A DNA stretch of 64,000 nucleotides. It comes from Alloacidobacterium dinghuense (GTDB taxonomy: Bacteria > Acidobacteriota > Terriglobia > Terriglobales > Acidobacteriaceae). Location of the stretch: NCBI RefSeq assembly GCF_014274465.1, contig NZ_CP060394.1, positions 930,001 to 994,000 on the forward strand, read 5' to 3'. Positions 1 to 64,000 of this stretch are shown here, in pieces. The notes beneath the pieces are model-generated. The model had not been told where the DNA came from. It made no database searches and worked only from the letters and a program-made list of their open reading frames with translations. The translations under genes were made by a program, and so were the position numbers. Positions within the stretch are counted from its first letter, which is position 1. Each line of letters opens with the position of its first letter.

Positions 1-437
1 CGACGATCGACGGGCGGCGTGTGTCGCTCGACGATCTTGCAGGGAAAGTTGTGCTGCTAGATTTCTGGGCGACGTGGTGCGGGCCGTGCATAGAAGCGCT
101 GCCGCACATGAAGAGAATTGCCCAGGAATTTGCCGATGAGCCGCTGGTGATCCTGAGCGTGAGTCTGGATTCAGATGCAAACGATCAGAAATGGCGGACG
201 TTTGTGGCGCGGAACCAGATGACGTGGCTGCAGGCGCGGGACGGCGGTTTCAACGGTCCGACGGCGAGGCTGTTCGGAGTGACGGCGATTCCGCATACGT
301 TCACGATTGACGCTGAAGGTGTGTTGCAGGACGAGCAGATTGGTGACGCGGCCATCGAGTCAAAGCTGAGGAAGCTTTGTGACCGTGCTCGCCGGATGCG
401 TGAGGGGTCGCGGAGCGAGATTGCTCTGGCGCGGTGA
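1..437 (+). CDS. TlpA/thioredoxin-like thiol-disulfide oxidoreductase, C-terminal part
   Basis: Partial gene entering from the left edge. The frame is open back to base 3, and a GTG at 21 falls inside the fold, so the true start is outside the window. A thioredoxin-type active site WCGPC follows the strand segment VVLLDFWATW, and a cis-proline loop (TAIPHTF) lies about 75 residues later. This is the usual arrangement of TlpA/ResA-like proteins, which reduce disulfides or support cytochrome maturation in the envelope. Whether a signal peptide or membrane anchor precedes the domain cannot be seen. The C-terminus is short and basic. The exact redox partner is unknown. Confidence 0.85.
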   Translation, partial: TIDGRRVSLDDLAGKVVLLDFWATWCGPCIEALPHMKRIAQEFADEPLVILSVSLDSDANDQKWRTFVARNQMTWLQARDGGFNGPTARLFGVTAIPHTFTIDAEGVLQDEQIGDAAIESKLRKLCDRARRMREGSRSEIALAR

Positions 438-470
438 TCTCGGGCAGTGAGAACGGCTCTTTGAGTTTGT

Positions 471-582
471 GCTTTCCCACCCTATCGCAAAGTGCGCGAT
501 AGGATGGGGCACCCATTTTCGTGCTTCAGTTGAAAACAGCAGATCCTTCGCGTTGCTCAGGATGACAGGGTCAGGATGACAG
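471..582 (+). repeat. Dispersed intergenic repeat, copy 1
   Basis: This unit contains an imperfect hairpin built from CCCACCCTATCGC and GCGATAGGATGGG, then GGGGCACCC, a short T-rich link, and a tail of the type CAGATCCTTCG...CAGGATGACAG. The same order of blocks recurs at 2617-2738 and 5391-5495 with diverged sequence. It lies between the thioredoxin-like gene and the 3' end of the porin gene. There is no coding potential. It may act as a bidirectional terminator or a REP-like element; that role is inference. Confidence 0.7.
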
Positions 583-611
583 CATGAGGATTACGGGTGG
601 CAGCTTGAGGG

Positions 612-2093
612 TTAATAGTCGACGTGCATGCGGACGCTGGGAACCCAGACGGGGCCACGGTCGCGGTTGTAGCCGGGATTGTCGATGTGGCTGAGGCCAA
701 GGGCGAAGAAGACGCCGCGCCAGGTGTGCCAGTTGTAATAGCTTTCGACGATGTTTTCGCGGCGATAGTTGAGGCGTCCATCGCCCAGGATGAAGCCTAG
801 GCCGCCGTACTTCAGGTAGTTCTGGTGGTCGCTCTTGATGGCGTTCGAGACGAAGGCTACGCCGATCTTGTCGACGGGGCGATGCCAGCGCTGGCCAGCG
901 AGATCGCCACCAAATTGGACGGTCTGGTCGTCTTCGGTGTATGCGTATGATTCGTGCTGGCCTTCGTTCCATCCTACACGGCTGAAGATGCGGAAATCCT
1001 CGGTGATCTCCTGCTCGTTGTTCCAGCCAAAGCCGTATTTCACGGCGCCGAAGTGGGCGTACTTGGTGATGATTGGTGTGGGGTCGGTTCCGTTGAGGTA
1101 GGCATCGACGGCTTCGCGGTAGGTTCCCATGTGCGCGTGGTTTACGAAGCTTAGGATGCGTGTGACGCCTTTGCGCCCCTTGATGAAGGAGTGGCGCAAC
1201 TCGAATTCCCAGTTCTGGCCGTTGGCGCGAGAGAATGCCCAGTCGAGATCGATGCCGTTGGCAACGGTGGGCATGGCATAGATGCCGTAACGCGCACTCC
1301 AGTTGCGATCGTCGTACTCGGCGACACCACCAACCGTATAGCCTCTGGTGTCGGCGGCGTAGTCCCATGCGCCATCGTTATCGACGGTCCAGTTGGTGAA
1401 CTGAAGGTGGCTGTCGCTGCCAACGGAGTTGATATCGAAGACGTCAGGGAGGCTCATTTTGCCGATGCGGAAGTCGAAGCGGCGGACGGAGACTTCGGTT
1501 GCGAGCGAAAAAGGGCCGCGGTCGGACTCGGTCATTTCGCTGGTGAGGCCGATGGTCTGATGGATGACGCCGCGCGCTAAATAGGGCTTGGAGCCGAGAT
1601 TTGGATTGCGGACGACGTCGAGATTGGTGAAGCCGGCGAGGCCGAGGGCCTGGCTGAGTCCGCGGCCGCCGGCGCTTTCGAAGTCGACGATGAAGTCGGT
1701 GTTGTAACGAAGGTTGCGGTGCGGCTGGTAGCCGAGGAAGAGGGTTCCGACGAGCGAGGTTTTGTATTCGCCCGCACCGTGGAAGCTGTTTGTGCCTTGA
1801 TAGGGCGAGTGAAATGGTGGATGCGCCTGGAAGATGATATTGGTCTGACCGGAGATCCACCAAGGGGCACTGTCGCTGTGCGGGAAGAGCGTAACGGGAG
1901 GAGCGTCAGGAACTTCGCGCTCTTCCGGGGATATGCCAGCGGCGCTGGATTGACTTCGCTGGGCGTTGTCGTCAGCGCCGAGAAATGACAGAGTGAATTG
2001 CGGCGTCGGAGTTGCGGGCAGGGAAGCGGGCAGCTGGGCGCGACTGTAGAGAGAGCACAGCGCCAGGGAAATGATTGTCAGCAACTTGCGCAA
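612..2093 (-). CDS. OprB-family carbohydrate-selective outer-membrane porin
   Basis: The protein has 493 residues and a cleavable signal peptide of about 20 residues (MRKLLTIISLALCSLYSRAQ). The body is rich in alternating aromatic and polar segments, as in an outer-membrane beta-barrel. The block around GKMSLPDVFDIN, then FTNWTVDNDGAWDYAADTRGYTVGG, is characteristic of the OprB carbohydrate porin family. The likely role is diffusion of sugars or other small solutes across the outer membrane. The start is TTG at 2093, supported by a strong GGAGG 6 nt upstream. The gene diverges from an RcnR-type metal sensor 135 bp away, so metal-dependent control of this porin is possible. The substrate cannot be read from sequence. 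Confidence 0.75.
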   Translation of the reverse strand: MRKLLTIISLALCSLYSRAQLPASLPATPTPQFTLSFLGADDNAQRSQSSAAGISPEEREVPDAPPVTLFPHSDSAPWWISGQTNIIFQAHPPFHSPYQGTNSFHGAGEYKTSLVGTLFLGYQPHRNLRYNTDFIVDFESAGGRGLSQALGLAGFTNLDVVRNPNLGSKPYLARGVIHQTIGLTSEMTESDRGPFSLATEVSVRRFDFRIGKMSLPDVFDINSVGSDSHLQFTNWTVDNDGAWDYAADTRGYTVGGVAEYDDRNWSARYGIYAMPTVANGIDLDWAFSRANGQNWEFELRHSFIKGRKGVTRILSFVNHAHMGTYREAVDAYLNGTDPTPIITKYAHFGAVKYGFGWNNEQEITEDFRIFSRVGWNEGQHESYAYTEDDQTVQFGGDLAGQRWHRPVDKIGVAFVSNAIKSDHQNYLKYGGLGFILGDGRLNYRRENIVESYYNWHTWRGVFFALGLSHIDNPGYNRDRGPVWVPSVRMHVDY

Positions 2094-2197
2094 AGCCAGC
2101 CTCCGAGCTTTGTGGACGGCGACGCGGTCAAACCTTGATCTTGACCTTTCAATATTGCAGTGATGTTACGAAGGTAGCGGTCTTGGTTTGTTTTACC

Positions 2198-2214
2198 ATA
2201 TCCCCCTAGGATAT
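2198..2214. promoter_or_regulatory. Probable CsoR/RcnR-type operator
   Basis: Perfect inverted repeat ATATCC-CCCTA-GGATAT. AT-rich arms around a C/G tract are typical of operators of the CsoR/RcnR/FrmR family. It sits 14 bp before the start codon of the RcnR-like gene and in the shared region with the divergent porin, consistent with autoregulation and possibly control of the porin. Confidence 0.65.
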
Positions 2215-2228
2215 ATTAGAGGAAAATT

Positions 2229-2501
2229 ATGAGCCATGTAGAACGTGAAAAACAGAAGTTGGTGGCCAGGATCAAACGCATTCGCGGGCAGGTGGATGCG
2301 ATTGAGCGGTCGCTCTCGAGCGGAGACGACTGCGCGGACGTGTTGATGCTGCTGGCGAATGTTCGCGGCGGCGTGAACAGCCTGATGGCTGAGGTGCTGG
2401 AGGATCATATACGGCTGCATATGCTGACGGAGAAGAGCTCGCTGCCTCCGACGGAACTGGCTGAGGATTTGATTGATCTGGTGCGAGCTTATTTGAAGTA
2501 G
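2229..2501 (+). CDS. RcnR-like metal-sensing repressor (CsoR/RcnR/FrmR family)
   Basis: A 90-residue all-helical regulator of the DUF156 family. The ligand set characteristic of nickel/cobalt-responsive RcnR is present at the same positions as in E. coli: His3, Cys35, His60 and His64. CsoR copper sensors carry a Cys-His-Cys pattern and FrmR formaldehyde sensors lack the last histidine, so nickel or cobalt is the best guess. Basic residues of the DNA-binding face (RIKRIRGQ) are present. Family members repress efflux genes until metal binds. No rcnA-like exporter lies adjacent. The nearest gene is the divergent OprB-like porin, and a perfect palindrome lies directly upstream of this gene. Confidence 0.85.
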   Translation: MSHVEREKQKLVARIKRIRGQVDAIERSLSSGDDCADVLMLLANVRGGVNSLMAEVLEDHIRLHMLTEKSSLPPTELAEDLIDLVRAYLK

Positions 2502-2616
2502 GTCCTCCTACATCATTTCGAGATGCTGGAGCACCCGGCTATTTCAAAAATCTCGAGTAGTAAAGATCGCTGGGATTCTTCGCTTCGCTCAGAATGGCGG
2601 CTTGCTGGGAGGGTTC

Positions 2617-2738
2617 GTGCTTTCCCACCCTTTCGCAGAATGCGCGAAAGGATGGGGCACCCTTTTTCGTGCCACTGCTTAGAAGCAGATCCTTCCGCTT
2701 CCCCTTCACTCCGTTCAGGGTCAGCGTCAGGATGACAG
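2617..2738 (+). repeat. Dispersed intergenic repeat, copy 2
   Basis: Same block order as the copy at 471-582. A hairpin CCTTTCGC...GCGAAAGG lies inside GTGCTTTCCCACCC...GGATGGGGCACCC, followed by CAGATCCTTCCG and CAGGATGACAGG. It is preceded by a related tail block (GGGATTCTTCGCTTCGCTC). It sits between the convergent RcnR-like gene and glnD. Confidence 0.75.
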
Positions 2739-2761
2739 GTTCTTCATCGGTGATTTTGTCA

Positions 2762-5362
2762 CTAGTGGCGGAGCGATTCTATGGCTTGCGTCAGTGCGGT
2801 GGAGAGTTGCTGCTGCTGGGATGCAGTCAGCTTGTTGCCCTGGGATGTGAGGTAGAAGACGTCAATGGCCATCTCGCCTTCAGTATCGATGAGGGCGACT
2901 TCGATATTGCACTTCAACTCGGCGAAGGTGCGGGCGAGCTCGCGCAGGAGGCCGGGCGTGTCCTGTGCGACGACTTGCAGCAAGGTGCTGTGAGTGGAGG
3001 ATTCGTTGTCGAAGGCAAGCCGGGTTTCGACGTGCACTTTTACGTTGTTGCGGCGGTTCGCGTGGCTTCTGGCGCGCAGCAGTGTTTGTAGAGAGACGTT
3101 CTTTGAGATGACGTCGCGAAGGCTCTTGAGGAAGCGGTCGACTTCTGACGGGTTCAATTCAAGAGTCTGGAATGGGTCGGTGAACTGGAAAGTGTCGACG
3201 ATGATGCCGGCGCTGTTGGAGAAGGCGTCGGCTTTGACGATGTTCATGCCCCAGGCGGAGAGAACGCCGGCCATGTCGGCGAAGAGCATGGGGCGGTCGG
3301 CGGTGATGAGGGTGACTTCCTGCAACTGGCGCACGGTGCGGAAGGCAAGCTGCACGGGCTCGGTTGCGAGATCGAGGGCCATGCGGAAATGGCTGCGAAT
3401 CTGATCGGGCAGGCGGGTTTGCAGGTAGCGTTGCGGAAGGCCTTCGAGGAAGGTTTTGAGTTCTTCGGCGCGATCGGGGCTGAGAGCAACGATGCGGCTC
3501 AACAGACCGGTGTCGGTCTCGACGTGATAGCGCTCTTCGTCGACGCTGCGATCGAGAAAGTTTGATGTGGTGATGTAAAGCTGCCAGAGGTTCTCGGCTT
3601 TCCATGGTGTGAGCGCGTCGGGAGCGACGGCTTTGATATCGGCAAAGGTGAGCAGCGTAAGCATCTTGAGCTGTGCCTGGCTGCTTGCTTTTTCAGCGAA
3701 GGCACGCACGCTTTCGTGGTCGAAGATATCCCGGCGCAATGTCGATGACATTTCAAGATGATTGCGGATGATGCGACGCACGATCTCTCGCTCTTCGGGA
3801 TCGAATTCGAGGCGCGCGAAAAGGCTTTCGGCTAGCTCTACGCTTTGGGCGCAGTGATCGCCGGTGCGACGCGCCTTGCCGGTGTCGTGCATGAGGAGCG
3901 CGAGGAAGAAGAGGTCGAGGCGATCGATTTCTGTCAGCAGCGTGGCGAAGCGCTTTTCCCAGTCATGCGTAGGTTGGCGCAGCGTATGGACGTTGTCGAT
4001 GACGAGGAAGGTGTGCTCATCGACGGTGTAGCGGTGATAGGAGTCGCGGATGACGAGCGCGTCGATGCCGTGGAATTCGGGAATGACGAGTTCGAGGACG
4101 CCGAGCGCGTGCATGGTGCGCAGCGCATGTGCGGCGTGCGGGCCAAGAAGAATTTCGCGCAGGCAGTTCCAAAGGAATGGGCCCTCGGGCATTTGCACGG
4201 CGAGGACGGGCAGGGCTTCAGCGATGCGGTCTTCGGCGTTCTGGCTCAGTTTGTAGCCATGCACGGCGATGAGTCCGAAGATACGCAGGACACTGTCGGC
4301 ATCGCTGACGGTCGCGGATTCGTCGAGATCGAGGCGGCCCTGTTCGAGGAAGAAGTCGGTGCCGGCGACGGGCGTGCGGCGACGGCGAAACTGCTTGTAG
4401 AACGAACGGCGCGCGGGCGGCACGTCGTCCATGAGCAGCGATGTGCGGCGGTAGATGGTGCGCGCGTGCCGATAGTACGTGCGCATCCAATACGCGGGGT
4501 CGGCACTGCCGCTGGTGTCCAGTCCGATGCTCCGCTCGGCGGCTTCGTCTTGTGCATGCCAGTCGAGCGTGTTGTCATCACGGCCGCAACGGTAGTGCAG
4601 AAAACATCGCGCGGCGGCGAGGAAGTCGAATGCTGATTCGAGATCGTTGTGTACGGTGAAGAAATTATTGGATGAAGGTTTAGGCCATGTCTTTTGCGCC
4701 TGCAGCGAGAAGAGCAGGCTGAGCCATTGAGAGAGATGGTAGTCACGCAGGCCGCCGGGACACTCCTTGATGTTGGGCTCGAGATGAAAAATGGTGTTGC
4801 CGTATTTTGTGTGGCGGGCGCGCGCCATCTCGGCGAGGTTCTGCACGATGGTGTTCCACTCGCGCAAGGCGAGCGATGGCAGCAGATCGTTTTCGAGGCG
4901 TTTGTAAAGCGTGTAGTCGCCGCTCAAATAACGACGGTCGAGCAGTGAGACGAGAAATTCCAGGTTGTCTGGATCAACGTGGTCGCATTCCTTCCACGTG
5001 CGCGTTGCAGGGCTGGCTCTCAAGCCAACATCCCACATGGCCTGCGTGCAGGTGCGGATTACATCATGGAAATCGCGCTCTACGCTGTCGCTGGCGCATA
5101 AGAAGAGCACATCGACATCGGAGAAGGGGAAGAGTTCCTTGCGGCCAAAGCCTCCGGTGGCAACGATGGCGATGCCGGGCGGTTCGGGTTGACTTTCGAC
5201 CACTCCGTTCCAGAGTTGACGGACGACTTTATCGACCAATGTCGAGCGGCGGCGGATGGAGGCAGAACCGTCGCCTGAGCGTTCGAAGGTGAGACGCAGG
5301 TCGGCTATGTCCTTTTGATACGTGTCCCGCATGCGCGGGAGGGATAGCGACTCTGGTGTCAT
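2762..5362 (-). CDS. glnD: [Protein-PII] uridylyltransferase / uridylyl-removing enzyme GlnD
   Basis: Bifunctional nitrogen sensor that uridylylates PII when glutamine is low and removes UMP when glutamine is high. All four expected modules are visible in 866 residues. The nucleotidyltransferase has GGFGR (70-74) and the D-x-D pair Asp82/Asp84. The GlnD-specific linker helix follows. An HD phosphohydrolase motif LLMHDTGK lies near 490. Two ACT domains lie at about 684-760 and 790-860 (the second contains [16 protein letters not shown]). An open frame extends 22 codons further upstream, but that stretch is the dispersed repeat, so I start at ATG 5362. It lies downstream of amt and glnB on the same strand, which is strong functional context. 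Confidence 0.95.
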
Positions 5363-5390
5363 TCGGCTTCTGGTGTTGCGTTTATGTAGG

Positions 5391-5495
5391 TTTGTGGTTC
5401 CCGCCCTTTCTGCGAAAGGATGGGGCACCCCTTTTTGTGCCTGATTTCAAGAAAAGCAGATCCTTTCCCTTCGTTCCTCTGGGTCAGGATGACAA
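5391..5495 (+). repeat. Dispersed intergenic repeat, copy 3
   Basis: A shorter copy of the element at 471-582 and 2617-2738: CCCTTTCTGCGAAAGGATGG and GGGGCACCCC, then AAAGCAGATCC and GGTCAGGATGACA. It lies between glnB and glnD inside the presumed nitrogen operon and could separate or attenuate their transcription. Confidence 0.7.
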
Positions 5496-5526
5496 TCTGT
5501 TTTCAAACGGCGCTGCGTATCTGCCG

Positions 5527-5865
5527 TTATAAGGCTGACGGGCCGCGTTCGTCGTTGCGAATGCGGATGGCTTCGTCGATTTTCGAAATGAAGATTTTGC
5601 CGTCGCCGATCTTGCCGCTGCGTGCCGAGGAAAGAATCGCCTGCACGGCTTTTTCTACTAACTCGTCGGGTACGACCATTTCCAGCTTGATCTTGGGGAG
5701 CAAATCGACGGTGTATTCGCGTCCGCGATAAAATTCGGTGTGGCCTTTCTGGCGACCGTGACCGCGCGCCTCAAGAATCGTCATGCCCTCGATGCCTACT
5801 TCGAGCAGGGCGTCCTTTACCGCATCGAGCTTCGACGGTTGAATCACTGCTTCAATCTTCTGCAT
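5527..5865 (-). CDS. glnB: Nitrogen regulatory protein PII (GlnB/GlnK)
   Basis: A 112-residue trimeric signal protein that reports 2-oxoglutarate, ATP/ADP and glutamine status. The T-loop is intact with GHGRQKGHTEFYRGREYTVDL, including Tyr51, the conserved uridylylation target of GlnD. The C-terminal block GKIGDGKIFI forms the nucleotide-binding region. It starts 41 bp after the amt stop on the same strand, so it is probably the GlnK-type PII that plugs the ammonium channel. The GlnB/GlnK distinction rests on this location only. The uridylylating enzyme glnD follows downstream. Confidence 0.95.
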   Translation of the reverse strand: MQKIEAVIQPSKLDAVKDALLEVGIEGMTILEARGHGRQKGHTEFYRGREYTVDLLPKIKLEMVVPDELVEKAVQAILSSARSGKIGDGKIFISKIDEAIRIRNDERGPSAL

Positions 5866-5906
5866 AGTGTCGTCTCAAGTGTTTCAGGGTAACAGGTTGC
5901 GTCCAG

Positions 5907-7304
5907 TTAAGAGGCGAAATCGTAGCCTTCTTCGCCGTGTTGTGTCACATCGAGACCCTCTATCTCCTGCTCACGCGTGACGCGCAGCCCGACAGTAATA
6001 TCGACCAGTTTCAGCAAGATCACTGTTCCGACGATAGAAATAATCCATGCGAGGGCAATGCCGACGAATTGGTTCAGCACCTGATGCCAGTTGCCGTCCA
6101 CCGCACCGGAAGGGAGCGGGTTGCCATTTGCATCTTTGAAAATCGGGTTGATGGCGCTCGATGCGAAGATGCCGGTGAGGATTGCGCCCAGTGTGCCGCC
6201 TGCTCCGTGAACGCCGAAGGCGTCGAGTGAGTCATCATAGCCGAACCAGTTCTTCACCTTGATGACCATGAAGTAGCAAAAGGCGCCGGCGAGCAGTCCG
6301 ATGATGATGGCGGACATGGGCTGCACGAAGCCAGCTGCGGGAGTGATGGCGACGAGTCCTGCCACGGCTCCGGAGATGCCGCCGAGAGCGCTGGGCTTGC
6401 CGTTGCGAATCCATTCAGCGAGCATCCAGCTGAGGGCCGCTCCGGCCGCTCCGAAATGCGTGTTGACGAAGGCGCTTGTGGCCAGAGTTCCCGAGCTTAA
6501 GGCGCTGCCGGCATTGAATCCGAACCAGCCCACCCAGAGAAGGCAGGCGCCGATGATGCTGAGCACGACAGAGTGGGGCGGCATGGCCTCGCGCGGATAG
6601 CCGACACGCTTGCCGAGATAGAGCGCGCAGATGAGCGCGGAGACACCCGAGGTGACGTGAACTACTGTGCCGCCGGCGAAGTCAAGTGTTGGGAAGCGGC
6701 CGCCGAGCGAGGCGTTGAGCAATCCACCTTTGCCCCACACCATGTGGGCCATAGGCGAGTAAACGCAGATCGACCAGAGAATGAGAAAGAGTGCCATGGC
6801 ACTGAATTTCATGCGTTCGGCGAATGCCCCGGTAATGAGTGCGGGTGTGATGATGGCGAACATCAGCTGATAGACCATGAAGGTCTGGAGCGGCAACGTG
6901 GTGGAGTAGTCGGGATCGGGCGTGAGACCGACGCCCCGCAGGAATATGTGGTGGAGTCCGCCGATGAAGCTGGCGCCGGAATCGAATGCGAGGCTGTAGC
7001 TGACGATCGCCCAGAGCACGGTGATGATGGCCATCATGGCGAAGCTTTGCATCATCGTAGCGAGCACATTCTTTTTGCGGACAAGGCCACCGTAGAAGAG
7101 CGCGAGTCCCGGGCCGGTCATCATAAGGACCAGCGCGGCACTGACAAGCATCCACGCATTGTCTGCTCCGGACTGCGCCGCGGCGACCTGGGCCTGGAGC
7201 TTTGCAATCTGGTCAGCGGTGGAACCTGTTTGCGCAACTGCGGGCGACAGGCTGCCCGTACAAAACACCAATGCCAAAAGCAGCTTCACAATACGAGGGT
7301 GCAT
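5907..7304 (-). CDS. amt: Ammonium transporter AmtB/Amt
   Basis: A 465-residue polytopic inner-membrane channel for ammonium/ammonia. There is an N-terminal signal sequence, a low-complexity linker (AQTGSTADQIAKLQAQVAAAQS), then about eleven hydrophobic segments. The family signature DFAGGTVVHVTSG carries the first pore histidine, and FGVHGAGGTLGAI carries the second. The gene heads an amt-glnB-glnD run on the minus strand. The order amt then PII is reversed relative to E. coli glnK-amtB. No convincing sigma-54 or NtrC site was found upstream. Confidence 0.95.
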   Translation of the reverse strand: MHPRIVKLLLALVFCTGSLSPAVAQTGSTADQIAKLQAQVAAAQSGADNAWMLVSAALVLMMTGPGLALFYGGLVRKKNVLATMMQSFAMMAIITVLWAIVSYSLAFDSGASFIGGLHHIFLRGVGLTPDPDYSTTLPLQTFMVYQLMFAIITPALITGAFAERMKFSAMALFLILWSICVYSPMAHMVWGKGGLLNASLGGRFPTLDFAGGTVVHVTSGVSALICALYLGKRVGYPREAMPPHSVVLSIIGACLLWVGWFGFNAGSALSSGTLATSAFVNTHFGAAGAALSWMLAEWIRNGKPSALGGISGAVAGLVAITPAAGFVQPMSAIIIGLLAGAFCYFMVIKVKNWFGYDDSLDAFGVHGAGGTLGAILTGIFASSAINPIFKDANGNPLPSGAVDGNWHQVLNQFVGIALAWIISIVGTVILLKLVDITVGLRVTREQEIEGLDVTQHGEEGYDFAS

Positions 7305-7515
7305 ATCACTCCATCTGGCTTGTTGAAATAGACCAATTCCAACCGGTCTTGCACCGGTAAAAACAAAATGAATGCTAACGATAGCGGTGCGGGCATGTGT
7401 GGGCGCCGCCTATATGCCCGTGAGAGTTTCCTGAATGTGTTGCAGTTACTTTTACATATTTCGTGAAAATCGCAAACAGCATTTTTTCGGAGGGATGCCG
7501 GATTCTTATTTCGCG

Positions 7516-7537
7516 CCACTGGCACTTTTGCCAGTGG
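7516..7537. promoter_or_regulatory. Perfect 9-bp inverted repeat between amt and nuoB
   Basis: CCACTGGCA-CTTT-TGCCAGTGG, with no mismatch. It lies in the divergent region, 54 bp before the nuoB start and 211 bp before amt. It has no T-tract on either side, so an operator is as likely as a transcript hairpin. Confidence 0.5.
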
Positions 7538-7591
7538 TAATTGCGAGGCAAGCTGTTCAAATTTAAAGCGGAGGGGCGTTATAGTAGAGGC

Positions 7592-8164
7592 ATGAGCGAA
7601 TTGGCGCGCGACCGGTATCTGTTTGGTTCACTAGAAAGCAGTGCGAAGAACCGAGAGAAGCTGAAGGAAGTGAGCTATGGCTACGATCAGCCGGATGGTG
7701 TTTTCCTTACTTCATTGGATGCAGCGATCAACTGGATTCGCAAGAGTTCGGTGTGGCCGATGACCTTTGGCCTTGCATGCTGCGCGATCGAGATGATGTC
7801 CATGGGCGCATCTCGATTTGACGTGGCACGTTTCGGCATGGAGGTCTTTCGGCCCTCGCCTCGACAATCTGACCTGATGATAATTGCGGGCCGCGTTTCA
7901 CAGAAGATGGCCCCGGTCATTCGACGTCTCTATGATCAGATGCCTGAGCCGAAATGGGTGATTTCCATGGGAGCCTGCGCAACATCTGGTGGAGTTTTCA
8001 ACAACTATGCTTTGGTGCAAGGCGTCAATCAGGTGATCCCGGTGGACGTGTATGTGCCGGGTTGCCCGCCGCGTCCGGAGCAGCTCATCTACGCCCTTAC
8101 TCTATTGCAGGAGAAAATTCTGCGGGAGCGGGGCAGTTTGAAGCGAGTATTGAACTTGCAATAA
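7592..8164 (+). CDS. nuoB: NADH-quinone oxidoreductase subunit B (stand-alone NuoB)
   Basis: NuoB carries iron-sulfur cluster N2, the last electron carrier of respiratory complex I before quinone. The cluster ligands are Cys63 and Cys64 (GLACC), Cys129 (MGACATSGG) and Cys158 (VPGCPPRPE). At 190 residues it has normal NuoB length. I start at ATG 7592, which gives the usual MSELARDRY-like N-terminus. An upstream in-frame start at 7541 adds an unlikely tail. No other nuo gene is adjacent, so this is either a displaced complex I gene or a second copy. Expression may be set by the divergent region shared with amt. Confidence 0.9.
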
Positions 8165-8244
8165 GTGATAAGATTCAATAGCTTAGATGTGTATCACGTT
8201 CGAGGGTAAATCGTTCGCGCAGATATAAGAAGCGATCTCCCTAC

Positions 8245-8274
8245 CAGAGCACGCCACGGCTGCAATGTGCTCTG
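8245..8274 (+). terminator. Possible nuoB transcript end
   Basis: Inverted repeat CAGAGCAC...GTGCTCTG with a 14-nt loop, about 80 bp after the nuoB stop. The following TCTCGCTTTC is only weakly T-rich, so this is a tentative terminator. Confidence 0.35.
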
Positions 8275-8431
8275 TCTCGCTTTCGCGAATAAGTAACTGC
8301 GAAGGTGCTTGAAGCGTGCATTTTAAGGCAACTCATTGAAGAATTTGTGCTCTAACGTAATCAACGTGTGGTAGCTTTTTATACCGTCGCAGTTTTCGTT
8401 ACCGAAGTTTTGTCATTGGGTTTACCTGGGC

Positions 8432-8459
8432 TTGACACTTAAGCCTGCTTCTGTATTTC
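8432..8459 (+). promoter_or_regulatory. Putative sigma-70-type promoter for the OmpA-like gene
   Basis: A consensus TTGACA is followed after 16 bp by TATTTC, a weak -10 match. It leaves a leader of about 35 nt that carries a good GGAGG ribosome site before the start at 8499. Confidence 0.45.
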
Positions 8460-8498
8460 AGCATGATTTTCAAAAGTATGGTTTCGGAGGATAGACGC

Positions 8499-10196
8499 AT
8501 GCAATCTCGTCCGTTAAGTTCCGTGAGCCGAATTCTGCTAGTTGGGTGCGCCGTGGGACTCGGAGCTTCGAGTCTTTTCGGGCAGAATACGCCTCCAGCG
8601 CCGGCAGCTCCGGCTGAGCAACCAGTTTCCCGCATCGACGTGTTTACTGGATATTCCTATTTCGCTCCACATGGAACGGTGAACACGACGCTGAATGATG
8701 GAACAATTTTCAGCGACCGCTACGCCTCAGTAGATGAGGGTGCACTCGCCAGCGTGGCCTACTACTTCAACCGCTACTTTGGCGGCCAAGTGGAATTTGG
8801 CGCCCATCCAGATGGGAACAACGATGGTTTTTACACTATTGCGGGTGGTCCAATTGTTCGCTACCCAACCTCGGAAGGAATCACGCCATTCGTTCATGCA
8901 CTTGCAGGCGCGGCGGACGTTGGAGGTCCGAACCACTGCTGCCCACCGTTGGCGCAGCATGCTTGGACCTGGGGCCCTGCGTTGACTGTTGGCGGTGGGT
9001 TGGATTACAACCTGCCGTTTTGGAATCACCGTTTAGCGTTGCGACTCTTCCAGGCTGATTTCGAATACATTCATGCGAACTTTGGGCCGCAACCTGTAAC
9101 GGGTGGCAGAGCCAATATCAATGCTGCGCGCCTGAGCACCGGCATTGTCTGGAAGTTCGGCAATATCATCCCACCGCCTCCGGTTGAGTACACCTGCTCG
9201 GCCAGCCCGGCGACTGTGTATCCTGGCGATCCGATTACAATCACCGGTACAGCAACGAACCTGAATCCCAAGAAGACGGCAACCTACAGCTGGTCTGGTC
9301 AGGGCGTGACGGTGAAGGGCGACACGGCGACCGCCAATGTCGACACCACCGGTCTGCAGCCTGGCAACTACACAGCTACCGGCCACGTGAGCGAAGGTCA
9401 GAAGCCCGGTCAGTTTGCAGACTGCACTGCGAACTTTACAGTCAAGCAGTATGAACCGCCAACGGTGAGCTGCTCGGTCAATCCGTCGAGCGTGAACCCG
9501 GGCGACAGCGCCACGATCACGGCAACCGGCGTCAGCCCGCAGAACCGTCCGCTGACCTATAGCTACACTGCGTCGGCCGGTTCGGTGAGTGGCACCGGCA
9601 ACACTGCAACCCTGTCCACGGCTGGTGCGCCGGCGGGCACGATTACGGTGACTGCTAATGTGTCCGATGACAAGGGTCAAACTGCTTCCGGCTCCTGCTC
9701 GGTGACGCTCAACGCACCGCCACCCCCGGCGCCGAAGACCCAGACACTCTGCTCGATCACGTTCAGCCGTGACAAACGGCGTCCGGCTCGCGTCGACAAC
9801 GAAGCCAAGGCTTGCCTCGATGACGTAGCGCTCAACGCGCAGCGTTCAGCCGATGCATCCGTGGTGGTGGTTGGCAATTCGACGGCAGATGAGCAGAATC
9901 CGCCGAAGAAGAGGGGCAAGAAGGCTGCACCGCCGGTCAACCTGGCGGCACAGCGTGCGGTGAACACGAAGGACTACCTGGTGAAGGAGAAGGGCATTGA
10001 CGCCAGCCGCATCCAGGTTCGTACAGGCACAGCAGGTGCGCAGGAAGTTGAAAATTACCTCGTACCGGCCGGCGCCAGCTTCGATACAGACGTGCCAGGC
10101 ACGACTGCAGTCGACGAGTCCGCAGTGCAACCGCAAACCCGCAAGCCGCTAGCTGAACGGAAACACCATCGCGCAAAAAAGACGTCTAGTCAGTAA
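8499..10196 (+). CDS. OmpA-like outer-membrane protein with Ig/PKD-like repeats
   Basis: A 565-residue protein. After a signal peptide (SSVSRILLVGCAVGLGASSLFGQ) comes a Pro/Ala linker. An OmpA-type beta-barrel domain of about 180 residues follows (IDVFTGYSYFAPHG...LSTGIVWKFGN). Then come two Ig/PKD-like domains that start similarly with CSASPATVYPGDPITITGTA and CSVNPSSVNPGDSATITATG. The C-terminal domain resembles the OmpA peptidoglycan-binding fold: NLAAQRAVNTKDYLV matches the helix with the conserved Arg, but a basic insert (PPKKRGKKAAPP) interrupts the segment before it. The likely role is tethering the outer membrane to the cell wall. The start at 8499 follows GGAGG at 8486. A strong terminator follows the gene. 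Confidence 0.8.
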   Translation: MQSRPLSSVSRILLVGCAVGLGASSLFGQNTPPAPAAPAEQPVSRIDVFTGYSYFAPHGTVNTTLNDGTIFSDRYASVDEGALASVAYYFNRYFGGQVEFGAHPDGNNDGFYTIAGGPIVRYPTSEGITPFVHALAGAADVGGPNHCCPPLAQHAWTWGPALTVGGGLDYNLPFWNHRLALRLFQADFEYIHANFGPQPVTGGRANINAARLSTGIVWKFGNIIPPPPVEYTCSASPATVYPGDPITITGTATNLNPKKTATYSWSGQGVTVKGDTATANVDTTGLQPGNYTATGHVSEGQKPGQFADCTANFTVKQYEPPTVSCSVNPSSVNPGDSATITATGVSPQNRPLTYSYTASAGSVSGTGNTATLSTAGAPAGTITVTANVSDDKGQTASGSCSVTLNAPPPPAPKTQTLCSITFSRDKRRPARVDNEAKACLDDVALNAQRSADASVVVVGNSTADEQNPPKKRGKKAAPPVNLAAQRAVNTKDYLVKEKGIDASRIQVRTGTAGAQEVENYLVPAGASFDTDVPGTTAVDESAVQPQTRKPLAERKHHRAKKTSSQ

Positions 10197-10215
10197 GCGC
10201 GATTGCACTAAACCA

Positions 10216-10255
10216 AAGGGCCAGCCGGGAAATCCGGCTGGCCCTTCACCTTTTT
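10216..10255 (+). terminator. Rho-independent terminator after the OmpA-like gene
   Basis: Perfect 13-bp stem AAGGGCCAGCCGG / CCGGCTGGCCCTT with loop GAAAT, followed by CACC and a run of five T. It ends the OmpA-like transcript 20 bp after the stop codon. Confidence 0.9.
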
Positions 10256-10331
10256 AGGGAAATCCGGCATCGAATAAAAATGAATACTGGCGGGTCTGCG
10301 TCAGAAGCGGATAGATTGATATCAGGAAATT

Positions 10332-12329
10332 ATGAAACGTAAGCTATTGCGGTTATTGGTCCTTGGTGCAGGTGTTCTTGGAGTTTTCGATCTAGCGGCG
10401 CGAGGCGGAGTATCGGATTGGGTGCCTGTAGGTCCCAATGGCGGCGATGCTCGCAGTTTCGCAGCCGATCCTGGTGATCCTCAGCATGTCTATCTGGGAA
10501 CAACGACCAGCTGGATCTATCAGTCGACGGACGGCGGCGTTAGTTGGAAGAGACTGGCGAAGCTGGGCAAAACTGATGATTTGGTAGTCGATAGCCTGGT
10601 TGTTGACTCTTCCAATCCTAAGACTCTCTTTGCCGGAGTGTGGGAACTGGGCCAGCCTGCTGGCGGTATCTATATCAGCCGCGACGGCGGCATCACCTGG
10701 ACCACGAGCGCAGACATTGACGGCCAATCGGTGCTTGCGTTGGCCCAGTCTTATTCTCAACCGAAGGTTCTGGTAGCTGGAACGTTGAAGGGCGTTTATC
10801 GCAGCGAGGATAGAGGACAGCACTGGGCAGAAATCAGTCCGCCGGGGAGCGGCGAGATTCATGAAGTCGAATCCATCGCGATCGATCCGAATGATCCTAA
10901 GTTGATCTATGCGGGAACATGGCATTTGCCCTGGAAGACAGCGGATGGCGGTGAACACTGGCACAACATCAAAGAGGGTTTGATCGACGACTCTGACGTT
11001 TTCTCGATCATCATCGATCCAACGCGGCCGACGGTTATCTATACGAGCGCCTGCTCCGGTATATACCGAAGCGAAAACGCAGGCGAACTCTATCGCAAGG
11101 TCCAGGGGATTCCTTCGACTGCGCGCCGCACGCGTGTGCTGATGCAGGATCCGATAAACCGCAAGATTGTCTATGCTGGCACGACAGAAGGTCTCTACAA
11201 AACCCTGGATGACGGCGTGAACTGGACGCGTATCACCGGGCCTGACGTGATCATCAATGACATTTACGTCAATCCTAAAGATCCACAACATGTTTTGTTG
11301 GCAACGGATCGCGGTGGGGTTTTGCTGAGCAATGACAGCGGAGCCACGTTCAATGCCTCAAACGCCGGTTTTTCTCAACGGCAAGTCGCGGCTATTCTCG
11401 TTGATCCAAAACATGAAGGCACGATTTACGCGGGCGTGCTCAACGACAAGGTATATGGCGGCGTCTTCGTGTCGGAAGACGGTGGGACAACGTGGCAGCA
11501 GCGAGCCAACGGATTGAATGGACGAGATGTGTTTGCCCTCGCTCTGGCAGATGACGGCACGTTGCTGGCTGGGACAAATCACGGCATCTTTCGGTGGACC
11601 GGCTCGGAATGGATGCAGGACGGCGACCTCATCAGTTACACGCAGAAGACGGTGTATGCGGTAAAGAAAGGCAAGAAGACTAAGTCCACGAAGCAAGTTT
11701 CTAAACCGGATGGCTCGATTGATGGTCGCGTGAACGACATCAACACCGCGAGCGGCGTTTGGTTTGCAGCTACGTCGAATGGAATCTATCGCAGTCAGAA
11801 TCAGGGATCAAGCTGGTCGGGCCCAATACTAACGGGTGAGAACTACAGTTTCGTCACTGCGAAGGCAAATGTTGTGATGGCAGCGAATCGACAGCAACTG
11901 ATGCTCTCGACAGATGGCGGCACAGAGTGGCATGCCATTACGCTGCCTGCGAAGCTTACCTCGGTTCAAGCTGTGACCACCGCGCCGAAGGGTAGCCTGT
12001 GGGTGGGAGGCCGAGAGGGACTGTTCTACAGCGACGATCAAGGGCAGAGCTGGCAGCAGATGGCTACTCTGCCGATGGCAGGCATCAATGGACTCAGTTA
12101 CAACAACGAAATAGGAAGAGTCGTAGTCACTTCGTCACGGTCCACAATGGTTTTTGCGATCGACGAAAGCAGCAAAACCTGGAAGTGGTGGGATGCCGGC
12201 TGGCCGCTTCGTTCGGTTCGCTCACTGGGCAATCGGCTAGTTGCTGCATCTTTCTATGACGGTGTTGTCATTCAACCGAAGCAAGAAGAGACGGCTGCCG
12301 CGAGCAGTGGCGGCGGGACGCAGCCATAG
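10332..12329 (+). CDS. Secreted Asp-box (BNR) beta-propeller protein
   Basis: A 665-residue protein with an N-terminal signal peptide. At least ten copies of the Asp-box pattern S-x-D-x-G-x-x-W are present, for example STDGGVSW, SRDGGITW, TADGGEHW, SEDGGTTW, STDGGTEW and SDDQGQSW. Each is followed by a strand of the type VVDSSNPKTLFAGV. Such repeats build the propeller of sialidase-like and VPS10-like proteins and photosystem factor Ycf48. No sialidase catalytic tyrosine/glutamate set could be assigned, so enzymatic activity is not claimed. An AGGAAA ribosome site precedes the ATG. The downstream acetyltransferase starts 12 bp after its stop. Confidence 0.8.
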   Translation: MKRKLLRLLVLGAGVLGVFDLAARGGVSDWVPVGPNGGDARSFAADPGDPQHVYLGTTTSWIYQSTDGGVSWKRLAKLGKTDDLVVDSLVVDSSNPKTLFAGVWELGQPAGGIYISRDGGITWTTSADIDGQSVLALAQSYSQPKVLVAGTLKGVYRSEDRGQHWAEISPPGSGEIHEVESIAIDPNDPKLIYAGTWHLPWKTADGGEHWHNIKEGLIDDSDVFSIIIDPTRPTVIYTSACSGIYRSENAGELYRKVQGIPSTARRTRVLMQDPINRKIVYAGTTEGLYKTLDDGVNWTRITGPDVIINDIYVNPKDPQHVLLATDRGGVLLSNDSGATFNASNAGFSQRQVAAILVDPKHEGTIYAGVLNDKVYGGVFVSEDGGTTWQQRANGLNGRDVFALALADDGTLLAGTNHGIFRWTGSEWMQDGDLISYTQKTVYAVKKGKKTKSTKQVSKPDGSIDGRVNDINTASGVWFAATSNGIYRSQNQGSSWSGPILTGENYSFVTAKANVVMAANRQQLMLSTDGGTEWHAITLPAKLTSVQAVTTAPKGSLWVGGREGLFYSDDQGQSWQQMATLPMAGINGLSYNNEIGRVVVTSSRSTMVFAIDESSKTWKWWDAGWPLRSVRSLGNRLVAASFYDGVVIQPKQEETAAASSGGGTQP

Positions 12330-12341
12330 CCTTTCGTTTGC

Positions 12342-12830
12342 GTGATTCAACTGCGTCCATTCCGCAGTGCAGACCTCAATGTGCTGTATCGAATCGACCA
12401 TGTCTGCTTCGCGCCTGGGATTGCTTATTCGAAAGCTGAACTCCGCTATTACTTGCAGCACCCAAAGTCCATCACGGTAGTTGCTGAAACGGAATCGCAA
12501 GCGATTGCAGGCTTCTGCACGGGACAATTGCAGATGCGCGAGGGCCGCCACCTTGGGCACATCATCACGATCGATGTCCTTCCTGATTGGAGAGGACAGA
12601 AGGTTGGACGTGCGATGCTTCTCTCAGTAGAGGAGGATTTTCGGGCAAAGGGCGCGGAGTCGATTCGGCTGGAGGTTGCCGTTGATAATCTGCAGGCGCA
12701 GACGTTTTATCACGCCGTAGGTTATTCGAAGATCGGCATGATACCCGGTTACTATGCGGGCAAGCTTGATGCGCTCGTCATGGAGAAGGACCTTACTGGA
12801 GATGTGTTGCCGCATCCACGGCGTTTGTGA
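12342..12830 (+). CDS. GNAT-family N-acetyltransferase (RimI-like)
   Basis: A 162-residue acetyltransferase domain. Motif A, VLPDWRGQKVGRAML, forms the acetyl-CoA pyrophosphate loop. The segment ESIRLEVAVDNLQAQTFYHAVGYSKIG is the usual motif B region of RimI-like enzymes. Acetyl-CoA is the expected donor; the acceptor, protein N-terminus or small amine, is unknown. It starts with GTG 12 bp after the Asp-box gene and is probably cotranscribed. Its last 38 bp overlap the convergent gene at 12793. Confidence 0.85.
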   Translation: MIQLRPFRSADLNVLYRIDHVCFAPGIAYSKAELRYYLQHPKSITVVAETESQAIAGFCTGQLQMREGRHLGHIITIDVLPDWRGQKVGRAMLLSVEEDFRAKGAESIRLEVAVDNLQAQTFYHAVGYSKIGMIPGYYAGKLDALVMEKDLTGDVLPHPRRL

Positions 12831-13353
12831 GTGCTGTTTTCTTCTCGTTCGTGATACGTCCGGATGTTTTCCAGAGCACCTGACCGGATTTATCGACAAG
12901 CACTAACGCAATTTCTTTTTCGTTTGGAATGTTCAGAGCGCGGCGAAAGCTGTCCTTGTTTGTATAGATAGGTATGATCCAGCGCCAGGCTACTGGATCG
13001 GTTTCGACGCTGCGCAACGATGAGCTGTCCCACCAGCGATAGATGAAGTTTTCCTGGCTGGATACGGGCATCGTGTAATAGCGAAATTGAAAGTTGATGT
13101 GCTGAAGCGCCTGAGCAGTTGGCATCCAAGTATCGATGTCTTTGGACTGCTCTGTTTCGAATGAAATCAATAGCAGATTGACTTTGCCCTCAAAATCAGA
13201 AGGCAGGTTAATCTTCGCCTTGTCGAGGCTATACGTAGTGAGTGCTGGAAACATGGCGGTTCCTGCCGCGTCGCCCTGCTGTGAAGCTCGCGAAACCGAC
13301 AGAAGGACAAAGCAGAGTGCCAATAGAGACAACAATCGAATGCGATGGGGCAA
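12793..13353 (-). CDS. Exported redoxin-fold-like protein, function unknown
   Basis: A 186-residue protein with a signal peptide (LLSLLALCFVLLSVSRAS). The mature part reads like a thioredoxin-fold protein: a FEGKVNLLLISFETEQ strand-helix where redoxins place their active site, and a late strand IALVLVDKSGQVLWKTSG. No CxxC is present, so ordinary disulfide chemistry is unlikely. It resembles ATP10/AhpC-TSA-like proteins in pattern only. The start is probably TTG at 13353 with a poor ribosome site, so it is uncertain. The 3' end overlaps the convergent acetyltransferase gene by 38 bp. Confidence 0.6.
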   Translation of the reverse strand: MPHRIRLLSLLALCFVLLSVSRASQQGDAAGTAMFPALTTYSLDKAKINLPSDFEGKVNLLLISFETEQSKDIDTWMPTAQALQHINFQFRYYTMPVSSQENFIYRWWDSSSLRSVETDPVAWRWIIPIYTNKDSFRRALNIPNEKEIALVLVDKSGQVLWKTSGRITNEKKTALTNAVDAATHLQ

Positions 13354-13518
13354 TCAGTAAACCCTAAACGTAACAAATTCTAAAGCTTGCTTCTTGAGGC
13401 ATAGTATCAGCGCCGACGACTGCACGCATGAGAAAACTGTCGATCGCCCTGGGAGATCAGGTTTCTTCTCTAAGCGAAATCAGCGAACCCCGTTAGATAA
13501 GTACTTCATACAGGTGAT

Positions 13519-13950
13519 TCAGCGTTTTGCGATGACCGCGCCCCATTCATTCGGGCTTACGTCGCGGGCATGTCGAGAGAAAAGCCAATGGTGGCCATCG
13601 AGGTCCTCGACTCCATATTGGCGTTCGCCATACTCGGTTTCATGCAGCTCTTCGACGATGCTTGCTCCCTCTGATCGGGCTTTCGCGTAATGCGCGTCCA
13701 CATCGTCTATGAAGATGGTAAGGGACTGCGTGCCATATCCCAGTTGTGCCGGCGTGGCCTGGTCCGGCTCGTTCCGGACCATAATGAAAGCCTTCCCGGC
13801 GTAGAGTTGTGCGCCGCTCACGGGATCGCCGTAGCGATAGTTTTCTTTGAATCCAAAAACTCTTGTCAGCCACTCAATCGCTTTGGCGACGTGATGATAC
13901 GAGATGTGCGGAAGCACGATGTCGGTCGGCACAGAGCGATTCTCAATCAT
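13519..13950 (-). CDS. VOC-superfamily (glyoxalase/bleomycin-resistance-like) protein
   Basis: A 143-residue single VOC module. It opens with the family pattern LPHISYHHVAKAIEWLTRVFGFKE and continues with SLTIFIDDVDAHYAKARSEGASIVEE and ends with VEDLDGHHWLFSRH. The histidine near the N-terminus and the acidic or histidine residues in the last strand are candidate metal ligands. Members include glyoxalase I, dioxygenases and antibiotic-binding proteins. The specific role is not readable. I start at ATG 13950; a longer open frame upstream has no family-like sequence. It diverges from mqnE. Confidence 0.8.
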   Translation of the reverse strand: MIENRSVPTDIVLPHISYHHVAKAIEWLTRVFGFKENYRYGDPVSGAQLYAGKAFIMVRNEPDQATPAQLGYGTQSLTIFIDDVDAHYAKARSEGASIVEELHETEYGERQYGVEDLDGHHWLFSRHARDVSPNEWGAVIAKR

Positions 13951-14093
13951 GCAGGCTATTGTACGGCGCGATCTTGGGAACGGTTTTCTATTGCGGTGAA
14001 AGTCAACTAATTCGCGCTGAATCGATCGTGTGAGGTTGGTTGGATGGATTCGCCATACCATTGAGCTAAGCCATTGCATTATCATAGGAAGTT

Positions 14094-15245
14094 ATGAGTG
14101 GAGAAACGGCATTTCAGGCGACGCGTCGGCCATTTGCGACCGATGATGCGAGACTGCAACCGATTGCGGAGAAGGTGTTGCGAGGCGAACGGTTGAGCTT
14201 TGATGATGGGGTGACTCTCTATCGCTCGCCTGACATCCTCGCCGTTGGCTGGCTGGCTAATTCCGTGCGCGAAAAGCTGCATGGCAACATTGCGTACTTT
14301 AACGTGAACCGGCATATCAACCCGACGAATGTTTGCGTCGCTGCCTGCCGGCTATGTGCTTTCGGCCGCAAGAAAGATGCCGCTGGCGCGTATACCATGG
14401 CGCTCGAACAGGCATGGCAGACGGCCGCGTCCGGGTATAGTGAGGCCGTCACGGAGTTCCACATTGTTGGTGGATTGCATCCGGATCTGCCGCTCGAATA
14501 CTTTCTCGATCTCGTACGCGGTTTAAAAGAACGCTTTCCGCAGGTGCATATCAAGGCTTTCACCATGGTCGAAGTTGCGTTCTTTGCGCGGCGCGCGAAG
14601 CTCTCGATTCGAGAGACATTAGAGCGATTGCGCGATGCGGGCGTGGATTCGCTGCCTGGCGGCGGCGCGGAGATTTTTGCGGACCGAGTGCGCCATATCA
14701 TTTGCGATCACAAGATCGACGGGGATGAATGGCTGGATACAGCGCGGACGGCGCATCAGCTCGGGCTGAAGTCGAATGCGACCATGCTCTACGGGCACAT
14801 CGAGAACGACGAGGACCGCGTAGACCACATGCTGCGCCTGCGCGCGGTGCAGGATGAGACGCATGGTTTCCAGACGTTCATACCGCTGGCTTTTCATCCG
14901 GACAATACGCCGCTTGAGCATTTGCCGAGGACTACTGGATTAACGGACATCAAGCAGATTGGCGTGAGCCGTCTGCTGCTGGACAATTTCCCCCACATCA
15001 AAGCCTACTGGCAAATGATGACACCGAAGATCGCGCAGATCGCGTTACGTTTTGGCGCGGACGATATCGATGGAACGGTCATCGAGGAGAAGATCTATCA
15101 CGATGCGGGTGCGACGACACCGCAGGGAATGCGTCGGCGCGATCTGGAACGGCTGATTCGTGAAGCTGGCCGCGAGCCCTTCGAGCGGGACACGATGTAT
15201 CGCACAGTTACGCGTACCGAAGATACCTTTACGGTCGCCGTCTAA
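14094..15245 (+). CDS. mqnE: Aminofutalosine synthase MqnE (radical SAM)
   Basis: Early step of the futalosine route to menaquinone: a radical SAM enzyme that joins the enolpyruvyl side chain product of MqnA to SAM-derived adenosine, giving aminofutalosine. The 383-residue protein has the radical SAM cluster motif C-x3-C-x2-C at Cys81, Cys85 and Cys88, inside NVNRHINPTNVCVAACRLCAF. The block EFHIVGGLHPDLPLEYF and the later PLAFHPDNT are typical of MqnE rather than MqnC. No other mqn gene is nearby. The convergent neighbour ends 4 bp away. Confidence 0.9.
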   Translation: MSGETAFQATRRPFATDDARLQPIAEKVLRGERLSFDDGVTLYRSPDILAVGWLANSVREKLHGNIAYFNVNRHINPTNVCVAACRLCAFGRKKDAAGAYTMALEQAWQTAASGYSEAVTEFHIVGGLHPDLPLEYFLDLVRGLKERFPQVHIKAFTMVEVAFFARRAKLSIRETLERLRDAGVDSLPGGGAEIFADRVRHIICDHKIDGDEWLDTARTAHQLGLKSNATMLYGHIENDEDRVDHMLRLRAVQDETHGFQTFIPLAFHPDNTPLEHLPRTTGLTDIKQIGVSRLLLDNFPHIKAYWQMMTPKIAQIALRFGADDIDGTVIEEKIYHDAGATTPQGMRRRDLERLIREAGREPFERDTMYRTVTRTEDTFTVAV

Positions 15246-15249
15246 CGCT

Positions 15250-16497
15250 CTATCGACAAGACTCCGAGGCTGCTGCCGGCTCCTCTTGCAGCGGTGCTGT
15301 CAGGGGCTTGGGTTCTGCACGTAATTGAATCGACGGAGGCACGTCGGCTGGTTCTTCCGCGTTCCTTACTTCGCGTTTGGCGCGATCTTCGCGCTGCTTG
15401 CGCACCTCTCGCACAGCGACCAGCACCAGTCCGGCAAATGTCACGGCGAGCAGCGTGATGGCCACCCATCCATGCAGTTGTGGAACATCGCTGAAGAGCA
15501 AGGCTAATCCGACAAAGACGAAGAAGACATGCGCGCAGAAGACATGCAGCGATGCCTTGCCCAGAGTCAGAAACGGTTCTACGGCTATCACACGCGACAC
15601 ATACTTGCGCATCCAGTAGAAAACAATCGTGAAGGTAACAAGGTTGATGACTCGCAAAGGCCCGATCTGCCACTTGTCGAGCTTCATTCCGAGTGCCTGT
15701 TGCGTGAGGTGAGGGCCGAGCCAGTCGTGGCGAACTCCGATAAAGAAGAGGCAGACCAGCGCGCACAGGGCAACAACGTAGCCAGGGATGCGCTTCAGCG
15801 GTACGTCATCCTCAGCGGATTTTGCGCCCAGCCACAGACCGACGATCCAGATGGCTTGCCAGGCGAAGAGGTTGAAAGCGCCCGTTTCCTGAAGCGGGAT
15901 GGGCAAATGCGTGACGTGGACGACGATGTTGTGCACCAGATCGCGCAGGCCGAACTGCGCGAAGAGCCAGAAGGCGCCGCTGACGGCGAGGATTCTTCCC
16001 CAGCCTTGCCGCACAGCTGAAGAGAGAACAAGCGGTGTGAAGAAGAGGAAGATCACGTACATCGGCAGAATGTCGAGCAGCGGCGGGCAGTAGAGCAGAA
16101 GTAAAGAACCGACAACAGCGACGAATGGATGCGCGATGTAGAAGTTAAGCAGGTTGTAGATGGCTGCGCGATGGGTCGTGACGGCATAGGCTGCTGCGAC
16201 GGTGAAAGCGAGCGCCAGCATGAGCAAGTGGTACGCGTAAATCCGCAGGGAGCGGCGCCACAATTTGTTTCGCAGAGCTGTCCCGTCCTGAAGCGCCTGA
16301 CGCATGTAGACGCGGCTCACAAGCAATGCAGAGAGGAAGACAAAGCCTTCGGCGGAAGAGACGAAGCCGATGGGCTGGTTCACAAAGTCGCTAAACCGTG
16401 TGGGGAGATGCGTGAGCGTCATCCAGACGAGGAATAGGCCGCGCAGGGCATCGAGTTCAGGACGTCTCTGCGGTTTGGGAAGATGCATGCTTAGCAC
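15250..16497 (-). CDS. OpgC-like multi-pass membrane protein
   Basis: A 415-residue protein with about ten hydrophobic segments. It opens with RRPELDALRGLFLVWMTLTHLP and continues FSSAEGFVFLSALLVSRVY, a pattern typical of the OpgC family. OpgC proteins succinylate or otherwise decorate periplasmic glucans and belong to the acyltransferase-3-like membrane group. The C-terminal 50 residues are charged and Pro-rich, probably cytoplasmic. The start is GTG at 16497, supported by GGAG 6 nt upstream; an ATG lies at 16488. No opgGH genes are adjacent, so the substrate is unknown. Confidence 0.8.
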   Translation of the reverse strand: MLSMHLPKPQRRPELDALRGLFLVWMTLTHLPTRFSDFVNQPIGFVSSAEGFVFLSALLVSRVYMRQALQDGTALRNKLWRRSLRIYAYHLLMLALAFTVAAAYAVTTHRAAIYNLLNFYIAHPFVAVVGSLLLLYCPPLLDILPMYVIFLFFTPLVLSSAVRQGWGRILAVSGAFWLFAQFGLRDLVHNIVVHVTHLPIPLQETGAFNLFAWQAIWIVGLWLGAKSAEDDVPLKRIPGYVVALCALVCLFFIGVRHDWLGPHLTQQALGMKLDKWQIGPLRVINLVTFTIVFYWMRKYVSRVIAVEPFLTLGKASLHVFCAHVFFVFVGLALLFSDVPQLHGWVAITLLAVTFAGLVLVAVREVRKQREDRAKREVRNAEEPADVPPSIQLRAEPKPLTAPLQEEPAAASESCR

Positions 16498-16629
16498 AGC
16501 GGACTCCGTTGTCAGCGGGTGTCCATTTATTAGAACCCTCAGTGCACGAATCGGTTGCGCGATTTCCGGCGATTGAAGGCAGGCGATTTGGCTGCGGGTG
16601 TCGGGTTGAATCCTTTTCTCTGTTAAAAC

Positions 16630-16645
16630 ATCTTGATATCAAGAT
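16630..16645. promoter_or_regulatory. MarR-type operator, 16-bp perfect palindrome
   Basis: ATCTTGATATCAAGAT is a perfect palindrome 2 bp upstream of the MarR start codon. It resembles known MarR-family operators such as the MhqR box with ATCTCGA arms. Its position would block both transcription and initiation, consistent with tight autorepression of the MarR-pirin operon. Confidence 0.75.
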
Positions 16646-16647
16646 AA

Positions 16648-17169
16648 ATGAAGGCGGCAATTGCAAAATCGAAGAGCGATACCAGTGGCATTCATCTTTG
16701 GCTGGTGCTATGGAAGGCTTTTCGATCGGTGGAGGAGCACGCACAGCGGCATATTGCTGGTCTTGGTCTCGGTCTTAGCGACTTCGGAGTGTTGGAAGCG
16801 CTTTTCCACAAAGGGCCGCTCCATGTGAAGGATTTGGGCCCGAAAGTGATGCTCACCAGTGGATCGATGACCGCGGCTCTTGACCGGCTGGAGCGCCGGG
16901 GACTGATCGATCGCGAGGAAGACTCCGAGGATCGTAGAGCGCGACTGGTTCGGCTGACTGAGACTGGTGAAAGGTTGATTCGGGAGGTATTTGAAGAGCA
17001 TAAGCGCGCGATGGAACTGGCTACTTCGGGGGTTGGGAAACGAGATCGCGAGTTGCTGATCGACCTGCTGCGACAGCTTGGGCTGGGTGCGGTAAAGGCA
17101 TTGTATTCATCAGCAAATAAAGGTGTGGCCGCGAAGAGCGGCGGGAAGAAGGGAGTAAGTGATGTCTGA
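16648..17169 (+). CDS. MarR-family transcriptional regulator
   Basis: A 173-residue winged-helix repressor. The recognition region KVMLTSGSMTAALDRLERRGLIDREEDSEDRRARLVRLTETG is the classic MarR helix-turn-helix and wing with the D-x-R-A motif. Helices at both ends form the dimer interface. The gene overlaps the pirin gene by 8 bp, so the two are cotranscribed. A perfect palindrome lies directly upstream of the ATG. The start has no visible ribosome site, suggesting leaderless or weak translation. The inducing ligand is unknown; quinones or electrophiles are possible because MarR-pirin pairs often respond to them. Confidence 0.9.
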   Translation: MKAAIAKSKSDTSGIHLWLVLWKAFRSVEEHAQRHIAGLGLGLSDFGVLEALFHKGPLHVKDLGPKVMLTSGSMTAALDRLERRGLIDREEDSEDRRARLVRLTETGERLIREVFEEHKRAMELATSGVGKRDRELLIDLLRQLGLGAVKALYSSANKGVAAKSGGKKGVSDV

Positions 17170-18034
17170 AGTAAAAAAAGTGCTTGAGGTATATGGGCCG
17201 GGTTCAAATCACTGGGTGGGCGACGGCTTTCCAGTGCGTAACATGTTTCCGTCAAACGGATTAAGAGAGGAGATCGATCCCTTTTTGATGCTGGATTATG
17301 CGGGCCCGTCTTATTTTGAGCCCTCGCAGCAGTCGCATGGAGTGGGTGAGCACCCGCATCGCGGATTCGAAACGGTGACGATCGCGTATCAAGGCGCGGT
17401 CTCGCATCGCGACTCGGCTGGAAATGCGGGCATCATTTTTCCCGGCGACGTGCAGTGGATGACGGCTGCTGCCGGAATAGTGCACGAAGAGATGCACGAG
17501 CAGGAGTTCGCGAAGAATGGCGGCACGTTCGAGATGATTCAGCTTTGGGTGAATCTGCCCAAGGCTGTGAAAATGTCGAAACCGCGCTACCAGGGAATCA
17601 CGAAAGAGCAAATTCCGACGGTGGATCTGGGCAACGGATCGTATGCGCGGGTGATCGCCGGAGAATTGGGCGGTGCTCGCGGACCGGCTAGCACCTTTAC
17701 TCCCGTGAATCTGTTCGACGTTCGGCTAACGGCGGGGAGCAAGGTGGAACTGCCGATTCCTGAAGGGCATAATACCGGTGTGTTCGTGCTGAAGGGCAAC
17801 ATAGCGTTGAACGGTGGAGATTCACTTAAGGGAGAGGCACGCATTGCCACCGTGAGTCCGGAAGGCGAGAGCGTACTGATAGAAGCGAAAGAGGATTCAA
17901 CTCTTCTGATACTGAGCGGCGAACCGATCAACGAGCCGGTATTCAGCTATGGGCGGTTTGTGATGAACACGCGCGATGAGATTATGCAGGCGGTTCATGA
18001 TTACAACGATGGCAAGATGGGTCACTTGCGATAA
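17162..18034 (+). CDS. Pirin family protein
   Basis: A 290-residue bicupin. The N-terminal cupin has the metal-binding set in GEHPHRGFETVTIAYQG, with two histidines and a glutamate, and the later GIVHEEMHEQEF. The C-terminal cupin (FVLKGNIALNGGDSL) is less conserved, as in other pirins. Family members act as quercetin 2,3-dioxygenases or as redox-sensitive partners of transcription factors. The start at ATG 17162 follows GGGAG 6 nt upstream; an adjacent GTG at 17159 is possible. It is the second gene of the MarR operon. Confidence 0.9.
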   Translation: MSEVKKVLEVYGPGSNHWVGDGFPVRNMFPSNGLREEIDPFLMLDYAGPSYFEPSQQSHGVGEHPHRGFETVTIAYQGAVSHRDSAGNAGIIFPGDVQWMTAAAGIVHEEMHEQEFAKNGGTFEMIQLWVNLPKAVKMSKPRYQGITKEQIPTVDLGNGSYARVIAGELGGARGPASTFTPVNLFDVRLTAGSKVELPIPEGHNTGVFVLKGNIALNGGDSLKGEARIATVSPEGESVLIEAKEDSTLLILSGEPINEPVFSYGRFVMNTRDEIMQAVHDYNDGKMGHLR

Positions 18035-18141
18035 ATAACTTGTTTTTCCGCCTTTGCACCTCGAATGCGAAGGCGGTAGCATTTTTTTAGCATTCTCCTG
18101 GTTTATTACGAAGGATGCTGAAGTCAGGGCGAAATTCACTG

Positions 18142-18177
18142 TTTGACGTAGATTTGACGTAAGGGCGCCGTTATAAT
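18142..18177 (+). promoter_or_regulatory. Tandem activator-like repeats with TATAAT
   Basis: Two direct TTTGACGTA copies begin 11 bp apart (18142 and 18153), one helical turn. A consensus TATAAT follows at 18172-18177, 10 bp after the second copy. Neither copy is at ordinary -35 spacing. The geometry matches sites of OmpR/PhoB-type activators that replace the -35 element. It precedes the methyltransferase gene by 40 bp. Confidence 0.5.
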
Positions 18178-18216
18178 CGCCTCAATTCCAATGATTTTAA
18201 GAGGTGCTGGCACCGC

Positions 18217-19137
18217 ATGAAAAAGGCCCTCGCCCGGTTGATGCGCAAGATAGTTCCGTCTACTTCCTTGTTATCGCACAACCCTGCATTCAAGTTGCTC
18301 GTCAATTCTGCAGATCTTTTGCCACGCGCGATTTGGCGAGAGTTTCGAGCGTTGCCTCCCAATCATCTACGCATCAGAATTGGCGTTGGAAATAGATTCT
18401 TTTCCAATCAAGTCAACTATCTTCGCGTCGCGGAGTCGTTCTGGCTCTATTGTCTGAGCAACAATTTGATCGAGATGGACTCTGTGATCGTGGATATCGG
18501 TTGCGGTTGCGGCAGGTTTGCGCACCATTTGCGGGATTACGGTTTTAAAGGGTCCACATTCAAGGGGAATTACATCGGCATCGACATTGATCAGGAGATG
18601 CTGGATTGGTGTTCCGCACACTTTCCGAAATCAAATTTCCGTTTTGCGCATTCGACACACGCGAGCGTTTCTTACAACCAGAGCGGGTCAAGCGGGAAGT
18701 ACGTTCTACCCTTGGAAAGTGAAAGCGCGGACTTTGTTTTTTCGACTTCTCTGTTTACGCATCTGCTTGAACCAGAGCTGATGAATTATTGTGAGGAGTC
18801 TTTTCGTGTGTTGAGGCCCGGCGGAAAGATGCTGATGTACTTTTTCTGTCTCGACTACCCGCCGCCCACTTTCGGCGGGCGACATACGTTCCAGCATCCG
18901 GTGGGCAACGCGCGCGTGGAATCGTTGAAGGTGCCGGAAGCTGCTGTTGCTTACACTGAGAAGTTCATGGTGGACGTTGCGCGTGAAAAGGGTTTTGAGA
19001 GTGCTCAGGTGATTGCCGGTCCTAATCGGAGTGACTGGCAGATTGTTTTGCTTGCGCAAAAGGCGGCCTCGGTTTCAACCAGCCGCCTTAACACGAATGC
19101 CGAACCTCAGTACGCGGAAATGCCCGTCACGCTTTGA
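18217..19137 (+). CDS. Class I SAM-dependent methyltransferase
   Basis: A 306-residue enzyme with the Rossmann-type SAM site VDIGCGCGR near residue 92. The acidic end of the next strand is YIGIDIDQEM. The motif ESADFVFSTSLFTHLLEPELMNYCEESFRVLRPGGKMLMYFF is typical of methyltransferase family 11/25. A basic 70-residue N-terminal extension precedes the catalytic domain. The substrate is unknown; similar proteins occur in glycan or lipid modification loci. Its last 31 bp overlap the convergent acyl-CoA dehydrogenase gene, which is unusual but the frame is well supported. Confidence 0.85.
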   Translation: MKKALARLMRKIVPSTSLLSHNPAFKLLVNSADLLPRAIWREFRALPPNHLRIRIGVGNRFFSNQVNYLRVAESFWLYCLSNNLIEMDSVIVDIGCGCGRFAHHLRDYGFKGSTFKGNYIGIDIDQEMLDWCSAHFPKSNFRFAHSTHASVSYNQSGSSGKYVLPLESESADFVFSTSLFTHLLEPELMNYCEESFRVLRPGGKMLMYFFCLDYPPPTFGGRHTFQHPVGNARVESLKVPEAAVAYTEKFMVDVAREKGFESAQVIAGPNRSDWQIVLLAQKAASVSTSRLNTNAEPQYAEMPVTL

Positions 19138-20285
19138 CCGATGATGAGCGTATGGATGTCATGCGTGCCTTCGTAGGTTTTCACGGATTCAAGGTTCATC
19201 ATGTGGCGCATGATCGGGTAGTCGTCAGTGATGCCGTTGCCGCCGAGGATATCGCGGGATATGCGGGCACACTCGAGCGCCATCCATACATTGTTTCGCT
19301 TGGCCATGGAGATGTGCTCAAAGCTTACCTTGCCTTCGTCCTTCATGCGGCCTACTTGCAGTGACAGCAGTTGGGCTTTGCTGATCTCAGAGATCATCCA
19401 TGTGAGTTTTTCCTGCACGAGCTGATGACTGGCGATGGGCTGGTCGCGGAATTGCTTGCGCAGCAGAGAGTATTGGAGTGCCGTGTCGTAGCAGGACATG
19501 GCTGCGCCGATGGCTCCCCAGCTGATGCCGTAACGCGCTTGATTGAGGCACATGAGCGGCGATTTGAGGCCGGCGGTTCCGGGCATGAGGTTCTTCGCTG
19601 GGACGTGAACGTCTTGCAGCGAGAGTCCTGAAGTCACGGAGGCGCGCAGAGACCATTTGCCGTGCACATCGTATGCGGTGAAGCCGGGACGATCGGTTTC
19701 GACGAGGAAGCCGCGTACGCGATCGTCTTCGTCTTCGACTTTGGCCCAGATGACGGCTACGTCGGCGATGGTGCCGGAGGTGATCCACATCTTTTCGCCG
19801 TTCAGGACGTACTCGTCGCCGACTTTGCGGGCGCGGGTGCGCATGCCGCCGGGGTTCGATCCGAAATCGGGCTCGGTGAGGCCGAAGCACCCGAGCTTTT
19901 CGCCTTTTGCCATCAGCGGCAGCCAGTAGTCTTTCTGTTCGTCGGAGCCGAAGGTATAGATGGGATACATGACGAGCGCTGACTGCACGCTGACGAAACT
20001 GCGCACGCCGGAGTCGCCGCGCTCGAACTCCTGCATGACGAGGCCGTATTCGACATTCGACATGCCGGCACAGCCGTAGCCGTGCAGGTTCGCGCCGAAG
20101 AAGCCTAGCTCTCCCATCTGAGGCACGAGTTCGCGCGGGAAGCGGCCTTCTCGGTTGCATTCTTCGATGATGGGGATGAGGTTGTCTTCGATGAACTGGC
20201 GCGCGGTGTCGCGCGAGAGGCGCTCGTCTTCGTTGAGGAGGGCGTCGAAGCCGATGAAGTCGACTCCCTTGAACTTAAAGGCCAT
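19107..20285 (-). CDS. gcdH: Glutaryl-CoA dehydrogenase-like acyl-CoA dehydrogenase
   Basis: A 392-residue FAD enzyme. Family signatures are GCFGLTEPDFGSNPGGMRTRA and KMWITSGTIADVAVIWAK. The catalytic base is Glu372 in KTYEGTHDIHTLIIG, the position and context used by glutaryl-CoA dehydrogenase. That enzyme oxidises and decarboxylates glutaryl-CoA to crotonyl-CoA in lysine and aromatic degradation. An Arg in the substrate pocket could not be confirmed, so a short-chain acyl-CoA dehydrogenase is the alternative. The N-terminus MAFKFKGVDFIGFDALL is normal for the subfamily. No other degradation genes are adjacent. Confidence 0.85.
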   Translation of the reverse strand: MAFKFKGVDFIGFDALLNEDERLSRDTARQFIEDNLIPIIEECNREGRFPRELVPQMGELGFFGANLHGYGCAGMSNVEYGLVMQEFERGDSGVRSFVSVQSALVMYPIYTFGSDEQKDYWLPLMAKGEKLGCFGLTEPDFGSNPGGMRTRARKVGDEYVLNGEKMWITSGTIADVAVIWAKVEDEDDRVRGFLVETDRPGFTAYDVHGKWSLRASVTSGLSLQDVHVPAKNLMPGTAGLKSPLMCLNQARYGISWGAIGAAMSCYDTALQYSLLRKQFRDQPIASHQLVQEKLTWMISEISKAQLLSLQVGRMKDEGKVSFEHISMAKRNNVWMALECARISRDILGGNGITDDYPIMRHMMNLESVKTYEGTHDIHTLIIGQSVTGISAY

Positions 20286-20332
20286 TGTGAGAGATTGCTC
20301 CGTTCTAAGGCTGAAACTATTCAGACTAGCAG

Positions 20333-20367
20333 AGCGGGAAGACGGTGAGCAAAAAGCCCTTCCCGCT
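20333..20367. terminator. Inverted repeat downstream of the sigma-54 activator gene
   Basis: Arms AGCGGGAAG and CTTCCCGCT are separated by 17 nt. The repeat lies about 200 bp after the stop of the minus-strand activator gene and just upstream of gcdH. It may end the activator transcript, though the loop is long and there is no clean T-run. Confidence 0.3.
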
Positions 20368-20565
20368 TTGTTGATTCTAGATGGCTTCGGTCGCTGAACG
20401 CAGCGGAATAGTAGGCGCGCGGACGACGAACTTTAGATTGCCAAACGAATTCCATTGAACTGCCAACGCGTCGCTGGTTGGAAGAAATTGCGGTAGGTAG
20501 CACGCACAACAGGTTCTCGTAGCGACAGTTGCCACACGCGCGAGGTGCAGGAAAAGAGAAGGGTC

Positions 20566-22647
20566 CTAGAGTAGCTGTCTCTCGGCACTTTTCTGTGGCA
20601 AGGAGGCAGGACGGTTTATTCGAAACTTCTGCATCTTGTATACAAACGATGTCCTCTTCATTCCCAGTCGTTCTGCCGCGCCATTGCGGCCACCCACCAC
20701 CCAATTGCTTGCTTCGAGCGCACGGAGGATATGATCTCGTTCTAATTCTTCGAGGCCCGTTATTGGCGCATTGGATACCCTGCGGGCGCTGAACGGTTCC
20801 AATTCTGAAATTGGAGCGCGCAACACCGTGTGAGGAGAAAGAATCACAGCCCGTTCGATAAAATTCTGCAACTCGCGAACGTTTCCAGGCCAACGGTACC
20901 GGACGAGAGCGTCCATCGTCGCTGAAGGGATTTCGTCGATCCCTTTATTCATTCGTCGCGCATACAGTTGTACGAAATGCCGAACCAGCTCCGGAACGTC
21001 TTCAGTGCGCTGCCGTAATGCCGGAACGTGGATCGGAAATACCTTCAGTCGATAATAGAGGTCCTCCCGAAATGTCCCTTGCGCGACCATAGCAGCCAAA
21101 TCGCGATGCGTGGCTGCGATCACGCGAACGTCAACCTTATGCGTGTAGTTGCTCCCTAGTCTTTCGAATTCCTGTTCCTGCAGGACTCGCAGCAATTTCG
21201 CTTGAAGCTCCAGAGGAATGTCGCCAACTTCATCAAGAAAGAGGGTCCCTTTGTTCGCGAGTTCAAAGCGTCCCGTCTTTTGCGCAATTGCTCCCGTGAA
21301 TGCCCCTTTTTCGTGTCCAAATAATTCACTTTCGAGGAGCCCTAGAGGGATCGCGGCGCAATTCAATTTGACAAAGGCTCGTTCCCGGCGACCGCTCAGA
21401 TTGTGAATAGCACGCGCAATAAGCTCTTTACCGGTTCCAGTCTCGCCCATGATCAGCACGCTCGAGCCCGTGGGGGCGACCACGGAGACCAGGTTCAACG
21501 CAGTCTTCAGAGCCGGACTGTCACCCACGATTGCGCCAAACTCTGCGCGGATTTCTTCTTCCAGATAACGTCTTTGTTTCGTCTCTTTGTCTCGGTCCTT
21601 TGTCGCCTTTTCGTACTCCAACGTGTTCTCAACTGCAATCGCTATCTGACGGGCCACTTGCTCAAGCATGATGACGTCGTCTTTCTCAAAAGCATTGTCC
21701 GAACGCCTACAGAGCATCAGAACGCCAACCACGCGATCACGGCCCAGGAGCGGAAGATAGCACCCCACGCTGAGGCCTTCCTCAATCACGCGCTTATAAA
21801 GAAGCTGGCCGTCAGGATTCCCATAAATTTCAGGATCCTCACGGACCTGTTCGAAGCTATCGATCCGAATGCTCTTGCCCTTTCGCAATACCTGACCCGA
21901 GATCGAACTATTCATCGGCACCAACGATCCCTCGCAGATGGGTCCTCTCGCGTCTGGATTGTGCAAGTTAGTGACGCGTAACTCGCCGCTCTCGGAGTCG
22001 GGTAGCAACAAGGCGGACACGTCACACTGCATTATCCTGAATAGATTTGTCGAAAGCACCTCAACCACTTGCCGGAGGTCCAACCTGGATGTCACGCTGC
22101 TTGTGATTTCCAGAAGCAATCGCAGGCGATCACGTTCATACCGCAACTTTTCTTCATTCAGATGGCGTTCAATCGCGATTCCTGCAATGTGGCCGGCATT
22201 CTCGATCAACTGCAGATCGGTAGCGTCAGGGCTACGCGCTTCACGATAATGAATGGCAAAGGTCCCGAGAACTTTACCATCGCTGGTAAACAAGGGCTGC
22301 GACCACACTGCACGAATTCCATACGGCAAGAGCAGATGACGATAATGATCCCAGATGGGGTCATTGAGGATATCGGTTACATAGACTGGCTTCTTTCGAT
22401 AAACGGCTGTGCCGCAGGATCCACCTTTTGGACCAATAAGCATTGACCCCACGTGATCGCTGAATCCAACGAGGCTGGGAGCTGCCGCGCAGTGGAGTTG
22501 CTTTCCGTCATCATCAGGAAGCCAGATGGTGCACAACGTGCCGGCACCTCGAGATTCGACTACTCGGGCGATGATTGTCAGCACTTCTGACAGGGGAGAT
22601 CCAGCAAGAATCAATTTGAGAATGTTAAGTACTGTTTCGTTTTCCAT
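20566..22647 (-). CDS. Sigma-54-dependent activator with two GAF domains
   Basis: A 694-residue enhancer-binding protein. Two GAF sensory domains occupy about 1-165 and 180-345. A short coiled linker ([21 protein letters not shown]) leads to the AAA+ domain. That domain has Walker A GETGTGKE (401-408), the sigma-54-contacting GAFTGA loop (448-453), Walker [12 protein letters not shown] (about 468-478) and an arginine-finger region. A Fis-type helix-turn-helix ends the protein ([23 protein letters not shown]). It should remodel sigma-54 RNA polymerase in response to a GAF ligand or redox signal. The start at ATG 22647 follows AGAAGG; an earlier ATG at 22719 is less likely. Confidence 0.9.
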
Positions 22648-22835
22648 GGTGTGCCTTCTTCTGGGCGGGGTTGGCTCGAAGTTCCGGCAGCTTTCATAAT
22701 AGGCGGTCATAGTTCGCACTGCGATGGAACCTGGCCCTATAGGCCGAACAAACGTAGCGATAGGTTTTGCCTTAGATGGTTCGGAGAACTACTCAGTGGC
22801 ACCGGCCGTGACAGTGCGGAATGCGCATATGTAAG

Positions 22836-22864
22836 GTTACATTGGGGACTGCGTAACGTGTCAA
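22836..22864 (-). promoter_or_regulatory. Putative promoter of the two-GAF activator gene
   Basis: On the minus strand, a consensus TTGACA (22864-22859) is followed after 17 bp by TGTAAC (22841-22836), four of six matches to TATAAT. The spacing is ideal. The leader to the start at 22647 would be about 180 nt. Confidence 0.45.
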
Positions 22865-22916
22865 CCTGAGTATTAGACGTTACACAATGCGCAGATTCGA
22901 ATCATGTGCGATTTAC

Positions 22917-22948
22917 GTCGTGGCCTGTACATGTCGTGGTCTGTACAT
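22917..22948. repeat. 16-bp tandem direct repeat
   Basis: GTCGTGGCCTGTACAT is followed immediately by GTCGTGGTCTGTACAT, one mismatch. Each unit contains the palindrome TGTACA. It lies in the divergent region and could be a pair of regulator sites. Confidence 0.8.
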
Positions 22949-23130
22949 TAAGTCAGCAACGCAGAAGCAATCCTGTTGATTCATGGTAGTCGGTCACGCA
23001 CCAAGGAGACGCTCTGAGATGTTGGTTGATCGCATGGGTGATACGGCGATACCACTTTCGAGGATTGCCGAGTGCGTTATGATGGTTGGCTGACTGCGGG
23101 GATACGAGAGCAGCGCTCAGTGAGTCAACC

Positions 23131-24621
23131 ATGACGCAAGAAAAGACCTTCTTGTCGCGCATCCCAACTGTGGTGCAACGCTACGGTCTTGCGATTTTGT
23201 CAGTCTGCATTGCACTGGGCCTATCCAATTTTTTGTACTACCGTCATTTCGAGGGAATAGAGTTCCCTCTCTTCCTGCTTGCGGTCGCTGCAACCACCTG
23301 GTATGCAGGTACAGGGCCTTCCGTTCTTTCGCTGGTGCTGGCAAGTTTAGCCTTCAACTATTACTTCACGCCGCCTCTTTACAGCTTCTATGTTTCGGTT
23401 ACTGACATTCCGTACTATGTCATGTTCGTCATCTTTGCCTCATTGATCGCCTGGTTTAGTGCTATCCGCCGGCGTGTTGAGGTCAATCTTTTACGGTCTC
23501 GCGACGAACTTCAAAGGGAAGTGGCAATTCGCACCCAACAGGCTAACCTGCTCAATCTCGCCCATGATCCCATCTTTGTCCGCGATATGAACGGTGTGAT
23601 TACTTATTGGAACCGCGGCGCCGCAGAGTTGTACGGATGGGAGGCCGAACAGGCAATCGGACGACGTACGGACGACCTCTTGCGAACTGTCTTTCCAGGA
23701 CCGCTCGAAGAGGTTCAAGCTGAGTTGTTAGGAACAGGGCGTTGGGAGGGCGAGCTTGAGAAGAAGAAAGCCGATGGAACCGCAGTCTTGGTGGCGAGCC
23801 GATGGTCGTTGCAGCGAGGGGAGCACGAGAGCCCTATAGCGATTCTGCAAAGTGAAAATGACATTACCGAACGCAGGCGGCGCGAGGACGAAATCCGCAG
23901 TCTGAACTCGGAACTGGCGCGGCGCTCCACGGAACTTACGTCTATCAACAAGGAGCTGGAGGCCTTCGCATATTCGGTATCCCATGACTTACGTGCCCCC
24001 CTTCGCCACATGGTCGGCTATACAGAGTTGCTACAAAAGAATGCGTTCACAGCCATGGATGACAAGGGCCGCCGGTATATGACGATGATCCTTGAAGCGG
24101 CGAAGCGAATGGGCGTGCTGATTGATGATCTGTTGTCCTACTCGCGCATCGGACGGGTCGAGACGCGCGAGACAATGGTGAGCCTGGAACAGCTCATAAA
24201 AGAAGTTCAGGCCGAAGTATGGCAGGAAATGGAAGGACGGAACGTGACGTGGAAGGTTGGGCCGCTGCCGGAACTGTATGGGGACAGGTCGATGTTGAAA
24301 CTCGTTTTTGTTAATCTCATCTCCAATGCCATCAAGTTCACCCGTAAATGCTCGCAGCCCGAAATTGAAGTTGGATATACCAACAAGCAGGCGGGCAGGG
24401 TAATCGTGTTTGTCAAAGACAATGGAGTCGGCTTTGACATGAAGTACGTTGACAAATTGTTCGGAGTGTTTCAACGTCTTCATCGGACGGATGAATTTGA
24501 AGGGACCGGGATCGGATTGGCGACAGTTCAGCGTATTATTCATCGTCACGGCGGCCAGGTCTGGGCAGAAGGACAGGTTGGAGCCGGTGCAAGTTTTTAT
24601 CTTTCATTACCAAAGCCGTAG
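23131..24621 (+). CDS. Sensor histidine kinase with DUF4118 membrane domain and PAS
   Basis: A 496-residue kinase. The N-terminus holds about four transmembrane segments of the DUF4118/KdpD type (FLYYRHFEGIEFPLFLLAVAATTWYAG, FNYYFTPPLYSF). A PAS domain follows at about 135-250 with NGVITYWNRGAAELYGWEAEQAIG. The HisKA box has phosphoacceptor His285 in SVSHDLRAPL. The ATPase domain has the N box LISNAIKFT, G1 DNGVGFDM and G2 GTGIGLATVQRI. It phosphorylates a receiver, most likely the CheY-like protein encoded 12 bp downstream. I start at ATG 23131; a TTG at 23086 is less credible. Confidence 0.9.
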   Translation: MTQEKTFLSRIPTVVQRYGLAILSVCIALGLSNFLYYRHFEGIEFPLFLLAVAATTWYAGTGPSVLSLVLASLAFNYYFTPPLYSFYVSVTDIPYYVMFVIFASLIAWFSAIRRRVEVNLLRSRDELQREVAIRTQQANLLNLAHDPIFVRDMNGVITYWNRGAAELYGWEAEQAIGRRTDDLLRTVFPGPLEEVQAELLGTGRWEGELEKKKADGTAVLVASRWSLQRGEHESPIAILQSENDITERRRREDEIRSLNSELARRSTELTSINKELEAFAYSVSHDLRAPLRHMVGYTELLQKNAFTAMDDKGRRYMTMILEAAKRMGVLIDDLLSYSRIGRVETRETMVSLEQLIKEVQAEVWQEMEGRNVTWKVGPLPELYGDRSMLKLVFVNLISNAIKFTRKCSQPEIEVGYTNKQAGRVIVFVKDNGVGFDMKYVDKLFGVFQRLHRTDEFEGTGIGLATVQRIIHRHGGQVWAEGQVGAGASFYLSLPKP

Positions 24622-24633
24622 GAGCAGGAAATC

Positions 24634-25086
24634 ATGACTGACATAGGCCGTATTTTGCTGGTGGAGGACGATCCGAAAGACGTGGAACTCACCATGACTG
24701 CGCTGGAGGAATATAACCTCAGCAATGAAGTAGTGGTTGCAAACGACGGCGAGGAAGCTTTGGATTACCTCTACTACCGGGGAAAATTCCAACGGCGTAG
24801 CGGTGACAATCCCGCGGTTCTGCTACTCGATTTGAAATTGCCAAAGGTTGATGGCCTGGAAGTGCTCGAGAAGATCAAATCGGATGAGAAGTTAAGAATG
24901 ATTCCTGTAGTTGTGCTTACTTCTTCGCGGGAGGAACGCGATATGGTGGCCAGCTACAAACTCGGCGTGAACGCTTATGTTGTAAAGCCGGTAGATTTCC
25001 ATGAGTTTGTGAATGCCATCAAGGAACTTGGCGTGTTTTGGGCGGTCATCAACGAGCCACCGCCCGGAAGCGTTAGAAAGAAATAA
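24634..25086 (+). CDS. Stand-alone receiver (CheY/Rcp1-like response regulator)
   Basis: A 150-residue single REC domain without an output domain. The acidic pocket is EDD near the N-terminus, the phosphoacceptor is Asp66 (LLLDLKLPK), and the conserved Thr/Ser and Lys are in VVLTSSR and VVKPVDF. The Rcp1-type insertion after the third helix ([15 protein letters not shown]) is typical of receivers that serve phytochrome-like or PAS kinases. It probably relays phosphate from the upstream kinase. A GGAGCAGGAAA ribosome site precedes the ATG. Confidence 0.9.
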
Positions 25087-25159
25087 GACATCCAGTGTTG
25101 AAATCGATCACGTTTGCTTACAGCCTTGAAGTGATTGGAATCAGCTAGAGACCATACGA

Positions 25160-26998
25160 TTGCGAATTCTCTATCTTGAAGACGAACCGAAGGACGCTGA
25201 GCTTGTTCAGGCAAGCATGGAAGTCGAAGATATTGTCTGCGACTTGACGCTGGTAGACACTGAAGCCGATTTCTTGCGATCTCTTAAACAGGGGGGTGGA
25301 TTTGATCTTATTCTGGCGGACTACACACTCCCATCGTTCGATGGCATTTCTGCTCTAAAAATTGCGCAGGATATTTGTCCGGACGTTCCATTCATCTTTG
25401 TCTCTGGGACCCTGGTCGAAGAAGTTGGAATCGAGGCCCTTAAGCAGGGTGCAACAGATTATGTTTCTAAGACACGCCTGTCGAGGATTGCGCCCTCGGT
25501 GCGTCGGGCACTGCGTGAAGCAGATGAGCGATCCCAGCGCAAGGTGGCTGAGGAAGCGCTACAACGAAGCGAGGCCTATTTAGCGGAAGCCCAGAGACTC
25601 AGTCATACAGGTAGCTTTAGCTGGAAGGTGTTGAGCGGCGAGATTTATTGGTCCGAGGAGACATTTCGGATCTTCGGATTTGAGCAAGATGTTCGACCTT
25701 CGCTTGAACGAATACTGCAGCAAACTCATCCTGCAGACAGGGAACACCACCGCCTGGTTCTTGAATCTGCGGCCAAGGAAAAGAAGGATTTCGATTTTGA
25801 ACATCGCCTGCTGATGGCTGATGCTTCTGTGAAGCACATCCACGTGGTAGGGCATAGGTCCAAGCAAACCGTATCGGGTGAGCTGGAATTCGTCGGGGCG
25901 GTGACGGACATTACAGAGCGCAAACGAACGGAGGCAGAGCTTCGGAATGCTCTTGATGAAATTGGGAAATTGCAGGAGCGGCTCTACAAAGAAAACATCG
26001 CGCTGCGAGAAGAAATCGATAAGACTTTCATGTTTGAGGAGATCGTGGGTGAGTCGCCAGCGTTGCGCACTGCCCTTGCCCAGGTCTCCAAAGTTGCCCC
26101 CACGGATGCCACCGTCCTGATCACTGGTGAAACCGGCACAGGGAAGGAGCTTTTCGCTCGTGCTATCCACAAACGATCCAAGCGCTCCTCGAGAGCTTTT
26201 GTGAATGTGAACTGTGCGGCGATCCCTACATCTTTGATTGCTTCTGAGTTGTTCGGCCACGAGAAGGGGGCGTTTACCGGGGCTCTGCAACGACGTCTCG
26301 GACGGTTTGAACTCGCTGAAGGTGGCACAATCTTTCTCGATGAAGTTGGCGAACTCCCACTGGAAACCCAGATTACTCTCCTTCGGGTTTTGCAAGAGCG
26401 GGAGTTTGAGCGAGTCGGAGGGACGCAGACAGTTCGTGCAGACGTGCGGGTGATCGCGGCAACCAATCGCAATTTACAGTCGGCTATCGCTTCCGGCGCT
26501 TTCAGGAGTGACCTGTTCTATCGCCTAAACGTATTTCCTTTGCAGATTCCTCCGCTTCGTGAAAGGGAAGAGGATATCCCTTTACTAGTTGAATATTTCA
26601 TCGATCGATATGCGAGAAAGGCAAATAAGAAGATACGGACGATCGAGAAAAGGACGCTGGACCTTCTGCAATCCTATTCCTGGCCGGGTAATATCCGTGA
26701 ACTGCAGAACGTTATCGAGCGGTCGATTGTCCTCTGCGAGACTGATACCTTTTCCATGGAGCAAGGCTGGCTTTGCCCGACATCATCATCCCAACTGGAT
26801 CGGGACCTGCCGAACTACTCCCTTACGAGACATTCAGCGGAGGAGGAGCGGAAAATAATCGAAGCGGCCTTAGCCCAGACCCGAGGCCGAATCTCCGGTC
26901 CTGATGGGGCTGCGGCTCAGCTTGGAATGCCTGCTTCCACCCTGGAATCGAAAATCCGAGCTCTGAAAATCAACAAACATCAGTTCAAAACTGCCTGA
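25160..26998 (+). CDS. Sigma-54 activator with REC and PAS domains
   Basis: A 612-residue protein with an unusual order: REC (1-115, phosphoacceptor Asp54), PAS (about 140-255), coiled linker, AAA+ domain and a C-terminal Fis-like helix-turn-helix. The AAA+ domain carries Walker A GETGTGKE (323-330), GAFTGA (370-375) and GGTIFLDEVGELP. REC plus PAS in one enhancer-binding protein suggests it integrates phosphorylation from the upstream kinase with a second signal. The start is TTG at 25160, giving the standard REC opening MRILYLEDEPKDAEL. It is third in a kinase-receiver-activator run. A sigma-54 promoter lies about 100 bp after its stop. Confidence 0.9.
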   Translation: MRILYLEDEPKDAELVQASMEVEDIVCDLTLVDTEADFLRSLKQGGGFDLILADYTLPSFDGISALKIAQDICPDVPFIFVSGTLVEEVGIEALKQGATDYVSKTRLSRIAPSVRRALREADERSQRKVAEEALQRSEAYLAEAQRLSHTGSFSWKVLSGEIYWSEETFRIFGFEQDVRPSLERILQQTHPADREHHRLVLESAAKEKKDFDFEHRLLMADASVKHIHVVGHRSKQTVSGELEFVGAVTDITERKRTEAELRNALDEIGKLQERLYKENIALREEIDKTFMFEEIVGESPALRTALAQVSKVAPTDATVLITGETGTGKELFARAIHKRSKRSSRAFVNVNCAAIPTSLIASELFGHEKGAFTGALQRRLGRFELAEGGTIFLDEVGELPLETQITLLRVLQEREFERVGGTQTVRADVRVIAATNRNLQSAIASGAFRSDLFYRLNVFPLQIPPLREREEDIPLLVEYFIDRYARKANKKIRTIEKRTLDLLQSYSWPGNIRELQNVIERSIVLCETDTFSMEQGWLCPTSSSQLDRDLPNYSLTRHSAEEERKIIEAALAQTRGRISGPDGAAAQLGMPASTLESKIRALKINKHQFKTA

Positions 26999-27034
26999 AC
27001 GCCCCCGTCTAACACTGGTCGCAAATTCACAAAC

Positions 27035-27050
27035 TTCGCGAATTCGCGAA
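27035..27050. promoter_or_regulatory. Upstream activator palindrome (candidate enhancer site)
   Basis: TTCGCGAATTCGCGAA is a perfect 16-bp palindrome. Its centre lies about 85-90 bp before the predicted sigma-54 start site, in the usual range for enhancer-binding proteins. A related half site TTCGTGA follows directly. It is the natural candidate site for one of the two neighbouring activators. Confidence 0.65.
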
Positions 27051-27102
27051 CTTCGTGACCGTGTCGTTACGTGCAACATACCTATTTTCAAATAATTAGA
27101 TC

Positions 27103-27118
27103 TGGCATCAAGATTGCT
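27103..27118 (+). promoter_or_regulatory. Sigma-54 (RpoN) promoter for the STAS-ATPase genes
   Basis: TGGCATCAAGATTGCT. The GG and GC elements have the required 12-bp offset, and both TGGCA and TTGCT match the sigma-54 consensus. Transcription should start near 27129, 16 nt before the STAS gene start. Confidence 0.8.
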
Positions 27119-27144
27119 TGAATTAAGTCGAGTTTTGGAGAGTC

Positions 27145-27417
27145 ATGCTGAAAATTCAGCGGTCATCGAACGGTGGCGTTGTGTTCGCACTAATTGGTCA
27201 GGTCGAGATCGAGCACGTGGCTGAGTTACAGCGACTCTTCAGTCTTGAAGACGCTAAAGATCGCATTGCTCTAGACCTGAAAGACGTGACCCTGGTTGAT
27301 CGCAGCGCGGTGAAGTTTCTATCAGAGTGTGAAGCAGACAGCATAACGCTTAAGAGTTGCCCACCGTACATACGTGAGTGGATTGACCAAGAGAAGAAAA
27401 AAAGTACCCAAGAGTGA
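27145..27417 (+). CDS. STAS-domain (anti-sigma-factor-antagonist-like) protein
   Basis: A 90-residue single-domain protein with the STAS pattern: an opening strand (LKIQRSSNGGVVFALIGQVEIEHVAELQRLF), a strand-helix segment DRIALDLKDVTLVDRSAVKFLSECE, and a short charged tail. The Ser in VDRSAVKF occupies the position phosphorylated in SpoIIAA-like proteins. STAS proteins usually act in partner switching with kinase-like ATPases, and such an ATPase is encoded next. It is the first gene after the sigma-54 promoter. Confidence 0.7.
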   Translation: MLKIQRSSNGGVVFALIGQVEIEHVAELQRLFSLEDAKDRIALDLKDVTLVDRSAVKFLSECEADSITLKSCPPYIREWIDQEKKKSTQE

Positions 27418-27428
27418 GGAGCAATATC

Positions 27429-27965
27429 ATGCATTTCGAAGACGCATGCCAAGTTGATACAGAGTCGGCTTCTGGTTTTCAGGAAGATTTCAGTCAGGCC
27501 AAGGGAACCTCGAACCAGATTCGCACTACCGACGATTTGGGAACAGCATTCTCACGCATCGGGCAAGAGATACAAGTGGGATCTCAGGTTCGGTTTCGGA
27601 TCGTATTGGAAGGGCGGACACGCCCCCTGCATCCAGTGGTCTATGATCACGCCTACACGATCGGACGCGAGGCTCTGCTCAATGCATTCCGTCACTCTGA
27701 GGCGACACGTGTTGACCTTCACCTTGAGCACACGCCGGCCAGGCTATGCATGACCATTCGGGACAATGGGAGGGGCATATCGGGTGACCAGCTGTGCACG
27801 GGTTGCAATGGTCTTTCCTGGATAAAAAATCTCGCGGAACGAATGGGTGGAAGACTCAAGTTGCTCAGCCGCGCTAAGGCTGGAACTGAAGTCCTATTAT
27901 CAATACCCGGTCACTTAGCCTTTGCCGCAGAGATAACGGTTCGTCGGAAATTGGCGGCTGCCTGA
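27429..27965 (+). CDS. Kinase-like ATPase (HATPase_c) without a phosphoacceptor domain
   Basis: A 178-residue protein. The C-terminal 120 residues form a GHKL ATPase domain: N box HAYTIGREALLNAFRHSEA, G1 IRDNGRGI and a late G-rich AGTEVLLSIPGH. The first 60 residues carry no HisKA or HisKA_3 histidine box. The domain closely resembles the end of the giant kinase encoded convergently next door (YSIGREALVNAFRHAQA, IRDDGRGI, AGTEVELNIPGNIAF). It could be an anti-sigma-like switch kinase paired with the STAS protein or a detached kinase module. The start at ATG 27429 follows GAGGAG. Confidence 0.75.
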   Translation: MHFEDACQVDTESASGFQEDFSQAKGTSNQIRTTDDLGTAFSRIGQEIQVGSQVRFRIVLEGRTRPLHPVVYDHAYTIGREALLNAFRHSEATRVDLHLEHTPARLCMTIRDNGRGISGDQLCTGCNGLSWIKNLAERMGGRLKLLSRAKAGTEVLLSIPGHLAFAAEITVRRKLAAA

Positions 27966-28031
27966 GGAGAACTTAAACCCTTTCGCTGCCTAAAGAAGTC
28001 GCAACTCTTGAGGCACGGCTTCGAGAGTGCT

Positions 28032-31000
28032 TTATGATTCGCGATTCCGGAGGAAACGGCTGACGCCGTTGAGCCATTTGCGCGGGGCGCGTGGATTTTC
28101 TTCAAAGGCAATGTTGCCAGGAATGTTGAGTTCTACCTCCGTTCCAGCGTCATGGCGGCTCATGACCTTGAATTTCGCGCCAATCCTCCCTGCTCGTTCC
28201 CGCATGCCTACCAGGCCCCAGTGCCCGTCGCGCCCTGCGCCGACAACTTTAGGGTCGATTCCACGGCCATCATCACGGATTACCATTCGCAAGTGATCCG
28301 CGGAGTAATCGAGCAGTACCTCAATTTTCCTGGCCTGAGCATGCCGGAAGGCGTTTACTAAGGCCTCCCGGCCAATGCTGTAAACGTCGTCACGGATGAC
28401 GGACCGCAACGGGATCGATCGTCCATCTACGGCCACATGAAAATCAACCCCATCTTGTATACCCAGCTGCTGCGGAATGAGTGAAAGGGAAGTGCTGAGA
28501 TCACGCGGGTTGTCGATGGACGATCGCAGTCCGCGAACCGCGCCGCGGCCTTCTTCGATGAGAGGTCCCATCAATTGCATAATCCGGCTCATTGTCGTCC
28601 GTGCAGGTGACTCCTGCGGCAATTGATCCATTGCCACATGAAGTTGCATCGAGACACTGAGCAGGCCTTGCAGAAGGGTGTCATGTAAATCCTGAGCGAT
28701 GCGTGTTCGTTCAGCTAGTCGCTCTTCATAGCGCACATTGAACAGCCGCGCTAACTGGCGCATCCGCAGCGAGTACACCAGTAACGCTGCCAGCCCTGAG
28801 CAGAGTACACAGGACAATCGAAACCACCATCTTTCCCAAATGGTCGGCTCAATTTCGAAACCGACCGTCATATCCGAGCCATTCCAGAGGCCGTCGCTGT
28901 TGGAAGCCATCACGTGAAATCGGTATGGATGTGCGCCGAGATTGCCGTACGTTGCTTCCCGATTCGTGGTTGGTTCACTCCATCCGTGATCGAAACCTTC
29001 GAGCCAGTAGCGATACCGGACTCGTTCAGAATTGGCCAAACTCAGTCCTACATATCGAAATGTCGCTCTCTGCGTGTTAGGCGGAAAGCGTATGTTTCCT
29101 CCGGTGTCGATCGGATTGCCATCCGCAAAAATTGCCTCGATATGGACGAGAGCCGGAGCGGAATCGACACTCGCGCGTGCAGGGTTCGCCACAGAAATAC
29201 CGCGGTTTGTAGACAGCCAAATATTTCCTTGCGGATCTGTGGCAATCGACCTGCTTCGCTTTACGCCTTCCGTGCCCAACAATCCATCTTCTAGTCCATA
29301 TCCCCGGACGTCTGTTTTGTTCAGAGTAGCTTGTATCAGACTGCTGCGTTTGACTCGCAACACGTGACTGGCAGTTGTTATCCAAAGCCATCCGTTTCTA
29401 TCTTCTGCCATTCCGAATACGGGCTCTTGCAGAGATTCTGGAACGCCTCGAGGCACCTTGATTTGATCGCCAGCAAGGAAGGCGAGGCCGGCGGCGGTTC
29501 CGATCCACAAGACGTCATTCGAATCACGTAGGAGACAGTTCACATCTGAAGAAGGCAAACCGTCGTGATCCGTGTAGGTCTTCCAGCCTGCGGCTGTCTT
29601 AGCACTGAGTCCCTTCGGCGTGCCAAACCACATTGTTCCTTCGCCGCCCTCTTCAATCGAGGACACCGTGTCGGATGCCAAACCGTTCGCAACTGTATAG
29701 GTCGTGAAATGTCCGTCCCGTAATTCGCTAACGCCGCCACTTAGCGTTCCTGACCATATTGTGCCGTCCTGATTCTCATGCACGGCATAGACGCTGTCTT
29801 GAGCAAGGCCATCCGCCTTCGTATAGGTTTTCGTAGATAACGAACCATGGTTATAGAGAAGATGCGTTAGTCCGCCTCGCTGTCGACCAATCCACAAGTC
29901 GCCCTTCCGGCCTGCGAGGGAATAGACTACATCCTTACTCAAGCCCTCGTTGGACACACTTTCGGTCTTTCCATCCTTCAGCCAGTGCAGTCCGCCTTCG
30001 AAGGGGGCAAACCATGTCCGTCCTTCTTGGTCGACGTAGATGGGGCCAGCACCCGCTGACTGTTTTTCCCCTACCGAATAACTAACGAATGCGCTGTCGC
30101 GCAGACGCTCAATGTCGCCTGATCTTCCTACCCAGAGGTTCCCCTCTCTATCTTCAAACAAGGCGGTAACTGGCGCGTCGATCCCGCGGCCATCTTTGTA
30201 CCGCGAAACTTCATCTCCGTTGACTCGGAATAGTCCTTCCGAGGTCCCCAGCCAGATGTTTGCGTCACGATCGCGGATCATGGCGAATACCGTGGAGTGA
30301 CGGATTGAGGAGGGAACTCCGGTCTGCGTGAGGTTCGCCCCATTCGACTGGAAAACACCTTTCTCGGTTCCGATCCACAACTCCCCATTCTCCAAAGGCA
30401 ACAAGCAGGTAATCTTGGGGCTGAGCCGTTCACTCCCTACGGCCGAAACCTGGCCGCCGCGCATAGTGAACAGTCCCTTATCCTGCGTCCCCAGCCAGAT
30501 CTGCCCATCTGCATTTTCAGCGATAGATATGACCGCGGAGTTAGGTTGTGTCACATGATGAGTAGCGAGACTGGTAGCCCAACTGAAACGGCTGGAAAGT
30601 TCGTCCCCCGGAGGGATAGTGTTGGTCGCTAAAGGCGCCTGCTTTGGGGTTGGTGACCGAACGATCTCGAATCTTCCGTCGTATGAGAGCGGGCCGTAGG
30701 TTAGCGACGAGAGTAAAACTGAGCCATTCTGCTTCTTGCCGATAGCGGTGATTCCATATTCGGCCTGGTCCCGGCCCAACTCAAACTTTCCGTCATGGAG
30801 CCGCAACACTCTGGTGCTTTGCAGCAAGACCCACAGATCTCCCGCAGCGTCCGTTACGAGTCCCTGAACCGAGCCAATAGGAAACGACTCTGGTGTCGCT
30901 TGCTGGAATACGCGAAAGTTAAGGCCATCGAAGCGAATCAGGCCCTTATCTGTGCCGATCCAAAGATAACCATCACGAGTTTGCGCAATCGCAGATATCT

Positions 31001-31181
31001 TCCCGCCGGGGAAGTCTCTCTTTTCCCCCCACTCGTCGTGAGAGTACTGCGAGATCGTCCGGTGCGGATCCAGTGCGTGTGCCGGCGTACCAGCACACAA
31101 CACGAGGAGTGTGGCGATGGCCCACCCAAAGAGCCTATGCTTGCCAAGGCGAACATCACGGTAGGTACTCGAACTTTTCAA
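28032..31181 (-). CDS. Giant sensor kinase with periplasmic two-component propeller
   Basis: A 1049-residue one-component-architecture kinase. After a signal/anchor (GKHRLFGWAIATLLVLCAG) come about a dozen Reg_prop repeats of the type GYLWIGTDKGLIRFDG, forming two seven-bladed propellers. A Y_Y_Y Ig-like domain follows (RYRYWLEGFDHGWSEP), then one transmembrane helix, a HisKA_3 box with His in RIAQDLHDTLLQG, and a NarL-type ATPase domain. Such proteins sense extracellular sugars in glycan-degrading bacteria. No LuxR-type response regulator is adjacent. The start is uncertain: TTG 31181 keeps overlap with the upstream GH16 gene at 26 bp; ATG 31232 and 31301 are alternatives. Confidence 0.85.
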   Translation of the reverse strand: MKSSSTYRDVRLGKHRLFGWAIATLLVLCAGTPAHALDPHRTISQYSHDEWGEKRDFPGGKISAIAQTRDGYLWIGTDKGLIRFDGLNFRVFQQATPESFPIGSVQGLVTDAAGDLWVLLQSTRVLRLHDGKFELGRDQAEYGITAIGKKQNGSVLLSSLTYGPLSYDGRFEIVRSPTPKQAPLATNTIPPGDELSSRFSWATSLATHHVTQPNSAVISIAENADGQIWLGTQDKGLFTMRGGQVSAVGSERLSPKITCLLPLENGELWIGTEKGVFQSNGANLTQTGVPSSIRHSTVFAMIRDRDANIWLGTSEGLFRVNGDEVSRYKDGRGIDAPVTALFEDREGNLWVGRSGDIERLRDSAFVSYSVGEKQSAGAGPIYVDQEGRTWFAPFEGGLHWLKDGKTESVSNEGLSKDVVYSLAGRKGDLWIGRQRGGLTHLLYNHGSLSTKTYTKADGLAQDSVYAVHENQDGTIWSGTLSGGVSELRDGHFTTYTVANGLASDTVSSIEEGGEGTMWFGTPKGLSAKTAAGWKTYTDHDGLPSSDVNCLLRDSNDVLWIGTAAGLAFLAGDQIKVPRGVPESLQEPVFGMAEDRNGWLWITTASHVLRVKRSSLIQATLNKTDVRGYGLEDGLLGTEGVKRSRSIATDPQGNIWLSTNRGISVANPARASVDSAPALVHIEAIFADGNPIDTGGNIRFPPNTQRATFRYVGLSLANSERVRYRYWLEGFDHGWSEPTTNREATYGNLGAHPYRFHVMASNSDGLWNGSDMTVGFEIEPTIWERWWFRLSCVLCSGLAALLVYSLRMRQLARLFNVRYEERLAERTRIAQDLHDTLLQGLLSVSMQLHVAMDQLPQESPARTTMSRIMQLMGPLIEEGRGAVRGLRSSIDNPRDLSTSLSLIPQQLGIQDGVDFHVAVDGRSIPLRSVIRDDVYSIGREALVNAFRHAQARKIEVLLDYSADHLRMVIRDDGRGIDPKVVGAGRDGHWGLVGMRERAGRIGAKFKVMSRHDAGTEVELNIPGNIAFEENPRAPRKWLNGVSRFLRNRES

Positions 31182-32232
31182 TGACGAGCTCACTGCCTTT
31201 TTCGGCCGGATACTTATCGCTTGCAACCACATACAGCATAAACTCAAGCAACTCCTGGCCGGGAGAAGGAACTCCGGATGTAAAGACATGCTCGTATACA
31301 ACAGGCGCCGATGCTTGCGTGGAAGAACCGCGAACCGTCTTGAAGCTCGCCCGCCCAGGTTCCCACAGCAGCGTATGAGTCAATGTTCCCGAAGGGGCGG
31401 TAAATTGCGCTACATTTCCAGGCACATAAAAAGGCTGGATGCCATACTGGGCGTTGTACTTGCTCGTTGCATCACCCCAACGACCGAGTTCAATATCCAT
31501 TTCGCGGTAATGCTGGTCTCCTCCTGAGGGATCGAAAGTGTGCATACTCATGACGGCGGCGGTTTCCAAGTGGGACGTATCGCGTACTACGAAGCGGTAC
31601 GTTCCATAGCCCAGACTGCGCGTCAGAATAAGGTGTGCGCAGGTCCATTTGCCGGATTTCTTCATAATCCGCAGATGCAGGGCCCCTTGTGCATCAGACC
31701 AAACGTTATCGGCGTCATACAGATTGTTCAGGCCGCCTCTGACCGCCTGAGACGTTTGAATGTTCCAGTCGTATCCGCTGAAGTGGAGCGGCACGGTCGG
31801 CAATAGTGCCAGGGAGCCGATGCCCTTGACGATCTTTACCAGGGCCACAGAACCACCTTGGATGGGCTGCAGGTCCAGAGTTGGCGATGGATGATAGCCG
31901 GGATCCACCAACAGCGCGGCATACTCAAATCCGAGATGAGTTTCGGTGCTCCAAGTTGAGTCCGATTGAATTGGGATAAAGGGATGGTCAGGCCACGGTT
32001 GAACCCACCACGGTCCGCTGTGTGCATAGATGACGATCTGCTGTCCCGGACGCGCGCCACTGACGCGGCCCGCAATGGTATCGACTCTTTCACGGCCACC
32101 TTGAGCCGCAGGCGGAATCTTGGAGAACTCAATCGCAGGCCCAGTCTCAACTTGGCGCGATGGGCAACCAGTCAGCACAATGCAGATCGCAAGGAGTGCC
32201 TCGGTCGACACCACCCAACGTCTTTGATTCAT
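31156..32232 (-). CDS. GH16-like lipoprotein (beta-glucanase fold)
   Basis: A 358-residue lipoprotein with lipobox LTGC (Cys23). A beta-rich N-terminal domain precedes a concanavalin-A-like fold of the GH16 type. The catalytic pattern E-x-D-x-E is visible as Glu244, Asp246 and Glu248 in YREMDIELGRWGD. GH16 enzymes cut beta-1,3/1,4-glucans, galactans or related polysaccharides; the substrate is not assigned. The start ATG 32232 follows GGGAGGGC. It overlaps the downstream propeller kinase, so polysaccharide cleavage and sensing are likely coexpressed. Confidence 0.75.
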   Translation of the reverse strand: MNQRRWVVSTEALLAICIVLTGCPSRQVETGPAIEFSKIPPAAQGGRERVDTIAGRVSGARPGQQIVIYAHSGPWWVQPWPDHPFIPIQSDSTWSTETHLGFEYAALLVDPGYHPSPTLDLQPIQGGSVALVKIVKGIGSLALLPTVPLHFSGYDWNIQTSQAVRGGLNNLYDADNVWSDAQGALHLRIMKKSGKWTCAHLILTRSLGYGTYRFVVRDTSHLETAAVMSMHTFDPSGGDQHYREMDIELGRWGDATSKYNAQYGIQPFYVPGNVAQFTAPSGTLTHTLLWEPGRASFKTVRGSSTQASAPVVYEHVFTSGVPSPGQELLEFMLYVVASDKYPAEKGSELVIEKFEYLP

Positions 32233-32543
32233 ACTGCCCTCCCACAGCCAAGTTCTCGAACCACGATCAAGCCAATCTTCTCCAACAGCAAGGCCGCGCT
32301 TAGACGAGATCCAACTTTCGCGCAAAGACGTTCAATTCATTAAAGATCCTGATACACGCTGTGTGGTTGATATTTTTCTCTCGTAGCCAGTCCTTGGCAC
32401 AGTTCTACACCAGTGTGAGAGGAAACATAGACCTGCAGGTAGATTGGAGTAAGTGAAGTCTTGGAGGCAAGCCGTAGAAGGTTGACTCTACTCGGTCTCG
32501 GTCATGAGGGAGGGCGGCAGAATCAACCGGTAACGAGGAGTTT

Positions 32544-32571
32544 CCGGCCTGCCCTGGAATGAGCAGGCCGG
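32544..32571. terminator. Hairpin after the TonB-dependent receptor gene
   Basis: Arms CCGGCCTGC and GCAGGCCGG with a 10-nt loop. It lies just past the receptor stop on the minus strand. On the plus strand the stem is followed by TTTCAT; on the minus strand there is no T-run, so termination strength is uncertain. Confidence 0.45.
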
Positions 32572-32578
32572 TTTCATC

Positions 32579-35500
32579 TCAAAAGATGATCTTTGCTCCA
32601 AGCTGCGTGTTGAATGGTTCACCGGGGCCGATTCCTGGAGCCCCGTTGTAGTCACCAATTGTGTCAGAGACTATGCCGAGGCCCGAACCAACGGTATTGG
32701 AAGGCGGAGCAAAGTTCTTTCGGTTGAAGAGATTGAAGGTCTCGACACGAATCTGCACCTTGACCCGTTCGCCGATGCTCCCCGTCTTGAATACGGAGAA
32801 GTCAACATCCTCGAATCCGGGACCAAAGAGCTGGTTCCGCCTGGACGTGCCGACAAATGTTCCTGAAGGCCCGTCTGTGAATGCGTTCGGGTTGATCCAG
32901 GTGACCTGCTTGTTGGCGAACGAATGACTCACACCTGCGTACGGATCGGAGATGACCTGTGTGGCACGCTGGAATCCTTCGCCTGTTCCCGAGTTGTCAC
33001 TAGAACTGTACACGGTGAATGGTGTCCCACCGTGAAGTGAGATAAGGCTATTCAGCTGCCATCCATGCGTCAACCAATGCGGCCCGGTGGATGAACCCGG
33101 TACCTCATAGGTCACATATGTACTGAACGTATTTCTGACGTCATAGTCGCTGTTGCCGTAATCACCCCTAATGTTCGTGCTGTCTTGCGGAAGGACGTTG
33201 CGCCATTGCGTCCCTTCATCCAGGCTGTGGCTCCACGTGTAGGATGCCTGGGTGCTGAGTCCATGCCAGCTCTGGATGCGCAATACCGCCTGCAGTGAGT
33301 TGTAATTTGAGTCGCCAACGCTGGCTGCTTCGTTGATGGCTCCATAAACCGGGAACGCAGCAGCATAGGGACGGCTGATTTGTTGTGTGTAAGGGTCTAC
33401 GTTCGATCCCGCAGCGTTGAGAGCCGGTTGATTGATGTCGCGCAGCAGGATCAGCTTTCTGCCGGTGGCACCGACATAGCCGAGTTGTGCAACCACCTTC
33501 GAACCAAAGCCTTTCTGGATGTTCAGGCTGTAGTTCACGTCGTGCGGGTTGCGAAGATTCTGGTTGACGGAAAAAAGCCCGCAAGGGCTGACGTTGCTTG
33601 GCGTAACCACGCACCCAGTCGCGGGATCTGCTGCGATCGGCGCCAGCAATTGACCGGGCACGTATGGTATTTGTGTTTGTGCGAATGGACTCGAAAGCGT
33701 CAGGACGGGGCTCGGTCCGGCTGGATTTCCCTGAAGGCCAACGGCACCGCCATTGCCGGGGTTTTGCGATAGGAAGATGTTCAGGTTTGGCGTATCGAAG
33801 AAGAGCCCGACGCCACCGCGAATCACGATATTGCTGGGTTCTGTCGGCTGCCATGCGAACCCAACGCGCGGGCTGACACTGGTATAAATCGCCGGGTAGA
33901 CCGAGCCGATCCCCGCTCCCTGAAAGACGATGCCGCCCTTGCTGGGAACGAATACCGATAGATCCTTATTGCCATTATGCAAAGGACCTTCGTAATCGTA
34001 GCGGATGCCGTAGTTCAGGTTTAGCCTGTGCGAAAGCTGCCAAGCGTCCTGACCGAAGAGGGAGAAGGTGTTAACAAATACCTGCCGCTCTGGATCTCCA
34101 CGAGCGATGGTGCCTTTATACAAATAGCCGCCGAGAAAATCGGCAAGGATGAGTGTATTGGGATCTGCGTTCAGGTCGCTTGGGGTGGGATTGGTAGCCC
34201 ACGGTCCCTGCGTTCCGGAAAAGGTAAACGAGCCACGCTCATCTGTGTGATAGAACTCATCGAGCTGTACCTGGCGGAATTCTCCACCAAAGCGGAACTG
34301 ATGTGCTCCGACTGTCCACGAAAGTGCGTCCGTTAGATGTCCTGTGATATCGTTGCGGCCGAGCGGAGGAGTGACACCGATTTCTCCCAGCTGAGACGAG
34401 GGCGTCGAGGACGCGCCGAGTCTGATATTCGGAGCACCAAAGATAGGCGCGCCAGTATTGAAGCCGAGTGAGATCGGGTCGAAGTCAGTATTGAGATCGA
34501 GGAAGACCTGGTTGAAATAATTTACGCCGACCAGGACCTGGTTGGTGATCGAAGGCGACAATTGAGAGTTCACAACGATCGCGTAGTTCTGAATGTGTGT
34601 GGGCGCAGTCTGGTAATACCAGAGCAGGTCCGAGCCAGCTGGAGCTGCAGAGTTTCCTTCGCCCGAAAACCAGTGGAATGAAAGGCTGTTGTGATCGTTG
34701 ATATTGTAGTCGAGCTTGAACAGGCCGTTGTAGCTGTAGCCATTTTCAGGGTCAGAGCTGGCATAGTTGTTGGGAGCTGCCGGGCCAGTCAGCGCACTTG
34801 CCGGCCACATGGTGTTCAGCAAGTTTTGCGTTGCGCTATTGATGGGTACATTGTGTTCGGTGAGCAGAGCTTCAGCCAGTGCCTGATAAGCGGTGGATGG
34901 CTGGGTGGACCGGCCTGAGAGTCCGATTACAAAATCCTGCTTCTCAAAGGCGCCAAAGAAAAATAGCTTGTCGCGAAGAATGGGCCCGCCAACGGAGCCG
35001 CCGACATTGTAGTTACGGACCTTTTGCTTAGTGTCTTGAAACGGAGAGCCCGCTCCAAAAAATTCATTTCTATTGAAGTAGTAGGCCGTACCGTGAAACA
35101 GGTTGGTGCCAGATTTAAGGCCCAGATTGACAGTGCCACCTGGGTTGCGTCCCGCTTCAGGAGCGGATTGCGTCTGGACAGAAAAGGACTCGATCGCGTC
35201 GATCGGCAGGATGACGCCGGCAATACCCGACACACCGCTCTGGTTTACGGCAGGAATGTTGTGCCAGGCGTCGTTGTTATCTACGCCATCAATCTGCCAG
35301 TTGATCTGATTGGCGCGCGTGCCGTTCAGCGATCCGTCCGTGCCGTTTGCTGAATAGCCGGCAAATCCAGGCGTGAGGGCGATGAGTTGGGTGAAGTCTC
35401 TGGCGTTCAGCGGAACATCCTGCATCGATCTTGCTGCGATGGTGCTGGTCTGCGTGGGTGAGGTCGTTTCCAGCGCCAGCGCAGAAGCCATTACCTCCAC

Positions 35501-35866
35501 TGTTGTGTTGGCTGATGCGGGCGAAACTTTTACCGGAAGGTTATAAACAGCTCCTGCCGATACGGGAACGTTGGTTGTCTTGACAGTTTGAAAACCTACT
35601 GCGGAGACAGTAATGGTGTAGCTGCCAAGCGGTATGTCCTCAAAAGTAAATTCACCTGCGCTGGAAGATACGGTTTGATGCAGCTGTCTAGTGTCATTAT
35701 TGACGGCCTGTACATTGGCGCCGGAAACCGCTGCCCCAGAACTGTCCGTCACGATGCCATTGATTCCACCACGAAATGTTTGAGCGTTGCCCGGTAGTAT
35801 CCACAGCGCCCATGCGGCCATAATGATGGCAAGGCACTGCAGCCATCGCGTCATTCGGATTAGCAT
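32579..35866 (-). CDS. TonB-dependent receptor with carboxypeptidase regulatory-like domain
   Basis: A 1095-residue outer-membrane protein typical of acidobacteria. A signal peptide ends at LPGNAQ. A CarboxypepD_reg-like domain follows (GGINGIVTDSSGAAVSGANV...GEFTFEDIPLGSYTITVSAVGFQ), then a plug domain (DVPLNARDFTQLIALTPGF, NQINWQIDGVDNND) and a long beta-barrel ending in an aromatic residue (GAKIIF), as in Oar-like proteins. It probably imports oligosaccharides or other bulky substrates using TonB energy. No SusD gene is present. The ATG at 35866 follows GGAGGTCAA. It lies between GH16 and GH29 genes on the same strand. Confidence 0.9.
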   Translation of the reverse strand: MLIRMTRWLQCLAIIMAAWALWILPGNAQTFRGGINGIVTDSSGAAVSGANVQAVNNDTRQLHQTVSSSAGEFTFEDIPLGSYTITVSAVGFQTVKTTNVPVSAGAVYNLPVKVSPASANTTVEVMASALALETTSPTQTSTIAARSMQDVPLNARDFTQLIALTPGFAGYSANGTDGSLNGTRANQINWQIDGVDNNDAWHNIPAVNQSGVSGIAGVILPIDAIESFSVQTQSAPEAGRNPGGTVNLGLKSGTNLFHGTAYYFNRNEFFGAGSPFQDTKQKVRNYNVGGSVGGPILRDKLFFFGAFEKQDFVIGLSGRSTQPSTAYQALAEALLTEHNVPINSATQNLLNTMWPASALTGPAAPNNYASSDPENGYSYNGLFKLDYNINDHNSLSFHWFSGEGNSAAPAGSDLLWYYQTAPTHIQNYAIVVNSQLSPSITNQVLVGVNYFNQVFLDLNTDFDPISLGFNTGAPIFGAPNIRLGASSTPSSQLGEIGVTPPLGRNDITGHLTDALSWTVGAHQFRFGGEFRQVQLDEFYHTDERGSFTFSGTQGPWATNPTPSDLNADPNTLILADFLGGYLYKGTIARGDPERQVFVNTFSLFGQDAWQLSHRLNLNYGIRYDYEGPLHNGNKDLSVFVPSKGGIVFQGAGIGSVYPAIYTSVSPRVGFAWQPTEPSNIVIRGGVGLFFDTPNLNIFLSQNPGNGGAVGLQGNPAGPSPVLTLSSPFAQTQIPYVPGQLLAPIAADPATGCVVTPSNVSPCGLFSVNQNLRNPHDVNYSLNIQKGFGSKVVAQLGYVGATGRKLILLRDINQPALNAAGSNVDPYTQQISRPYAAAFPVYGAINEAASVGDSNYNSLQAVLRIQSWHGLSTQASYTWSHSLDEGTQWRNVLPQDSTNIRGDYGNSDYDVRNTFSTYVTYEVPGSSTGPHWLTHGWQLNSLISLHGGTPFTVYSSSDNSGTGEGFQRATQVISDPYAGVSHSFANKQVTWINPNAFTDGPSGTFVGTSRRNQLFGPGFEDVDFSVFKTGSIGERVKVQIRVETFNLFNRKNFAPPSNTVGSGLGIVSDTIGDYNGAPGIGPGEPFNTQLGAKIIF

Positions 35867-36192
35867 TTGACCTCCAGTAAAGATCGTTCTAAGTAAAAAT
35901 AAAGATTCACTCGTCCATCCTGAGCGATATAGGCTCGCTCTAGATGATCTGGTTCAGGGAATTCCTCGGAAGAAACTAGAACATACAAGAAGCTGTGATT
36001 CGGAAACGATGAAGGCGCTTCCCAGCGTGATGTGTCTCGTTCTGGGCAGAACGAAGATAGGGAATTACTGAGACTTCGATGTACGAGAAATCGGGCATCT
36101 TGTTCCAATACCTTATGAAAGAGTCAAGAACAAACGGTGCGATCAGCAACAAAGGTACGCGTTGCCACGATTTAGGACAGCGGAGTTTCCAG

Positions 36193-36214
36193 ATTTCATT
36201 TACAAAAATGAAAT
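36193..36214. promoter_or_regulatory. Palindrome ATTTCATTT/AAATGAAAT
   Basis: Two perfect 9-bp arms separated by ACAA. It lies about 330 bp before the receptor start. The core ATGAAAT recurs in the fucosidase promoter region at 38171-38197, suggesting one shared regulator. Confidence 0.5.
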
Positions 36215-36320
36215 ATTGCCCCTTACAGTATCGTAGTCCGCTCGTTTACGCAATAAAAAGTCGATCCAATCGTGCCATACTCACGCCGATGCCCCTGCGT
36301 TGCGATTCTGGAGGCAGGTG

Positions 36321-36410
36321 TTAAAGATCGTCTTGAGATTGAGCACAGGAGGGATTAGTCATTGCTGCGATGGCGCATACGACCAGGAACATTGCGAGGT
36401 TGTATCTCAT
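36321..36410 (-). pseudogene. 29-residue signal-peptide remnant
   Basis: A short frame whose product reads as a complete signal peptide (MRYNLAMFLVVCAIAAMTN, then PSCAQSQDDL) followed at once by a stop. AGGA lies 9 nt before the ATG. It sits 54 bp after the fucosidase stop on the same strand. It may be the surviving start of a deleted secreted enzyme, or a real tiny peptide. The mature domain is absent. Confidence 0.35.
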
Positions 36411-36464
36411 CTGAAATCTATCCTGAAATTGCTGACGATACTTTCAGCACAAGGCCGATGAAAG

Positions 36465-38111
36465 TCAGCGCTTCATCGTGATCTCCGAACCGTAAAGTGG
36501 CAGAAGCGGATGACGAACGACTGCCCGAAACTCGTAAGCGCCTTTTGGATCCAGCCCTTCCACTTGCGCCTTAAATGGACCGGGTTTCGAGATGGTCTGT
36601 GCAGGCGTCGCAATCCATGCGGATGAACGAGAATTGACATCTTCACCCAGGATCGGCCGGTATTCGAAACCAACTTCCAGCGAAGATCTGTCGCCCATGT
36701 CGAGCACCTCGCCTTCAAGTATTTCCTGCTGACCAGACAGCTCCGGAGTCGATGCGTTGGTCTGCACACGCGGCGGTGTAAGAGCCGGCTGAATATTCGT
36801 GATTTTGAGAACAGCCGGATTGGGCCAGCGGAAATTGTCTTGCAGACGCTGTGCCTGCATTACCCGTACGTGAAGGCCATCGTTCTCCTGATGCCAATTC
36901 GACTTGGGCGTTATCTCGGGGTGGTATTCCACGACCTCATCGTTCTGGCCCAAGACGCTTACCTCTGTTTTATCGGTCGCACGAACCGAGTGAAGTGTGA
37001 ACTCTCTCCATGTCGCGCGAGGCCATGGAGTGTCGGATTCGACGATAGCGTAGAGTGCGCTGTTGTCTTTCTTTTTGGTAAACCAGATATCGCCTTCGTT
37101 CGTGATGACCCAGGGACGCACTGCATAAATCGCATCCGAATTGACGAACATCCAGAGCGCGATTTCACGCAAACGTTCTTCCTCCTCGATGGGAAGTTCA
37201 CCATTCGGCTTGGGTCCCACGTTCAGCAGAAAGTTCCCGCCCTTCGCGCGCGTCTGTATTAACAGCCGGATTAATTCACCTCCTGATTTGTAATGTTCAT
37301 TTTGAGGCTGATACTGCCATGCTGTACCCATGGTCATGCATGTTTCCCATGCTCCCGGCAGCGGCATGCCCGGGACGGTAAGTTCGGGCGTCTTGATAGC
37401 TCCCCGCGTCACGACAATGTCAGGATCCAGCTTCCATGCCAGGTCGCGGAGACCAACAGCCTCGCCGTCAAGAAAAAGCGCGTCGATCTTGCCATAGTGC
37501 GTCAGCAACTCCTGGAGTTGGGCTTGGTCATATTGCATAAGCCCGGGATTGTTGCGCGGCTGAACATCCGGGACGGAGCGCTCGATTGTCTTACCGTTCT
37601 GATGCAGCCACCAGAAGTCATCCGGTGAATAATAGACGCCTGCAGCTATCCCCTGCGCACGAAAGGCGTCAAAGATTTCCTTCGCTATATCGCGATGGAA
37701 GGGCGTATTCATAATGCCGAATGGTGTCGTTCTTGTATCGAACATGGCAAAACCCGAATGATGTTTCGTGGTGAACATCACATACCGCACCCCGGCCAGA
37801 TGTGCGAGACGCGCCCAATCCACTGGATTAAACCGATCGGGATCGAAGGATTTTGGCAAGTCGTTAAAGAAGCGATTCGTGTATTCCGGCGATGCGCCTA
37901 CGAGCGAGTGACTGATGACGACACCAAGCTGACTGTCAACGCTCCAATGAATAAACAGTCCGAAACCCTGGTCCCGAAACCATTCCAGCCTCTCCTGTTT
38001 GTTCAATGAACCTTGTTCCGGATCATCTGCGCCTGCTGAAACCGACAGATTGGTGATCAAAAACATGAGACATAAGCAAAACGGATAGAAGAGAGAACGG
38101 ATTCTTGGCAT
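36465..38111 (-). CDS. GH29 alpha-L-fucosidase
   Basis: A 548-residue secreted retaining glycosidase that releases L-fucose from glycans. A signal peptide (LFYPFCLCLMFLITNLSVSAG) precedes the catalytic barrel. Family blocks are WFRDQGFGLFIHWS, VRYVMFTTKHHSGFAMFDT and the nucleophile Asp215 in DALFLDGE. A GNFLLNVGPKPNGELP block ends the barrel, followed by beta-sandwich domains. The general acid residue is variable in this family and was not assigned. The start ATG 38111 has GGAG 10 nt upstream; GTG 38120 is an alternative. Context: on the same strand as the TonB receptor, with shared ATGAAAT motifs upstream. Confidence 0.9.
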   Translation of the reverse strand: MPRIRSLFYPFCLCLMFLITNLSVSAGADDPEQGSLNKQERLEWFRDQGFGLFIHWSVDSQLGVVISHSLVGASPEYTNRFFNDLPKSFDPDRFNPVDWARLAHLAGVRYVMFTTKHHSGFAMFDTRTTPFGIMNTPFHRDIAKEIFDAFRAQGIAAGVYYSPDDFWWLHQNGKTIERSVPDVQPRNNPGLMQYDQAQLQELLTHYGKIDALFLDGEAVGLRDLAWKLDPDIVVTRGAIKTPELTVPGMPLPGAWETCMTMGTAWQYQPQNEHYKSGGELIRLLIQTRAKGGNFLLNVGPKPNGELPIEEEERLREIALWMFVNSDAIYAVRPWVITNEGDIWFTKKKDNSALYAIVESDTPWPRATWREFTLHSVRATDKTEVSVLGQNDEVVEYHPEITPKSNWHQENDGLHVRVMQAQRLQDNFRWPNPAVLKITNIQPALTPPRVQTNASTPELSGQQEILEGEVLDMGDRSSLEVGFEYRPILGEDVNSRSSAWIATPAQTISKPGPFKAQVEGLDPKGAYEFRAVVRHPLLPLYGSEITMKR

Positions 38112-38170
38112 TGATATCACGCTCCTGCACTAGGGTTCCTTCCAAGCAGTTTTTCCACTGATAACCATAA

Positions 38171-38197
38171 ATGAAATCGTTACTTCATGAATGAAAT
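38171..38197. promoter_or_regulatory. Repeated ATGAAAT motifs before the fucosidase gene
   Basis: ATGAAAT occurs at 38171 and 38191, 20 bp apart (two helical turns), with an inverted TTCAT between them. The same core forms the palindrome at 36193-36214. It lies 60 bp before the fucosidase start. Confidence 0.45.
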
Positions 38198-38282
38198 GGG
38201 TGTTCAACTCCGTGACGTCAGACCGACCCATTGTTCTCACCATGGCGGCGCTCCGTTAATCCTTGAAAAGTTCGCACGACAA

Positions 38283-38302
38283 TATGACGTTATAATGTCA
38301 TA
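38283..38302 (+). promoter_or_regulatory. Operator-like palindrome covering the chrA -10 element
   Basis: TATGAC-GTTATAAT-GTCATA. The arms are perfect and enclose a consensus TATAAT at 38291-38296. Transcription from this -10 would begin about at 38303, the first base of the chrA start codon, which implies a leaderless transcript under repressor control. No good -35 at normal spacing was found. Confidence 0.55.
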
Positions 38303-39619
38303 GTGAATATAGAACAAATCGCCACCCATGAAAAATTATCCACCGCGCCACGCTTCTCAGAAGCGGCGCGGTTTTGGTTTCGGCTGGGCCTGATCAGTTT
38401 CGGCGGGACGGCAGCACACATCGCCATCATGCACGACGATCTCGTGGAACGTAGAAGGTGGATCGACAACGAGGATTTCTTTCATGCGCTGGGACATTGC
38501 ATGATTCTTCCAGGCCCGGAAGCACAGCAACTTGCCATCTATCTCGGCTGGAGACTGAACGGAATAAAAGGGGGCATAGTCGCGGGCGCATTATTTGTTC
38601 TTCCATCCATGTTTGTGCTGCTGGCTCTGAGCATCGTGTATGCCCGGTTTGGCAGTCTGCCCTGGATCGCTGCCATGTTCAGCGGCCTGAGGCCTGCGGT
38701 ACTGGCTCTTGTCCTGCTCGCCTTGATTCGGCTCGCGAGGGGTTCCCTGATTGAGCCGTTGCAGTGGGCCGTTGCAGGTGGGGCCTTCATAGCAATGTGC
38801 TGGCTGCATATTTCGATCCCCTTCGTGATGGCCGCAGCCATTGCCCTGGGATTCATTCTATCGAGGTACCGTCGCGATTCTGGGCCACCCTCGTTGCCGG
38901 GCCGCGAAGCGTCGAACGTGAACCCAGCTGTGCGAAAGCAGCATCTCGTATCGTTTGCAAAGATCACCGCAGCTGGACTGGGAATATGGCTCGCACCATT
39001 CCTTGCACTCTCGTTGTTCGCGCGAGACTTTCCCTTTTGGGACCAACTCGGTCTGTTCTTTACGCGCAGCGCTTTCGTTACAGTTGGAGGTTCGTACACG
39101 GTCATCCCCTACGTAGCTCACGCGGCGGTATCCAAGTATCACTGGCTGAGTGAATCTCAGATGCTCGATGGTTTTGCTCTTGCGGAGACTACGCCGGGTC
39201 CGCTCATTATTGTCGTGGCCTTCGTCGGATTCATGGCTGGCTTTCGCCACTTCCATGGTTCGATCATCATGGGTATCGTGGCCCTTCTCCTGACGACTCT
39301 CTACACCTTTCTGCCATGTTTTCTCTTCGTATTCGCCGGTGTCCCTTTTATCGACTGGACGCAAAACAACCGGAGTATGAAAGCTGTGCTGAGTCTTGTT
39401 ATCGCGGTCGTGTTTGCCGCCATGGTTGATCTCGCCTTGTTTCTTGCTCGTGGCGTTCTTTTTCCCGCCGGGACATGCAGCTTCGCAAAAGTCGATTGGA
39501 TCGCGGTCGCGGCAGTTGGACTGTCGCTCTTTCTCCTTGGAATGCTCAAGACAAAGGTCGGTGCTGTGATCGTATTAAGCCTGGCATTCGGAATCGCACG
39601 CTGGCTGATTCGCCTATAG
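38303..39619 (+). CDS. chrA: Chromate transporter, two-domain ChrA
   Basis: A 438-residue CHR-superfamily membrane protein with about ten to twelve hydrophobic segments in two homologous halves. Each half begins with the family motif: FWFRLGLISFGGTAAHIA in the first and FFTRSAFVTVGGSYTVIPYV in the second. Each also carries the proline-glycine motif (LPGPEAQQLAIYLGW; ETTPGPLIIVVAFVGFMAG). ChrA exports chromate by proton exchange; other anions may be carried. The start is GTG immediately after a palindromic -10 region. It diverges from the fucosidase gene and has no chrB neighbour. Confidence 0.9.
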   Translation: MNIEQIATHEKLSTAPRFSEAARFWFRLGLISFGGTAAHIAIMHDDLVERRRWIDNEDFFHALGHCMILPGPEAQQLAIYLGWRLNGIKGGIVAGALFVLPSMFVLLALSIVYARFGSLPWIAAMFSGLRPAVLALVLLALIRLARGSLIEPLQWAVAGGAFIAMCWLHISIPFVMAAAIALGFILSRYRRDSGPPSLPGREASNVNPAVRKQHLVSFAKITAAGLGIWLAPFLALSLFARDFPFWDQLGLFFTRSAFVTVGGSYTVIPYVAHAAVSKYHWLSESQMLDGFALAETTPGPLIIVVAFVGFMAGFRHFHGSIIMGIVALLLTTLYTFLPCFLFVFAGVPFIDWTQNNRSMKAVLSLVIAVVFAAMVDLALFLARGVLFPAGTCSFAKVDWIAVAAVGLSLFLLGMLKTKVGAVIVLSLAFGIARWLIRL

Positions 39620-39694
39620 TTCTTCGATGGGTTATCGGCATTTCTGGAGCGTCTGATGTACTACAGAGCGAGGCGGACAGCTTACTCTGAATGT

Positions 39695-40765
39695 ATGACC
39701 GAAAATGAGAAGACGATTCGCGTTGGGTTAATTGGCTACGGTTTTGCCGGGAAGACTTTCCATGCTCCACTGATCCAGTCAGTGCCCGGGCTGGCGCTGA
39801 CCGTAATCGGGTCGAGTAAACGAGAGATCCTGAAGGCAGAGTATCCTGATGTCCTCGTTTGTTCCGCCGACGAAGTGCCTACCCATCCGAATGTCGATCT
39901 GGTCGTGATTGCCAGCCCCAATGAAAGCCATTTTCCTCTCGCGGCCGCCGCTCTACGCGCAGGAAAGGATGTCGTCGTCGATAAACCCTTTACCGTGACC
40001 CTTGCAGAAGCTCGTTCACTCGCAGAAATTTCAGAGAAACACAACAGAATTCTGTCTGTCTTTCATAATCGGAGATGGGACAGCGAGATTCTTGCGACAA
40101 AGGCAATTTTAGAAACAGGTGTGCTCGGCGAAATATCTCACTATGAGTCACACATCGATCGTTTTCGCCCGCTCGTGCGTCAACGCTGGCGGGAGGATCC
40201 CGGTCCAGGCGCAGGGTTGTGGTTCGATCTTGGACCTCACCTCGTCGATCAGGCACTGCTTCTCTTTGGGCTTCCGCATGCAGTGAATGCCAGCTTTGGA
40301 ATCCTACGCAAGGGAGGAAGGACGGATGACTGGGCCCACGTACAGCTTATCTACGATCACATGCGGGTCGTCCTGCATGCCTCGTTGCTGGCGTCGGGCG
40401 GCGTTCCGCGCTCTGTGCTTCACGGCACCCGGGGGAGTTGGGCTAAGTTCGGCGCTGATGTGCAGGAGCGGCAGTTGATGAACGGCATGCTCCCTGACGA
40501 TCCGGCATTCGGTCATGACCCCAGTCCCAGCATCGTGTACGACAGTGCAACTGGCACGCAAACGAAAGTACCGTCGCCAACGGGCAACCAGCGAGGATAC
40601 TACTCCGGCATCAGAGACTCCATTCTTGGCAAATGCCCGGTTCCCGTTCCTGTAAAGGATGCTGTCGCTGGCATGGCCATTCTGGAGACGTCCTTTGAGT
40701 CGGGAGCCCGCGGTCAAGTGCTGCCCGTTCCGCTGACTTCAGACGAACGCTCGGAATGGAAATAG
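39695..40765 (+). CDS. Gfo/Idh/MocA-family NAD(P)-dependent oxidoreductase
   Basis: A 356-residue two-domain dehydrogenase. The Rossmann half opens with IRVGLIGYGFAGKTFHAPLI and includes the diagnostic cofactor-catalysis motif GKDVVVDKPFTVTLAEA with the EKP-like DKP. The C-terminal half has the RRWDSEI and DLGPHLVDQALLLFG blocks, the latter with the catalytic-site Asp and His. Members oxidise sugars, inositols or sugar acids. Start ATG 39695 was chosen because upstream residues do not fit the family. It could process a sugar released by neighbouring hydrolases; the substrate is unassigned. A lactonase gene follows on the same strand. Confidence 0.9.
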   Translation: MTENEKTIRVGLIGYGFAGKTFHAPLIQSVPGLALTVIGSSKREILKAEYPDVLVCSADEVPTHPNVDLVVIASPNESHFPLAAAALRAGKDVVVDKPFTVTLAEARSLAEISEKHNRILSVFHNRRWDSEILATKAILETGVLGEISHYESHIDRFRPLVRQRWREDPGPGAGLWFDLGPHLVDQALLLFGLPHAVNASFGILRKGGRTDDWAHVQLIYDHMRVVLHASLLASGGVPRSVLHGTRGSWAKFGADVQERQLMNGMLPDDPAFGHDPSPSIVYDSATGTQTKVPSPTGNQRGYYSGIRDSILGKCPVPVPVKDAVAGMAILETSFESGARGQVLPVPLTSDERSEWK

Positions 40766-40899
40766 CCTAATCTGCTGTTACCAGTTTGATCGCCTGCACG
40801 CATTGAGATTTCATGCCTGATTTCCTGGCTACGGCTGGATGCCACAGTCGATCGCTGGAACACTGGATTATTACAACGACCTCGGAGCCGATTGATCTT

Positions 40900-42129
40900 A
40901 TGGGAAATGCAAATCGTAGCGGGATCTGGTCACGCCGGAACTTCATCAAGGCGGCAGCTCCTGTTGTACTCGGGCATGTTAGTTCAAAACGAGGATTGGC
41001 GGCGGTCGCGGAGAATAGCAGAGTGATCGCCTACGTGGGTTCCTACACGAGTGCGGTCGATGGCGGAGCCAATGGCGAGGGAATCTATCGTTTCGACATG
41101 GACGCCCACACGGGTGCATTTACCCAGCGGAAACTGGTCGCCAAAGTGCCTAATCCTTCATGGATCGTGATTCATCCTTCAAAGAAATATCTCTACACAG
41201 TTAATGAAATCGTCCATCAGGAAAGCGGCTCGGTGAGCGCATTTGAGATTGAACCAACAACCGGCGATTTGACACCTTTGAACGTGGTCAGTTCCGAGGG
41301 CAGCGGACCGGCGCACATGAGCCTGGATGCTTCGGGCAAGTACGCTTTTGTAGCAAATTACGCGGGCGGCACGATTGCGGTGCTTCCGATTGTGGAGGGA
41401 GGGAGATTGGGAGCAGCCATTGATGTTCACCGCGATCTCGGGTCGGTGGGCGCGAAGTCCGCAACCAATGCACCTCCGGGAAGCTTTGCGATCAGCGGCC
41501 ATGATGCTCCTCACGCGCACATGATCGCGCCTGATCCCGGCAATCGGTTTGTTCTTTCTGTCGATCTGGGACAGGACAGGATCTATGTGTATCGCTTCGA
41601 TAGCAACAGCGGAAAACTGAGTCCATCGGAGGCCGAGCCTTTTGTTTCCTTTCCATCGGGAAATGGGCCGCGTCATTTTGTCTTCCATCCGAATGGCCGC
41701 TGGATATATGTGCTCGGCGAAGAGTCGTCCACGATTGCGTTCTTCCATTACGACTCTGCGCGCGGGACGCTGACTCTACAACAAACCATTTCGTCGTTGC
41801 CGGAGCGGTTTGCAGGGACGAACTTCACCTCTGAAGTGGTCATCTCGCCGGATGGCCGGTTCCTCTATGCTGCCAATCGACTGCATGACACGATCGCGAT
41901 TTGTGCCATCGATAGCAGCGGCAGGCTCACGCTCATTGGTGAAGTCTCGACGATGGGAGACTATCCTCGGCACTGCACCTTTGATCCGCGCGGCGACTTT
42001 TTCTATGTGTGTAATCAGCGCAGCGATAGCATCACCTGTTTTCAGGTTCAGCGTCAGACGGGATCACTTTCGTTCACGGGTCTATATACAGCCGTTGGAA
42101 GTCCGTCGATCGTGGCTTTTCTCTCGTGA
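40900..42129 (+). CDS. Lactonase-family seven-bladed propeller (Pgl-like), Tat-exported
   Basis: A 409-residue protein of the YbhE/6-phosphogluconolactonase propeller family. A twin-arginine signal is clear: SRRNFIKAAAPVVLG near residue 12. Propeller strands recur as VIHPSKKYLYTVNE, SLDASGKYAFVANYAGGT, VFHPNGRWIYVLGE, VISPDGRFLYAANR and TFDPRGDFFYVCNQRS. The HAHMIAPDP and GPRHFVFHP blocks match lactonase active-site regions. Export argues against a role on phosphogluconolactone in the cytoplasm; a periplasmic sugar lactone is more likely. The start at ATG 40900 is set by the Tat signal. Confidence 0.85.
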   Translation: MGNANRSGIWSRRNFIKAAAPVVLGHVSSKRGLAAVAENSRVIAYVGSYTSAVDGGANGEGIYRFDMDAHTGAFTQRKLVAKVPNPSWIVIHPSKKYLYTVNEIVHQESGSVSAFEIEPTTGDLTPLNVVSSEGSGPAHMSLDASGKYAFVANYAGGTIAVLPIVEGGRLGAAIDVHRDLGSVGAKSATNAPPGSFAISGHDAPHAHMIAPDPGNRFVLSVDLGQDRIYVYRFDSNSGKLSPSEAEPFVSFPSGNGPRHFVFHPNGRWIYVLGEESSTIAFFHYDSARGTLTLQQTISSLPERFAGTNFTSEVVISPDGRFLYAANRLHDTIAICAIDSSGRLTLIGEVSTMGDYPRHCTFDPRGDFFYVCNQRSDSITCFQVQRQTGSLSFTGLYTAVGSPSIVAFLS

Positions 42130-42369
42130 ATGGTGCTGGGCTTCCTCGCGCGATGCGCTCACCGTGCGGCGGACCCTGCCCCACAAGTCGAGTTCATACG
42201 GGAGATCGAACGGCAAGGTGAAGGAGCCCGTGCCATTGTTCGCCTGCGAGGGAGGAAAGTAGGGCTGGTTCGATGCTCCGATCGGTGCTTGATCTCTCTC
42301 GATTCGCAGTACTGCGGTTCAGGCACCATGCACCAGGATTTTGCGCAGGCATGTTTGCCCGATTTACCC

Positions 42370-43764
42370 TTATCCGCGCCCGGACGGCGTTGCAGCGAAC
42401 CGCTGGTCGTGTGCAATCGCCTTGGTGAAGGTCATGCGGATTCCGTGCTTTGGTCGCAGGATGACCATCGGGCGTGCTTCGATCGTCTGCCCCGGAGCCA
42501 GCTGAAAGTCGTATCTTCGGAGCAGATCGCTCAAAATCATGAGCATCTGCAGCATCGCATAGTTACCACCGATACAGCCTCGAGGTCCGCCTCCGAAAGG
42601 GAGATAAGTGAAGGGTCTGCGCAACTTCTCGTTCGCTTTAGTGAAACGTTCTGGCTCGAAGCTTTCTGGACTTTCCCAGTAGCGCGGCGCATGGTGCGCC
42701 CCATACACATAGACAATGACCGTCGATCCCCGAGGTATGTCGACCTCCCCAACACGGTCGTCCGCGATGGCCATGCGGTCGATCATCCAAAACGGCGGGT
42801 AGAGGCGAAGTCCCTCCTGAATGACCTGAGTTGTGAATTCGAACTTGGGAACATCCGCGTGACTCAGAGGCGCTTCGCCAAGCACGGAATCGAACTCCTG
42901 CCGGACCCTTTCGAGACAATCCGGACGCGAGCTCAAGAGATAGAGAAGCCACGATAGACCATTCGACGACGTTTCATGACCGGCAACCAGAAGTTGCATG
43001 CTTTCGCTCAATACCAGTTCATCGCTCATGCCTTCGCCATCGCTATAACGGGCATCCATCAAAGTCTGTAGCAGGTCCTGGCCACGCTCCTGGTTGCGGC
43101 GTTGTTTGATGTAAGCCATCAGAATGCTGTCGGCGCGGACTCGCATGTCTTCGTGTTTGCGCAATTCGCCCGAAACTGCAAAGTAGGGATTCAGGTAGGG
43201 CTGAAGTGTTTGCCGAACGATAAATTCCTGGACGGTGCAGATGGTATGGCTGACGAGGTCGATGTCTTCGTCCTTCAGGCGAGCGCCAAACAGGGATCGG
43301 GCGACCATCGCGAAGGTCATTTTCATTAGATGGGTATAGATATCTACGGGGCCGCCACCGATTTGCCTCTCGAAATCCCGCAGCGAATCGGCGAGGGAGT
43401 CCTGCATGATCGAGGACAGAGCATCGAGTTGCTTGCGGTCGAAACCCTTCTGGATAAGACGCCGCTGTGTTCGCCAGGCCTCCCCGTGGGTAGTGAGCAG
43501 ACCTTTACCCAGGAAGTGACCCATCCGTTTTACCTGAATTTCGGATTTCTGATAATTTTCCGCATTGGTCTTCAGCACATGCTGAATGACCGAAGGATCG
43601 GTAGTAACGATGGCCTCTTTAAGACCGCCGATATAGAACCGGAATGTGTCGCCGAGGCCTGCGGTGTATTTCGACAAAACCCGCACGGGATTGCGGGCCA
43701 GCGCGCGCGAATCCGCAAAGGAGCGAAATCGGGAAACAACGGGCATAGCGGAGGCCAACGTCAC
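42370..43764 (-). CDS. Cytochrome P450 monooxygenase
   Basis: A 464-residue soluble P450. Key motifs are all intact: I-helix oxygen-binding AGHETS (261-266), K-helix E-x-x-R as EGLR (317-320), the PERF meander region, and the heme loop FGGGPRGCIGG with axial Cys397. The N-terminus has no membrane anchor. The CYP102/fatty-acid-hydroxylase-like layout and the adjacent desaturase suggest a lipid substrate, but this is inference. The first codon may be GTG 43764 or ATG 43746. It lies 95 bp after the desaturase stop on the same strand and is probably its operon partner. No redox partner gene is adjacent. Confidence 0.92.
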   Translation of the reverse strand: MTLASAMPVVSRFRSFADSRALARNPVRVLSKYTAGLGDTFRFYIGGLKEAIVTTDPSVIQHVLKTNAENYQKSEIQVKRMGHFLGKGLLTTHGEAWRTQRRLIQKGFDRKQLDALSSIMQDSLADSLRDFERQIGGGPVDIYTHLMKMTFAMVARSLFGARLKDEDIDLVSHTICTVQEFIVRQTLQPYLNPYFAVSGELRKHEDMRVRADSILMAYIKQRRNQERGQDLLQTLMDARYSDGEGMSDELVLSESMQLLVAGHETSSNGLSWLLYLLSSRPDCLERVRQEFDSVLGEAPLSHADVPKFEFTTQVIQEGLRLYPPFWMIDRMAIADDRVGEVDIPRGSTVIVYVYGAHHAPRYWESPESFEPERFTKANEKLRRPFTYLPFGGGPRGCIGGNYAMLQMLMILSDLLRRYDFQLAPGQTIEARPMVILRPKHGIRMTFTKAIAHDQRFAATPSGRG

Positions 43765-43859
43765 ACCTCGCCGCCCAGGTTTTCGTATAGAAATGCCCGG
43801 AGTTTCATGTGGTTTGTCTGAGGCGGTAAGGTAGCCATAGGAAAGGACCGAAGCTCGAA

Positions 43860-44975
43860 TCAGTTTTCGTTGCCCAGTTTCCTCAAAAGTATCAGATGAT
43901 GCCAGATTGCGCGCGTCATGGTGGGGTATTGACGATAGGGAACGCCAAACTCTTCAGCGGTCTCCTTCACAATCCGGGTCAGATGGCCGTAGTGGGTGTG
44001 ACACACGAACGGGCACAGATGATGCACGACGTGATGATTGAGGCCGCCCGCAAGCCAGCCCACGATCGGATTCGCCGTCGCATAGTCGGCTGTGGTTGCA
44101 AAGATGTGATACACGCCGTTGTCAAACTCGCTGCGGTCTGAGGGAAAGTACGTGCTGTCGACAGTGTGTGTCGTTTGGAATACCAGCACTACGGTCAAAC
44201 CGATGATCAAATGGACCAGCAAGAACGCCGCAGCAACCAGCAGCAGCGATTTCCCCAGTACCACCACCGGCAAAATGAACATGTAGGTTAGATAGAATCC
44301 CTTCCCCGTAAATAGGATGGCGTATTCTCGCGCTGGATGCTTACGTTTCAGATAGTCATGAGACGGGAAGAAAAAGCACTCAAAGTCCCTAACGAAAACG
44401 TAGTCGAGCGAGAACAGGGCGTACAAGAAAAACGCATAGATGTGTTGGAATCGCTGTACCCACGTGCGCGGTTCGTGGGGGGTAAATCGAAGGAGGCCGC
44501 GTCCCGTCAGCGCGTCGTCCTCAGGGTGGACATTAATGCAGGAATGGTGGCCTCGATGGTGGAGGATACGCCACATGTACGAGCTGATCCCGCAAAGATC
44601 GAACACATAGTTCAGAGTCTTGTTTACGGACGGCACAGACGAGATGGCGTTGTGGTTGCTGTCATGCGCGATGTTCAGTAAGAGGAAAGTCTGGGCGAGG
44701 CCTCCCAAAACGTAGAGGACGATAAATCTCCATGAATCTGGCTTGAACGCGTAGATGGCAATCCAACTGCCCACCAGCACTACCAGCCCTGTGGCAATCT
44801 TGACCCACATTGTTTGGTTGGCTTTGGGGGAAATGTTCTGATCGACAAAGAACCTATCGAGGCGGCTGCGTAAGACTTTCGGGAAGGAAGACGCGCCTGC
44901 CGATTCGCCCACGGGCCGCTGTGGCGAGGCTTCGGATGGTACAAGATCATCCATCTCTTGATCTAGAGCGATCAT
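43860..44975 (-). CDS. Membrane fatty acid desaturase (acyl-lipid/linoleoyl-CoA type)
   Basis: A 371-residue di-iron desaturase with four or more membrane segments. The three histidine boxes are HDSNH, HHRGHH and HHVVHHLCP, the layout of Delta6/linoleoyl-CoA-type acyl desaturases. The N-terminal 60 residues are acidic and soluble; no cytochrome b5 domain is fused. It introduces a double bond, or in some subfamilies a triple bond or hydroxyl, into an acyl chain carried on a lipid, CoA or ACP. The start ATG 44975 follows GAGG; GTG 44996 is an alternative. It is divergent from the acyl-AMP ligase gene and upstream of the P450. Confidence 0.9.
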   Translation of the reverse strand: MIALDQEMDDLVPSEASPQRPVGESAGASSFPKVLRSRLDRFFVDQNISPKANQTMWVKIATGLVVLVGSWIAIYAFKPDSWRFIVLYVLGGLAQTFLLLNIAHDSNHNAISSVPSVNKTLNYVFDLCGISSYMWRILHHRGHHSCINVHPEDDALTGRGLLRFTPHEPRTWVQRFQHIYAFFLYALFSLDYVFVRDFECFFFPSHDYLKRKHPAREYAILFTGKGFYLTYMFILPVVVLGKSLLLVAAAFLLVHLIIGLTVVLVFQTTHTVDSTYFPSDRSEFDNGVYHIFATTADYATANPIVGWLAGGLNHHVVHHLCPFVCHTHYGHLTRIVKETAEEFGVPYRQYPTMTRAIWHHLILLRKLGNEN

Positions 44976-45545
44976 GGCTTGGGCCTCGGACGTCACAGCG
45001 CCTCCAAAATCATTCTAGCCGGTCCGGCGCATCCCGTCCTGTAGCCCCGGTCTCCCAGGGTGGCACCCAATCTGTTGCCCCGACGCCGCCGAAAGCTGAT
45101 GCTATTTCCAAAATTTATTGAGAATCAAGGAATTCGGTTCCCTCTAGTCAGACGGATCCGGGATGGGCGCATCGTTTTTGGAAGCGAGAATGCGTTGCAC
45201 AGCTTCTGGCTCTGCTAACATAAACTATTGATCACGTACAACGAAGGCGCTTTGAATGGGGCGGTAGATGCGCGGCGGGCCCCTGCAGGATTTCCTCGCC
45301 TCGTGCGCTCTGCAGTCAGGGGGACTTCTCCTCGACCCGTCCGAGCTACGGACAGGCGCGGAGGCGTTGGGCCTTTGTTCTCAAAGTGGGCCTACACTCT
45401 CAAAGTCGGCCAACACCATGGTTCCGCACTCCGAGACTCAGTCGTATTTCGCCTCACCCTACCATGGCATGCGCACAGCAAGACGTTTCGTGTTTCTTAC
45501 GCACTGAGTTTTCCTATTCAACCTCGGGGGTATTGCTGATCTATT
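44976..45545. other. Divergent control region of the lipid cluster
   Basis: A 570-bp non-coding region between the desaturase and the acyl-AMP ligase. A 14-bp direct repeat with 19-bp period lies at 45379-45411. Several short open frames exist, but none has a convincing ribosome site or family-like sequence. Confidence 0.55.
45379..45411. repeat. Direct repeat TCTCAAAGTSGGCC, two copies
   Basis: TCTCAAAGTGGGCC at 45379 and TCTCAAAGTCGGCC at 45398, one mismatch, spaced by about two helical turns. It may be a regulator site for the ligase gene 135 bp downstream. Confidence 0.55.
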
Positions 45546-48500
45546 ATGGCGTCGATCTTAGACCAACTGGATAAGCTGGGGGATGAGCACCCGCACAAAC
45601 TCCTTTATTCGTACATTGACCTGAACGGCAATCCAATCGAATGCTACTCCTATGCGTCGTTTCTACACCGGACGAAGGCGATCGCCGGTCACTTGCGGAA
45701 GGAGGGCCGTTTCGCGGCGGAGGACCGGCTTCTGCTTGCCTACCCGCCGGGGCTCGAAATGATCTGCGCGTTCTTTGGGTGCGTGCGCGCCGGATTGATC
45801 CCCGTGCCTGTCTATCCCCCCGGTTCTCGCGGCTTCCAGAGCGCCTTATACAAAATGGTCCACATCGCCAAGGATTGCCAGGCGGCCGGGATTTTAACGA
45901 GCAAAGACTACCACGCATCTCTGAAGACGAATCTCGCCAGAAGGGGAGTCTCGAAGTCCGGCGTCGACGTGGACTACATTTCCGGTCTTCCGTGGATTGT
46001 CACGGAAGACTTCGTGGATATGATTTCGGACGAACTCTTTAGCGACACTTCGAAGATTCTGTTTCTTCAGTACACGTCGGGGTCGACGATGGAGCCCAAG
46101 GGCGTGATGGTGACGCACGAAAACATCCTGCATACCTATCCGCTCGTGATCGATCATCCCGACCCGGTAGTCGTATCCTGGCTTCCGCAGTATCACGACA
46201 TGGGACTGATCGGGTGCTACCTGTATCCCGCGCTTAAAGGTGGCACGATGCACGGCTTCGCTTCCATGGACTTCATACAGCGGCCTATCTTGTGGTTCGA
46301 CGCGATAACAACCTATCGGGCCACCGCCACGGCGGCTCCCAACTTCGCTTATGACTATTGCCTGCGCGCCGGAAGGCTTTCCAAGGAAAGTCTGGACGAC
46401 TGCGATCTCAGCTCGTTACGAGTGCTGATGTGCGCGGCGGAACCTGTAAAGCCAGATACTTACACACGGTTTCTTGAGGCATTTCAGCCTTACGGACTCG
46501 AGTCGGAGAGCTTTTATGCCGCCTACGGGCTGGCGGAGAATACTCTAGCGGTTTCGCTGGGTGGCCGAAATATTGTTTCGGTCAATAAGCGCGCCCTTGC
46601 GCTGGGGAAGGCTCGCATGACCACCGAGGTCTCCGAAATCGACAACGCCACGCAGATTGTCAGTTGTGGGACTCCACTCCCCGGGATCGACGTTAAGATC
46701 GTGGATCCTGAACTACACGTCGCTCTCGAGCCAGGCCTTATTGGCGAAATTTGGGTCGCCGGGAACGGTAAGTGCCTGGGTTACTGGAGGAATCCGGAAT
46801 TGACGCTGAAGCAGTTTCGTGCGCGGATAGTGGACGACAGCCCCTATGACGACGGCTACCTTCGGACCGGCGACATGGGATTCTTCCACGACGGCGAACT
46901 CTTCGTTTGCGGCCGCATCAAGGACATGATTATCCTCCGGGGGCAAAACTATTACCCGCAGGATATCGAGAACGTTGTGGAGAGAGCGTCCGGTCTGATC
47001 CGGGCCAATTGCGTCGCCGCGTTCCAGATTCACGAAGACAGCGAGCCCGCGCTGGCGATCGTTGCCGAAGTGAAAAATCCTAATGCGCTTCCAGACGCGC
47101 GAAAGATTGCCGCCGCGGTCCGGAATTTTCTTAACGTGGAAGTGGCGTTGATTTCCTTCATCGCACCTCGTGCGATACCGAGGACGAGTTCCGGCAAGAT
47201 CATGCGCCATAAGACCAAGCACATGTGGCTGGAAGGTCAGTTTACGGTTCTTTCCGAGTTTTCGCGGGAGAAGGACGCGGGCGCCTTCCCGTCCGGTTCT
47301 GACATCCAGTCGTCCTTCGATGAATTGAAAGCCAGATACAACCTGACAGGCATGGAATCCTACAACCTCGTCGAAGCCGGGCTGGATTCCCTAGATCTTG
47401 TCGTCTTTATGCATGAGCTCAAGGAGCTTTTAAAGGATAAAGGCGCCGAGATGCTGGCGAGGCAGGTTGATATCGGCGTCATTCAGCGGGTGAGCGTAGC
47501 CGAGCTGTTTCAACTCGCCGAACAGTTGGAGCGCGCTCCCGAAGAAGCCCTGGTTTTGCTGCGTCATTCCTTGGCCGCGTTCCGTAAAGAGCAGCGCGAA
47601 GCGGAAAAGCAGATGATGAGCGACGATAGCAAGCTCATCTTCGCACCTTCGATACCCGCGTCTTTGCCGGAGATACCGGTGATGAATCACGTCCTGCTGA
47701 CGGGTGGCACCGGCTTCATCGGACCGTTCCTCATGAAGAGCCTGCTGGAACAGACGCAGGCGAAGATCTATGTTCTCGTTAGGTCCTCCGACGAAGTCAA
47801 GGGCAGCCAACGACTGCGGGCGGCGATGGAATCGATGGGGCCTTGCCCGGCCCGGCTGATGCAGATGTTTGAGGCTCGCGTGATTCCCCTTTGCGGCGAT
47901 CTCGGGCAGCCAAATCTGGGCCTGTCGCCGGACGTCTGGGATTTCCTGGCCAATGAAATCGACACGGTGTTCCACAACGGCGCGACCGTGAACTACCTGT
48001 TCAACTACGACCGCATGCGTGACGCGAACGTGCTGGGGACGAATGAGGTCTTGCGACTTGCATTTGAAGGAAAGTCCAAGGAATTCAATTACGTCTCGAC
48101 TACCTTCGTCTTTGGCTGGGCTGTCAAATCAGTCCTGTATGAGACCGACTTCAACAAGGATATGGAGCTTCTTGATTTCGGATACAGCCAGTCCAAATGG
48201 GTCGCAGAACAAGTGGTTGCAGACGCGCGCAGCCGGGGGCTTTCAACGCGCATTTTCCGGCCCGCTCTCGTTAGTCCTTCCATTACGGGCGGAGGCAACA
48301 ACTTCGATATCGCCGTTCGCTTAGTAGCGTTTATGGTGAATCACGGCATCGGAGTCGATGCTCTGAACCAGGTTAGCTTCGTTCCCGCGGATATTGTGGC
48401 GAACAATATCGTTGCGATTTCAACCACCCCGGGCACAGAGAATAAGACTTACCATGTGGTGCGAGACGATTATGCGAACATGATGGATATTACCGGGCTC

Positions 48501-48842
48501 ATTACCAAGTCGACCGGACGGCAATTCGAAATATTCAGCGTTTCCGATTTCGTTCCCGAGTTGATCCGGAGATGCCGGAAGGAAGACCTTCTCTTTCCGC
48601 TGCTGGATTTTCTGGTCGGCTCCGTGGACAACATCACCGCGATGGAGTTCAAACGCTATGACAGTTCTTCTTATCAGGCGGCTCGCGATGCCTCTGCGTG
48701 GGGCAAAGCGGATCCGTCTCTTGAAGATACGGTCAATGGCATTTTGAAATTCATGCATCGCAAGGGAATCATTTCGGTTGCGGCTCGTGAGCCCAACGCC
48801 GTGTTACCACTCGACACGCGTATGGCCTGCACAGATGCGTGA
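45546..48842 (+). CDS. Fatty acyl-AMP ligase - acyl carrier - thioester reductase fusion
   Basis: A 1098-residue three-module protein. Residues 1-580 are an adenylation domain of the FAAL type: FLQYTSGSTMEPKGVMVTHENI, SWLPQYHDMGLIG, YAAYGLAENTLAVS and YLRTGDMGFFHDGELFVCGRIKDMIILRGQNYYPQDIE. A carrier domain follows with phosphopantetheine Ser615 in EAGLDSLDLV. Residues from about 715 are an NAD(P)H thioester reductase: TGGTGFIG (719-726) and catalytic Tyr880/Lys884 in YSQSKW. The expected chemistry is activation of a fatty acid, loading on the carrier, and reductive release as an aldehyde or alcohol, as in carboxylic acid reductases. Desaturase and P450 genes diverge from it; an MmpL-type exporter follows. 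Confidence 0.9.
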   Translation: MASILDQLDKLGDEHPHKLLYSYIDLNGNPIECYSYASFLHRTKAIAGHLRKEGRFAAEDRLLLAYPPGLEMICAFFGCVRAGLIPVPVYPPGSRGFQSALYKMVHIAKDCQAAGILTSKDYHASLKTNLARRGVSKSGVDVDYISGLPWIVTEDFVDMISDELFSDTSKILFLQYTSGSTMEPKGVMVTHENILHTYPLVIDHPDPVVVSWLPQYHDMGLIGCYLYPALKGGTMHGFASMDFIQRPILWFDAITTYRATATAAPNFAYDYCLRAGRLSKESLDDCDLSSLRVLMCAAEPVKPDTYTRFLEAFQPYGLESESFYAAYGLAENTLAVSLGGRNIVSVNKRALALGKARMTTEVSEIDNATQIVSCGTPLPGIDVKIVDPELHVALEPGLIGEIWVAGNGKCLGYWRNPELTLKQFRARIVDDSPYDDGYLRTGDMGFFHDGELFVCGRIKDMIILRGQNYYPQDIENVVERASGLIRANCVAAFQIHEDSEPALAIVAEVKNPNALPDARKIAAAVRNFLNVEVALISFIAPRAIPRTSSGKIMRHKTKHMWLEGQFTVLSEFSREKDAGAFPSGSDIQSSFDELKARYNLTGMESYNLVEAGLDSLDLVVFMHELKELLKDKGAEMLARQVDIGVIQRVSVAELFQLAEQLERAPEEALVLLRHSLAAFRKEQREAEKQMMSDDSKLIFAPSIPASLPEIPVMNHVLLTGGTGFIGPFLMKSLLEQTQAKIYVLVRSSDEVKGSQRLRAAMESMGPCPARLMQMFEARVIPLCGDLGQPNLGLSPDVWDFLANEIDTVFHNGATVNYLFNYDRMRDANVLGTNEVLRLAFEGKSKEFNYVSTTFVFGWAVKSVLYETDFNKDMELLDFGYSQSKWVAEQVVADARSRGLSTRIFRPALVSPSITGGGNNFDIAVRLVAFMVNHGIGVDALNQVSFVPADIVANNIVAISTTPGTENKTYHVVRDDYANMMDITGLITKSTGRQFEIFSVSDFVPELIRRCRKEDLLFPLLDFLVGSVDNITAMEFKRYDSSSYQAARDASAWGKADPSLEDTVNGILKFMHRKGIISVAAREPNAVLPLDTRMACTDA

Positions 48843-49194
48843 CCCGCTACCGCTCTTGAAATACCAGCATCGCGGTCAGATGTGGGCCGGTTTCCAACGT
48901 GCCTGAGGTGGTCAGCGTCATCTGCCGCCCATCAGCAGACCCCACCTGTCCTTTTGGGCCACTTGATCCTCCAATTTGAATTGCGGCAACCAGTCCGAGC
49001 AACGCGAAATTGCGAATTGGTCCTCTCAAATCCTTGAAGGGGAAAAATTGGGCAGACTCAGACAGGCCTGGTAGGTGCGCGCTGCGAAAGTACATCCATT
49101 TCACCATACAAACCGATTACCCACCGGGCACCTATTTTGTGTCTGAAGCCCGTCGGTACCGGTGGAGAATAAGGTTGTCCTTTTGTATGACATC
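48843..49194. other. Gap between ligase fusion and exporter
   Basis: 352 bp. A minus-strand frame at 48847-49107 could encode 86 residues, but no ribosome site or recognisable family supports it. No terminator with a T-run was seen, so the exporter may be partly cotranscribed with the ligase. Confidence 0.4.
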
Positions 49195-51432
49195 ATGAGT
49201 CTCGTGAACGTGCGCCGTTTCTGGGTTGCCGGAGTAGTCCTTGCTGCCGTCGTTGCGCTTCTTCCATTCTCCTTTCACTCCGAAAGCCATCTGGAGACGG
49301 CAACTCGTGTTGAAGGTAGCCAAGCCGAAACAGTTGCGCAGGAGTTGTCTACTCGCTTTCGCTCGCCATTCGTGGATCGCGTGGTTCTGGTGATTCAGGG
49401 GCTCCCCGCCGCGGATTCGCCGGAGGGCGAGGAACCGTTAGAAACCATCGTTACCCAGCTGAGAGAGGAACCCGGCGTGTCCGGCGTTGTTTCTTATCTC
49501 GAGTTGCACGATCCGATCTTCCTGGGCAAGGGCGGTGGAACGTATATCCTGGTAGGCCTGTCGTCGACCCAGGGTCCAGTGGAGTCGCTCGTTCCCAGGC
49601 TTCACGAGCTGGCACACGCTCTAGAAAATCAACTACGCGGCCGGTATCCGTCCGTGAAACTCGAACTGACGGGCGAGATTCCATTGAATTTCGACATTCG
49701 GAAAGCCAGCGCCAATGATGTGCGACGCGCCGAAACTCTGGCGATCCCGGCGACCCTTGCACTTTTGCTGTTGGCTTTCGGAAGTTTAGTCGCCGCCATA
49801 ATTCCCCTGGCCATTGGTCAGCTTGCCATCGCGACCACTCTGGCGATTGCCGGCTTCCTGGCCAGGCGCTGGCACTTATCCGTTCTGATTCAGAATCTAG
49901 CCACCATGCTTGGATTAGGTCTGGGCATCGACTATGCGCTCCTGATGGTCAGCCGCTTCCGAGAAACTATCTCTGCCGGGCTCGACGGACCGGCAGCCTC
50001 GGTTACGGCAGCACGTCAGGCCGGTCATACGCTCCTGATTTCATCTTCGACGGTAGCCATCGGATTTCTGGCGCTCCTGACGGTTCCCATCAGCGAAATC
50101 CGTTCCATTGGGGTCGCGGGATTCCTGGTGGCGGCAATCAGTGTGTTGCTTACAAATACCCTCGTTCCGGCGGCGTTGGCGTTGCTCGGCCGGCGAATTG
50201 ATGCTGGCCGGATGCCGTTTACTCCGCGGCTGGATGGGCATCGGGCAGAACGGACGGGAAACCGCTGGAGACAATGGGGAAAGGCGATTGTCGCCCATCC
50301 CTGGCTTGCCCTGTTTCTGGCAGGCGTTCCCTTGCTTTTGCTCGCCTGGCAAGCCACGCGGCTGAATACAAGTGTTCCTAAAGGAGATTGGCTTCCGGAG
50401 TCGGCGGAATCAGTCCATGCGCTGCACAGTCTGGAACAGATGGATCGGGTCGGCGTTGTTTATTCGATGCGGGTCATTGTCGAACTGCCAGCGGATTCCA
50501 TTGCGCAAACCGACGCGGGATGGAATGTGCTCGATCGCCTCAGCAAGCGCCTCGCGAGCGACCCTCGTTGCGCGCGCGTAATTTCTATCACAACACTCGC
50601 GGACGGCGACCGTGCCTCCCTCACTGACCTCTCGCAGGAGACGCAGCGCACGTTTCTGAGTAGTGATGGACGGGCAGCGCTGCTTGAAGTGCTACCCGCG
50701 ACTTCGGTTTCCCTGCGCGATCAGGTCGACTGGGTGCGAGAGCTCCGGAAGACCGGCGCGGCAACTCTCACCGGCGTGCCCGGAGCAACGTTGCAAATTG
50801 GGGGCATCCCGGCACTCAATGCCGATTATCAGACGATTGTCACGGACCGCTTTGTGCGGGTTACGGCGATGGTGGTGGTGGCGACGCTGCTGGCGCTTCT
50901 GGCCGGGTTCCGATCGCTTTTCGCCGCCCTGAAGGCTATCGCACTGAACCTGCTCTCGGTTGCGGCCTCCTTCGGAGCCTTAGTCTTAGTCTTCCAAGAT
51001 GGACGCGGGAGCAGCCTGCTGGGAGTTCCCGAGGGAACGGGCAGCGTGTTCCCCCTTGTTCCTATCGTCGCCTTTGCCATCGTCTTCGGACTAAGCATGG
51101 ATTACGAAGTGTTCCTGGTCGCGCGAGTTCTCGAAGCCAGGAGAAGCGGACTGAGTGAAATGGACGCAATCCCGGAGGGGCTAGCTAGAACGGCAGGCCT
51201 GATTACGAGCGCGGCTGCGATCATGATCGTGGTCTTCGCGGCATTTACCTTCGGAAACTTCCTGGTGGTCAAGATGATCGGATTTACGCTGGCGGTCGCC
51301 GTTCTGATTGACGCGACACTGGTTCGTATCGTGATCGGCCCCGCGCTCCTTCGTATTGCAGGCGATTGGAATTGGTGGCCTGGAGGGCTCGCCACATCAC
51401 GCAGGGTGCCTATGATGACGAACCACGAATGA
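49195..51432 (+). CDS. MmpL/RND-family lipid exporter
   Basis: A 745-residue inner-membrane transporter of the MMPL family. Two repeats of six transmembrane segments each follow a periplasmic loop. The conserved Asp-Tyr pairs of the proton relay are in LGLGIDYALLMVSRFRE and VFGLSMDYEVFLVARVLE. MmpL proteins export lipids and polyketide-lipid products in mycobacteria and hopanoids (HpnN) in other bacteria. Location directly after the acyl-AMP ligase fusion suggests it exports that cluster's product. The start ATG 49195 begins at the first membrane segment; GTG 49162 is an alternative. Confidence 0.88.
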   Translation: MSLVNVRRFWVAGVVLAAVVALLPFSFHSESHLETATRVEGSQAETVAQELSTRFRSPFVDRVVLVIQGLPAADSPEGEEPLETIVTQLREEPGVSGVVSYLELHDPIFLGKGGGTYILVGLSSTQGPVESLVPRLHELAHALENQLRGRYPSVKLELTGEIPLNFDIRKASANDVRRAETLAIPATLALLLLAFGSLVAAIIPLAIGQLAIATTLAIAGFLARRWHLSVLIQNLATMLGLGLGIDYALLMVSRFRETISAGLDGPAASVTAARQAGHTLLISSSTVAIGFLALLTVPISEIRSIGVAGFLVAAISVLLTNTLVPAALALLGRRIDAGRMPFTPRLDGHRAERTGNRWRQWGKAIVAHPWLALFLAGVPLLLLAWQATRLNTSVPKGDWLPESAESVHALHSLEQMDRVGVVYSMRVIVELPADSIAQTDAGWNVLDRLSKRLASDPRCARVISITTLADGDRASLTDLSQETQRTFLSSDGRAALLEVLPATSVSLRDQVDWVRELRKTGAATLTGVPGATLQIGGIPALNADYQTIVTDRFVRVTAMVVVATLLALLAGFRSLFAALKAIALNLLSVAASFGALVLVFQDGRGSSLLGVPEGTGSVFPLVPIVAFAIVFGLSMDYEVFLVARVLEARRSGLSEMDAIPEGLARTAGLITSAAAIMIVVFAAFTFGNFLVVKMIGFTLAVAVLIDATLVRIVIGPALLRIAGDWNWWPGGLATSRRVPMMTNHE

Positions 51433-51687
51433 CGCATGAGGTTTCGCACGGTTCAACCAATTCTGCCGGCACCGTCTCGATTCTTACGAATGTGAAAAAA
51501 ATGCCTTCGATGAAGGCCATGACACTCATCTATTGCAACCCATGCGCATGTGATCCACGACATCGAAAACGTGTCTTGCCGAGAAGGATCGCCTGCCTGA
51601 TCAAACCCGCCCGTGATACCTAGCGCGCCAGGACATGTCCGGTCAACGGGTCATCGGCTGTAGGTAGTAAAGACCGAGAAACGCCCA

Positions 51688-52716
51688 TCAGTCCTGCAAA
51701 ATCCGGAACCTTGAACTTTCCGGAACTGTCAGCGGCCGCCTGAAGCTGTCTCTCGCCTTTCTCCAGGATGTCCCAGCTCTATCAGACAACATGAATAAAT
51801 GACCCGCGGTCAGCCTACCCAATACTCGATGATGCCCGACCGCTGCCAACCCCATGGAAGCAATGCAGCCACACTGAGCGCAATCCGGATCACCGCCAAA
51901 CTGACATGGCGTGATCTTAGCCTTCAAGTCTGCAGATATCGTCTGCGTTGTCCTCGCAAAGATACAAGCTTCGGGACTGGAGGGCGGTGTCAGCATCTCT
52001 TGAATGAGCGATTCGTGCATATCCAGAATGGGATACTTGTTACAAAGCGACAGAAGATCCGCAACAACAAACGATCGCTGTTCAGAAGTGAGAATCTCCG
52101 GGCCGACTGCCCCTCGTTGTGGCGTAAAGAGACTAAACCAAACTTTCTTGATCTCAGGACGACTGCTCCAGAACTTAAGAAACTCCTCCAGGTAGCCAGG
52201 CCGGGCGGCAATGTTTCCGGTGATAGTGGAGTGGATCGTGACTTTCGCCCCAGCAATATTTTTGAGAATTCGCTCATAGGTTGCAGGTTTCCGCCGTTCA
52301 TCGTGGTCAGGCTGAAGTCCGTCGATGGAGATGACGATGTTCAAACGGGTGAACTTGTTCCATTCAGCAGGGATGGTCCGGAACGCGCTGGTCACAATCT
52401 GTGTATGGATACCGCGTGCCTCCAGTTGTGGAAGCAGTAGCTCCAGCTCCCGGTATCGAACCAGGGGGTCGCCACCGACCAGAGACAGATGCAGAGGCTT
52501 CTCACGGTCGACGATCGCAAGAATGTTCTTGACCAACTGGTCGCCTTTGAAATCCGAGAGTTGACGCAGTTCTGATTCACCGCCAAGATGAGCAGAATCG
52601 AATGCATAACATCCTGGACAACGAAGCGGGCATTCTTTGGTGATCTCGATTGAAAGAGATGGTTTCCGGCCAGCTAGGATGCCTCTCCATGCCTGCAATA
52701 CTTCAGTTGTTTTCAT
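51688..52716 (-). CDS. Radical SAM protein with C-terminal cysteine cluster
   Basis: A 342-residue radical SAM enzyme. The cluster motif C-x3-C-x2-C is in TKECPLRCPGCYAF, followed by the GGDP SAM-binding motif in SLVGGDPLVRY. A C-terminal group of cysteines (CIFARTTQ...PCQFGGDPDCAQCGC) could bind a second iron-sulfur cluster, as in SPASM/twitch proteins. The substrate is unknown. It lies convergent with the MmpL-type exporter gene, so a role in the lipid cluster is possible but not shown. The start ATG 52716 follows GGAG. Confidence 0.85.
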   Translation of the reverse strand: MKTTEVLQAWRGILAGRKPSLSIEITKECPLRCPGCYAFDSAHLGGESELRQLSDFKGDQLVKNILAIVDREKPLHLSLVGGDPLVRYRELELLLPQLEARGIHTQIVTSAFRTIPAEWNKFTRLNIVISIDGLQPDHDERRKPATYERILKNIAGAKVTIHSTITGNIAARPGYLEEFLKFWSSRPEIKKVWFSLFTPQRGAVGPEILTSEQRSFVVADLLSLCNKYPILDMHESLIQEMLTPPSSPEACIFARTTQTISADLKAKITPCQFGGDPDCAQCGCIASMGLAAVGHHRVLGRLTAGHLFMLSDRAGTSWRKARDSFRRPLTVPESSRFRILQD

Positions 52717-52930
52717 CTGTCTCCATTTCAAACGGATCGAATGTCTGATTGAAGGCTGCTAGAGGATTCTTGGATCTTATTGTTAGATGTTCTCGATCCG
52801 CTTTCGTTTGCAAGTGCATGACAGAATACATTTTAGGTTTTTTCCGGGAGAAGATGGTCGAGCAGAAGACTAGGACATGGATCTTGGATGAATTCTGGGT
52901 GTCAGACAGACCATGCTGAACAGCAAGCCC

Positions 52931-52968
52931 CTACAATCTGGGCAGTGCAGGCGTTGCCCAGATTGTAG
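52931..52968. repeat. 14-bp perfect inverted repeat
   Basis: CTACAATCTGGGCA and TGCCCAGATTGTAG with a 10-nt loop. It lies between the small hypothetical gene and the radical SAM gene. No T-run follows on either strand, so it resembles a REP-like hairpin more than a simple terminator. Confidence 0.7.
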
Positions 52969-52989
52969 ATGAAAGCCATCTAGGCGGCA

Positions 52990-53268
52990 CTAGGCAATGT
53001 TGGCGTGCTCTGTGCTTTCTGTTTGCGGGCGAAACGAGCGCGGAAGGTCGGATGGGTGGAATTCGACCCCATCTTCTACAAGTTTCTGCGCAGTCCGTGC
53101 AAGAGTTGCCCGTTTTGCCGTCATTTTGCCGATCGCGGTTTCACGCTCCGCTTCCGAAGCAAAAAGCTCGTACTTTGCCATATGAGCCAGCTTGCGGTCG
53201 TAGAGATCGATCTCCTCATGGAGAGACTTCAGATAGTATTTGTCTTGCACTTTGACGGGCTTTTGCAT
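52990..53268 (-). CDS. Small basic/acidic helical protein, unknown function
   Basis: A 92-residue protein, predicted mostly helical and highly charged (YYLKSLHEEIDLYDRKLAHMAKYELFASEAERETAIGKM). No signal peptide, cysteine or known motif was recognised. The start ATG 53268 follows GGGAGTCCT. It lies downstream of the cold-shock gene across a terminator hairpin, so it would be made only by readthrough or from its own promoter. A link to cold or stress response is context-based guesswork. Confidence 0.6.
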   Translation of the reverse strand: MQKPVKVQDKYYLKSLHEEIDLYDRKLAHMAKYELFASEAERETAIGKMTAKRATLARTAQKLVEDGVEFHPSDLPRSFRPQTESTEHANIA

Positions 53269-53326
53269 AGGACTCCCTGTTATGAGGGTTGGAAGGTCAA
53301 CCGGTTGCGAAGAATGCTTAAGCACA

Positions 53327-53350
53327 AAAAGGGAGCCGACGCTCCCTTTT
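53327..53350 (-). terminator. Terminator/attenuator after the cold-shock gene
   Basis: Perfect 10-bp stem AAAAGGGAGC / GCTCCCTTTT with loop of four. On the minus strand it is followed by a T run (CTTTTTGTGC). It starts 21 bp past the cold-shock gene stop and 58 bp before the next gene. Confidence 0.8.
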
Positions 53351-53371
53351 CCGTTGATTCTGTTCTTGCGC

Positions 53372-53572
53372 TCAGGCGACTTCGACATTTTCGGCCTGCC
53401 AGCCTTTGGGACCTTTCACGACGTTGAAACGTACGGATTGCCCTTCCTGCAGGCTACGGAATCCATTGCTTTGAATTGCCGTGTGGTGGACGAAAACATC
53501 CTCGCCATTTTCACGGCTAAGAAAGCCGAATCCCTTTGCATCGTTGAACCATTTTACTGTTCCTTGTTCCAT
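53372..53572 (-). CDS. cspA: Cold-shock protein CspA family
   Basis: A 66-residue OB-fold RNA chaperone. RNP1 KGFGFLSR and RNP2 [10 protein letters not shown] are intact, with the GTVKWFN opening strand and the QAENVEV end. It melts RNA secondary structure in the cytoplasm. The AAGGAATAA ribosome site lies before the ATG. About 200 bp upstream is non-coding and could include a long leader. A terminator follows. Confidence 0.95.
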
Positions 53573-53781
53573 GACTTATTCCTTGTAAATTTGATGTACC
53601 GCCGAACGCAATGTGGAGTGTTTTGCGAGTAGAGGCAAGCCGGAACAAGCAAGTAAACCAGATCGGATTCTTCGATCTCTTTTAGAGTATCACCCTAATG
53701 GTCCTCAGCGCTCTCGATTGCCCAAATTCATCCGTAATGTCGCGATATGCCAGTTCTTCCTCAGAAATCAGGTTAGGAATT

Positions 53782-56625
53782 TTAAATCCACACCTTTGAG
53801 TCAACAGAGCGCTTGGAGTCATCATCGCGATCGTCTGGATAATCGTGGGGTGGCCCCACTCGATTCATGCGTGCGAAGTTGGGAATTGCCATCATGGAAG
53901 AGCTGTCTTGCCATTTGCCAGTAATCACCATGACGCCGCCCAGCAGATCGGGACGCCACTCAGTGCGAAGCGGCGCATTGCCGAGTTTGTGGTCGATCTT
54001 CTCATTGTCCGCAGTCTCGACGTTATAGATGAGTGGACCATACTTCAAAGCCATGAGATCGCTATCCGCCTTGATCCGACTGTCCGCCACCACTCGCTGT
54101 GGCTCCATTGGCAATTCCAGTTCAATGTGGTCACCCTGCTTCCACTCGCGCGTAACAACGGCATAGCCTTTCTGAATAGTCGGCATTTGTTCTTTTCCAT
54201 TGACGGCAAAACGCTTTACACCTCTGACCGCAGGCGATTCCTGATAAAGCTTGCTCGTGGTCCGATCCGGAATTCTGACGTAGAGCGAAAACGTCTTGGC
54301 CTCTTCAGGATTTACGGTGATTGAAACTGATCCATGCCATGGGTAGTCTGTTTTCTGCACGATCTCGACATTGGTGCCTGCGACTTGCCCGACGTGAATA
54401 CGGCTACCCACGAACATATTCACGTAGAGCCCCTCTTTGCTCTTGACGTATGTCCAAGTGGGAATCATAAGCAATGTGCGCGAAACGTTGCCAACGCAGC
54501 AGGGGCACACGTGCCACTTCGCACGCTCGGTATTCACGAGTGGATTCGTATAGCAGAAGCTCTGGCCGTCGAGCGCTACTCCGCCCAGCAGAGCGTTGTA
54601 CATTGTCTGCTCATATAGGTCGGCATACTTTGCATCGTGATAAGCAAGGTTGAGCTTGTACTGGAAGAAGACAACTCCGCAACTCGAGCACGTCTCGCAG
54701 TAAGATTCGTTGCGGAGCGAGTAATTCGGCCCGAAGCCTTCGGAGGTTTCGCCGCTCCCAATCCCGCCGGTCACGTAATATTTCCTGTTGACCATGTTGT
54801 CCCAGAGCGAAATAACCGCGCTCTGGTAATCGCGATCGCCGGTCTCAGCCGCGATGTCCGCCATGCCTGAATAGAAGTACATCGCGCGCACTGCATGGCC
54901 TACTGCTTCGTACTGCTGCCCTGGGGGCAGGTGGCTCTGGTCGTACTCTGATCCGCCTCTGCGCGAATCAAGGAGGAATTTCGCGAGAACGATATACGCG
55001 TCTCCATGGTGATTGCCTTCCTGGTCGTTCACAAAACGGCCGAAGCGCACCAGCGCCTGCTCCATCTCCTGGTGTCCGTCGAACCACTCCTTCTTGCCCG
55101 GCCCAATGTTCGCGACCCAGCAGTCCGCGAGTTTTTTCGCGGCGTTATACAGGCGAAGATCTTGACCCTCGGTGAGCGTGTAATGATTGATAGCTGATTC
55201 GATAAAGTAGCCGGAGACGTAGCCTTCATGATTGCCTCTATGATCAGGTGACCAGCGTTCCGGCCAGCTCTTGCGATCCGCCAGAATATAAGCAGTCTGT
55301 AAATAGCCATCGGACATCTGCGCATCAAGAATGATCGGAATCCAGCGCTCCAGCGTTGCGCGCATGAGTTCCTGCGCCTTAACGATCTCGGCATCGCCCT
55401 GAGGTTCCACCATGAGCGCAATGCACATCGACTCTACGGTCTGATGTACCCACGCATTCGAGAACACGTATCCCTTATGTTGCCCGTGGGGCTCACCGCG
55501 ATTAGCCTTGCCCGCCTCGATAAAGTTGTCGATTCCACCGTCGCCGCGCATCGGTGCGATATCTGTACGCTCACACATCGCAATGCAGTGTGGAATCCAG
55601 TCCGTAATTAGAACTTTGGCACGCTCCTTCCACAACCCGCCGTCGATCGCGTACTTGCGGGTGTATACCACGTCAAGACGATCAGCGGGCGGAGCCGGTT
55701 CCACGTGGACGTTAATGGCACGCGGTTTATCCTTGCTTCCTGACGCTTCTAAAGCAAGAATATAGTCACCGGGAGCGGAGAAGTTTGCAGTCGTGATCGG
55801 TGCATTAGCCGCGGCAAACGCGACTGCTCCTGGACCTGCCGTTTTCACCCATCGCGATCTGTTCTGCTGCGAATCCTCAAGCCATGTCACCTTGCCTGAG
55901 AGATAGGTCTGCCCGTCGCTCACCACTGAGCGATCTACGCCGGCATCCACCACCGGTGGAAGCGCAGGAATGGAGCCATAGTTGAAGACTCTCCATTCGA
56001 GAATTCCGGCCATGTGCTTCGGCTGTGGAACAACCTCCAGCCGTAATTTGCTTGTCTTTACAGGTTCGAACGCCGTTGTATTGAAGGTGTCCAGAGCCAC
56101 GCCTAGACCTTGCGGCTGAGATACCGGAACGAAGTTGCTTCCATTCCAATAAAGAATCTTGTAACTCACAGGCGGTTGAATCCGGGGGCCACCGCTGCCG
56201 GGAAGCGTGCCCGGGCGAGGATGATCAACTGCCCAGTAAACCTCAAGCCTGTTTACATTGATCGGTTCGCTCCACTCATACTGCACCCAACTTGCAGTCT
56301 CAATCGATGAGCGGTCCGCCCACAACGCGTAGAGCGCGTGACTGCGATCGAACGAATTCTCAGGCGTGAACCCATCATTCAATGCGGAGATTTTGTTCTC
56401 GCTCATCATGAATTGGCTCGTCGGAATTGCGACCCGAGCGACATTTAGAGCGCTATCCGGAGCCTGAGCAAACGCTCTGGACGTCCCCAGCGCTGTCCAC
56501 ACGGCAGCGGCTCCTGCCCCCGTCAGAAACTCCCGGCGGCTCGGCTCCATTGGTGGCTCAACTTTTGCTGCATCTGTTGCTACGTTTTCCCAAATATCGC
56601 TGGAAGGCTTCTTCCAATTCATCAT
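53782..56625 (-). CDS. GH127-family beta-L-arabinofuranosidase-like enzyme, Tat-exported
   Basis: A 947-residue secreted glycosidase. A Tat signal SRREFLTGAGAAAVW lies about 30 residues in. A discoidin/CBM-like sandwich and an Ig/PKD-like module follow. The DUF1680/GH127 alpha-toroid comes last. The metal-cysteine catalytic centre is suggested by ETC in SYCETCSSCG and by CPCCVGNVSR, which match the Glu-Cys and Cys-Cys pairs of HypBA1. Alternate starts are GTG 56664 and ATG 56550, the latter directly before the Tat motif with a good ribosome site. The enzyme likely releases L-arabinose from plant glycans. It is transcribed toward the cold-shock gene. Confidence 0.85.
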   Translation of the reverse strand: MMNWKKPSSDIWENVATDAAKVEPPMEPSRREFLTGAGAAAVWTALGTSRAFAQAPDSALNVARVAIPTSQFMMSENKISALNDGFTPENSFDRSHALYALWADRSSIETASWVQYEWSEPINVNRLEVYWAVDHPRPGTLPGSGGPRIQPPVSYKILYWNGSNFVPVSQPQGLGVALDTFNTTAFEPVKTSKLRLEVVPQPKHMAGILEWRVFNYGSIPALPPVVDAGVDRSVVSDGQTYLSGKVTWLEDSQQNRSRWVKTAGPGAVAFAAANAPITTANFSAPGDYILALEASGSKDKPRAINVHVEPAPPADRLDVVYTRKYAIDGGLWKERAKVLITDWIPHCIAMCERTDIAPMRGDGGIDNFIEAGKANRGEPHGQHKGYVFSNAWVHQTVESMCIALMVEPQGDAEIVKAQELMRATLERWIPIILDAQMSDGYLQTAYILADRKSWPERWSPDHRGNHEGYVSGYFIESAINHYTLTEGQDLRLYNAAKKLADCWVANIGPGKKEWFDGHQEMEQALVRFGRFVNDQEGNHHGDAYIVLAKFLLDSRRGGSEYDQSHLPPGQQYEAVGHAVRAMYFYSGMADIAAETGDRDYQSAVISLWDNMVNRKYYVTGGIGSGETSEGFGPNYSLRNESYCETCSSCGVVFFQYKLNLAYHDAKYADLYEQTMYNALLGGVALDGQSFCYTNPLVNTERAKWHVCPCCVGNVSRTLLMIPTWTYVKSKEGLYVNMFVGSRIHVGQVAGTNVEIVQKTDYPWHGSVSITVNPEEAKTFSLYVRIPDRTTSKLYQESPAVRGVKRFAVNGKEQMPTIQKGYAVVTREWKQGDHIELELPMEPQRVVADSRIKADSDLMALKYGPLIYNVETADNEKIDHKLGNAPLRTEWRPDLLGGVMVITGKWQDSSSMMAIPNFARMNRVGPPHDYPDDRDDDSKRSVDSKVWI

Positions 56626-56935
56626 CTGCACCCACTGTGTGAAAAACTCTAACTCATTCCGCACGAATCAAAGGCTAAAGAGTAAACGTTTGCTGATGGA
56701 AGCGTAAATTCTCCTCTGGATGGTTGTAAAGTGCAAAGGAGTTTTGCTGAGGGGAGCGAGTGGGGGCCCGGTGGAGTAGCCACTTGCGTAATCGATGTTT
56801 TGTGACCAATAAAAGGCGACAAAAGTGTCTAAAAGGCTTCCAGAGAGCCATTCGCAGCCTGTATTTTCAATAAGTTAATTTACCGAGACACTCACCGAAC
56901 ACAGAATCTGTAGCTAGGGCAGTCTTTCTAAAGAA

Positions 56936-58045
56936 CTACTTGTGAAGCGCAGGCCCGTCGACGCGAACGGACGCCTTTGATCCATAGACAGCAGCATAGA
57001 CTTGGCCGGTGTTCTCATCGACCGCGAGCGTGTAAGGATGTTCTCCTGCCTGATAGGTGCCGAGGATCGCATTCTTCACGCCATCGATAACCGTCACGCT
57101 ATCGCCATGGACATTCGCGACATAGACACGATTCCTCTCGGCATCGACCGCGACGGCTTGCGGGTGATCACCGACCGCGATCACGTTCACCACCTTCGCC
57201 TTGACCGTGTCTATTAAGCTAAGAGTTTGATCTCCGTAGTTGACAGCGTAGAGCATGTGGGTGGCCCGGTTGTATGCAAGGGCACAGGGGATCTGCCCAA
57301 CCGGTACGGTAGCCATCCCTTGTGTCTTTTCGTCGAGGCTCATGACATCTGCCGTCATCGTGTGTGCCAGATATAACCTGGAGTCTGCAGCGTCGAACGC
57401 CAGGCCCCAGATGTGCTCTCCGACCTTCACCTTGCGCAGCGCTCCGTTTGTTGCGTTGACAATGCGTATGAATGGGTCTTCGTATGTCGACAGAAAGAGT
57501 GTATTGGTCCTCTCGTCGATCGCGATTGCGTCCGCACTCCCTGTTTCGAGCGAACTGGAAGCATTCGTGACTCCGTCGATCACGGTGAGAATATGGTCGT
57601 AGGTGTAGGTAACGTAGACCTTATTCGTCTTTTCATTGGCAGCAATGGTATATGGGTGCGAACCGCCCTTGATGGTGGCGATCACCTTATCCTGGGTTCC
57701 ATCGATTATGCTGATCGAATTGCTGTCCGTGTTTACCACATACGCTTTGTTGACAGCTGGCAATATAGCGATCGCGATTGGCGCTTTGCCTACCTCAACT
57801 CTGTGCGTAGATCCAGTGCTCTCGTCTGTCACGATTACTGAATCAACCCCCTCATTGACTGCATAAACCTTGTGCGTCACAGGATTTATTGCGATACCAA
57901 CGCTGGTGATTAACCTGCCTGTTGCTTCAGCAGCCGATGCATCCTCGGGCGGGAACAATGCAGCAGCAGCGCAGAAGAATGCAAGACCGCAACTCAGAGC
58001 GTGTGAGGCAAGAGGTTTGTGGCGGAGAGATGAGGAGAGCTTCAT
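56936..58045 (-). CDS. YVTN-repeat beta-propeller, secreted
   Basis: A 369-residue protein with a signal peptide (SHALSCGLAFFCAAAALFPPEDASA). Seven YVTN-type repeats follow, each with the pattern AIAINPVTHKVYAVN...VTVIDG (for example ILPAVNKAYVVNTDSNSISIIDG, AVDAERNRVYVANVHGDSVTVIDG). Such propellers bind partners or carry dehydrogenase-like folds; no catalytic residues were identified. I start at ATG 58045 where the signal sequence begins; the open frame continues 46 codons further upstream. It diverges from the ThuA-like gene. Confidence 0.8.
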   Translation of the reverse strand: MKLSSSLRHKPLASHALSCGLAFFCAAAALFPPEDASAAEATGRLITSVGIAINPVTHKVYAVNEGVDSVIVTDESTGSTHRVEVGKAPIAIAILPAVNKAYVVNTDSNSISIIDGTQDKVIATIKGGSHPYTIAANEKTNKVYVTYTYDHILTVIDGVTNASSSLETGSADAIAIDERTNTLFLSTYEDPFIRIVNATNGALRKVKVGEHIWGLAFDAADSRLYLAHTMTADVMSLDEKTQGMATVPVGQIPCALAYNRATHMLYAVNYGDQTLSLIDTVKAKVVNVIAVGDHPQAVAVDAERNRVYVANVHGDSVTVIDGVKNAILGTYQAGEHPYTLAVDENTGQVYAAVYGSKASVRVDGPALHK

Positions 58046-58130
58046 ATTGAGGGGCGACAAAATATGGACTATATTAGCAAACGTTAGAAAGATCGTTAGC
58101 GAAATTCTACCTCGAGGCGTGACGAGATTC

Positions 58131-58892
58131 ATGAGGCGACTGGCACGATTTCCAGGAATTCTTACTGCGGTTTTCCTGACCACGGTGTTGGTACACGCTC
58201 AGGAAATAAACTTCCGTGTCCTTGCCTTTTATTCAACCCAAGTAGAACAGGACCATGTCGACTTCGCCAAGCAGGCAATTGCTTTTTACCAGGATCTTGC
58301 GCGGCGCGAACACTTTTCATTTGAAACCACGACCGATTGGAACGACTTGAGTTCGAAAGTGTTGAAGAACTATCAGGTGATCCTGTGGTTGGATAATTTT
58401 CCCACCGAGCCAGCGCAGAAGGCAGCGTTCCAGGATTACATGGAACACGGCGGAGGGTGGCTCGGGTTTCACATTGCCGGCTTCATGGAGCGTCGCGAAA
58501 ACTGGCCGTGGTTTGCCGATTTTCTGGGAACGGTTTTCTATGGAAATAGCTGGCCCCCCATGCCGGCAACTCTTGATGTCGCCGACTCCCCATCCAACGT
58601 CACAGCGGGACTGCCGAAACAGTTCGTCTCTCCGGCGAATGAGTGGTATAGCTGGAACCCAAGCCCACGCAAAAGCCCCAACATCCGCGTCATGATGACG
58701 CTTGACGTAAAGAATTATCCGCTAGGATTCAAGGACACGCTTACAGGCGGGGATATTCCCGTCACCTGGACGAACACGAAGTACCGAATGATCTACACGA
58801 ACATGGGTCACGGCAGCAAAATCTTTGATGACCCACAGCAAAACGACTTTTTTGCGCGCGCATTGCTGTGGCTGGGCAGAAGAACGCAGTAA
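58131..58892 (+). CDS. ThuA-like (trehalose-utilization-type) protein, secreted
   Basis: A 253-residue protein. A signal peptide (FPGILTAVFLTTVLVHAQ) precedes a ThuA/class I amidotransferase-like fold: FRVLAFYSTQVEQDHVDFAKQAI, YQVILWLDNFPTEPAQKAAFQDYMEHGGGWLGFHIAGF and YRMIYTNMGHGSKIFDD. ThuA-domain proteins occur with sugar-oxidising and glycan-degrading genes; their activity is not settled. The start is ATG 58131, with GTG 58119 possible. Context: neighbour of the GH127 and propeller genes. Confidence 0.85.
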   Translation: MRRLARFPGILTAVFLTTVLVHAQEINFRVLAFYSTQVEQDHVDFAKQAIAFYQDLARREHFSFETTTDWNDLSSKVLKNYQVILWLDNFPTEPAQKAAFQDYMEHGGGWLGFHIAGFMERRENWPWFADFLGTVFYGNSWPPMPATLDVADSPSNVTAGLPKQFVSPANEWYSWNPSPRKSPNIRVMMTLDVKNYPLGFKDTLTGGDIPVTWTNTKYRMIYTNMGHGSKIFDDPQQNDFFARALLWLGRRTQ

Positions 58893-59344
58893 CTGTATCG
58901 TTCGAAGCGTCTCAATCCCTCAGGGAAATGAGACCTTGTTATTTGCGATCTACATCTTCGGTTAGGAGTGCTGTTGCGCTCACCACACGGACGACATTAC
59001 AGATCTAATTGACCGCTGATTCCGGTATAGAGCAGCCGATCATAGTGGTGATCTCGCGACGACCTTACAACTAACATCTGTCACTGTCGGATATCCCGTT
59101 GCAACTTTGTCAGCTAAGAATTGAGATTTTTGTTTTGCCGTTGCAGATCGATTCTGCAGAGCAAAAAGAACTTAGCTCGACAATCTGCCATCAAGAGAAA
59201 TGGCACTGAGTTTGGTATTTCGGTTGCGGGCAAACAATTGGCATGCGTTATGTTATTCCAGCATCAAGCAATGAGCGCGTAACCCTCATTGGATGAAAAA
59301 AGTTCCAGTCTGCTTCTCACCGATGGGCGACCGGTGTTGAAACA
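58893..59344. other. Non-coding gap upstream of the cysD fragment
   Basis: 452 bp. A hairpin ends the ThuA transcript (58909-58934). The remainder holds no recognisable gene; in particular the missing N-terminal half of CysD is not encoded in any frame here. No insertion-sequence ends were seen. Confidence 0.55.
58909..58934 (+). terminator. Nested hairpin after the ThuA-like gene
   Basis: Outer arms GTCTCA/TGAGAC and inner arms TCCCT/AGGGA, then CTTGTTATTT. A plausible factor-independent terminator 16 bp past the stop. Confidence 0.55.
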
Positions 59345-59842
59345 GTGCCTGTTGGAAGGGTCGCTAAGGAAAGGATATTCTCATTTCGAGCGGCCGGGCA
59401 CCGGTGGGATGCACGGATACAAAGGCCCGAGTTGTGGAATCTATATAACGCGCGGATTCATCCCAGGGAAACGATTCGGGTGTTCCCGCTTTCGAACTGG
59501 ACTGAACTCGACATATGGCAACATATCGCCGCAGAAAATATTCCGGTTGTGCCGCTCTATTTCGCGGCGCAGAGGCCAGTGGTGAGGCGTTCAGAGAGGT
59601 GGATCATGGTCGACGATGAGAGGTTTCTGCTCAATCCCGGCGAAAGACCGGAGATGCGAGTCGTCAGGTTTAGAACGCTGGGGTGTTATCCGCTGACAGC
59701 CGCGATCGAAAGTACGGCGAGCACCGTGTCGGAGATTGTGAACGAGCTGCAGAGCACTCAACTGTCTGAGCGTCAGGGTCTACTGATCGACTTCGATCAG
59801 GTCGCTTCCATGGAGCGAAAGAAACAAGCGGGCTATTTCTGA
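59345..59842 (+). pseudogene. cysD: Truncated sulfate adenylyltransferase subunit 2 (CysD C-terminal half)
   Basis: Encodes about 165 residues matching the C-terminal part of Cys[66 protein letters not shown] and the terminal [10 protein letters not shown]. Full-length CysD has about 300 residues; the N-terminal PP-loop ATP pyrophosphatase half is missing. Homology stops abruptly just before AKERI, and upstream in frame a stop appears after 16 unrelated codons. The fragment should be inactive for ATP sulfurylation. The stop overlaps the cysNC start (TGATG), so the original operon arrangement is preserved. Confidence 0.8.
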
Positions 59843-61695
59843 TGCCGGATGCTCTCCACTTCATTGCCTGCGGAAGCGTCGACGACGGCAAGTCAACGCT
59901 GATAGGCAGACTGCTGTTCGAGTCGAAGCAGGTATATGCGGATCATCTCTCGGCGCTGGCAAAGGATTCCACTCGCTACGGCACGCAAGGCGATGCGTTG
60001 GATCTGGCGCTACTGGTCGACGGGCTCCAAGCCGAGCGCGAGCAAAGTATCACGATCGATGTTTCCTATCGCTTTTTTGCCACGCCACGACGGCGGTTCG
60101 TAGTGGCTGATACCCCAGGGCACGAACAATATACGCGCAACATGGCTACTGGAGCGTCTAATTCTGACTTGGCGGTGCTACTGGTAAATGCAAAGAATGG
60201 GTTACAGACGCAAACCCATCGCCACGCGCGGATCGTTGCCTTGCTTGGAATCCGGCATCTGGTCATGGCTGTGAACAAAATGGACCTGGTGCAGTGGGAT
60301 GAAACTGTTTTCCGGCAGATCGTGGAGCAGTTCGAGCCTCTAGTGATCGCACTCGGATTTGAGTCGTTCCAGCCAATTCCGATGTCGGCCCTGCATGGCG
60401 ATAACATCACCGGAACCAAGTCTGCCGCTTCCTGGTATACAGGCCCAAGCCTCCTTGATTGGCTGGAGTCGATTGAAGTTGGCCTTAGTGCACCGGAGTT
60501 GGGTTTTCGTATGCCTGTGCAATGGGTAAATCGGCACAAAGACAATTTCCGCGGCTATTGCGGGCGCATAGCGAGCGGGGAAGTGAGAGTCGGAGAGCGC
60601 ATACGTGTACTGCCGAGCGGAACGGAGAGCAAGGTGCGCTCCATTGTTGGATGGAAAGAGGAACGGCAGGCGGCCTTGTGCGGAGAGTCGATTACGATTT
60701 GCATTGAAGATGAAATCGACGTTAGTCGCGGAAGTGTCTTTGCCGCGGCGGCCGATGCATTAGAAGTCAGCGATCAATTCGAAGCAAATGTACTCTGCCT
60801 CTCGGAGAACCAACTGTTTACGGGTCGATCGTACATATTCCATCTTCATAGCTGCCAGGCTGTCGCCACGATCACAGCGATCAAGTACCGGATTGATGTG
60901 ACGCTCGGCACCCAACTGGCCACGCGATCATTAGGATTGAATGATATTGGAGTGATCCATCTTTCTCTTGACCGCCCAGTTCCATTTGAGCCCTACCATC
61001 GGTGCAGGCGCTTGGGTGGTTTCATTCTGATTGACCGGTTGGATAACCAGACCGTAGGCGCGGGCATGATTGATTTTGCTTTGCGTAGGGCCGCCAATCT
61101 TCATTGGCAAGCGTTAGCAATCAACAAAGAAGCGCGTGCACGCCAAAAGCTTCAGAAGCCCGTTTGTCTTTGGTTCACGGGGCTTCCTGGATCGGGTAAA
61201 TCAACCATCGCAAACCTGCTTGAAAAGCGATTATTTGCGGCCGGACGACACACGTATGTACTCGACGGCGACAATATTCGTCACGGACTGAACCGGGATC
61301 TTGGATTTTCAGAAGCTGATCGGGTTGAGAATATCCGGCGGGTAACTGAGGTTGCCAAGTTGCTCATTGATGCAGGTCTCATCGTGATCGTCGCATTTAT
61401 CAGCCCGTATCGCGCTGAACGAGAGTCTGCCCGATCAAGTTTCGATTCCGAAGAATTCTTGGAAATCTTCGTCGACGCCTCGCTCGAAGAATGCGAGCGC
61501 CGCGATCCGAAGGGATTGTATGCCAAAGCGCGGCGGGGAGAACTTGTCAATTTCACGGGTATCGATAGTAAATATGAAATTCCTGAGACGCCCGATATTC
61601 GTCTGGACACAGTTGCCTACAATGCGGAGGAGTGCGTAGATCAGGTTTTGGGTGTTCTAGACCTGAGTCCGTTGAACTTCACTGCAAGATCATGA
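59842..61695 (+). CDS. cysNC: Bifunctional sulfate adenylyltransferase subunit 1 / APS kinase (CysNC)
   Basis: A 617-residue fusion. The CysN GTPase half has GSVDDGKST (11-19), the switch DTPGHEQ near 90 and NKMD for guanine recognition, followed by EF-Tu-like beta domains. The CysC half begins near 440 with the P-loop GLPGSGKST and has the DGDNIRHGLNRDLGF and SPYRAERESAR motifs. It activates sulfate to APS with CysD and phosphorylates APS to PAPS. Both halves look intact, but its partner CysD is truncated directly upstream. PAPS could serve sulfate assimilation or sulfotransferases. Confidence 0.93.
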   Translation: MPDALHFIACGSVDDGKSTLIGRLLFESKQVYADHLSALAKDSTRYGTQGDALDLALLVDGLQAEREQSITIDVSYRFFATPRRRFVVADTPGHEQYTRNMATGASNSDLAVLLVNAKNGLQTQTHRHARIVALLGIRHLVMAVNKMDLVQWDETVFRQIVEQFEPLVIALGFESFQPIPMSALHGDNITGTKSAASWYTGPSLLDWLESIEVGLSAPELGFRMPVQWVNRHKDNFRGYCGRIASGEVRVGERIRVLPSGTESKVRSIVGWKEERQAALCGESITICIEDEIDVSRGSVFAAAADALEVSDQFEANVLCLSENQLFTGRSYIFHLHSCQAVATITAIKYRIDVTLGTQLATRSLGLNDIGVIHLSLDRPVPFEPYHRCRRLGGFILIDRLDNQTVGAGMIDFALRRAANLHWQALAINKEARARQKLQKPVCLWFTGLPGSGKSTIANLLEKRLFAAGRHTYVLDGDNIRHGLNRDLGFSEADRVENIRRVTEVAKLLIDAGLIVIVAFISPYRAERESARSSFDSEEFLEIFVDASLEECERRDPKGLYAKARRGELVNFTGIDSKYEIPETPDIRLDTVAYNAEECVDQVLGVLDLSPLNFTARS

Positions 61696-61889
61696 GCATG
61701 AGGATGATCATCTACTTCATGAGCGTATTCACGATAGTGAATCAGTGCATCTTCCAAAGCGTCTTTCTGGGTACACGGCTGTGCAGAACAGGTCGTCACT
61801 CTTGCGAAGTCCGCAAGAGACCACAAGAGCGCGTGTCGGCCTTGAGATGCCGGGTCCGAAATTGCTGGCGAGGCAAGTTTGTGAGTCAT
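61641..61889 (-). CDS. Hypothetical small protein
   Basis: A possible 82-residue product (MTHKLASPAISDPASQ...) with a GGAG site 9 nt before the ATG. No family was recognised. It contains several His and Asp residues near the C-terminus. It overlaps the end of cysNC by 55 bp on the opposite strand, which lowers confidence. Confidence 0.3.
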   Translation of the reverse strand: MTHKLASPAISDPASQGRHALLWSLADFARVTTCSAQPCTQKDALEDALIHYREYAHEVDDHPHAHDLAVKFNGLRSRTPKT

Positions 61890-61952
61890 GCATGTAGTCT
61901 CCATTTCCACGAGCGCGCTTGCAGGGGCATCAGTATTGGTTGCTAGCATCAG

Positions 61953-62753
61953 TCATGCTTTCGTCTCTGAGTCATGCTTTCGGAGGGCTGCTTCGCCAGC
62001 GTCGGACACCTTGACCCACTTCGGGTCGGGCGAGTCCTCGGCGTCGTAGTTGTCGTGCCAGTTCCACCATTTGTACGGCGGAGTCTGGGGGTAACCCTCT
62101 GGCGAGTCCTCCCATGTTTCCTGACGGCCGAGCGGCGTGATATCGAGGTAGCTCCAGGTGGTCCCCATCGCCTCGTCGCCGCGGCTGTTGATGAGGTATG
62201 TGCGGAACACCTTGTCGCCGTCGCGGATGAATGCATTGTGGCCGTGCCATTCATCGACGCCGAAGTCTGCGTCGAAGCCGTCTGTGATGGTATACCAAGG
62301 CATTTCCCAGCCCATCCGCGCCTTCAGGCGGACGATGTCCGCCTGCGGGGCGCGTGAGGCGTAGGCGAGGGTGGTGTCGCGAGCGTTCAGATGGGACAGG
62401 TGGGCGACCTGATCGGCACCCAGCGAGCAGCCCCGGCAGGCGTGCTCCGGCCAGCCGAACACACCGGGCTCGAAGAAGGCGCGATAGATGATCAACTGAC
62501 GGCGGCGCTCGAACAGGTCGAGCAGGCTAACTCTACCTCTGGGCCCGTCGAACTCGTACTGCTTCTCCACTGCCATCCACGGCATCCGTCGACGCTCGGC
62601 GGCCAGCGCATCACGGGAGCGGGTGAAGGTCTTCTCCGTGACGAGGAGCTGCTGGTGCGCAGCCTCCCACTCCTGCTGGGATACGATCGGGGGTGTATTC
62701 GTTCCGAGATTTCCTTTTCCGTGTTCCTTGTCTTTCTCTTTGCTTGTTGCCAT
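61953..62753 (-). CDS. DUF899 family protein (thioredoxin-like)
   Basis: A 266-residue protein of the DUF899 family. Diagnostic blocks are FDGPRGRVSLLDLFERRRQLIIYRAFF, HACRGCSLGADQVAHLSHLNARDTTLAYASRAP and FGVDEWHGHNAFIRDGDKVFRTYLINSRGDEAMGTTWSYLDITPLGRQE. The C-x2-C in HACRGC and the fold resemble redoxins; no activity is established. A good AGGAG site precedes the ATG, overlapping the end of the microprotein gene. It lies 1 bp downstream of that gene. Confidence 0.9.
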   Translation of the reverse strand: MATSKEKDKEHGKGNLGTNTPPIVSQQEWEAAHQQLLVTEKTFTRSRDALAAERRRMPWMAVEKQYEFDGPRGRVSLLDLFERRRQLIIYRAFFEPGVFGWPEHACRGCSLGADQVAHLSHLNARDTTLAYASRAPQADIVRLKARMGWEMPWYTITDGFDADFGVDEWHGHNAFIRDGDKVFRTYLINSRGDEAMGTTWSYLDITPLGRQETWEDSPEGYPQTPPYKWWNWHDNYDAEDSPDPKWVKVSDAGEAALRKHDSETKA

Positions 62754-62754
62754 C

Positions 62755-62901
62755 TTATTTCTCCTTTGTTCTCTGAATTAGACCGAGACGATTCGGTCTT
62801 AAAAAAGCTGTGAGCTTGCCGATGCATACCGCCAGAATTCCTCCTGTGGATCCGGCTCCAGCAACCATTATTGCTGTGCTTGCGATGCATGCTGGGCACA
62901 T
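62755..62901 (-). CDS. 48-residue membrane microprotein with CxxC
   Basis: Sequence begins MCPACIASTAIMVAGAGSTG, then GILAVCIGKLTAFL and a basic tail. It has an N-terminal CPAC motif and one hydrophobic segment, so it probably sits in the inner membrane. An excellent AGGAGGGAG site lies directly before ATG 62901. The stop is 1 nt from the DUF899 start (TAAGATG), indicating translational coupling. I recall similar short MCP-x-C proteins beside DUF899 genes; the function is unknown. Confidence 0.7.
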   Translation of the reverse strand: MCPACIASTAIMVAGAGSTGGILAVCIGKLTAFLRPNRLGLIQRTKEK

Positions 62902-63091
62902 ATCTCCCTCCTCTAAACTTCTAATTCGTCCACGCCTGAGTGCATTACCTGTGTCGTCATTGCCTCTTTCTCGTTCGTCGGATGTTGGCTTTTTCGTCCG
63001 CGTTCTCGATATACCGGGTGCTCGGTGGTCATATACAAATAGTGATGCAGGTATCGAATGGACGGAGAGTGACAAGTGTGGCGGGATTCCG

Positions 63092-64000
63092 ATGGATTCG
63101 CTGATCACAGCCGCAGCACGTGCCCTCGCCGCAGGTGATCCCCTCGGAGCATTGAAACGAGTCGCGCTGCGCGACGATGCGCCTGCGCTCGCGCTTCGCG
63201 GGATCGCAATGGCACAGCTCGGAGAGTTTGTTCGGGCGAAGGAACTCCTTCGAAAGGCGACACGCGCCTTCGGTCCCAAAGAGTCCGTGGCACGAGCGAG
63301 ATGCATCGTCGCCGAAGCCGAGATTGCACTTGCCTCGCGCGACCTGAGCTGGCCTGCGAAGGCGCTCAATGCAGCAAGGGTGACGCTCCAAGAACATGGC
63401 GATCTATTGAACGCGGCGCATGCGCGCTATCTTGAGGTCCGGCGCCTTGTTCTCATCGGGCGCCTAGATGAGGCGGAGCACATGCTTGCCGATTTTGACC
63501 CTACGCTATTCCGGCCAGCATCGAGGGCCACCCACGAACTCGTAGTTGCCGGGATTGCGATGCGCCGTTTACGGACGAAAGATGCGCGTGCTGCGCTCGC
63601 CCGGGCCGAACTTGCCGCGGGCCAAGCGGGCATTCCTGCTTTGACGGCGGAGGTTGAAAATGCTTCCCACGTCCTGAACATGTCGGCAGCTCGCCTGATT
63701 GCACTTGGCGAAGAGCGACCACTCCTGCTGGAAGAAGTCGAAGGTTTGCTGGCGTCAAGAGCGCTCGTCGTGGACGCATGCCGGAATGTCGTGCGTGATC
63801 CAAGCACAATGGTTTCGCTTGTGACACGGCCGGTGTTGTTCTCGCTCGCACGCGCGCTGGGCGAGGCATGGCCCGATGACGTTCCGAGGGAACTGCTTCT
63901 TGCTCGGGCATTCGGAGCGAGATTCATTGATGAATCGCATCGCATGCGGTTGCGAGTCGAAATCGGACGGCTTCGCAAGCTGCTTCGGCCACTGGCTAAT
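63092..64000 (+). CDS. Helical-repeat regulator-like protein, 5' part
   Basis: An open frame of 303 codons without a stop that runs off the right edge. The product is Ala/Arg/Leu-rich and helical, starting MDSLITAAARALAAGDPLGALK, with TPR-like pairs (GEFVRAKELLRKATRAFG, RLDEAEHMLADFD). The last part FGARFIDESHRMRLRVEIGRLRKLLRP resembles the winged-helix portion of a family annotated in other bacteria as helix-turn-helix proteins. It diverges from the DUF899-microprotein pair and could regulate it. GC-rich composition and family distribution hint at horizontal transfer, which I did not test. Confidence 0.65.
   Translation, partial: MDSLITAAARALAAGDPLGALKRVALRDDAPALALRGIAMAQLGEFVRAKELLRKATRAFGPKESVARARCIVAEAEIALASRDLSWPAKALNAARVTLQEHGDLLNAAHARYLEVRRLVLIGRLDEAEHMLADFDPTLFRPASRATHELVVAGIAMRRLRTKDARAALARAELAAGQAGIPALTAEVENASHVLNMSAARLIALGEERPLLLEEVEGLLASRALVVDACRNVVRDPSTMVSLVTRPVLFSLARALGEAWPDDVPRELLLARAFGARFIDESHRMRLRVEIGRLRKLLRPLAN

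Follow-up and report, generated by a model that had tools for sequence, protein, structure and literature searches.

Local circuits in which a sigma-54-dependent activator controls the gene next to its own are exemplified by the PspF-pspA phage-shock system, in which the first target lies beside the activator gene and the product of the target inhibits the activator, PspF itself being devoid of receiver (REC) and PAS domains. A wider view of such regulators is available for Desulfovibrio vulgaris, for which the published map shows NtrC-type (group I) activators with sites that precede sigma-54 promoters and are mostly palindromic (PMC3333781). For a different class of regulators, the LacI family, a recognition code has been derived from local regulation, with neighbouring operators and residues of the recognition helix found to covary (PMC2978694).

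The locus considered here belongs to the 6.27 Mb, single-contig genome of the soil bacterium Alloacidobacterium dinghuense (Acidobacteriaceae) and was analysed within a stretch of 64,000 nucleotides (the window, positions 930001-994000 of NZ_CP060394.1), to which the coordinates refer unless otherwise stated. On the plus strand, a sensor histidine kinase with a DUF4118-PAS-HisKA-HATPase arrangement (23086-24621) is followed by a single-domain response regulator (Response_reg, 24634-25086) and by a sigma-54 activator (25160-26998), all assigned with Pfam. After an intergenic gap of 146 bp (26999-27144) come the gene of a small STAS-like protein, the first of the unit (27145-27417), and that of a protein for which Pfam reports only a HATPase domain (27414-27965), the GTG start of which overlaps the STAS stop. 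A second local activator, with a GAF-GAF-AAA-HTH organization, is encoded on the minus strand at 20566-22719. Convergent to the HATPase gene, the minus strand also carries at 28032-31301 a two-component regulator propeller protein with Y_Y_Y, HisKA_3 and HATPase domains, and the catalytic ends of these two proteins are similar. Judging from the sequence, the gap 26999-27144 is very probably the control region of a local, and probably one-target, sigma-54 circuit run by the adjacent activator.

The adjacent activator, the proposed reader of the operator, combines an N-terminal receiver domain (Response_reg, residues 3-105 according to Pfam), a PAS domain, a Sigma54_activat AAA domain with the GAFTGA motif present in the translation, and a Fis-type helix-turn-helix for which the HTH_8 match is above its cut-off; it thus has the features of NtrC-type enhancer-binding proteins of group I. 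The six residues of the recognition helix that are of interest for the covariation with the operator (592-597, ASTLES) are encoded at 26933-26950 on the plus strand. From its position, the sensor kinase at 23086-24621 is a possible phosphorylator of this activator. One match to RpoN (Sigma54_DBD) was found in the genome. A sequence search for relatives of the helix-turn-helix in the PDB returned one ribosomal chance match only.

The preliminary description of this DNA had placed in the gap a perfect 16-bp palindrome and a sigma-54 element with exact -24/-12 spacing, about 100 bp after a sigma-54 activator gene, and direct reading bears this out. The palindrome, TTCGCGAATTCGCGAA (27035-27050), is the core of the putative operator (upstream activator site) and of a longer array that comprises four half-sites, TTCACAAAC-TTCGCGAA-TTCGCGAAC-TTCGTGAC (27026-27059), tandem arrays being found also in other modules. 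The promoter element TGGCATCAAGATTGCT (27103-27118, plus strand), which recurs at the same place elsewhere, lies 104 bases from the stop of the activator frame, has GG and GC the standard distance apart (10 bases between), and differs from TGGCAC-N5-TTGC at one of the 10 fixed positions (T for C at the sixth). The centre of the palindrome is 60 bp upstream of the -24 GG. If the standard sigma-54 geometry is assumed to apply, transcription would start at approximately 27128 (plus strand), about 12 bases past the -12 GC, so that the palindrome would be centred at about -85, the same distance as initially proposed.

The promoter type itself is ordinary and well known, and either motif, taken singly, is about as frequent as chance would predict in 64 kb. 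The promoter pattern has 71 matches in the window at up to two mismatches (67.5 in shuffles) and seven at up to one, while simple arithmetic predicts about one perfect 16-bp palindrome per 64 kb (64000/4^8), corresponding to about 0.002 per 146-bp gap. Both motifs stand above chance because they recur at the same place in other modules. The exact TTCGCGAATTCGCGAA is present as a single copy in the 6.27-Mb genome, and nine places are found at up to two mismatches, versus four for the reversed-pattern control. No sigma-70-like promoter was found in the gap, nor was a terminator-like site, the sole call within 26900-27300 being at 27162-27177, inside the STAS gene.

The recurrence was established starting from the focal STAS protein. 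Seven additional matches to it lie within the genome that encodes it, and 13 of the other 99 genomes also gave matches; at an E value of 1e-6, STAS matches are present in 63 of 399 genomes of the class, its own included. A first collection, formed by 80 fetched stretches plus the window, yielded 84 STAS matches (with one locus, L110, counted twice), and in 63 of them the same strand carries a sigma-54 activator gene at an upstream distance below 1.5 kb. The remaining 21 comprise 12 with no activator in the stretch, seven with an activator downstream or on the other strand, and two with an activator further upstream; nine of these 21 have a sigma-54 core of up to 2.5 mismatches within 250 bp. 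The gaps were analysed for 62 of the 63 rows, the duplicate L110 entry, which has no start codon, being dropped, and were compared with 200 dinucleotide shuffles. A core with at most 0.5, 1.5, 2.5 and 3.5 mismatches was detected in 4, 21, 44 and 57 of the 62 gaps, respectively, versus shuffle means of 0.02, 0.24, 1.8 and 6.5 (largest values, 1, 2, 6 and 12), with 18 gaps missing the 2.5-mismatch mark. In the 56 regions upstream of the cores, the best inverted repeat had eight of eight positions paired in 21 cases, seven of eight in 21 and six of eight in 14, the corresponding values in shuffles being 0.86, 12.8 and 35.9. In a scan that reached 120 bp, the centres of all 21 full (8+8) palindromes fell 49-70 bp upstream of the -24 GG, with distances gathering near 50, 59 and 68 bp, to be compared with the 60 bp of the focal site.

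A second collection, made of named records on contigs partly shared with the first and evaluated without a shuffle control, has an upstream activator at 51 of 79 STAS loci, and a core of up to 2.5 mismatches in 36 of these 51; of its 16 full palindromes, 15 fall at 49-70 bp and that of L213 at 92.5 bp. The records include some labelled as Phycisphaerales (L233, L239) and Verrucomicrobia (L178, L223, L245). Among those labelled as Rokuibacteriota, L213 belongs to the set and L183 has no core, and the Gemmatimonadetes-labelled L242 has a weak palindrome. As a separate observation, the same sigma-54 site and palindrome are found in the gaps of Verrucomicrobia- and Deltaproteobacteria-labelled MAGs (L178/L185 and L223/L224, the latter pair with near-identical activators), which reflects either a binning error or a recent transfer.

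Within the genome of A. dinghuense, 22 of 23 activator loci were resolved (L044 was not). Six of them are associated with a STAS gene, and all six activators have a P-x-x-T-L-E/D helix; the other 16 show neither this helix nor a STAS gene, although in two of them (L046 and L047) no helix-turn-helix was visible in the tail that was read. A repeat of at least seven pairs at 49-70 bp is present in only three of the six STAS modules, and the promoters of two modules are weak (L147, four mismatches; L149, three). Among the 16 non-STAS activator loci, a sigma-54-like match of up to 2.5 mismatches within 260 bp was found in four and a repeat of at least seven pairs at 49-70 bp in none. In the three genomes of the same genus that were searched, no clear orthologue of the focal module was detected, the lone STAS match (L011/L123) being accompanied by a different helix, so that phylogenetic footprinting relies on paralogues and on relatives at a greater distance.

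Two features of other STAS loci of this genome may be recorded here. Near 3.672 Mb (L146), a 37-bp perfect inverted repeat, formed by two tandem copies of TCCGTCAATTGACGGA, precedes a sigma-54 site upstream of the STAS gene at 5757-6017 (minus strand, L146 numbering). The stretch at genome positions 3668031-3668129 (L027), 14 kb from the STAS paralogue at 3682391-3682639 (L019), encodes the C-terminal sequence of this paralogue without any difference. It closes a frame that, judged by eye, resembles the end of a kinase, and represents a partial duplication.

The relation between operators and activators was analysed on 75 distinct modules, kept from the 114 rows of the two collections (63+51) after removal of repeats, of rows with no sigma-54 match within four mismatches and of those with too little upstream sequence; the helix was readable in 72 of them (L087, L135 and L150 were dropped). 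Across the 75 modules, the type of operator and the helix of the activator beside it tend to vary together: ASTLE goes with TTCGCGAA, RSTLE often with GGCGAA, PSTLD and ASTLD with TTCACGAA/TTCGTGAA, RATLE with TTGCTCA...TGAGCAA, and ARTLD and TRTLD with TCCTnA...TCAGGA. Module pairs in which the helix triplet is identical have 6.4 six-mers in common versus 2.35 in 2000 label permutations (maximum, 3.1), and the pairs with less than 65% identity in the AAA domain have 3.9 versus 1.87 (maximum, 2.8). Counts for the single helix classes are post hoc, the k-mers having been chosen after seeing the module table: TCGCGA is found in all five A-S-E modules, the focal helix type, versus none of 67 others, CGTGAA in 8/9 versus 1/63, GAGCAA in 3/3 versus 0/69, CAGGAA in 4/5 versus 1/67, and GCCGAA in 13 of 20 R-S-D and R-Q-E modules versus 4 of 52. 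Weaker associations were obtained, on the same post hoc basis, for GGCGAA (6/11 R-S-E modules versus 3/61), GCTGAA (6/11 versus 3/61) and TCCGAA (2/3 versus 3/69); for the R-T-E class GACGAA and GACG were not significant among the 72 modules, and several helix classes fit poorly.

An unselected, identity-stratified scan of 219 variable columns of the activators ranked residue 592 first and residues 597, 593 and 596 at positions 5, 8 and 15, with a top statistic of 1.17; in 200 permutations, which remove shared descent incompletely, the 95% point was 1.07 and the maximum 1.28. Columns 416, 403 and 459, outside the helix, rank second to fourth, so that some shared descent remains in the scan. 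In a tree of the activators calculated without the helix-turn-helix, no fewer than four label changes are required to account for the five A-S-E modules, which therefore do not form one clade; their helix may nevertheless be inherited rather than independently gained, three of the five being in one supported set. In LuxO, six of 11 critical residues are in the third helix of the helix-turn-helix (PMC11407668), and the critical residues could be matched by eye to residues 593-599 of the focal activator. Insulation of the modules within genomes was also considered as evidence and rejected, given that the absence of a shared helix triplet in 25 within-genome pairs (52 of the 72 modules having a genome assignment) compares with about two such pairs expected and has a chance of about 0.11.

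The palindrome had been proposed to be the target of one of the two local activators, and the covariation of the operators with the helix of the adjacent REC-PAS activator, together with gene linkage, favours this adjacent activator as the probable reader. The GAF-GAF-AAA-HTH protein is also equipped with a GAFTGA motif and is encoded 4.3 kb away. However, its recognition helix is of a class different from the ASTLES type, and across the modules the type of operator follows the helix of the adjacent activator, so that its action at the palindrome is very improbable. The palindrome might also work at the RNA level, as a hairpin or terminator of the activator gene, with the STAS gene transcribed by read-through, and its 16 bases can indeed form a stem of 6 bp capped by an AATT loop. 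The absence of a T run behind it and of terminator-like sites in the gap, the lack of any excess folding of the gap (z = -0.26, with 78 of 200 shuffles folding equally well or better), the clustered distances to the sigma-54 element and the covariation with a DNA-reading helix, which would not be expected of an RNA structure, make this reading extremely improbable. As to both motifs being chance matches, which the frequency of each in 64 kb might suggest, their recurrence at the same place far above the shuffles, and again in the second, partly overlapping collection, renders it hardly credible. The comparative evidence, namely recurrence, spacing and helix-linked operators, thus favours a promoter of the sigma-54 type preceded by an activator site, in line with the preliminary description.

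A broader role of the activator, which would act also on distant genes in a circuit that is then not private, can be evaluated from the search for further targets in the genome. Eight places other than the focal one resemble TTCGCGAATTCGCGAA at up to two mismatches, but only one of them is followed, at a distance of 25-120 bp, by a sigma-54-like match, which lies inside a 495-codon open frame that by eye resembles one for a phosphate-binding protein. The combination of the half-site with a loose promoter pattern identifies nine genome places besides the focal one, including one near 4.256 Mb (L254) that ends in TTGC and has two mismatches to the consensus. At each of the nine, however, a single TTCGCGAA is found where the focal site has two within about 40 bp, and open frames of at least 168 codons overlie the place, whereas none longer than 90 codons overlies the focal site. 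No convincing second target emerged among these eight near-copies and nine joint-pattern places of the genome, in a search that may overlook degenerate sites and in which open frames are not equivalent to gene calls, and action on distant genes appears unlikely.

Returning to the local circuit run by the adjacent activator, its mode of action may be outlined starting from the sites, the gene order, the recurrence and the covariation, which are read from the DNA, with phosphorylation, binding, RpoN dependence and start point as the steps inferred from them. The receiver domain of the REC-PAS-AAA activator would most likely be phosphorylated, and the ASTLES helix would bind the TTCGCGAA half-sites, whose centre is at about -85 relative to the start. 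The bound activator would then contact the RNA polymerase-sigma-54 complex waiting at TGGCATCAAGATTGCT and open the promoter, so that the STAS gene would be switched on together with the HATPase gene that overlaps it.

The properties of the STAS-like protein are less easily translated into a function. Its match to STAS_2 (E = 0.00059) is below the curated cut-off, and SpoIIAA-like profiles (1sbo/TM1442, 1tid, 1th8 and 1auz) are matched at E values of 0.003-0.005. In the alignment of 43 of the 62 STAS proteins, no member has Ser at the position aligned with what we take to be the phosphorylated serine of SpoIIAA, and two, the focal protein included, have Ser one position on. Partner switching of the SpoIIAA kind was therefore rejected.

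The other components of the modules vary. All 47 activators that were aligned out of 61 (after exclusion of close duplicates and of frames that were cut or very long) have the AAA domain, with HTH_8 reaching the cut-off used in 32, and differ in their sensory parts (PAS_3 in 44, GAF_2 in 17, a receiver in nine). The next gene, defined as the longest open frame starting near the STAS stop and not as a gene call, was aligned in 49 of 54 cases and matches HATPase_c in 10, a further sigma-54 activator in eight, sigma-70 region 2 (ECF-like) in five, alpha/beta hydrolases in four and short-chain dehydrogenases in three. A HATPase protein as the constant partner of STAS was thus rejected, as only 10 of the 49 next genes match HATPase_c, and the presence of a second sigma-54 activator or an ECF-like sigma factor after STAS suggests cascades. 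In these modules, which were picked by having a STAS match, STAS is the constant part of the cassette and the rest varies.

The HATPase protein of the focal locus (27414-27965) resembles the catalytic end of NarX/NarQ-type kinases. HATPase_c was matched, but neither HisKA nor HisKA_3 was, so that of the features of a histidine kinase the ATPase domain is present and the phospho-accepting His region was not detected. In its relatives L158 and L097, the translations show RIAQELHDT and RIARELHDT, respectively, in the phospho-accepting region, which the focal translation does not show. When the post-STAS HATPase proteins were compared (the focal one, L086, L088, L163, L164, L099, L097 and L158), they looked like remnants of NarX-type kinases, with the His-box seemingly lost in the focal and the Edaphobacter proteins and kept in L158 and L097.

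For the STAS protein, the preferred reading is that of a feedback partner of the activator, as a candidate role. A more general and more tentative proposal, which we regard as possible rather than probable, is that the cassette may be a self-contained plug-in switch, in which STAS would be the dedicated feedback partner of the activator, as a sigma-54 counterpart of partner switching, and residues 592, 593, 596 and 597 would set operator choice, thereby separating the switches present in one cell. The genome of A. dinghuense has six modules with six different helix triplets.

What goes beyond the known kind of promoter is the recurring cassette with the covariation of helix and operator. In the 72 natural modules a putative operator is found beside the gene of its putative reader, providing a data set on the DNA choice of Fis-type helices and a basis for predicting the targets of uncharacterized sigma-54 activators. 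Among the modules are near-minimal natural pairs, TTCGCGAA being associated with A-S-x-x-E helices and TTCACGAA/TTCGTGAA with A-S-x-x-D helices. The cassette also places a small STAS-like protein family in a regulatory setting. A literature search found no paper on Acidobacteria with sigma-54 and the STAS domain, and the literature matches listed contain no description of a recurrent activator-operator-STAS cassette or of a small STAS-like family in such a setting. The STAS passages of the one listed work that covers both the STAS domain and sigma-54, a study of conflict systems (PMC7159879), are unrelated, and the main texts of a 2025 comparison of sigma-54 regulons (PMC12316311) and of PMC3162934 contain neither 'Acidobacteri' nor 'STAS'.

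By analogy with PspF-pspA, the first target of the focal activator adjoins the activator gene, but the STAS protein is unrelated to PspA, the activator has REC and PAS domains, and feedback is here hypothetical. The STAS domain has a weak profile similarity with anti-sigma factor antagonists of the SpoIIAA type, from which it differs at the aligned phospho-serine position, not Ser in any of the 43 members. As for the group I activators of D. vulgaris, a palindromic site is found upstream of a sigma-54 promoter; in the present case, by contrast with those of that map (PMC3333781), a STAS family repeatedly follows the activator and the operators of many paralogous modules diverge together with the helix. 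The logic is the same as that of the LacI-family study (PMC2978694), applied here to another regulator family, that of the sigma-54 activators.
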